From the IMG/VR virus record IMGVR_UViG_3300025418_001202, positions 1-25,355 of that record: a DNA stretch of 25,355 nucleotides. The stretch is one strand, 5' to 3'. This document shows, in pieces, positions 1 through 25,355 of this stretch. The number at the start of each line of letters is the position of its first letter. Within the stretch, counting starts at the first letter, position 1. The DNA comes from a virus. The notes under the pieces were generated by a model. It saw only the letters and a program-made list of their open reading frames with translations. It was not told the origin of the DNA and did not search any database. The position numbers and the translations under genes are program-made.

Positions 1-104
1 GGGGAGTTGAGTGTAGATTAGATTGTATTTTTAGGTCAATTTAATCTAACCGATTGCCTGAGACGCTACTAAATACGTCGTTTGGTCAAATTTGATTTTA
101 CTTT

Positions 105-126
105 TGGTGCCTCCGGCGAGAATCGA
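105..126 (-). other. Candidate phage attachment (att) core resembling a tRNA 3' end
   Basis: Read on the minus strand, this 22-bp stretch looks like the last part of a tRNA gene: T-loop-like TCGATT, the 3' half of a T stem (CTCGC), a 3' acceptor strand (CGGAGGC), a discriminator A and CCA. The 5' half of the T stem (GCGAG expected) and the rest of a tRNA are absent at higher coordinates, where phage sequence starts. That is the pattern expected of attP, or of the displaced-fragment end of a prophage, for a tyrosine integrase that uses a tRNA gene. The rest of 1-177 has no gene. It holds an imperfect AT-rich inverted repeat (about 15-24 and 39-48) that could be an integrase arm site or nothing. 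No integrase is inside the window, so the assignment rests on the tRNA resemblance alone. Confidence 0.45.
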
Positions 127-177
127 CAGCCCCGATTTTATTGGCTCTTAGGCCGAATGGGGAAATTTTGGGGAGTG

Positions 178-441
178 TCAATCAAATCCAGCCAGCCGAT
201 CGATTTCCAAAATGGGAATCATGCCCACCGAATTCAAGCGAATTGAGCCGTCCCTGACTCGTCGAGAAACTGTTGTTTCGCACAAACCCAACATTTCAGC
301 GGCCTGCTTTTGCGTGACGCATACCGGCCTTGGTTGACCTGTTTTAGGGAATTTTCGGATAGCCTCGGCAACAGTTTGACGCGCCACGTTCTCAAGCATT
401 TCGTTCAGCTCATCTTTGCTCAAAGTAACGACTTGATTCAT
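178..441 (-). CDS. Small helix-turn-helix DNA-binding protein (possible excisionase)
   Basis: This is an 87-residue protein with a coiled, charged N-terminus followed by a MerR/excisionase-type helix-turn-helix in the second half (QKQAAEMLGLCETTVSRRV, then a wing ending in ...PILEIDRLAGFD). The fold is the one used by Xis-like and helix_turn_helix_17 proteins to bind short operator sites. ATG at 441 is preferred over the in-frame TTG at 444 because it overlaps the upstream stop as TGATG. It is the last gene of the leftward operon and lies next to the candidate att core, so a role as recombination directionality factor is plausible. This is inference; it could equally be an operon regulator. 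Confidence 0.7.
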   Translation of the reverse strand: MNQVVTLSKDELNEMLENVARQTVAEAIRKFPKTGQPRPVCVTQKQAAEMLGLCETTVSRRVRDGSIRLNSVGMIPILEIDRLAGFD

Positions 442-722
442 CAAAAATCCTTTAGCGCATAGTTGAGGAAATCGCGGAGCTGCTTGGCTTCATTAATTTC
501 CAAATAGCAACCAAACACATGATCAACGTAAGAGATAGTGTTTATTTTTACTTCATCGTCATCTTTGTGCTTTTTGACTTGGATTAGCAGAGCCTCGTCA
601 TCATCAGCATGCAACCCAATACGAAACTTTAGGCCGCACTCGGAACGAAGATAAGGGTGAGGTTCGTCAGACGAAATCTCTTCATGGTTCGTTGTATCAA
701 AAGAAATTGCAGAATAACTCAT
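441..722 (-). CDS. Hypothetical acidic phage protein
   Basis: This 93-residue protein belongs to no family I recognise. It is acidic, with runs such as HADDDEAL and KKHKDDDE, and has no membrane segment or cysteine cluster (only two Cys). The alternating hydrophobic pattern in the middle (LKFRIGL, ALLIQVKK, VKINTISYV) suggests a small beta-sheet domain, followed by a C-terminal helix (EAKQLRDFLNYAL). A good ribosome site (AAGGAG) sits eight bases before the ATG. It overlaps its neighbours by 1 nt and 4 nt, so it is almost certainly translated within the early leftward operon. Confidence 0.7.
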   Translation of the reverse strand: MSYSAISFDTTNHEEISSDEPHPYLRSECGLKFRIGLHADDDEALLIQVKKHKDDDEVKINTISYVDHVFGCYLEINEAKQLRDFLNYALKDF

Positions 723-991
723 GTGTTTTTCTCCTTGAGCTTGGCTTCGATTGCACGAGCGATTACATAGATATAGTCATCAGCCGTTTGCATGTCCTCA
801 AATGGCGCACTATTGGCGGCGTTAATTATTTCGACATCCGTCAACCCTACCCATTGACACTTTAAGTTTCGATATGCCTGACTGTATTTACTGTTACCAG
901 TGGTAATAAATTCGTGACAAGGGGCGCACAAAGAACCAAAAAACACACCTTGATGATCTTTGTTGGTGCAGTTCTTAACGATACATTTCAT
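719..991 (-). CDS. Small zinc-ribbon-like phage protein
   Basis: This is a 90-residue protein. The N-terminus carries C3, C8 and a CAPCH motif (C22, C25, H26), a likely zinc-binding knuckle. The C-terminal half is helical and ends in a short pattern (YVIARAIEAKLKEKN) that is common at the C-terminus of small early phage proteins. The function is unknown; a nucleic-acid- or protein-binding adaptor is a guess. Strong ribosome site AAGGAG precedes the ATG, and the gene overlaps the upstream stop as ATGA, so it is part of the coupled early operon. Confidence 0.72.
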   Translation of the reverse strand: MKCIVKNCTNKDHQGVFFGSLCAPCHEFITTGNSKYSQAYRNLKCQWVGLTDVEIINAANSAPFEDMQTADDYIYVIARAIEAKLKEKNT

Positions 992-1359
992 GCGTTTAAC
1001 TCCTTGATCTTGGCCTGAACAAGTGCACCAAAAAACAATACGCCTTCAGACTCCGTAAATTTGTTTTTATCGACCTCGTGAATCGTTAATTTGAGCAATT
1101 CTTTAAATTGGTCAACTGATAAATCAATCCATTCTTTGCGCGAGTTTTCTTTTGGCTTGGATAATTCAATCGCCGCATTTTGCATTTGAAAAAGACAATC
1201 TTTGAGGCGCTTTATTTCTGCTTCAAAGTCTGGCTCAGTTTTCGGCTCAGGCTTGGCTAGCTTTGCCTCATACTCAGCGCGAGTAATAACGATACGGTCA
1301 ACCTCAACGAAATTGCCTGATTTGAATTTATCGTGAATCAACTGGGATAGTGTGCTCAT
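988..1359 (-). CDS. Hypothetical early phage protein with coiled-coil centre
   Basis: This 123-residue protein has no recognised family. Residues about 45-65 (FEAEIKRLKDCLFQMQN) are predicted by eye to form a short coiled coil, preceded by a Pro/Lys/Glu-rich linker (KPEPKTEP). The C-terminal part (VDQFKELLKLTIHE, then FFGALVQAKIKELNA) is helical. An N-terminal stretch (VDRIVITRAEYEAKL) resembles the start of several phage early proteins. It has ribosome site AAGGGG and 4-nt overlaps on both sides. Confidence 0.7.
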   Translation of the reverse strand: MSTLSQLIHDKFKSGNFVEVDRIVITRAEYEAKLAKPEPKTEPDFEAEIKRLKDCLFQMQNAAIELSKPKENSRKEWIDLSVDQFKELLKLTIHEVDKNKFTESEGVLFFGALVQAKIKELNA

Positions 1360-1724
1360 GCTGTCATCCCCTTACCAATCTCAGCGGCGCACCTAACGAT
1401 TGCTCGGCGGGTTGCACTGTATGGGTCGTTACTTACACGTTCAACCTTATACTTTTGTCGGTAATTGTCTTTGACGTCAAAGTATCCGGCATATATGGCT
1501 ACGCCGTCGTCCTCCCCCGTGTAAAAGTCAATACTTAACTTCACCGCCAGCCGCAACGCATCGCCGTCATCGGTTAGTGGATTCCATAATTCAGTCCAAC
1601 AGTGGTCGTTTGGCGGCTCACCGACAGATTCATAATAAAACCAATTGCCGCTCTCAAAACGACCTTGATCGAACGGTTGCCCTGCCGCCTTAGCCGCATA
1701 CTCTAATAGTTCTTGGTCAGTCAT
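1356..1724 (-). CDS. Conserved phage hypothetical protein (WNPLTDDGDALRLAV type)
   Basis: This 122-residue protein matches from memory a widespread family of small phage and prophage proteins. Its hallmarks are a WNPLTDDGDALRLAVKL segment in the middle and ATRRAIVRCAAEIGK near the C-terminus. The biochemical function of that family is, to my knowledge, unknown. The C-terminal helix is basic and could contact nucleic acid. Ribosome site GGGGT precedes the ATG, and the gene is coupled to both neighbours by ATGA overlaps within the leftward operon. Confidence 0.78.
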   Translation of the reverse strand: MTDQELLEYAAKAAGQPFDQGRFESGNWFYYESVGEPPNDHCWTELWNPLTDDGDALRLAVKLSIDFYTGEDDGVAIYAGYFDVKDNYRQKYKVERVSNDPYSATRRAIVRCAAEIGKGMTA

Positions 1725-2332
1725 TTCGTTACCCCAAAATTAAAAGCAATTAGCTGACAAAACAGGCGATATTGTTCCAGATATTCTTGGTTGTTTTTAT
1801 GGGCTTCCTCAATAGCGTCTGAAAATTCTTTGACTGTCCCTGAAAAACATCCACAATTAACCCTAACGCCGATTTTTTTATCAATATGTGCAGTTGTAAA
1901 TCGGCCAGATGATTTAGAAGGTCCAATTTGTAATATATCTGCGGATTTCAACACCTGAGCATCACCGGACACCCACGCATCACCGGACACCCACGCATTG
2001 CCGGACACCCAAGCATTGCCGGACACCCGAGCATCACCGGACACCCGAGCATTGCCGGACACCCGAGCATTATCGAACACCCGAGCATCACCGGACACCC
2101 AAGCATCACCGGACACCCACGCATTGCCGGACACCCGAGCATTATCGAACACCCGAGCATTATCGAACACCCACGCATTGCCGGACGTTGACAGGTTTTT
2201 TTCTGTTTCAATATACCCGCCTAAATCACCAGCAGCCACCGAAGAAATTGCAACTAAAGCACGTATTCGATAAAGTGTTTTATCTCCCAATTGTTTTGCA
2301 TCGTTTGCAAGCAATTCATATTTTTCGTTCAT
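1721..2332 (-). CDS. Hexapeptide-repeat (left-handed beta-helix-like) phage protein
   Basis: This is a 203-residue protein. Residues 1-48 form a conserved N-terminal cap (YELLANDAKQLGDKTLYRIRA, then GDLGGYIETEKNLS) seen in phage proteins of this type. Residues about 50-127 are thirteen tandem six-residue units of the form [S/F][G/D][N/D]A[W/R]V. The last ~75 residues are non-repetitive. Six-residue periodicity with a small residue and an aliphatic residue per rung is typical of stacked beta-helices such as the LbetaH fold. No catalytic function is evident. Ribosome site GAGGTG supports the ATG. Repeat number is probably variable because the DNA repeats are nearly identical. The other two readings of the repeat are also open and should not be annotated. 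Confidence 0.8.
   Translation of the reverse strand: MNEKYELLANDAKQLGDKTLYRIRALVAISSVAAGDLGGYIETEKNLSTSGNAWVFDNARVFDNARVSGNAWVSGDAWVSGDARVFDNARVSGNARVSGDARVSGNAWVSGNAWVSGDAWVSGDAQVLKSADILQIGPSKSSGRFTTAHIDKKIGVRVNCGCFSGTVKEFSDAIEEAHKNNQEYLEQYRLFCQLIAFNFGVTK
1952..2185 (-). repeat. Thirteen tandem 18-bp repeats inside the hexapeptide-repeat gene
   Basis: The tract is exactly 13 x 18 bp. Units alternate between an SG[N/D]A[W/R]V type (ten copies, DNA core around gcattgccggacaccc or gcatcaccggacaccc) and an FDNARV type (three copies, gcattatcgaacaccc). The units run directly into one another with no spacers, so this is a protein-coding minisatellite rather than a CRISPR array. Confidence 0.95.
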
Positions 2333-2577
2333 TTCGTCACCTCGTCTAGTCTATATAAAGGTATTACATAAGTATTGGATGGGCAGTCTTGTACATATAA
2401 CTCAATGGAATCTTCCATCCATGCAACGGGCTCGCTTGGTTTGAGCGATTGAATCGTGGCAAGTGCCTTTACCCAATTTGACCAAGGTTGTTCTTTAAGC
2501 AATTTAGAATCTTTTATTTCTTGAAGCGCATCCTGAATCTGCTTGATCTGTTCCTCGCTGATTAGTGCGTATTTCAT
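2329..2577 (-). CDS. Hypothetical early phage protein
   Basis: This is an 82-residue protein. ATG at 2577 is chosen because an ideal ribosome site (GGAGGTG, six bases away) precedes it. The longer reading starts at TTG (2622) and would have to translate through that site. The N-terminal half is helical (EEQIKQIQDALQEIKDSKLL). The C-terminal half carries EPVAWM and IPLYRL, signatures common in small early proteins of beta- and gammaproteobacterial phages of unknown function. It overlaps the next gene as ATGA. Confidence 0.75.
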   Translation of the reverse strand: MKYALISEEQIKQIQDALQEIKDSKLLKEQPWSNWVKALATIQSLKPSEPVAWMEDSIELYVQDCPSNTYVIPLYRLDEVTK

Positions 2578-2618
2578 GGTTTCACCTCCGATATTGGCTA
2601 ACGATTCACGACAATCAA

Positions 2619-2933
2619 TCAACAGGTCACGAACGGCTTCATGTCGAGGGCGTAGAGCTTTGTGCCAATATGTTTATCCATACGAAAAGCATTACCTGAT
2701 CCGTCATGCATAAAAATTTGACCAGCTTCGTTTCGTGAAATTTCGCAAACAGGTTTCATATCTCGCAGCGCACGGGCGGCTTCGAGGGCTTGAGGCAATT
2801 TGCAACCGGGGTGGTGCCCTGAACCAAATTCAACTCCACAGCACGTATGGTAGGAATATGCATGCGGATCTGTTGCATACATTTTGCAGCTTTGTTCAAG
2901 TGCTTCAATAATCAAATCGAGTTTGTCTTTCAT
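2619..2933 (-). CDS. Hypothetical early phage protein with a Cys/His cluster
   Basis: This 104-residue protein has an N-terminal helix (LDLIIEALEQS) followed by a Cys/His-rich patch (HTCCGVEFGSGHHPGC, about residues 30-45) that could bind a metal, then another helix (LPQALEAARALRDM). The C-terminal part ends in KLYALDMKP, a short pattern that recurs at the C-terminus of several small early phage proteins. I know no function. Ribosome site GAGGAA precedes the ATG. Its stop lies 41 bases before the preferred start of the following gene. Confidence 0.72.
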   Translation of the reverse strand: MKDKLDLIIEALEQSCKMYATDPHAYSYHTCCGVEFGSGHHPGCKLPQALEAARALRDMKPVCEISRNEAGQIFMHDGSGNAFRMDKHIGTKLYALDMKPFVTC

Positions 2934-2936
2934 GGC

Positions 2937-3257
2937 CTATTCCTCGATCTCAAGAGGCCATGCTTTGTTGCCGATGCGACTAGAGCCTGCGTAACGATTC
3001 GCTTCATCTTCTGTGTGGTAGATATAGCCATCAGTACTGTAATCTAGATTTATATTCAGCCACACGTTTCGTTTTTTGGGTGCCATGCGAAGGTCATCCG
3101 CCCATCGTGTGTAATACAACACGCCGCATCCCTGAATAACATATTCGCCAAGTCTATTAACGCCGATGAAATGGACAGCTTCTTTCAAGTGCATGTCGTA
3201 AACCGGATCGCCAGCTTTGGCGCGTTCTAGGTTAAAGGGCTTTAATGATTCGCTCAT
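2937..3257 (-). CDS. Conserved phage hypothetical protein (KPFNLERAKAGDPV type)
   Basis: This 106-residue protein begins with LKPFNLERAKAGDPVYD, the opening of a common family of small phage proteins with an SH3-like beta pattern (usually '...F(N/D)LE.AKAG.PV.T.DG'). The middle is rich in aromatics (VLYYTRWADDLRM) and the C-terminus reads KAWPLEIEE. The function of the family is unknown to me. It has ribosome site GAGGAA and is separated from neighbours by only 3 and 7 nt, so it is in the same transcript as them. Confidence 0.75.
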   Translation of the reverse strand: MSESLKPFNLERAKAGDPVYDMHLKEAVHFIGVNRLGEYVIQGCGVLYYTRWADDLRMAPKKRNVWLNINLDYSTDGYIYHTEDEANRYAGSSRIGNKAWPLEIEE

Positions 3258-3264
3258 TTCTTCC

Positions 3265-3525
3265 TCAACTCAAAAAGTTAAATTCTTTTAATCTGATCTT
3301 GGCGTGAAACTTGCCGATTCGAATATCGGCAAAATCACCCTGTACCGTCCAGCATCCCTGCATGCGTGAATAAAACGTATCTTGATAAGCGATAAACTTT
3401 GTCTTGGTCCTGCCGCATCTTGAATCGGTTAAAACAATTTTTACGCCTAGGTAATCGGCCTCACCGATCACCGCGGCGCTACAACTTCCAGATAACAAGA
3501 ACATCAATAAAAGTTTTTTCATCAT
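3265..3525 (-). CDS. Small exported protein with signal peptide
   Basis: This 86-residue protein starts with a clear Sec signal peptide: MMKK, a hydrophobic core LLLMFLLSG, then SCSAA, with probable cleavage after CSA (about residue 18). The SGSC segment is only a poor lipobox, so a lipoprotein is less likely. The mature part (about 68 residues) has two cysteines (C37, C58) that could form a disulfide in the periplasm, and a basic, beta-rich sequence. No ribosome site is obvious in front of the double ATG, in contrast to every other gene in this operon. Instead the self-complementary block 3526-3704 lies immediately upstream and could control translation. Function unknown; an envelope-acting early protein is possible. 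Confidence 0.65.
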   Translation of the reverse strand: MMKKLLLMFLLSGSCSAAVIGEADYLGVKIVLTDSRCGRTKTKFIAYQDTFYSRMQGCWTVQGDFADIRIGKFHAKIRLKEFNFLS

Positions 3526-3704
3526 TCAACTAGGTTGTGAGCCGCCTCGCATAAAGCAGCGTTTGTTACCCAAGGAGACAAAATCTTTAGGCGGCTAAGA
3601 CCTGTTGCGGCTCACATGAAAATGTCTCAATACTTTCATGTAAGCCCTCGGACTTTCACCGAGGCTGCGGATTTGATCGCTGGTAACGCTATGCAATAAC
3701 TCTG
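3526..3704. other. Self-complementary non-coding block, possible structured or antisense RNA
   Basis: No gene of normal size fits here, but inverted repeats are dense. TGTGAGCCGC (3536-3545) pairs with GCGGCTCACA (3607-3616). The overlapping AGCCGCCT (3540-3547) instead pairs with AGGCGGCT (3590-3597). GCATA (3549-3553) and GTTACC (3565-3570) pair with TATGC (3690-3694) and GGTAAC (3682-3687). ACATGAAA (3614-3621) forms a hairpin with TTTCATGT (3634-3641). CCTCGG (3646-3651) forms one with CCGAGG (3659-3664). One segment with two mutually exclusive partners is the logic of antisense-controlled phage leaders such as C4 of P1/P7 and CI RNA of P4, though no family match is established. A 27-codon plus-strand frame (3616-3699) without a ribosome site is a weaker explanation. 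Confidence 0.4.
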
Positions 3705-3824
3705 CTAAATTTCTTTGTCATGAAACCTCGAATCGCTCACATGATCTTCTCCTTCAAATTTCGCGCCGTAAATAGCGAGACGACGCACTCCTTCAAATAC
3801 GACTGCAAAGACTAAAGGGGTCAT
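3705..3824 (-). CDS. Possible 39-residue protein overlapping the winged-helix gene
   Basis: A short reading frame starts at ATG 3824 inside the 3' end of the winged-helix gene (32-nt overlap) and ends at 3705. It encodes a basic/aromatic peptide including FEGVRRLAIYGAKFEGEDH and ending DSRFHDKEI. The composition looks protein-like, and the gene order with short overlaps matches the rest of the operon. However, there is no convincing ribosome site, so translation would have to be coupled to the upstream gene. A longer in-frame extension upstream is probably just the shadow of the winged-helix gene. Confidence 0.35.
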   Translation of the reverse strand: MTPLVFAVVFEGVRRLAIYGAKFEGEDHVSDSRFHDKEI

Positions 3825-4092
3825 GCGCTCGGATAAGAAAATCGACCGAGACTTTTTCAACCGGTTCGGCTGCCTTTTTGACAGGCTCAACACTTGCACC
3901 AGTCGCTTGGAAATAAACGATTTGGGCTCGCTTAGATCCAACTACCCACCGACGCAACAGGCCTAATTCGATCATCTGCTTTTTTTGTAAATCAATCGAT
4001 TTTCTGAGCACGCCAATATGCTCTGCTATCTGGTGAGCGGTTCTTGGTTGTTCGCAAAACTTCAATATCTTGTCGCGTTGGCTTGGTCTCAT
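3793..4092 (-). CDS. Winged-helix DNA-binding phage protein
   Basis: This is a 99-residue protein. Residues 1-60 form a winged helix of MarR-like topology: MRPSQRDKILKFCEQPRTA, HQIAEHIGVLRKSIDLQKKQ as the helix-turn-helix, then LGLLRRWVV as the start of the wing. A charged linker (EPVKKAAEPVEKVSV) leads to a short C-terminal motif (HDPFSLC) that I associate with a common family of small phage regulators. Ribosome site GAGG lies six bases before the ATG. It probably acts as an early-operon regulator; its target sites are not evident. Confidence 0.72.
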   Translation of the reverse strand: MRPSQRDKILKFCEQPRTAHQIAEHIGVLRKSIDLQKKQMIELGLLRRWVVGSKRAQIVYFQATGASVEPVKKAAEPVEKVSVDFLIRAHDPFSLCSRI

Positions 4093-4170
4093 GTTGGCCT
4101 CGGTTAACGTTGACTGGGAACTTTGCTTAAACTGTTGGCAGTGGCTTTGTTTAAAATATTTGCCCGCTTT

Positions 4171-4356
4171 TTATTTCGAGTTTCCCGACGAGAGCAGCGC
4201 CTCTAATGCGGCTGCGTCCCACAAAAGGCGGCGATTCGGCAGCTTTATGGGGCGTAGCCCTAGGTAGTGCCCATCGCGACAAAGTGCGGCGCGAATTGTC
4301 TGAGGCTTGATTTTCAGGTGCTCGGCTAACACCTCGGTTGATAAACGTGTTTGCAT
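4171..4356 (-). CDS. Small helix-turn-helix DNA-binding protein
   Basis: This 61-residue protein has a MerR/AlpA-like helix-turn-helix: LSTEVLAEHLKIKPQTIRAAL, followed by a beta-hairpin wing (LGLRPIKLPNRRLLW) and a final helix (AAALEALLSSG). ATG at 4356 is chosen because GGAG sits six bases upstream; the longer frame starts at TTG 4368 and overlaps that site. It is the second of three small HTH proteins in the left operon. It may control excision or early transcription. Confidence 0.72.
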   Translation of the reverse strand: MQTRLSTEVLAEHLKIKPQTIRAALCRDGHYLGLRPIKLPNRRLLWDAAALEALLSSGNSK

Positions 4357-4406
4357 TTCATGCTCCAATAAAATTAAAATAAATTACGTGCGATCTTTCT
4401 AAATTA

Positions 4407-5018
4407 TTAAATTGATAATCTGCGGACCGCGCGAGCGCGCCACTCAGCGGACTTGATGTCGCTGCTCTGGTAGCCATCGCCGAAACCCTGATACCAAGCG
4501 TCGTAGGAGTTCGAAGCGTGCTGCGTAGACGACCAGTAGCACCCCTCTTCAAAAGCCTCGCTACCGCCCGTCTGAAAAACCTTGGCAGGCGTTTGAACTG
4601 GCAACTCAGGCGCGTAAGGTCGAGTTGGGTTGACGGCTGAAAGATTAATACCTGACCGAGCCCAGCAAGAATTTTTCCAAGTGCCGGGTTTCAAGTTCCG
4701 GTACAAGATTTCAAGTTCGTCTTGCGACGGCAAATACCAATCACTAGTCTCACCAATCGTTAAATCAAGCGCCCATTGAGCCAGCTTGCTACCAGCTTCT
4801 GCCATGGCTTGCGTATTTGCCACCCCGTCGAAGTAAGATTTTGCGCCAGTTACATCTTTGTTCCGACCGTTCCACTTCTTTCCTAAGCACTCGCCCAACG
4901 ACTTGGGAGCGACGATCAAAGCAAAAATTTGTTGATCAATCAAAATACGGCCGGCATAGAATCCGCCTCCCATCGAGGTGCCCAAAATGGGTGCGATTTC
5001 TGTTGTTGATGATTTCAT
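4407..5018 (-). CDS. DUF1566 (Lcl-type, C-type-lectin-like) protein, possible hypervariable ligand-binding protein
   Basis: This is a 203-residue protein. Numbered from ATG 5018, the N-terminal part (GGGFYAGRILIDQQIFALIVAPK) is a beta-rich start. WYLPSQDELEILYRNL (about 94-109) and CYWSSTQ (about 160-166) are the hallmarks of the DUF1566/Lcl domain, which has a C-type-lectin-like fold. The C-terminus ends in WRARAVRRLSI. In this fold the loop between WSST and the final R-x-R-x-V-R strand is the variable face in targets of diversity-generating retroelements, and here it is rich in Asn, Ser, Tyr, Asp and Gly. ATG 5018 has ribosome site AAGGAA; the in-frame start at 5051 is a TTG. The gene sits between DNA-binding proteins and the exonuclease/RecT pair, an unusual place for an adhesin-like fold. 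Cellular role unknown. Confidence 0.7.
   Translation of the reverse strand: MKSSTTEIAPILGTSMGGGFYAGRILIDQQIFALIVAPKSLGECLGKKWNGRNKDVTGAKSYFDGVANTQAMAEAGSKLAQWALDLTIGETSDWYLPSQDELEILYRNLKPGTWKNSCWARSGINLSAVNPTRPYAPELPVQTPAKVFQTGGSEAFEEGCYWSSTQHASNSYDAWYQGFGDGYQSSDIKSAEWRARAVRRLSI
4422..4520 (-). other. Candidate variable region with GC-rich end in the DUF1566 gene
   Basis: Codons 178-203 of the full frame (4443-4520) are mostly of the NNY type (CAC, AAC, TCC, TAC, GAC, GGC, AGC, ATC and similar), broken by constant Q, W, K and E codons. That is what A-directed mutagenesis of AAC/AAT codons leaves behind. The segment ends in a GC-rich run (4422-4442, 18 of 21 bases G or C) encoding the conserved R-A-R-A-V-R, placed like the initiation-of-mutagenic-homology element of known systems. 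There is no reverse transcriptase and no template repeat in this window, so this is a hypothesis. Confidence 0.3.
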
Positions 5019-5040
5019 ATAAATTCCTTTTGTTACTTTG

Positions 5041-5793
5041 TTAAAAGTCAATGTCCGTTAAGACTGGTGCATGGCTAAACGTCATGCGTCGATAAACCTC
5101 TCGGCAGCGATCAACGTCACCGCCGCAATACGTGGCAACATCGGCAACTCGCCCGGCCAAAACAAAGTCGTAAACTTTGCTGCCATCAATCTCGTCGCCA
5201 ATCTCTGAACCCTTGGTGGCGATTCCAAGAATTCTGCAAAGTTTGTCCAGGCTGACCATCTTCCCGACACCCGCCCATTGAGTCATCGTGTCGTAAACGT
5301 CCTCCCCCCATGGCTTGGCGTTAAACGGAATAATTGCTGGCGGTTCGATGCCAAGCAAAATTGACCGATGAAAAATAAACCTAAGGTCAAAGCCAACAAT
5401 GTTGTGACCAACAAAGACGGGCGGCCTATTTGACGTTGTGTTGTATGAGTCTTTGATAATTGAAAACAAGTCAGTCAGAATTTTTGGTTCCGCGCTTTTC
5501 CAATCTTCGCTATATAGGTTGATCGGCGCATCGTCACCAATAGCGATCGATGCAGAAACAATCTGCCCATACGCACCGTCAAACGATGTTTTGCGGTGGC
5601 GCTCGTCGATTGCGGCATCTATTTCTGCCATTTTTTCTTCGACATACGAATTGATCTTTTCTTGATCTTTGTAATTGCCCGGTGCCTTGATTGCGGCCTT
5701 TTGAACTGCGGCATCCGCCTGCAGCGCACTCATTACACTTGGGTGCTGTCCGGGGATCGTTTCAATATCTAAAAAATATGGGATTCGTTTCAT
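5041..5793 (-). CDS. DEDDy-type 3'-5' exonuclease (PolB exonuclease-like, PF10108 type)
   Basis: This is a 250-residue protein. It has all motifs of a DnaQ-like exonuclease: Exo I FLDIET (D9, E11), Exo II VGHNIVGFDLRF (N131, D136), and Exo III YCGGD (Y222, D226), which makes it the DEDDy subclass. The overall pattern fits the predicted 3'-5' exonuclease family related to the PolB proofreading domain. It probably trims 3' ends of DNA during phage recombination or repair. It overlaps recT by 4 nt, so the two are made together and probably act together. Ribosome site AAAGG precedes the ATG. A PolB-like exonuclease instead of RecE or lambda Exo is less common as a RecT partner. Confidence 0.85.
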   Translation of the reverse strand: MKRIPYFLDIETIPGQHPSVMSALQADAAVQKAAIKAPGNYKDQEKINSYVEEKMAEIDAAIDERHRKTSFDGAYGQIVSASIAIGDDAPINLYSEDWKSAEPKILTDLFSIIKDSYNTTSNRPPVFVGHNIVGFDLRFIFHRSILLGIEPPAIIPFNAKPWGEDVYDTMTQWAGVGKMVSLDKLCRILGIATKGSEIGDEIDGSKVYDFVLAGRVADVATYCGGDVDRCREVYRRMTFSHAPVLTDIDF

Positions 5794-6731
5794 GCGGCTA
5801 CCTTTTCGCGTTTTGCTTCTAAATTTTTAATGATGCTTTCGTAGGCTAATTTCGGAATAAAACTCAGCGCGCTAACTTTGTATGCCGCTGTGATTTTTGA
5901 AATTGGGCAATCAACCTCTTGCGCAAGCGCTTCGATTTCATCAATGTCTTTTTGATTAAGCATCGGTTGATTTTGAGTGGCCGGAGCTGGTGCCTGATCA
6001 CGTTGTTCGATAATCGTTGGCTCGTTGACCAGTTCAGCAAGGCCCTCGTCGCTGTCGGTGTTGAGCAAGTGAATCGCTTTTTCAAGTCGGTCAACTTTCG
6101 GCCAATATTTGTATGCCTGTTTAATCACCGTTTTGCGGATCATTTCGATTTCGTCAGTCACCCAAGGGCAAGTCACCTTTTTTGCCAAATAAGCGCGATA
6201 TGCCGATGATCGATCTCGTATGTCATAGATGGCCTTGATTGGCACAGCGTGACTCAAGTAATCACCGTCGGCGGTTTTAACAACTGCATAACAACCGACA
6301 ATCTCTCCGCGATCCGTTGCAAAAGGGTTGTATTGATGCGTAGGCTGGCGATCAATCCCGTTTAGAGAAAACGTATCAGCCTCTCGAACTATCGCGGCCT
6401 GTGCCCATTTAATCGATCCTGTCGCGGTTGCGAGATCAATAAGCCCCATGTAACTAATGTCAAGGCAGATTTTTTTATCTCGCGGCACCAGATACGCTTG
6501 CCTCTTTGCTGGTGACAAACTCAGTCCAATCGCTGAAACATTGCTGACTGCATTGATCACACTTTGCTTATTGCTCATGGCAATCCCAATCGCGTAATCA
6601 GATTGGGTAAGCTGCTGCAGAGCAAATACAGACTCACGCTCAAAGTTGATCGATTCATCGACCGAGCGCTGTTTGAAGTCTGCTTCAACAGACATGATTG
6701 TCTGTTCGATCATTTGAAGCGCATTACTCAT
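5790..6731 (-). CDS. recT: RecT family single-strand annealing recombinase
   Basis: This is a 313-residue protein, the usual length for RecT. Residues about 40-235 carry the family core: AIGIAMSNKQSVINAVSNVS, IGLSLSPAKRQAYLVPRDKK, ICLDISYMGLIDLA, IVGCYAVVK and PWVTDEIEMIRKTVIKQA, YKYWPKVDRL. The last ~75 residues are a Gln/Pro-rich linker and a helical tail that could contact partners such as host SSB. RecT binds single-stranded DNA and anneals complementary strands, giving the phage RecA-independent recombination. It is first of the exonuclease pair in the transcript (ribosome site GGAG) and translationally coupled to the exonuclease downstream. Confidence 0.95.
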   Translation of the reverse strand: MSNALQMIEQTIMSVEADFKQRSVDESINFERESVFALQQLTQSDYAIGIAMSNKQSVINAVSNVSAIGLSLSPAKRQAYLVPRDKKICLDISYMGLIDLATATGSIKWAQAAIVREADTFSLNGIDRQPTHQYNPFATDRGEIVGCYAVVKTADGDYLSHAVPIKAIYDIRDRSSAYRAYLAKKVTCPWVTDEIEMIRKTVIKQAYKYWPKVDRLEKAIHLLNTDSDEGLAELVNEPTIIEQRDQAPAPATQNQPMLNQKDIDEIEALAQEVDCPISKITAAYKVSALSFIPKLAYESIIKNLEAKREKVAA

Positions 6732-6749
6732 GCTTTTAATCTCCGTTGA

Positions 6750-7094
6750 TTAGTAATCACATGTCGGGCAACCAGACCCGAAACATTTTTGACAGCCGTT
6801 GTCGATAATCTGAATGGCTTGGCAAATGGCTTTTTGCTTCCAGTAAAAAATCACTTGCACGGCTAGACTCACGCCAGCGCCGTGAAAATCGTTTGCTTTG
6901 AGCTGCGCGGCCAATTTGTCCTTGTCGATTTCGCACATTGCGTCAGACAAGTTGGCCAAGTCGAATGGGTAATGAGGCTCGCCGGCTGCCATAAGTTCAC
7001 GAGCCTTTGCGTCGATTGCGTCGTGATAAGCGTCGGCATCACCTTGCGAGGCTTTGTAAACGGTAAGGTCTTGAGTGACTGAACAGGTATTCAT
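6750..7094 (-). CDS. Hypothetical early phage protein with C-terminal zinc knuckle
   Basis: This 114-residue protein ends in CQKCFGSGCPTCDY, four cysteines in a C-x2-C...C-x2-C arrangement resembling one DnaJ-type zinc motif. The middle (PFDLANLSDAM, then DKLAAQLKANDFHGAGVSL) is helical. ATG at 7094 is preferred: it overlaps the upstream stop as TGATG and has GAGGT eight bases away. An in-frame start at 7163 would overlap the membrane-protein gene by 70 nt. It lies between the first gene of the operon and recT. Function unknown. Confidence 0.7.
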   Translation of the reverse strand: MNTCSVTQDLTVYKASQGDADAYHDAIDAKARELMAAGEPHYPFDLANLSDAMCEIDKDKLAAQLKANDFHGAGVSLAVQVIFYWKQKAICQAIQIIDNGCQKCFGSGCPTCDY

Positions 7095-7279
7095 CAGAAA
7101 TACCTCGCGCCAATAAAGAACAGCGCAAACCAATAAGCTACAAACAAGGCGGCTAGCAACCATGAGTAGGGTGAAATGCGTTGCGCTTGTTTAGGCTGGC
7201 AGTAGTAGCCACGATCCCAGCTGGATTGCCGAGTAAAGCGGCTTGTCCAGTTTGATCCTGTGTAAGTTGATTGTTTCAT
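7094..7279 (-). CDS. Small single-pass membrane protein, first gene of the left operon
   Basis: This is a 61-residue protein. Residues 1-35 are polar, rich in Ser, Arg, Gln and Tyr. Residues about 37-58 (SWLLAALFVAYWFALFFIGA) form one transmembrane helix, and the protein ends ...RYF. The N-terminus lacks a signal peptide, so it is probably an anchored inner-membrane protein. Ribosome site AAGGGG precedes the ATG. As the first gene after the left promoter it should be among the earliest and most strongly made phage proteins. Function unknown. Confidence 0.7.
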   Translation of the reverse strand: MKQSTYTGSNWTSRFTRQSSWDRGYYCQPKQAQRISPYSWLLAALFVAYWFALFFIGARYF

Positions 7280-7312
7280 TTGTAAACCCCTTGAGTTAAG
7301 TGTCTGATTGAA

Positions 7313-7341
7313 AGTTTATTAAAAAATAAACATACAGTCAA
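7313..7341 (-). promoter_or_regulatory. Left early promoter (PL)
   Basis: On the minus strand, TTGACT (7341-7336) is followed after exactly 17 bp by TAAACT (7318-7313), the same two hexamers and spacing as the right promoter at 8477-8505. It starts leftward transcription about 25 bp before the ribosome site of the first left-operon gene. Shared sequence upstream and through the -35 (AAACGCTTGACT) is presumably operator. Confidence 0.75.
7314..7331. promoter_or_regulatory. Perfect inverted repeat overlapping the PL -10 (candidate operator)
   Basis: GTTTATT (7314-7320) and AATAAAC (7325-7331) form a perfect 7-bp palindrome with a 4-bp centre lying across the PL -10 and spacer. AATAAAC also occurs beside the right promoter (about 8460-8466 and 8498-8504), so it may be a half-site for CI or Cro. 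A second inverted repeat, GCAAATT (7361-7367) and AATTTGC (7404-7410), lies upstream; its role is unclear. Confidence 0.5.
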
Positions 7342-7409
7342 GCGTTTACTTAACTAAAAGGCAAATTTTTTTACTAGGGGAAACCCTTGGTAGATTTTTT
7401 ATGAATTTG

Positions 7410-7808
7410 CTAGTTATCAAAGCCGCGTTTCAGCCAGCGCAATAACAAAAAGATCCAGTAGCCAGCAAGCATTGAACACGCAACGCCTAAGGTCGGGGGT
7501 AAAAATGCCCATAACAACGGCTCAACGAGATATTTTATTGGCGGCCGTTCTAGTTGATATAACTCAATGCATTGACGTAGCTCTTGCATTTGGTTTTCAG
7601 GCGTTCTGCTTCGCCTGTCGGACAAGCTTGGCACGTTACGCCAACTGCACACGTCTGGGGCGCGGCGCTTTTGCTCAGCTTCATGATCAAAATAATACCG
7701 ATACCAAACCCCGATTTCGCTGGAAACGTCGGCTTTGACTAAAACAAATGCCATCCAAAAACAAGATGCAGCTACCCAGACCCTAAAAAACCCGCGCCTT
7801 ATATTCAT
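7410..7808 (-). CDS. Two-helix membrane protein in the repressor operon (rex position)
   Basis: This is a 132-residue protein. An N-terminal transmembrane helix (about 8-24, FRVWVAASCFWMAFVLV) and a C-terminal one (about 96-122, LLWAFLPPTLGVACSMLAG...) flank a ~70-residue charged loop with a few cysteines, probably periplasmic. The opening RRGFFRVWVAAS resembles small membrane proteins of proteobacterial prophages. Its ATG overlaps the repressor stop as ATGA, so it is co-translated with CI and should be made in lysogens. In lambda this slot holds rexA/rexB. A superinfection-exclusion or other lysogen-protective role is therefore a reasonable inference, but there is no family evidence. Confidence 0.65.
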   Translation of the reverse strand: MNIRRGFFRVWVAASCFWMAFVLVKADVSSEIGVWYRYYFDHEAEQKRRAPDVCSWRNVPSLSDRRSRTPENQMQELRQCIELYQLERPPIKYLVEPLLWAFLPPTLGVACSMLAGYWIFLLLRWLKRGFDN

Positions 7809-8437
7809 AATTTTCCGCCTGTTTGGTATTCAATTACGACGCCGATAACGCGCAGAGCTGGGTCGTCAATTTCTTTTGTTGGGTACGCCGAATTTAACGG
7901 TTTTAAGTACCATGCAGATCCATCGGTTGTTAGTTTTTTGAATGTAGCTTTTTGATTTGTCACGTCTTTCGCTATGACATAATCCCCGGCTTTTGGTGCT
8001 CGCTCAGGGTCAACGACAATGATGCAACCGTCTGGAAAGCTTACGCCAGCTCCGGTGTTGGTCATGCTGTCGCCTTCAACTTGCAAGGCAAAGCTTGTCG
8101 GCGACGGAATAGTGTGTATTGGATTAACCCAGTCATCGGCTTCGCCAGGCAAGTGCGGATCGTTAATTTCCGACAGGCTGCCGGCTCTAACCCATGATAT
8201 TACGGGTACGCGCGTGGCTTTTTTGGCCGTCGGCAACCAGTCTGTGACATTTGAATATTCAATTTTATCCAAATAAAACTTATCCATCCCATATGTTTCT
8301 TCAAGCCTGCGAGCGGCTTTTTCGCCAAATGAAGCTTTCCCGTTAATCAATTGAGAAATATAGCTTTTCTCGCTGGGCGGGATGGAGTGGGTTTCAAACC
8401 AAATTTTTAAGTTTTGCCTGCGGGTGTCGGGTGTCAT
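7805..8437 (-). CDS. cI: CI-like phage repressor, S24/LexA-type self-cleaving
   Basis: This is a 210-residue protein. The N-terminal part (SYISQLINGKASFGEKAARRLEE) is a short helix-turn-helix DNA-binding domain. The C-terminal domain is an S24 peptidase: cleavage site A85-G86 (VRAGS), nucleophile S124 (GDSM) and general base K167 (TFKKL). It should bind operators around 7313-7341 and 8466-8505, hold both early promoters off, and be inactivated by RecA-stimulated self-cleavage. No strong ribosome site precedes the ATG, as is common for cI genes. It is transcribed leftward and coupled to the membrane-protein gene downstream. Confidence 0.93.
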   Translation of the reverse strand: MTPDTRRQNLKIWFETHSIPPSEKSYISQLINGKASFGEKAARRLEETYGMDKFYLDKIEYSNVTDWLPTAKKATRVPVISWVRAGSLSEINDPHLPGEADDWVNPIHTIPSPTSFALQVEGDSMTNTGAGVSFPDGCIIVVDPERAPKAGDYVIAKDVTNQKATFKKLTTDGSAWYLKPLNSAYPTKEIDDPALRVIGVVIEYQTGGKL

Positions 8438-8465
8438 TCTGTGATTTTGATTAGTAAATAATAAA

Positions 8466-8505
8466 CAAGCAAACGCTTGACTTTAAGTTAAGCAAACAAT
8501 AAACT
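8466..8505 (+). promoter_or_regulatory. Right early promoter (PR) with overlapping operator
   Basis: TTGACT (8477-8482), 17 bp, TAAACT (8500-8505): identical hexamers and spacing to PL. A perfect inverted repeat, CAAGC-AAAC-GCTTG (8466-8479), overlaps the -35, and a near copy of it sits at the same place in PL (TAAGT-AAAC-GCTTG on the minus strand). This is the best candidate for the CI/Cro operator. A further AAGCAAAC half-site lies at 8490-8497. The leftward repressor promoter must also lie in 8438-8510; a weak minus-strand TATTAT near 8458-8463 could be its -10. Confidence 0.75.
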
Positions 8506-8532
8506 CACAAGTAATAACAAAAGGGTTTGTGT

Positions 8533-8769
8533 ATGGATCTGAAAACATACTTGGCAACAGCAGGGCGCGGCGGGTGCTCAGCACTCTCCGAAGCAATGGG
8601 TATCTCCATGTCTTATTTATCGCAGCTCGCCTCGGGAAAAGCCGCAATTTCGCCCACTCGTTGCGTTGAATTTGAGCGATTAACAAATGGCGCAGTAACC
8701 CGGCAAGACCTTCGTCCCGACGACTGGTCTTTGATCTGGCCTGAGCTGATTGAAAAGGTGAATTCATGA
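8533..8769 (+). CDS. cro: Cro-like repressor (YdaS type)
   Basis: This 78-residue protein has an N-terminal helix-turn-helix of the Cro/YdaS class (LSEAMGISMSYLSQLASGKAAIS) and a C-terminal segment typical of the class (FERLTNGAVTRQDLRPDDW). ATG 8533 with AAGGG seven bases upstream is preferred to the in-frame TTG at 8527. It is the first gene of the rightward transcript, divergent from cI, and should compete with CI for the operators at PR and PL to favour lytic growth. It overlaps the CII gene as ATGA. Confidence 0.88.
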   Translation: MDLKTYLATAGRGGCSALSEAMGISMSYLSQLASGKAAISPTRCVEFERLTNGAVTRQDLRPDDWSLIWPELIEKVNS

Positions 8770-9074
8770 GCGAAGTATCGGCCGCCCAGCTTGATTGCGC
8801 ACGCAAGATCCACACACAGATCTTGAAGGGGCTTTCAACGGTGGGACAAGTTGAAATCGCAGCTCGCACAGGATCGAGCGAGTCGACTATTTCGCGACTG
8901 AAAGACGGTCAGTTGGATTTGCTATCGAACGTGCTGGCTGCGGCCGGTTTGAAAGTGGTGCCAGCTCAGTACAAGTGTATTGATCCCGCGATTGCTCAAG
9001 CCATGATGTTGATGTACCAGTCGGCCATGAAGCATATCGAAAATCCAGCCTCGCTTCTGTGGGGTGATGAATGA
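8766..9074 (+). CDS. cII: CII-like transcriptional activator
   Basis: This 102-residue protein is close to lambda CII in length and layout. The helix-turn-helix lies at about 26-48 (VGQVEIAARTGSSESTISRL), followed by LDLLSNVLAAAGLKVVP, the typical CII continuation. CII activates the establishment promoter for cI and sets the lysogeny decision. A clear TTGC-N6-TTGC site was not found in the cI-cro interval, so its binding sites may differ. It is coupled to cro and ninB by ATGA overlaps. Confidence 0.85.
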   Translation: MSEVSAAQLDCARKIHTQILKGLSTVGQVEIAARTGSSESTISRLKDGQLDLLSNVLAAAGLKVVPAQYKCIDPAIAQAMMLMYQSAMKHIENPASLLWGDE

Positions 9075-9469
9075 TTTTCAACCTAATCAACGAGGCTGTG
9101 AAACAGCGTGCTTGCGAAGCAATTATGCAAGCTGCCGAAGGCATGCGCGTCGAGATCAAAGAGCGTAAGAGATCGTTAGATCAAAACGCTGCGCAGTGGC
9201 CCATCTTAGATGCCTTCTCGAAACAATTGAAGTGGCCTGTAAATGGCGAATTAACGGCGCTTACCCCCGAAGAGTTTAAAGACATTTTGACAGCTGCGTT
9301 TTATGGCGAAACCGTGAGGCTAGCCGCTGGGTTGAACGGTGGGGTTGTCATGCTTGGCAAGCGCACAAGCAAATTTAGCAAGAAGCAGTTTAGCGAGTGG
9401 CTTGAGTTTTTGAATTTTGTTGCGGCAGAGCGAGGCGTTGTTATTTATCACGACAAGAGGGCAGCATGA
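9071..9469 (+). CDS. ninB: NinB/Orf-family recombination protein
   Basis: This 132-residue protein has the NinB pattern: KRSLDQNAAQWPILDAFSKQL, ALTPEEFKDILTAAF, NGGVVMLGKRTSKFSKKQFSEWLEF and a C-terminal ERGVVIYHD. In lambda, NinB (Orf) binds single-stranded DNA and can replace RecFOR in loading recombination. Its place just after cII and before replication genes fits the nin region of lambdoid phages. It overlaps both neighbours by 4 nt. Confidence 0.9.
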   Translation: MIFNLINEAVKQRACEAIMQAAEGMRVEIKERKRSLDQNAAQWPILDAFSKQLKWPVNGELTALTPEEFKDILTAAFYGETVRLAAGLNGGVVMLGKRTSKFSKKQFSEWLEFLNFVAAERGVVIYHDKRAA

Positions 9470-9993
9470 ACGATCAGGTTGAATGGCGGTCAATTAAGGT
9501 CTATCCGCATTATCAGGTAAGCAACACTGGGCTTGTAAGAAGCGCAAACACAGAGTTGAAATTGATTCTGAAATCAACCGGATATATGTGTTGTTCTCTT
9601 AGTGGACATCAATTTTTAGTACACCGACTGGTTGCCGCTGCCTTTATTCCAAATCCTTTGAACAAGCCTCAGGTAAATCACATCGACGGAAATCGGTCAA
9701 ACAATTTTCTCGCAAACTTAGAGTGGACGACGGCTAGCGAAAATCAGCAGCATTCATGGGATTGCCTAGGAAGAATAAATTACTTTCAAGGGAAGTTTGG
9801 CAAAGAGCATGTCACTAGTAAGGCTGTAATTGCGACCTGCATGAAAACTGGTAAAGAAACTTTTTTTCATGCTGGCATGGATGCCGTTAGGCTGGGGTTC
9901 AGAAGCGACAGTATAAGCAGAGCTTGTAACGGCGTTATTCGTCATCACGCCAAGCATTATTGGCGCTTTGCGGACGAAAGGATGGCAGCATGA
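9466..9993 (+). CDS. HNH homing-type endonuclease with NUMOD4 domain
   Basis: This is a 175-residue protein. Residues about 4-25 (EWRSIKVYPHYQVSNTGLVR) are a NUMOD4 DNA-binding motif. Residues about 50-90 (VHRLVAAAF, VNHIDGNRSNNFLANLEWTT) form an HNH_3 nuclease core with H72. Residues about 118-170 (IATCMKTGKETFF, then SISRACNGV...HYWRFAD) look like a NUMOD1/IENR-type DNA-contacting repeat. Such proteins are free-standing homing endonucleases. It has inserted between ninB and the next gene with clean 4-nt overlaps on both sides, so the operon stays coupled. Its AT-richer middle suggests a separate origin from its neighbours. Confidence 0.9.
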   Translation: MNDQVEWRSIKVYPHYQVSNTGLVRSANTELKLILKSTGYMCCSLSGHQFLVHRLVAAAFIPNPLNKPQVNHIDGNRSNNFLANLEWTTASENQQHSWDCLGRINYFQGKFGKEHVTSKAVIATCMKTGKETFFHAGMDAVRLGFRSDSISRACNGVIRHHAKHYWRFADERMAA

Positions 9994-10328
9994 TCGCAAA
10001 AGAAAACCCGTTGCGATCAGAGCAGCACCGGCGAGTAATTGCGTCGCTCGGATGCTCGATGTGTGGCATGGAAGGATTCACACAAGCGGCGCATGTCAAT
10101 TACGGCAAAAGCATTGGTCAGAAGGCGTGCGACTCGTTGACTTTTCCTATGTGCCAGTGGTGCCATCAGTTTTTAGACCAGAGCGGCAAGCTTTCAAAAG
10201 TAGCCCGCAGAAACTTAGAGGCTAGTTACGTCAACAGAACCAGATCCCTGCTGATTCGTCGCGGGATGTGGCCGGAGTTTGTTGAACAGGCATATCAAAG
10301 AGCAAAAAAATGGGAGATCACGGCGTGA
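9990..10328 (+). CDS. HNH-like nuclease of the DUF968/YbcO type
   Basis: This is a 112-residue protein. Its metal-site pattern is C22-x2-C25, H35 in AAHVNYGK, and C55-x2-C58-H59, matching the DUF968/YbcO group of treble-clef (HNH-like) nucleases found in nin regions of lambdoid phages. The middle GQKACDSLTFPMC is typical. ATG 9990, overlapping the previous stop as ATGA, is preferred to an in-frame TTG at 9960. It probably cuts branched or single-stranded DNA in recombination and replication; activity is inferred from the fold. Confidence 0.8.
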   Translation: MIAKENPLRSEQHRRVIASLGCSMCGMEGFTQAAHVNYGKSIGQKACDSLTFPMCQWCHQFLDQSGKLSKVARRNLEASYVNRTRSLLIRRGMWPEFVEQAYQRAKKWEITA

Positions 10329-11074
10329 GGGTCGAAAAGATTGGAGACGCAACGCTTTACTTAGCCGATTGCAATGATGTTTTACCGCTGATCAAGGGGG
10401 GGGTGGATGCTGTGATTACTGACCCTCCTTACAGCGAAGTGACTCACAAAAATGCAAAAAGCAATCGGACTGTCGGTTATGGAAATAAAGCGATTGATTT
10501 TTTACCAATAACTGCCGGTGAGCTTTCCAAAATCATTAGCGACTGTTCCTCAATATGCTCGGGCTGGTTTGTAGCAACGATGGAATGGCGGCATATTGCA
10601 GAGTTCGAACAATCGCCTCCTTGCGGATGGGAATTTGTCCGGTTTGGAGTGTGGGTAAAGACCAATCCAATGCCGCAAATTAGCGCAGACCGTCCGGCGC
10701 AAGGATGGGAAGGTATTGCTTATCTCTATTCCAAAAAAGGTGAAACCAAAAAGAGTTGGAATGGCGGCGGCTCTCATGGAAATTATGTAGGGGCTTTGGT
10801 TTCAGATGGCCTACACCCAACGGGCAAGCCTCTTGGATTGGTTCGCGGCTTTGTGGATAAATTTACAAACCCACTCGAATTGATCCTGGATCCGTTTATG
10901 GGATCTGGTACCACAGGGGTTGCCGCGATTGAAATGGGCAGAAAGTTTATAGGCATCGAGCGGGAGGCCTCCTATTTTGAAATTGCGTGCGAACGAATAG
11001 AAAGGGCGACAAAGCAGATCGGCCTTTTCGACGAACCTAAACAAATCAAATTTGAGCAAGGGGCTTTGTTATGA
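10325..11074 (+). CDS. DNA methyltransferase, beta class (N6-adenine or N4-cytosine)
   Basis: This is a 249-residue protein when started at GTG 10325. That start overlaps the upstream stop as GTGA and has GGGAG eight bases before it; ATG 10310 is an alternative that would add five residues. Motif IV DPPY (about residues 33-36) precedes the AdoMet-binding motif I DPFMGSGTTG (about 189-198), the order of beta-class DNA methyltransferases. HPTGKPLGL and GRKFIGIERE are also typical. It modifies an amino group of A or C in a target that cannot be read here. No cognate restriction enzyme is next to it, so it is an orphan enzyme, probably for protection from host restriction or for control of packaging or replication. 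Confidence 0.9.
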   Translation: MRVEKIGDATLYLADCNDVLPLIKGGVDAVITDPPYSEVTHKNAKSNRTVGYGNKAIDFLPITAGELSKIISDCSSICSGWFVATMEWRHIAEFEQSPPCGWEFVRFGVWVKTNPMPQISADRPAQGWEGIAYLYSKKGETKKSWNGGGSHGNYVGALVSDGLHPTGKPLGLVRGFVDKFTNPLELILDPFMGSGTTGVAAIEMGRKFIGIEREASYFEIACERIERATKQIGLFDEPKQIKFEQGALL

Positions 11075-11358
11075 GAACCCAAATGGCAGAAACGTCCGTA
11101 GCCGCGTTTCATTCCTTCCGAATACCGGAGTTGCAGAATAAAGAAATAGAGGTTCTGGCGGCGATTCAAGAGGCTGGCAAATCCATGACTCGCGAGCAGA
11201 TTGCTCAGATGTTGAATTGGAAAGAGTCAGCTGTTTGCGGTCGCGTAAATAGCTTGGTGTCAAAAGGTGTACTCGAAGAGTCTGGAACCGTTAAGACATC
11301 AAGCGGTCGGTCGGCAAAGTTGGTTGGGTTGCCAGTGATTCAAAGGAGTTTGTTTTGA
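11071..11358 (+). CDS. Winged-helix DNA-binding protein
   Basis: This 95-residue protein has a winged helix at about residues 24-90: NKEIEVLAAIQEAGKSMTRE, QIAQMLNWKESAVCGRVNSL, VSKGVLEESGTVKTSSGR. This form, with an ending like 'SGR.AKLVGLP', is common in phage replication regions just ahead of the initiator gene. It may regulate or assist replication initiation. ATG 11071 overlaps the methyltransferase stop and has AGGGG in front. Confidence 0.8.
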   Translation: MRTQMAETSVAAFHSFRIPELQNKEIEVLAAIQEAGKSMTREQIAQMLNWKESAVCGRVNSLVSKGVLEESGTVKTSSGRSAKLVGLPVIQRSLF

Positions 11359-12269
11359 GCGAGTTGCCAACACCATTAACTTCGCTCGATTGCGATTTGC
11401 GCGATTTTGCTTTTATGCCGCTTGATGTTGTTCGTTTGCGCGATAGTGATTTGTCCGCAGTATCAAGTGGGGACGAGTTCCGTTGCGCCGTTCTTTTGTG
11501 GTGTGCGAGTTGGCACCAGGTACCCGCAGCCAGCCTGCCAGATGATGATGTCGTTCTATCTCAGTTTGCGGGGTACGGGAGGGTTATCAAAGAATGGTTA
11601 AAGGTAAAGGAAGGATCTCTGCGCGGCTGGATTAAATGTTCAGACGGAAGGCTGTATCACCCTGTAATTGCCGAAAAAGCCAACGAAGCGATGGCCGGAA
11701 AAATCAAATATAGGACAGCAAAGGAGGCAGAAAGACAGCGTAAAGAAAAATCAAAACAGAAAAATTCCGGCGGAAAAATGGAAATTTCCGGCGGAAAAGA
11801 TGAAATTTCCGACGGAAAAAGTACAGATAGACAAGAACCATCCGGCGGAAATCCGGCGGAAAACGCTCTTATAGGGACAGTGGACAGGGACAGTGGACAG
11901 GGACAGGGATGTAAATCGTCGGCAAACCCGCCGATTTTCGACGATGACGAAATTCCCGCTGACCGGCAAAGGTGGATCGAGTTTTTCAGGGACGAGTGTG
12001 CAGTCGATGTCGATGCCTACAGCATTCACGACAGAACGAAGTTTTTCCCGTTGACTGCTCAGTGGATCAAATCGGGCGTTTCGATTGGGCGAATGAGAAA
12101 GGCGATTAGCTATGCCTACGCAAATGCAAAAGAGGGATTTGGCTACCTTCCCGCCTACGTTGACCGTGTTTTGGCAAGCCAATCCAGACCACCTCGCGAA
12201 AACAAGCAGGAAGCTCTCGAAGCTCGAAATCAAGCCATCGTTGATGAAATGATGAGGACAGTCCAATGA
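11355..12269 (+). CDS. O-like replication initiator (DUF1376 type) containing the origin
   Basis: This is a 304-residue protein. Residues 1-115 form the DUF1376/YdaU-type N-terminal domain (SLDCDLRDFAFMPLDVVRLR, SSGDEFRCAVLLW, LRGWIKCSDGRLYHPV). Residues about 118-190 are a low-complexity charged linker (SGGK repeats). Residues about 200-285 form a second helical domain (WIEFFRDECAVD, GYLPAYVDRVLAS) like those that recruit a helicase loader. The linker DNA carries five iterons, as in lambda O. The start is TTG 11355, supported by AAAGGAG seven bases upstream and a TTGA overlap with the previous stop. The P-like protein follows with an ATGA overlap. Confidence 0.83.
   Translation: MSELPTPLTSLDCDLRDFAFMPLDVVRLRDSDLSAVSSGDEFRCAVLLWCASWHQVPAASLPDDDVVLSQFAGYGRVIKEWLKVKEGSLRGWIKCSDGRLYHPVIAEKANEAMAGKIKYRTAKEAERQRKEKSKQKNSGGKMEISGGKDEISDGKSTDRQEPSGGNPAENALIGTVDRDSGQGQGCKSSANPPIFDDDEIPADRQRWIEFFRDECAVDVDAYSIHDRTKFFPLTAQWIKSGVSIGRMRKAISYAYANAKEGFGYLPAYVDRVLASQSRPPRENKQEALEARNQAIVDEMMRTVQ
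11764..11908 (+). other. Replication origin: iterons inside the O-like gene
   Basis: Five copies of a palindromic element, consensus TTTCCGGCGGAAA, start at 11764, 11785, 11806, 11839 and 11850. Intervals are 21, 21, 33 and 11 bp, all close to whole helical turns, so an initiator would bind all five on one face. An A-rich stretch (11735-11764) precedes them and could be the unwinding element. They are followed by two 13-bp direct repeats, GGGACAGTGGACA (11874-11886 and 11887-11899), and a partial third (11900-11908). Confidence 0.75.
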
Positions 12270-12919
12270 TTGATTCTGACAAAAAGAATTTTTTATCTTT
12301 GATCTCGAACGTTTATGCGTTTTACCGACAGGATTTTTCGACTTTTGCCGGATTGGTCTGGTGGGAGGCAATGAGGCCGTTTGATTTTGCCGCGGTAAGC
12401 GACGCATTAAATCGCCATTGCATCAACCCCGACAACGGCCAATTTATGCCCAAACCCGCCGATGTCGTCCGAATGCTTCAAGGGTCAAGCAAAGATGCTG
12501 CCTTGATTGCTTGGTCAAAGGTTGATCGTGCTGTTCGGGTTGTCGGCACATATGAGAGCGTAATTTTTGATGATGCTCTGATCCACCGGGTGATCACGGA
12601 TATGGGTGGCTGGATTCAACTTGGTCATAAAAAGGAGGAAGAGTGGCCTTTCGTTAAAAACGAGTTTGAAAATCGTTATAGAGGCTATTCCTTAAGACAA
12701 GAAAAACCGGAATATCCAAAGGTATTAATCGGGATTTCGCAGAGTCAAAACGATCAAATGGGGTTGTCATCAAATTTGCCTCGACTGATCGGCCATCCAG
12801 CGCGTGCGCAACTTGTTTTTGATAATGGCGGCATACAGGCCGAGCCCATCCTCAGGTTGAATGAATCTTTGACAAGTTTGTCGATTGCGACGGATGACAG
12901 CCATAGGGTGGCTGCATGA
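12266..12919 (+). CDS. Helicase-loader-like replication protein (DUF6475 type, P analogue)
   Basis: This is a 217-residue protein. The N-terminal ~75 residues (FYRQDFSTFAGLVWWEAMRP, FDFAAVSDALNRHCINPDNG, QFMPKPADVVRML) match the DUF6475 family, which follows O-like initiators in many proteobacterial phages. Residues about 120-160 (GGWIQLGHKKEEEWPFVKNE) are also typical. By position and family it should bring the host DnaB helicase to the origin inside the preceding gene. The last ~50 residues are variable. It is coupled to the initiator gene by ATGA. Confidence 0.8.
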   Translation: MIDSDKKNFLSLISNVYAFYRQDFSTFAGLVWWEAMRPFDFAAVSDALNRHCINPDNGQFMPKPADVVRMLQGSSKDAALIAWSKVDRAVRVVGTYESVIFDDALIHRVITDMGGWIQLGHKKEEEWPFVKNEFENRYRGYSLRQEKPEYPKVLIGISQSQNDQMGLSSNLPRLIGHPARAQLVFDNGGIQAEPILRLNESLTSLSIATDDSHRVAA

Positions 12920-13095
12920 CTCACAAACACGGTCCCGTTTATCAACTTAAAACCTGCATCGATTGCGCTGCCGCTTTGATTCGATCTGCAAGGCCAAACC
13001 GAAAACTGCAGGACACACGCATTTATTTTTTAACTCGGTACCGAGGCTGGGATAGAGAAGTGCTGATTAACCATTTGAGGGCAACCAATGTTTAA
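12916..13095 (+). CDS. Small cysteine-pair phage protein
   Basis: This is a 59-residue reading frame from ATG 12916 (ATGA overlap with the previous stop) to TAA 13095. It contains C14-x2-C17 (KTCIDCAAAL) and an arginine/aromatic-rich second half (DTRIYFLTRYRGWDREVL). It is basic and may bind nucleic acid. It overlaps the next gene by 8 nt. The clean overlap on the upstream side and the protein-like composition support a real gene. I recognise no family. Confidence 0.7.
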   Translation: MTHKHGPVYQLKTCIDCAAALIRSARPNRKLQDTRIYFLTRYRGWDREVLINHLRATNV

Positions 13096-13321
13096 CGAAA
13101 TGTTAAAGGAAGCAGGAAAGGCGGCAGGCGAGGCTCGTCGAGTTTATGGAGTCGATTCTCATGAATACAAAGCTGCGATCGACAAAATTGACGAGATCAA
13201 TCACTACTGGAAACAGAGCGCACCAAGGATGTTTATTGCGCCGGACGATCCAGACTTGCTCGAGAGACTGGCGGCGCTGGATGCTCGTAATGCTCTAGCC
13301 AAGGCGCAGAAAATTCAATGA
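13088..13321 (+). CDS. Hypothetical small helical phage protein
   Basis: This 77-residue protein is mostly helical: EMLKEAGKAAGEARRVYG, HEYKAAIDKIDEINHYW, then LLERLAALDARNALAKAQ. It has no cysteine or membrane segment. Ribosome site GAGGG lies eight bases before ATG 13088, and its stop overlaps the rusA start as ATGA. Function unknown; being coupled to rusA suggests a part in DNA metabolism, but that is only context. Confidence 0.7.
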   Translation: MFNEMLKEAGKAAGEARRVYGVDSHEYKAAIDKIDEINHYWKQSAPRMFIAPDDPDLLERLAALDARNALAKAQKIQ

Positions 13322-13710
13322 TTATTGTCGTGACCCCGTTCCCACCGAGCGTCAATCATTACTACGGTATTGGTCGCGGCGGTCGCAAGTTTATTAAACC
13401 GGCTGGGGTTGAGTATCGGGCGGCTGTGTTGAATTACGTCACTAGATACAGGATCAAGGCACCGGATGGAAGGTTGCAGGTCGGCATTCACCTGTACCCG
13501 CCAGATAAGCGGCGACGCGACATCGATAATCCGTGCAAAGCAGTTTTAGATGCGCTAACCCATGCCGGAGTCTATCAAGATGATTGTCTGATCGATGATC
13601 TAAGAGTGACCAGAATGCCCGTCGTCGAGGGCGGGATGCTCAGAATTTTTATTTCTCAATACATGCCAATCAAAGAGGTGGAATATGACCAAGCAAAAAT
13701 CAAACGATAA
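13318..13710 (+). CDS. rusA: RusA-family Holliday junction resolvase
   Basis: This is a 130-residue protein, close to E. coli RusA (120). The acidic catalytic residues are visible: D68 and D70 in RRRDIDNPCKAVLDAL, and D88/D89 in GVYQDDCLIDDL. The N-terminus VTPFPPSVNHYY is typical. RusA dimers cut four-way junctions symmetrically, which clears recombination intermediates before packaging. It lies at the end of the replication/recombination block, as in other lambdoid phages. Confidence 0.93.
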   Translation: MIIVVTPFPPSVNHYYGIGRGGRKFIKPAGVEYRAAVLNYVTRYRIKAPDGRLQVGIHLYPPDKRRRDIDNPCKAVLDALTHAGVYQDDCLIDDLRVTRMPVVEGGMLRIFISQYMPIKEVEYDQAKIKR

Positions 13711-13849
13711 AGTCGCAACGGCACGTCAGCTTTTTATCAATCGACCATATAAGCCTGATATGGCGTTGAAAGTAGCGGCAAAGCGGGCACAAATTCAGCC
13801 AGAGCTGGTGTCGGTGACAAGTCGAGTTCCAGAGATTCGCCGCCCGTGA
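13685..13849 (+). CDS. Small basic phage protein between rusA and the sigma-like gene
   Basis: This is a 54-residue frame from ATG 13685 to TGA 13849, with a strong ribosome site (GAGGTGG) just before the ATG. It overlaps rusA by 26 nt and the next gene as GTGA. The protein is basic with a helix-turn-like arrangement (TARQLFINRPYKPDMALKVA, then AAKRAQIQPELVSVTSRVPE) that could be a minimal DNA-binding unit. The family is not recognised. Confidence 0.68.
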   Translation: MTKQKSNDKVATARQLFINRPYKPDMALKVAAKRAQIQPELVSVTSRVPEIRRP

Positions 13850-14253
13850 AAATTAGCTATTCAAAACTCATCAAGATACGCGACAGCGCAGGCTATTTGT
13901 CGAATGACTTTTTGAGTGCCTGTGCCGAGCATGCGGAAACTAGTCCAGATCTGGTTTTTAAGGCTTATTTCTCAAAGTTTAAAAAAACTTATCACTTATC
14001 TAGCGATACCGTACCCATCGGCGGCGCAGTTTACGAAGAGTTGCGACAGCGTTTTTTTAAAGAGATTTTGAATCACAAGCGTTTGGTTGCTCTTATCGAA
14101 TGCCCGGTTGACGGCGTTACTCCGCTGCACGAGTTGGGCGATCAGATCGGCCTGACGAAGGAAAGGGCTCGGCAAATCGAAAGAAATGCTTTGAGGCACA
14201 TCGCAAAGGTGATGAAACGCACGTTCAAGGCATCAGATTTAATGGAGGCATAA
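13846..14253 (+). CDS. Sigma-70 region 4-like protein, candidate late regulator
   Basis: This is a 135-residue protein. Residues about 91-122 (VTPLHELGDQIGLTKERARQ, then IERNALRHI) follow the sigma-70 region 4.2 signature of RpoD-type factors, the part that reads the -35 element and holds the beta flap. Residues 1-85 show no recognisable region 2 or other domain, so this is not a full sigma factor. GTG 13846 overlaps the preceding stop as GTGA. In lambdoid maps the gene just after rusA is the late antiterminator Q. A region-4 protein here could redirect RNA polymerase to late promoters, act as an antiterminator scaffold, or bind DNA alone. Function is inferred. Confidence 0.75.
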   Translation: MKISYSKLIKIRDSAGYLSNDFLSACAEHAETSPDLVFKAYFSKFKKTYHLSSDTVPIGGAVYEELRQRFFKEILNHKRLVALIECPVDGVTPLHELGDQIGLTKERARQIERNALRHIAKVMKRTFKASDLMEA

Positions 14254-14484
14254 ATGGCATACGAATCTTGGATGTATGGCGACCCTGAGTTTGTTGCGCT
14301 TCGTAAAGAGGCTGAGCGGCTGCGCAAGGATGCGGCTTGCGGTGAGTGTGTTCATAAGCGCTCAATAGAAATTAACCGAGAGGTTCACAACGCCTGCGAA
14401 TTTAAACGTCGAGTTTATGGCAAGCGCTGCGAACTTTTCAAGCGCGACCAATCTGTCGTTTATTTTGAGGATTCGTGCAAATGA
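14254..14484 (+). CDS. Small cysteine-rich (zinc-binding) phage protein
   Basis: This 76-residue protein has cysteines in CGECVHK (29 and 32) and NACEFKRRVYGKRC (48 and 59), plus a final C, so it is probably a zinc protein. Residues about 10-25 form a charged helix (EFVALRKEAERLRK). Ribosome site GGAGG lies five bases before the ATG, and the stop overlaps the next start as ATGA. This kind of 'CGxCxH...C...C' protein is common next to late regulators of proteobacterial phages; function unknown. Confidence 0.72.
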   Translation: MAYESWMYGDPEFVALRKEAERLRKDAACGECVHKRSIEINREVHNACEFKRRVYGKRCELFKRDQSVVYFEDSCK

Positions 14485-14888
14485 CCCGCGACCAATCGGA
14501 ACAAATCGAAACCTTATTCACAATCTGGTGGGAACAACAGAATTCGTGGCGCATGCGCCTCGGTGCTCCGACTTCGGCCATTTATTCACGTCACGCTCAA
14601 TCGACAGATATTTATACAGATGGCGACGATATTGACGCGCGAATCGATAAAGAAACGGCAAACGCTGTTGAAAAAATTATGCGCGACACGCTTAGCTTCG
14701 CCCAGTACAACGCCATTGAAATTCACGCACGAAACAGAGTTAACAAAATATCAGTGTTCCGCAGTGGTCGGGTCAAGCCAGAAGAAGCGCATGCCGTGTA
14801 TACCGAGGCAAAAGAGACTTTATGTCCACACCTAATTCGCGGGGGGCTAGTAAAAAGAGTTGAACAGGAGCAAAATCGGTGGAAGTAA
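14481..14888 (+). CDS. Conserved phage protein upstream of the late operon
   Basis: This is a 135-residue protein. Numbering from ATG 14481 (ATGA overlap with the previous stop; an in-frame GTG at 14475 is an alternative), it has a WWEQQNSWRM segment at about 18-28 and a conserved-looking second half (LSFAQYNAIEIHARNRVNK, ISVFRSGRVKPEEAHAVYTE, AKETLCPHLIRGGLV). I recall similar proteins in other proteobacterial phages at the end of the early right operon but no function. By position it is the second candidate for a late transcription regulator, besides the sigma-like protein. Confidence 0.68.
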   Translation: MTRDQSEQIETLFTIWWEQQNSWRMRLGAPTSAIYSRHAQSTDIYTDGDDIDARIDKETANAVEKIMRDTLSFAQYNAIEIHARNRVNKISVFRSGRVKPEEAHAVYTEAKETLCPHLIRGGLVKRVEQEQNRWK

Positions 14889-14932
14889 TTGCAATACAAA
14901 ACAGTGATTTTTCATTTAAAAGGGAGTTGATA

Positions 14933-15091
14933 GTGGAATCGATATTTGGCGGATTCATTTTTGTATTGATTTTGTTTTTGTTTGGCCGAGAGATTTTTTG
15001 CTGGTACTTCAAGATCAATAAAACGATTGCTGTGCTTGAGCGTATTGAGAGCGAGATCAAGTATTACAACGACACCAATGTTGCTCAGTAG
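14933..15091 (+). CDS. Small single-pass membrane protein
   Basis: This is a 52-residue protein from GTG 14933, chosen because AAAGGGAG sits six bases upstream. An in-frame GTG at 14879 with AGGAG would add 18 residues. One transmembrane helix (IFGGFIFVLILFLFGREIF) is followed by CWYFKINKTI and a charged helix (AVLERIESEIKYYN). This 'REI.CWYFKIN' pattern occurs in small conserved membrane proteins. It is the last early gene before the late leader. A holin role is possible in principle, but the sequence gives no direct support. Confidence 0.6.
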   Translation: MESIFGGFIFVLILFLFGREIFCWYFKINKTIAVLERIESEIKYYNDTNVAQ

Positions 15092-15109
15092 AGACAAAAT
15101 ATTTTTATG

Positions 15110-15137
15110 TTGTTTTTGAATAAAAATCCTTCATAAT
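15110..15137 (+). promoter_or_regulatory. Candidate late promoter
   Basis: TTGTTT (15110-15115) is followed after 16 bp by CATAAT (15132-15137), a five-of-six match to a -10. It lies in the 232-nt gap between the early operon and the late genes. The predicted leader RNA starts near a small hairpin (TCGGG 15147-15151 with CCCGA 15161-15165) and runs into the two terminators, as a Q-dependent late leader does. The -35 is weak, which fits need for an activator or a special sigma-like factor. Confidence 0.35.
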
Positions 15138-15227
15138 AATTACAGGTCGGGAAAGTTGCGCCCGATTGAAACGTAATTGCCGCTTCGCAAAAAGCTGCCA
15201 TCCAGGTGCGATTCGTTAAAACCAATT

Positions 15228-15265
15228 AAGCTCGTAGATTAAAAGTCTGCGGGCTTTTTATTTTG
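15228..15265 (+). terminator. Intrinsic terminator in the late leader, first of two
   Basis: An 11-bp stem with three G-U pairs (AAGCTCGTAGA 15228-15238 with TCTGCGGGCTT 15246-15256) is followed by TTTTTATTTTG. It lies upstream of all late genes on the strand of late transcription. Confidence 0.75.
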
Positions 15266-15294
15266 TCTCCTTGTTTGAGTGTTTCTCAAACCTT

Positions 15295-15319
15295 GACCGT
15301 CTCGCAGGCGGTCTTTTTT
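15295..15319 (+). terminator. Intrinsic terminator in the late leader, second of two
   Basis: GACCGTCT pairs with AGGCGGTC (15295-15313, one T-G step, 3-nt loop), followed by six T. Between it and the first terminator lies a third hairpin (GTTTGAG 15273-15279 with CTCAAAC 15285-15291). The HNH gene starts only five bases after the T run, so late genes need read-through. Confidence 0.75.
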
Positions 15320-15323
15320 ATAC

Positions 15324-16172
15324 ATGCCAGCCAGACCTAAAAGCACTTGCCGAAAAGATGGTTGTGTTGTTCTGCTGGATAGGCCGGGCTTCTGTTCCGA
15401 TCACAAGCCTCAGGCATTCGCCAACAAGTCGGTGCGTGGCGCTTATGGCTACGATTGGTCCAAGCGGATCCGGCCAGCCGTGATGCGGCGAGATAATGGC
15501 CTGTGCCAAGTATGCAAGTCCAGGGGTATCTTGAGCCCAGCACAAGAGGTTGATCATATCGTCAATATTGCAGAGGGCGGCTCGGACAGCTTCGATAACC
15601 TGCAAGCCATCTGTATTGAATGCCATCGCGCCAAGACGAACAAAGAAAAGAAGGGCTCGCATAAAGGGCAGCCGTTGACCGATGATCTGATACATCCCAA
15701 CTGGATACGTCGGGCGGCTATGCCCGTCACGATAGTCTGCGGTGCCGCTGGCTCAGGTAAGTCGACCTACGTCGCTACGCACTTGAGCGATGGGGACATC
15801 GTCATTGACCTTGACGCCATTCGTCTATCTCTCGGCCTATCCCTAGATGACAAGTCGACCGATGCCATAGGGGAGTGCCTAGCAACTCGTAATCGAATGC
15901 TGGATGCCCTCCACACAAAAATCACAGACAAACAAGCGTGGTTCATCGTATCGGAGCCTGTCGGGTTATTTCGAGAGGACTGGGCAAAGATGCTCGGTGC
16001 CGAGAAGGTGCTTGTAATGATGACACCGTTAAACGAATGCTTAAGCCGCATCAATGCGACTCGGTCAGGTTTTCATAAGGTCAAAAGCCTTCATGCAGCA
16101 CAGGTCTGGTGGGATAAATATGAGCCATCCTCGATTGATACGGTCATATCGGTGGGCGCACGGGGTCTCTGA
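15324..16172 (+). CDS. HNH endonuclease fused to a P-loop NTPase
   Basis: This is a 282-residue protein. Residues 1-110: zinc pairs (C9, C14, C24, H27; C61-x2-C64; C97 and C100-H101) around VDHI (D77, H78) and an N92 form an HNH nuclease of the kind encoded beside terminases (compare HK97 gp74), which stimulates terminase cutting at cos. Residues 132-282: Walker A GAAGSGKST (140-148) and DGDIVIDLDAI form a small P-loop ATPase or kinase-like domain that many phages encode as a separate gene near the terminase. Here both lie in one frame with a short linker (PLTDDLIHPNWIRRA). An internal ATG (M133) exactly at the ATPase start has no clear ribosome site but could allow separate production. No ribosome site is evident for ATG 15324. 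Confidence 0.87.
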   Translation: MPARPKSTCRKDGCVVLLDRPGFCSDHKPQAFANKSVRGAYGYDWSKRIRPAVMRRDNGLCQVCKSRGILSPAQEVDHIVNIAEGGSDSFDNLQAICIECHRAKTNKEKKGSHKGQPLTDDLIHPNWIRRAAMPVTIVCGAAGSGKSTYVATHLSDGDIVIDLDAIRLSLGLSLDDKSTDAIGECLATRNRMLDALHTKITDKQAWFIVSEPVGLFREDWAKMLGAEKVLVMMTPLNECLSRINATRSGFHKVKSLHAAQVWWDKYEPSSIDTVISVGARGL

Positions 16173-16288
16173 AGCAGGGCGGGGGTGGTTGAATCTCTGC
16201 AAGATGACCGAAGATAACCGAATTTGCAGCTCTTTTTTTACAGCCGCGTTTTAAAGTAGGGTGGGGTTTCCCCGTTTTGGAGCATTAC
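16173..16288 (+). other. Non-coding gap before terS, candidate cos region
   Basis: This gap between the HNH gene and terS has features expected of a cohesive-end site. A G-rich block (16177-16188, GGGCGGGGGTGG) is of the kind found at 3'-overhang cos sites of HK97-like phages. It is followed by two 10-bp direct repeats (GATGACCGAA 16203-16212, GATAACCGAA 16213-16222) and an inverted repeat framing them (CTGCAA 16197-16202 with TTGCAG 16224-16229). GGGG-TTT-CCCC lies at 16263-16273. The cut position cannot be read from sequence. Confidence 0.4.
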
Positions 16289-16735
16289 ATGGCAGGACGC
16301 AAGCCAAAACCGACGACGTTAAAGCTTATTCAGGGCAATCCGGGCAAGCGCCCGATCAACAAGTCAGAGCCAGTTGCAAAGGGCGAAGTTGAAATGCCGG
16401 ATTGGTTAAGCGACTCGGCAAAATCACAATGGGAAATTGTCAGTAAGACGCTGAAACAGTCTGGGCTTTTGACTGCGCTTGATAGTCAGTCACTGGCTTT
16501 GTATTGCGAGGCTTTTGCGCGATTTAAAGAAGCGTCCGATGCGCTAGCTCGAGACGGGGCGATGATCGTCACACCTAATGGGATGACAATGCAATCGCCG
16601 TGGCTTGCGGTCGCAAACAAAAGCCACGATCAAATGGTCAAGTTGTTGGCTGAATTTGGTATGACGCCAAGTTCACGGAGCAAAGTGACCGCAACCAAAC
16701 AAGACGAAGTTAATCCTTTTGCGAGATTCAGTTAA
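16289..16735 (+). CDS. terS: Terminase small subunit, P27 family
   Basis: This 148-residue protein opens with GRKPKPTTLKLIQGNPGKRP, the signature of the P27 family small terminase, and continues with MPDWLSDSAKSQWEIVSKTL, GLLTALDSQSLALYCEAFAR. The small subunit recognises the packaging site and recruits the large subunit. ATG 16289 with GGAG six bases upstream is chosen over an in-frame TTG at 16277. It is directly followed by terL. Confidence 0.93.
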   Translation: MAGRKPKPTTLKLIQGNPGKRPINKSEPVAKGEVEMPDWLSDSAKSQWEIVSKTLKQSGLLTALDSQSLALYCEAFARFKEASDALARDGAMIVTPNGMTMQSPWLAVANKSHDQMVKLLAEFGMTPSSRSKVTATKQDEVNPFARFS

Positions 16736-16737
16736 GT

Positions 16738-18429
16738 GTGTCGAGCCATATTGATCGCTGCAATGACTATGCCCGAGGTGTAGTCGCGGGGAAAATTCCT
16801 GCTGCGAAATACATTAGGCTCGCCTGTCAGAAGCACATCGATGACCTGAAATTAAGTAAGAAGAAGGAATTTAAATACAAGTTTGATAACGATGCGGCAT
16901 CCAAGGCTTGCGAGTTTATTGAACTATTCCCACACGTTAAGGGAAAATGGGCGAGGACGTTAGAGCGGATTGTTTTAGAGCCGTGGCAATGCTTCATCCT
17001 TTGTAATATTTTTGGTTGGCTGAGAAAGTCTGACAAACGACGGCGGTACCGATCGGCGTACATCAAGGTTCCTCGAAAAAACGGCAAGTCGATGCTGGCC
17101 GCTGGAATCGGTTTGTACATGCTGCTGGCAGACAAAGAGCCGGGTGCCGAGATTTATTCGGGCGCGACAACCGAGAAACAGGCGTGGGAGACGTTTAGGC
17201 CGGCCAAGGATATGCTGGTAAAAACGCCTAATGCATTGCAATATTTTGGCGTTGAAGTTTTTGCTAAATCGATTTCGTCGGCAAAGACTGGATCCCGCTT
17301 TGAGCCTGTGATTGGCAAGCCTGGAGACGGTTCCAGTCCGCATTGTTGTTTAGTCGACGAGTATCACGAGCACGATACGCCTGATCTGTACAACACGATG
17401 GAAACTGGGATGGGTGCGCGAGAGCAGCCATTGATGTTGGTGATTACGACTGCCGGTTTTAACCTTGCAGGTCCGTGTTATGAGAAAGAAACCGAGTTAA
17501 AGCGGGTTCTTGATGGCGTGGTCGACAACCCCGAGTTGTTCGGCATGATCTACGGTATTGATGACGAGGACGACTGGAGCGATCCGGCGTCGCTCAGGAA
17601 GGCCAATCCGAATTATGGTGTTTCCGTCGATGCCGAGTTTTTGGAGTCAGCACAGCGTCAAGCTTTACAAAATCCAGTTCAACAAAACAGATTTAAGACG
17701 AAGCACCTAAACGTATGGTGCTCGGCTCGAGCCGCGTGGATGAACATGCAGCTCTGGCACCTTGCGGGTGATCCGCTGCTGACGATTGATGAGTTGGCTG
17801 GTGAAGAATGCTGGTTTGGTATTGACCTAGCGTCTAAAACCGACCTTTGCACTTTGCAGATTTTGTTTCGTAAACAGCTAGCTGGTGAAGATCACTATTA
17901 CTTGTTTGGTCGGTATTGGTTGCCAGAGGATACGGTTAACGAGCCCGGCATCAATCACGCGTCATATGTGAAATGGCAAAAGCAGGGTGTATTGACCGTG
18001 ACGGACGGTGCCACGGTGGATTTTGAACAGGTAACCGAGGAAGTCGTTGAGTTGATGAAAAGACTCAATCCCGCCGAGGTGGTGTTTGATCCATTCAATG
18101 CTACGCAAATGAGCCAGAATTTAATGGCTGCAGGTGGCACAACTGTTGAGTTTACGCAAACGCCTCAGAACTTTGCGCTACCGATGGATGAGATTTTGTC
18201 GATGCTTAAAGCCAATCGGTTGCATCACGACGGTAACGAAATGACAACGTGGTGCATGAGTAACGTGGTTGGGCGAATCGCTCGGAAGGGCTTGTTGGCT
18301 CCAACCAAAGAACGGCCAGAAAACAAAATAGATGGAGCGGTGGCGGCAATTATGGCTATGAGTCGCCCAATTTCAAGCGATCCGAAGCCCTTTGTGATCG
18401 ACTCAACGTATCAAATTTTAATGGTCTAG
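16738..18429 (+). CDS. terL: Terminase large subunit (Terminase_1 type)
   Basis: This is a 563-residue protein of normal length. ATPase domain: Walker A VPRKNGKS (111-118), Walker B CCLVDE (203-208) and the coupling motif ITTAG (236-240). RNase H-like nuclease domain: D363 (FGIDLAS), D451 (VVFDPFN) and D532 (KIDGAVAA). It packages DNA into proheads and cuts it at the packaging site. The start is GTG 16738, three bases after the terS stop, without a strong ribosome site, so translation is probably coupled to terS. Confidence 0.96.
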   Translation: MSSHIDRCNDYARGVVAGKIPAAKYIRLACQKHIDDLKLSKKKEFKYKFDNDAASKACEFIELFPHVKGKWARTLERIVLEPWQCFILCNIFGWLRKSDKRRRYRSAYIKVPRKNGKSMLAAGIGLYMLLADKEPGAEIYSGATTEKQAWETFRPAKDMLVKTPNALQYFGVEVFAKSISSAKTGSRFEPVIGKPGDGSSPHCCLVDEYHEHDTPDLYNTMETGMGAREQPLMLVITTAGFNLAGPCYEKETELKRVLDGVVDNPELFGMIYGIDDEDDWSDPASLRKANPNYGVSVDAEFLESAQRQALQNPVQQNRFKTKHLNVWCSARAAWMNMQLWHLAGDPLLTIDELAGEECWFGIDLASKTDLCTLQILFRKQLAGEDHYYLFGRYWLPEDTVNEPGINHASYVKWQKQGVLTVTDGATVDFEQVTEEVVELMKRLNPAEVVFDPFNATQMSQNLMAAGGTTVEFTQTPQNFALPMDEILSMLKANRLHHDGNEMTTWCMSNVVGRIARKGLLAPTKERPENKIDGAVAAIMAMSRPISSDPKPFVIDSTYQILMV

Positions 18430-18432
18430 CGA

Positions 18433-19962
18433 ATGGGTTTATTGAGTTTCTTAACGGGTCGCAAAGCGTCGATGGATGACCGCTCGGCGTATGGCTCGTT
18501 CTGGTTTAACCCTCTTGGTTTTGGCAATTCCGCAGGCATGCGCGTCTCGCCTGACACCGCCATGCGGATCGGTGCGGTGTATGCGTCGGTTCGCGTGTTG
18601 TCGGAGACCATGGCATCGTTGCCATTTTGCCTGACCAGACCTCGCGCCGACGGCGGCAAAGATCGAGTAACCGATCACTGGGCATATCGGTTGTTCAATC
18701 GTCGGCCTAACGAGTTTCAAACGCCATTTGAGTTCAGGGAAATGCTGCAAGGTCATTTGGCATTGCGCGGAAATGCTTACAGTCAGATTTTCACTAATCA
18801 AAAAGGTGAAATTACCGATTTGCTGCCAATCTCACCAGATGCAATCACGGTTGAGATTTTAGAAAACGGTGATTATCGGTACCGGGTGCGCCTACGAAAC
18901 GGCGACACGACAGTATTGAGTCGAAGCGAAGTTTGGCATTTGCGTGGGCTGTCGAGCGACGGAATTTTAGGTTTGTCGCCGATTGCGATGGCTCGCGAGA
19001 GTTTCGGGGCGGCGCTCGCCGCTCAAGATTACTCGAACCGATTTTTTAGCAACGACGCAAAGCCGACTGGCGGCTGGCTTGAAATGCCCGGAGTTTTTAA
19101 GGACGCCGAGGCCAGAAAAGTTTTTCAAGAATCGTTACAAAATGCTCAGTCCGGCTCAAATCGTCACAAGCTGATGGTTCTAGACAATGGCATGAAGTAT
19201 CACGAGGTCGGCATAAACAACCGTGATTCACAATTTCTGGAACTTAGACAGTATCAAGTTACAGACATTGCAAGGATTTTTAGGATTCCGCCGCACCTGA
19301 TTGGTGACTTGTCCCGAGCGACGTTTACAAACATCGAGCAACAATCGCTTGAGTTTGCAACGTACACGATGACTCCGTGGGCCGAGCGATGGGAGTCATC
19401 TATTGAATCTCAACTGCTGCTTGACAGCGACAACCTAGAAGTAGAGTTTGACTTTGACAACCTCTTGCGAGGCGATCAGGCCGCACGTGCCGCGTTTTAT
19501 TCGTCCGGTATTAACGCAGGCTGGCTAACCAGAAACGAAGCCCGTGTTGCCGAGAATTTGAACCCAATCGAGGGCTTGGATGAACCGCTTGTTCCTCTGA
19601 ATATGGTCGAGGATGATGGCGAAACTGAGGCCAGCGAAACGAGCGAATTGCCGCCGCAAGACACCGCGAGCGCAAGGTATCAAGCGCGATTAAATGCGAT
19701 CTTGCAGTCAAGCGTTGATCGCTTGGCTCGTCGCGAAATCGGAATGATTGCGGGTTTCGTTAAATCATCGACCCCTCACGATCAGGTTAAAGAACAGTAT
19801 TTGGCGTTTGGTCAGATTGTGTCGGACGCGCTAGGCGTCGATGCTTCGCTTTACGTGGCTGATCGATGTTTGCAATTCTGCGCCCTGCAGTCGGGCGAGA
19901 TTGAATTATTTACTAGGTCGGCTGCGACTGAGTTGGCTCGATTGGCCGAATTGGAGAAATAG
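18433..19962 (+). CDS. Portal protein, HK97 family
   Basis: This is a 509-residue protein. The family pattern is clear: MRIGAVYASVRVLSETMASL, LPFCLTRPRADGG near the N-terminus, LFNRRPNEFQTPFEFREMLQ, and in the middle RNGDTTVLSRSEVWHLRGLS and FRIPPHLIGDLSRATFTNIE. It forms the dodecameric ring at one vertex through which DNA passes. About 100 residues after residue 400 are an extra C-terminal tail rich in Glu, Thr and Ala. It starts three bases after terL. Confidence 0.95.
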   Translation: MGLLSFLTGRKASMDDRSAYGSFWFNPLGFGNSAGMRVSPDTAMRIGAVYASVRVLSETMASLPFCLTRPRADGGKDRVTDHWAYRLFNRRPNEFQTPFEFREMLQGHLALRGNAYSQIFTNQKGEITDLLPISPDAITVEILENGDYRYRVRLRNGDTTVLSRSEVWHLRGLSSDGILGLSPIAMARESFGAALAAQDYSNRFFSNDAKPTGGWLEMPGVFKDAEARKVFQESLQNAQSGSNRHKLMVLDNGMKYHEVGINNRDSQFLELRQYQVTDIARIFRIPPHLIGDLSRATFTNIEQQSLEFATYTMTPWAERWESSIESQLLLDSDNLEVEFDFDNLLRGDQAARAAFYSSGINAGWLTRNEARVAENLNPIEGLDEPLVPLNMVEDDGETEASETSELPPQDTASARYQARLNAILQSSVDRLARREIGMIAGFVKSSTPHDQVKEQYLAFGQIVSDALGVDASLYVADRCLQFCALQSGEIELFTRSAATELARLAELEK

Positions 19963-19964
19963 AC

Positions 19965-20891
19965 ATGAAACGTGAATTGTTAATCAGCGAGTTTTTATCG
20001 ACCCCTTGGGCATTGATGCCAGAGCGTCTAAACGCGATGACCGCTGTATTGGCTCGTTGGAATTTAGGTATTCCGGCAGGCCAAAGCACCATGGCGAATA
20101 TTGAGGCCGCGAAAGAGGCCAGAGCAGCCCGAGCCGCGTCTGTTCCGACTCAGGGCGGTATTGCCGTTCTGCCTTTGTATGGAATCGTGACTCAGCGCGG
20201 CAATATGGCTGATGACGTGTCGGGTCCAGGCTCGGTGAGCACACAGCAATTCGGTTCTGCCCTGACAAACCTGATTAACGACGACTCGGTCGGTCAAATT
20301 CTGATCGATATTGACTCACCCGGCGGATCCGTCTACGGGGTGTCTGAGCTTGCCGATCAAATTATTGCGGCACGCGCAAAAAAGCCAATCGTGGCCATCG
20401 CCAATTCCCTTGCTGCATCTGCGGCCTATTGGATCGGATGTTCTGCCTCAGAGTTTTACGTCACGCCGGGCGGTGAGGTCGGGTCAATCGGGGTATGGCA
20501 AGCACATAACGATTATTCAAAAGCCCTTGCAGATGAGGGCGTTGTGACCACGTTGATCTCGGCCGGAAAATTTAAGGTTGAAGGAAATCCTTATGAACCT
20601 TTGGATGAGGAAGCTCGCGCTTTCATGCAGTCTCGTGTTGATGATTATTACTCGGCATTTACCAAGGCCGTCGCAAAAGGTCGAGGTGTGCCCATTGATA
20701 CGGTTCGAAACGGTATGGGTCAAGGTCGAGTATTGGGTGCAGACGAAGCGCTTGCCAACAAAATGGTTGATGGTGTCGCCACGTTTGACGATGTTTTGTC
20801 GCAGATGAAGAAAAAAGGACAGGCAACACGCATGCCAGCTAAGGCGAGCCGTCTGTCTGCCGCTGCAAACGAGTTGAAATTGATTGCTTGA
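19965..20891 (+). CDS. Prohead maturation protease, S49 (SppA-like) family
   Basis: This is a 308-residue protein. A ClpP/crotonase-type fold is visible: DIDSPGGSVYGVSELAD (115-131) as the oxyanion-hole region, nucleophile S152 in LAASAAYWIG, and base K204 in GKFKVEGNPY, the Ser/Lys dyad of S49 peptidases. It removes the N-terminal delta domain of the capsid protein during prohead maturation. Ribosome site GGAG lies eight bases before the ATG. It sits between portal and capsid, the standard place. Confidence 0.93.
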   Translation: MKRELLISEFLSTPWALMPERLNAMTAVLARWNLGIPAGQSTMANIEAAKEARAARAASVPTQGGIAVLPLYGIVTQRGNMADDVSGPGSVSTQQFGSALTNLINDDSVGQILIDIDSPGGSVYGVSELADQIIAARAKKPIVAIANSLAASAAYWIGCSASEFYVTPGGEVGSIGVWQAHNDYSKALADEGVVTTLISAGKFKVEGNPYEPLDEEARAFMQSRVDDYYSAFTKAVAKGRGVPIDTVRNGMGQGRVLGADEALANKMVDGVATFDDVLSQMKKKGQATRMPAKASRLSAAANELKLIA

Positions 20892-20953
20892 ATCGGGAGT
20901 CCGTTGACTGCCAAAAGTAGTGAGGCTATCCGTCGATAGCTAAAAAATCCGAT

Positions 20954-20975
20954 GCGCCGAAAGGCGCTTTTTTTT
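20954..20975 (+). terminator. Intrinsic terminator between protease and capsid genes, first of two
   Basis: GCGCC-GAAA-GGCGC (20954-20967) is followed by eight T. A perfect hairpin without a T run, GCTATC-CGTC-GATAGC (20925-20940), precedes it. A TTGACT at 20904-20909, matching the early promoter -35, is followed after 17 bp by only a poor -10 (TATCCG), so a capsid promoter here is doubtful. Confidence 0.8.
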
Positions 20976-20981
20976 ATGCCC

Positions 20982-21008
20982 AAAGCCACCCGTTGAGGTG
21001 GCTTTTTT
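20982..21008 (+). terminator. Intrinsic terminator between protease and capsid genes, second of two
   Basis: A perfect 9-bp stem, AAAGCCACC (20982-20990) with GGTGGCTTT (20997-21005), runs into a T tract ending at 21008, only 17 bases before the capsid ATG. Capsid synthesis must come from read-through or RNA processing. Confidence 0.8.
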
Positions 21009-21024
21009 ATTTGGAGTATTCAAA

Positions 21025-22353
21025 ATGAGTAAAAAAATCCGCGAACTGCAGGCCAAACGAGCCGCTGCCGCACAAGCCAAAAATGAAAGCCTGAAAAGCG
21101 CAGGCGCAATTTTGGAAAAAGCCAACACCGAAGCCCGTGATCTAACGGACGACGAGCAGGCACAATTTGACTCATACAAGGCATCCGCTGACGCAAAAGG
21201 CGCGGAAATGTCTCGTATTCAAGCGCAGATCGATATTGAGCAAGACATCGCCGCTCAATCCGCTTTTGTTGAGCCTGTTGCAGATGCCTACATTTCGGTG
21301 ACAGAAAACGCTGACAAAGACGAAAAGCGCGGTTTCAAATCTTTTGGCGACTTTATGTCGTCAGTGCATCAGGCAGCATTGCCTAATATGCGCCCAGATC
21401 CTCGCTTGGCTGCAACGCCGTCCTTATATTCTGGCGAATCGACAGGCGCCGATGGTGGCTTTTTGGTTCCACCTGAGTTCAGTAAAGAAATTTTTACGCT
21501 GTCTTTGACAGAAGATTCTTTGTTGCCTCTGACCGATACGGCCGAGATCAGCTCGAACTCAATGGTTATCCCAAAAGACGAGACCACTCCTTGGGGAACC
21601 AATGGCATTCGCGCTTATTGGCAGGGTGAATCAAGTGCTGCGACAGGTACCAAGCCTGTTCTCGGCGCAATGGCTCTGCGTCTGAAAAAGTTGATGGCAC
21701 TCGTTCCGGCATCCGATGAAATGCTTGAGGATTCGACGATGTTGACCAGCTACTTGCCAAACAAGATTGCTGACTCGATTCGCTGGAAAACCAACGAGGC
21801 GCTGTTGTTCGGTACTGGCGGACCCGTGCCTTTTGGCGCGTTTTCCGGTAACGCAGTAATCACTCAGTCAAAAGATACCGGCCAAGCGACTAAGACGCTC
21901 ACAGCAACCAATTTGGCGAACATGATCGCTCGGTTGCCTCCCGCATCATTTGGCCGCGCTGTCTGGCTGATTAACAATGACGTGCTGCCAGCACTCTTTA
22001 CCCTGACGCTCGGCAATTACCCAATTTATTTCCCCATGGGTAATCAACAAACCGGCGCAATCCAGACGAGCCCCTACGGAACGCTTTTAGGTCGCCCTGT
22101 AATCGTTACTCAACACGCCAATACGTTTAGCTCGCAAGGAGACGTTCTGCTGGCCGACATGAGTTATGTCCAAACGATCACCAAGGCTGGCGGTTTCCGC
22201 ACCGACACATCGATGCACATTTATTTCGATGCCGATGCGACAGCCTTCCGCACTGTGTTCCGTCTCGATGCACAGCCAAAGATCACGGCTGCAATCAGTC
22301 CTGCTAAAGGCGCGAACTCTCTGTCACCTTTTGTCCAGCTAGCCGCGCGCTAA
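21025..22353 (+). CDS. Major capsid protein, HK97 fold
   Basis: This is a 442-residue protein. Residues 1-~115 are the Lys/Glu/Ala-rich helical delta domain (IRELQAKRAAAAQAKNES and following) that acts as internal scaffold and is cleaved by the S49 protease. The mature part begins near the PNMRPDPRLAATPSLYSGES region and contains TGADGGFLVPPEFSKEIFTL, SNSMVIPKDETTPWGTNGIR, VPASDEMLEDSTMLTSYLPN and FGAFSGNAVITQSKD, all typical of HK97 capsids. ATG 21025 with GGAG upstream is preferred over an in-frame GTG at 20998 that lies within the terminator. Confidence 0.95.
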   Translation: MSKKIRELQAKRAAAAQAKNESLKSAGAILEKANTEARDLTDDEQAQFDSYKASADAKGAEMSRIQAQIDIEQDIAAQSAFVEPVADAYISVTENADKDEKRGFKSFGDFMSSVHQAALPNMRPDPRLAATPSLYSGESTGADGGFLVPPEFSKEIFTLSLTEDSLLPLTDTAEISSNSMVIPKDETTPWGTNGIRAYWQGESSAATGTKPVLGAMALRLKKLMALVPASDEMLEDSTMLTSYLPNKIADSIRWKTNEALLFGTGGPVPFGAFSGNAVITQSKDTGQATKTLTATNLANMIARLPPASFGRAVWLINNDVLPALFTLTLGNYPIYFPMGNQQTGAIQTSPYGTLLGRPVIVTQHANTFSSQGDVLLADMSYVQTITKAGGFRTDTSMHIYFDADATAFRTVFRLDAQPKITAAISPAKGANSLSPFVQLAAR

Positions 22354-22365
22354 TCGGACAGCCTC

Positions 22366-22383
22366 GCTCGGGTTCGCCCGAGC
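22366..22383 (+). terminator. UUCG hairpin after the capsid gene
   Basis: A perfect 7-bp stem GCTCGGG (22366-22372) with CCCGAGC (22377-22383) closes an exceptionally stable TTCG tetraloop. Only four T follow (AGTTTTC), so it may be a weak terminator or, more likely, protect the 3' end of the capsid message. Confidence 0.6.
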
Positions 22384-22415
22384 AGTTTTCAAATTTAATT
22401 GTTTAGGAGAAACGT

Positions 22416-22847
22416 ATGTTTCCAAATGCAAAAGGATCCGAGTTGGTCGGAGTAGTTGGCAATATTCCGGCTCAGGCCGTGGCTGGTGCCTCAGTTACGT
22501 CCGGCTGGATTTCAATGGCTCAGTTGTTTTCACTTTTGGCTTTGATTGAAGTGGCTGCGCTTGGTGCTAGCGCATCGGTTGCTGCCTCTATTAGTCAGGC
22601 TATCGACAATCAAGGCACCAGTGCAAAAGCTTTGAAATCAATTGCACCCATCACCAGCTCGAATCAAATCGCGCTTGCTGATGTGCTGGCCGATAGCTTG
22701 GATGGTGCCAATGGCTTCTCGTATGTCCAGCTAACACTGACGGTTACTGGCGCATCCAGCATCGTTGGCGCAAAACTGCTGGCCACTACTGATCGCTATT
22801 ACCCAGCGAGCTCGCAGAATATTTCTGCTGTTTCGCAAATCGTTTAA
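22416..22847 (+). CDS. Putative capsid decoration or head-associated protein
   Basis: This 143-residue protein is rich in Ala, Ser and Val, with VTSGWISMAQLFSLLALIEV, ALGASASVAASISQAIDNQG, and TSAKALKSIAPITSSNQIAL. Proteins with this arrangement ('SGWIDM..F...LA.V..GALGA...') follow the capsid gene in many HK97-like phages and are generally thought to be minor head or decoration proteins. I know of no defined biochemical role. It has a strong ribosome site (TAGGAG) and sits in its own small unit between two hairpins. Confidence 0.65.
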   Translation: MFPNAKGSELVGVVGNIPAQAVAGASVTSGWISMAQLFSLLALIEVAALGASASVAASISQAIDNQGTSAKALKSIAPITSSNQIALADVLADSLDGANGFSYVQLTLTVTGASSIVGAKLLATTDRYYPASSQNISAVSQIV

Positions 22848-22856
22848 CAGCTGAAA

Positions 22857-22892
22857 ACAAGCTAGTGGCCTCACAAGGGCCACTAGCCTTGT
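22857..22892 (+). other. Long stable hairpin without T run between structural genes
   Basis: GCTAGTGGCC (22861-22870) pairs perfectly with GGCCACTAGC (22878-22887). With one bulged C the stem extends to ACAA/TTGT. No T tract follows, so it is not a terminator. It ends close to the start of the connector gene (ATG 22903) and could be an RNase-processing or mRNA-stability element. Confidence 0.7.
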
Positions 22893-22902
22893 GGAATTCA
22901 AA

Positions 22903-23523
22903 ATGTCGCTTAAACAATTATCTGTATCGACGGATGAGCCAGTCACGCTTGCCGAGGCGAAGTTGCACCTTCGCGTGGAAACGGATGACGACGACACCTT
23001 GATTGCGTCGTTAATCACGGCTGCGCGCCAAGGGGCAGAGACAATGACACAACGTCAGCTTATGACGGCTCGGTGGCGTCTTTATCTCGACTCGTTTCCT
23101 GCAGGCCAAATGTTTGCGCCTTTTGGGGCGGCATTTTCAATTCCACAAACTGCAATTTTGTTGCATAAACCTCCGCTTCAATCTGTGGATTCAATCAATT
23201 ATCTGGATATGAGCGGGGCGCAACAAACGCTAGACTCGTCGAAATATACGGTTGACCTCTCATGTGAGCCTGCTCGCATTACGCCGATATTTGGAACGGT
23301 TTGGCCTCCAACATTGCCTCAGATCAATGCTGTGTGGGTTGATTTCACGGCAGGCTATGCCGACGCTTCGAGCGTGCCAGACGGCATCAAGGCTTGGATA
23401 AAAATACGCGTCGGATCGCTGTATATGCACCGAGAGGAAGTTGCCATTTTGCCTCGTGGGAAAATGGAAGAGCTGCCCTTCGTCAATACTTTGCTGGATC
23501 CGTATCGAGTGGTGACGATGTGA
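22903..23523 (+). CDS. Head-tail connector protein (HK97 gp6 type)
   Basis: This is a 206-residue protein. VTLAEAKLHLRVETDDDDTL, IASLITAARQGAETMTQRQL is the classic N-terminal signature of the phage gp6-like head-tail connector. The C-terminal half (AVWVDFTAGYADASSVPDGI, KAWIKIRVGSLYMHREEV) is also typical. It forms the adaptor ring below the portal. ATG 22903 is preferred over an in-frame GTG at 22891, which lies inside the hairpin extension. It overlaps the next gene as GTGA. Confidence 0.9.
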   Translation: MSLKQLSVSTDEPVTLAEAKLHLRVETDDDDTLIASLITAARQGAETMTQRQLMTARWRLYLDSFPAGQMFAPFGAAFSIPQTAILLHKPPLQSVDSINYLDMSGAQQTLDSSKYTVDLSCEPARITPIFGTVWPPTLPQINAVWVDFTAGYADASSVPDGIKAWIKIRVGSLYMHREEVAILPRGKMEELPFVNTLLDPYRVVTM

Positions 23524-23864
23524 TTGCGGCAGGCGAGCTTCGGCACAGAATATCTGTGCAAGAGTTGTCCAGGACACCTGATTCTCTTGGGCAACTTACA
23601 GACACGTGGACTACGGTCTTAGATAACATTTCCTGCGTAATTGAGGATTTGTCCGGCAAGCAATTAGAGGCCGCACAAGCGATGAGTAGCGAAATCAATA
23701 CTTTGATACGTCTAAGGTACAACGCTGCGATCACAAACCGCATGCGAGTGTCGTACCCAGCGAAGAATCAAACGTTTAAGATTGTTGCGGTGTTAAACGT
23801 AGACTCAATGAATGTTGAACAGCATTTAATGTGTTCGCGCAACTTGGTGAAGATGTCCACATGA
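23520..23864 (+). CDS. Head closure / head-tail adaptor protein
   Basis: This is a 114-residue protein starting at GTG 23520, which overlaps the connector stop as GTGA; a longer in-frame reading would run through the connector gene and is rejected. VIAAGELRHRISVQELSRTP, DSLGQLTDTWTTVLDNISCV is the signature of the phage head-tail joining (PF05521) family, and YNAAITNRMRVSYPAKNQTF is the usual continuation. It closes the head after packaging and forms the tail docking surface. Confidence 0.88.
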   Translation: MIAAGELRHRISVQELSRTPDSLGQLTDTWTTVLDNISCVIEDLSGKQLEAAQAMSSEINTLIRLRYNAAITNRMRVSYPAKNQTFKIVAVLNVDSMNVEQHLMCSRNLVKMST

Positions 23865-24220
23865 CGAATGACGATCAAGTGGCGGCGGCACTGGCAACAA
23901 TTTCTGCTATTTCGTCGTACCCGATTCGACCTGACGTGGCAGATTACGAAGACGTGCCACCCTACATCATTTATCAAGAGGTGTCGCAACCGAATGGTGG
24001 CTATACCTTAATGGGCTTGGCGTCTCTTAGCCCCAGTCGCTATCAGATCGACGTGTATTCGCTGACTCGATCTGAGGCCGCAAGGCTGGCGGACGCAATA
24101 TGCGTAGGACTGTATACGGCGATAGGTGCTGTTAAGCACTCTCGTTCTAGCCATTACGACGCAAGCACTCATTTAAGGCGCGTCACGCTAGATTTTTATA
24201 TGTGGCTACCCAACACTTAG
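23861..24220 (+). CDS. Tail completion / terminator protein (DUF3168, gp17-like)
   Basis: This 119-residue protein starts at ATG 23861 (ATGA overlap). ISSYPIRPDVADYEDVPPYI, IYQEVSQPNGGYTLMGLASL, SRYQIDVYSLTRSEAARLAD and a final YDASTHLRRVTLDFYMW match the DUF3168 tail-completion family. It caps the tail tube at the head-proximal end. An HK97 gp10-type gene, often found just before it, is absent here. Confidence 0.82.
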   Translation: MTNDDQVAAALATISAISSYPIRPDVADYEDVPPYIIYQEVSQPNGGYTLMGLASLSPSRYQIDVYSLTRSEAARLADAICVGLYTAIGAVKHSRSSHYDASTHLRRVTLDFYMWLPNT

Positions 24221-24238
24221 TTTTGCAGCAATTAACCC

Positions 24239-24266
24239 ATCCCGTCTTTATGGCGGGATTTTTTTT
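24239..24266 (+). terminator. Intrinsic terminator before the tail tube gene
   Basis: ATCCCG (24239-24244) pairs with CGGGAT (24254-24259), followed by a run of eight T ending only a few bases before the tail-tube ribosome site. It is the third terminator-type signal within the late structural genes. Confidence 0.65.
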
Positions 24267-24276
24267 GGAGTAAACA

Positions 24277-24774
24277 ATGAGCAATGCAATTCGATCTGAT
24301 GGCACAACCATCGCCTTTGGTGGGTCGTTTACCAAAACCGATCCATTAACCGCGGCTGCAATTACCACTGCTGCCGCTGCCATATCAACATGGGACGCAT
24401 TTGAAGAGGTTACGGAAATCAAGCCGTCCGGTCAAAAAGTCGACGAAATTGATGTCACGCATCTTGCTTCCGCATCCAAAGAATTTGTGCTGGGTTTGGA
24501 AGATTCAGGGATGATCGACGTCACCATGAATTTCACTGGTGCAACCGCTCAACAGGCTGTTCTTACTGCCAAAACCGCTAAAACCTTGGCTTTGTACAAA
24601 ATCAGCCTCGGCGCAAATCAGCTTACCAATCCAGCAACGTATACGTTTGCTGCCTACGTGACGAAAGCTGAAATTCCAGACGCAAAGGTCAACGGCAAAA
24701 TCGAGCTGAACGTGACGCTTCGCATTACTGGTCCTGTCGTTCTCGCCCTCGGCTCCTTGACCTCTACAGAGTAA
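24277..24774 (+). CDS. Major tail tube protein
   Basis: This is a 165-residue protein with features of siphovirus tail tube subunits: an N-terminal specificity segment, IDVTHLASASKEFVLGLEDS, GMIDVTMNFTG, LYKISLGANQLTNPATYTFA, AYVTKAEIPDAKVNGKIELN and VTLRITGPV. It polymerises into the tail tube around the tape measure. Ribosome site GGAG lies eight bases before the ATG, just after a terminator-like hairpin. Confidence 0.9.
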   Translation: MSNAIRSDGTTIAFGGSFTKTDPLTAAAITTAAAAISTWDAFEEVTEIKPSGQKVDEIDVTHLASASKEFVLGLEDSGMIDVTMNFTGATAQQAVLTAKTAKTLALYKISLGANQLTNPATYTFAAYVTKAEIPDAKVNGKIELNVTLRITGPVVLALGSLTSTE

Positions 24775-24781
24775 TCACAAA

Positions 24782-25108
24782 ATGTCTGAAAAAGCACAAT
24801 TGTTCTTTGCCGCTGCGCAACTTAAAACCGTCGATTTCGAGTTGCCCGGCCTGGGTGTGGTGCAGGTGTCGGAGTTATCCGAGGCGAGCGTTTCGGAAAT
24901 TCGCGCTATTGCTGATGCGCTTACTGATGAAAATCAAAAGCGCAATGCGATGACCGAGGGCATGATTGTTCGCTCAATCCTGCAGGACGGTGCGCCTGTG
25001 TTTACCGATGACGATGCCAAAAACCTGCATACGGCCATTGGTAACGCCCTGTTCCAAACAATCGCTGAAAAAGTCTTTAGCGTTAATGGGTTTGGCACGG
25101 GAAACTAA
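24782..25108 (+). CDS. Tail assembly chaperone, G-like (zero-frame product)
   Basis: This 108-residue protein lies between the tail tube gene and the (off-window) tape measure, the place of lambda gpG. ELPGLGVVQVSELSEASVSE, IRAIADAL fits the N-terminal chaperone domain family. The frame ends ...GFGTGN at TAA 25106-25108, which directly follows a slippery GGGAAAC. A minority of ribosomes should shift -1 there and make the longer G-T protein. The chaperones coat and fold the tape measure during tail assembly. Confidence 0.88.
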   Translation: MSEKAQLFFAAAQLKTVDFELPGLGVVQVSELSEASVSEIRAIADALTDENQKRNAMTEGMIVRSILQDGAPVFTDDDAKNLHTAIGNALFQTIAEKVFSVNGFGTGN

Positions 25109-25145
25109 CTCCCGAGCGTCGGTTTAAGCATCGGCTGGCGCTCGG
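25099..25145 (+). promoter_or_regulatory. Programmed -1 frameshift site with downstream stem-loop
   Basis: Slippery heptamer G-GGA-AAC (25099-25105) in the correct zero-frame phase is followed at once by TAA (25106-25108). A perfect stem CCGAGCG (25112-25118) with CGCTCGG (25139-25145) starts six bases after the heptamer, an ideal spacing for a stimulator. Lambda uses GGGAAAG at the same place between G and T. Confidence 0.9.
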
Positions 25146-25355
25146 TTTAGGCAGGACGGTTGCAGAGCTCGAGGCAAGTATCTCAAGCGCTGAATTTCAG
25201 GATTGGATTCGATACTACAACGTCGAGCCGTGGGGAACGCCTGTGCTGGATGCGATCTCCGCGCAGCATTTGAGTATGTCTGCAAACATCAATCGAAATG
25301 CCAAGGAACGATCGGAGCCGTTTAGACCGAAAGAGTTTTTATTGTTTACTCAACC
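25105..25355 (+). CDS. T-like extension of the tail assembly chaperone, -1 frame, cut by the window end
   Basis: From the slip point the -1 frame stays open to the window end (about 83 codons) and has no start codon or ribosome site of its own. It encodes TPERRFKHRLALGLGRTVAE, LEASISSAEFQDWIRYYNVE, PWG and, near the end, FRPKEFLLF, the familiar sequence of the phage GT/DUF4035 proteins ('RTV.EL...IS..E...W..YY...P.G'). Expressed only as a fusion to the preceding gene, joined at 25105. The 3' end lies outside the window. Confidence 0.87.

Follow-up and report, generated by a model that had tools for sequence, protein, structure and literature searches.

The diversity-generating retroelements (DGRs) of phages are usually explained as host-range switches that work on tail adhesins. 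In phage BPP-1, the DGR target (mtd) is a late-region tail fibre with a hairpin after its variable region (VR) (PMC3240598), and in published surveys the targets of viral DGRs are mostly tail proteins (PMC8144416). In Treponema denticola, isolates without the reverse transcriptase (RT) and template repeat (TR) keep targets, which have been interpreted as what remains of a lost core (PMC4891356). We analyzed a DUF1566 gene in a linear IMG/VR virus contig of 25,355 bp (hereafter the window, meaning the whole stretch of DNA analyzed), which is a fragment. We propose, with a probability of about 0.78, that this gene encodes a C-type-lectin-like target that was once diversified by an early-region phage DGR, and that the cassette has been lost while one rewritten variant was frozen. 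The gene and its variable end are laid out as follows:

4407 to 5018, minus strand: Lcl_C/DUF1566 variable protein, putative orphan DGR target (Pfam PF07603, phrog_4245)
4420 to 4523, minus strand: VR of 104 nt, in register with the TRs of relatives (TR mismatch counts)
4420 to 4442, minus strand: GC-rich invariant 3' end of the VR, encoding WRARAVR and IMH-like (sequence; GTCCGCAG is common to the VRs and TRs of relatives)

The open reading frame runs from an ATG at 5018 to its end at 4407 on the minus strand and encodes 203 amino acids. In a profile search the product matched Lcl_C (PF07603) with an E-value of 2e-10 and 41.3 bits, above the curated cut-off of 34.9; it also matched phrog_4245, a PHROG of unknown function, and shares 45-68% identity with phage DGR targets. 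These matches, and a position behind genes for RecT and an exonuclease, agree with the original prediction of a DUF1566 lectin-like early protein. The fold is probably that of a lectin, and a PDB sequence search returned a weak match to HbP1 (8q4e, E 0.006) that is confined to the last 43 residues. We recognized no signal peptide or transmembrane segment in the protein, nor any hydrophobic stretch of transmembrane scale (best 19-residue mean 1.25). The other features from which a retroelement-style tail had been predicted are likewise present: the WSST motif at residues 162-165, a loop rich in NNY codons (20 of 26 in residues 167-192 vs 81 of 160 in residues 1-160; Fisher p = 0.01) and a GC content that goes up toward the GC-rich 3' end. 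RARAVR (residues 194-199) is encoded where it had been placed, with the correction that it spans exactly 4422-4439, since an end at 4442 takes in the preceding Trp. In separate scans, PADLOC gave 0 matches to anti-phage defence families, promoter-like matches did not exceed chance and terminator-like matches were slightly above it.

We found that the VR of the window aligns without gaps to 32 TRs of other phages and that its mismatches pile up at TR adenines. Against the consensus of these TRs, in which a site counted as conserved when at least 80% of the 32 carried the same base, mismatches occurred at 10 of 28 conserved adenines and at 4 of 49 conserved non-adenines (Fisher p = 0.004). By the same measure, the VRs of RT-bearing relatives have on average 11.1 adenine and 1.4 (sd 1.6) non-adenine mismatches; the four non-adenine changes of the window are thus somewhat above the mean of DGR-bearing relatives, as expected once the machinery is lost. 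Single TRs gave mismatches at 20/41 adenines and 15/73 other sites (L023), 16/33 and 15/72 (L003), and 15/35 and 15/73 (L005). The gene body, taken as a control, showed no consistent adenine bias. Given the gap-free alignment, the adenine-biased mismatches and the negative control, the VR was very probably the work of a DGR, and the comparison supports the view that the tail of the gene is, in origin, a genuine DGR variable region.

A first scan detected an RT in 13 of the 26 records that hold relatives of the target. A wider scan returned at least 535 relatives, and 80 loci among them were read. About 67 of the 90 relatives analyzed carry a TR and an RT 0.2-2.3 kb downstream of the target; the TRs, found by scans that allowed any base at a template adenine, lie downstream of target 1 and within about 2.3 kb of it. 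In dozens of loci (L003, L005, L023, L057 and L099 among them), VR and TR differ at 8-18 adenines and, in most, at 0-2 other positions, and nearly all of the closest relatives of the window's target are verified DGR targets. Most DGR-bearing relatives encode two small lectin-like targets, and an RT-15 RNA lies just upstream of the TR and ends at its start (found in L003, L005, L023, L037 and L042). The Pseudomonas phages LPPA56 and Cruim01 hold targets, RT-15 RNA, TR and RT in their early regions. In LPPA56 (L037, OR188718.1) the complete DGR, with two targets, a bAvd-like gene ahead of the RT-15 RNA, TR and RT, occupies 7989-11098, where the record annotates the genes as hypothetical proteins only. 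Variation in the relatives is active: in L058, L061 and L066 the target bodies are 0-1 bases apart in 470, the VRs are 18-19 bases apart, and each VR-TR mismatch tested falls on a TR adenine. Of the two outcomes named in the original prediction as refuting it, one was observed, in that no template was found locally, and the other was not, in that relatives do differ at TR adenines. Relatives of any kind were present in 8 of 399 sampled genomes of one bacterial order. In G083, a target lies on one of two contigs (C83 and C43) and a DGR-type RT with an RT-15 RNA on the other; either the assembly could be split, or one lysogen could contain both a target and a DGR.

A further element distinguishes the VRs of the family:

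4400 to 4415, minus strand: two units of a period-8 AT-rich repeat, NNATTTAN (comparison with the post-VR repeats of relatives; a third unit at 4392-4399 is degenerate)

At least three such units (NNATTTAN) follow VR1 in 50 of 76 cases and VR2 in 42 of 62, and follow none of 57 TRs; shuffled sequence yields as many in 0.5%. Three to four units stand directly 3' of both VRs in L023, L054, L060, L064, L099 and others, compared with two in the window. A GC-rich inverted repeat (the hairpin/cruciform of the BPP-1 type) was not found in the 70 nt past the stop of the window's gene; it is also missing from most repeat-bearing loci, close RT-bearing relatives included, and is found in L037, L042 and L014. 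Judged from these patterns, the period-8 repeat may mark VRs as recipients in place of the known hairpin. A rival reading is an ordinary Lcl_C protein that was never a DGR target, with an NNY bias arisen by chance: Lcl_C proteins without DGRs exist, and the NNY excess by itself is modest (p = 0.01). The adenine-biased, gapless match to 32 TRs, the verified DGR targets among the nearest relatives and the partly retained repeat units already contradict such an origin, which we consider extremely improbable.

The gene stands in the early region of the phage, with these neighbors:

4171 to 4368, minus strand: small HTH_17 protein where relatives hold target 2, TR and RT (Pfam PF12728, E 3e-5, below cut-off)
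5041 to 5793, minus strand: PolB-type 3'-5' exonuclease, 22 bp upstream of the target (Pfam PF10108, phrog_403)
5790 to 6731, minus strand: RecT single-strand annealing protein, in the same operon as the target (Pfam PF03837, E 2e-28)
7805 to 8437, minus strand: CI/S24-type repressor, start of the leftward early region (position; Peptidase_S24 in the sister counterpart L002; similarity to the repressors of relatives)

The operon thus reads RecT, PolB-type exonuclease and, 22 bp on, the target. This place had been called unusual; it is real, but early neighbors are the rule among relatives, and an early location is typical of the target family. Upstream, the relatives have YqaJ/RecE nucleases, S24 repressors, DUF2303, ParB, RecT, RdgC and nucleotide kinases, and downstream they have integrases, serine recombinases, C5 methylases and Lar. 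No tail genes were recognized among the 25 most frequent neighbor families of each scan; one weak PHROG among the neighbor families bears the label virion structural protein, and rare exceptions are possible. A limited search of the literature found no description of an early-region class of phage DGRs. These neighborhoods bear on whether the target could be a virion adhesin encoded apart from the tail genes, whose diversification would shift host range as in BPP-1. The predominance of tail proteins among annotated viral DGR targets (PMC8144416) speaks for an adhesin, and tail adhesins of phages likewise lack signal peptides, but the neighbors are repressor, recombination, partition, methylase and integrase genes, and no separate attachment domain was recognized in the protein's roughly 200 aa. 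We regard an adhesin as rather unlikely and prefer to see the target as an early, cytoplasmic protein that would bind a host or competitor molecule; a cytoplasmic binder is favored because the gene lies in an early operon and its product has no hydrophobic segment of transmembrane scale.

We compared the window with a sister contig (G001/L002), a linear fragment of 33.5 kb that is near-identical to it (>99% outside the repressor region) and reaches the integrase and lysis genes. Two differences stand apart from the target: at window positions 7282-8688 the sister has an approximately 80% alike copy of the repressor region instead, which amounts to an immunity-module swap, and the gene for a YdcK-type beta-solenoid protein with hexapeptide-like repeats (1721-2332, minus strand) has an 18-bp indel in the sister, suggesting that its repeat number varies. 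The search for an RT and a template repeat in the phage, advised by the original prediction, turned up neither: Pfam found no RVT_1 domain in the window or in the sister, scans with an A-degenerate pattern and ungapped scans found no TR in the window, L002 or the whole of G001, and neither contig contains an RT-15 RNA (RF03018) or an RT remnant. One remnant candidate in the window matched at chance level (E 0.64) and was rejected; the other hits fall on the VR itself, probably because the called RT genes of relatives run through the TR. No RT scar is visible downstream of the window's gene. An RT and TR of the phage's own could lie in an unsampled part of the genome, given that both contigs are linear fragments with the tail-tip part outside and that remote targets are known in T. 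denticola (PMC4891356). Such a location is improbable: window and sister together span the whole early region from repressor to integrase, which in the window is intact up to the integrase without an RT, and those RT-bearing relatives that were examined have theirs no farther than about 2.3 kb from target 1. The target gene is identical through the VR in window and sister although the phages differ elsewhere, which is weak evidence of freezing because several other near-identical pairs in the family also share identical VRs and may each be one virus assembled twice.

Targets without an RT recur across the family. In a tree of 90 target bodies, built with the variable end excluded, 12 RT-less rows are dispersed among 67 rows with an RT and call for 12 changes, at least seven of them forced by well-supported branches; label shuffles showed no clustering of RT-less rows, as repeated losses at the tips would give. 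RT loss is thus repeated in the target family. Remnants of the RT C-terminus persist in L004 (107 residues), L074 (67), L050 (32) and L038 (29). In L013 and L015, the stretch that holds the TR and most of the RT in the close relative L014 is missing, the junction sits in a 7-base repeat (GCGCCTG), and the orphan VR of L013 fits the L014 TR with adenine-only changes. At the RT-less locus of L015 (junction at about 11530; compare L014 2130-3580), an upstream open reading frame is fused to the RT C-terminus. L078 is without target 2, TR and RT; between it and L060 the target body has 12 differences in 467 bases, and the L078 VR departs from the L060 TR at 19 adenines and two other positions. RVT_1 is absent from the complete genomes of two Pseudomonas syringae phages, Aurca01 and Medea1; the initial 482 bases of their first DUF1566 genes do not differ at all, 20 differences fall in the last 130, and over the scored segment their VRs differ from the TR of the RT-bearing relative Cruim01 at 12-18 adenines and 0-2 other sites. 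More distant DUF1566 proteins lie beside cI in the D3-like Pseudomonas phage PMG1 (L041, 4962-5450) and PMBT3 (L039, 5962-6615), whose records hold no RT. Loci related through the exonuclease (L046-L048) were considered as empty sites, but they have no target within the stretches examined and do not show one.

An orphan target could also still be rewritten in trans, with a resident prophage or a co-infecting relative supplying RT and template RNA, as the original prediction had suggested. This is mechanistically possible, because the BPP-1 machinery can be retargeted by the IMH and downstream elements (PMC3240598), and the window retains the GC-rich end and two of three post-VR repeat units; moreover, the orphan VRs of Aurca01 and Medea1 match the Cruim01 TR at essentially all non-adenine sites, and 19-20 VR positions separate the two phages, a pattern for which recent loss accounts equally well. 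We found no positive evidence for diversification in trans at the window, where the VR is identical to that of the otherwise differing sister and already has its four non-adenine changes, and with relatives in so few of the sampled genomes co-residence should be uncommon. We therefore give rewriting in trans little credence.

The preferred reading remains loss of the cassette, and the window would belong to the orphan class, its own loss probably older and without a visible scar. Because the window sits on a weakly supported branch and its nearest RT-bearing relatives are just 63-68% identical, we infer this loss rather than a gain of the cassette by the relatives. The ancestral cassette would have been of the type target 1, target 2, Avd, RT-15 RNA/TR and RT, in the early region. 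In the window's lineage, the operon would have lost template, RNA and RT (with target 2, if it was ever there), leaving behind a single, already rewritten variant, probably expressed early and now frozen in place. Its protein would most likely work inside the cell by binding a macromolecule of the host or of a competitor, with host proteins, defence proteins and components of competing phages as candidate ligands.

Our findings point to hypermutation acting on a phage protein other than those of the tail: dozens of temperate phages have a DGR between repressor and integrase, next to recombination genes, and in many relatives a target has outlived the mutagenic machinery. Should the targets act inside the cell, these phages own a hypervariable early effector whose ligand can be sought in the cultured Pseudomonas phages LPPA56, Cruim01, Medea1 and Aurca01, and the orphan targets would be natural end-points of selection, that is, variants worth fixing. 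We tentatively suggest, as a possibility short of an even chance, that a widespread class of temperate phages uses DGRs on small early cytoplasmic binders with roles in host takeover, counter-defence or superinfection, and that lineages, the window's among them, repeatedly fix a winner by deleting RT and template.

Compared with known systems, the family resembles the BPP-1 DGR in its C-terminal VR rewritten at TR adenines, its GC-rich invariant 3' end and the Avd-like protein and RT nearby, as in LPPA56. It differs in that the window's target lies in an early operon instead of among late tail genes, in that most VRs of the relatives are followed by AT-rich octamer repeats and not by a hairpin, and in that the window has neither RT nor TR. 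The T. denticola remnants share the retention of targets after loss of RT and TR, but those targets lie on a bacterial chromosome, whereas ours lie in early operons of phages, where losses were many and separate. DUF1566 is also the VR scaffold of DGR targets in the parts we consulted of surveys of bacteria and the human microbiome (PMC4159848, PMC6642488), the latter with several DUF1566 targets per cassette; those parts describe neither an early-region phage class nor orphans. Closest to the window are the DGRs of LPPA56 and Cruim01, whose early regions carry homologous targets, RT-15 RNA, TR and RT in that same order; their cassettes are complete, whereas the window retains one target only.
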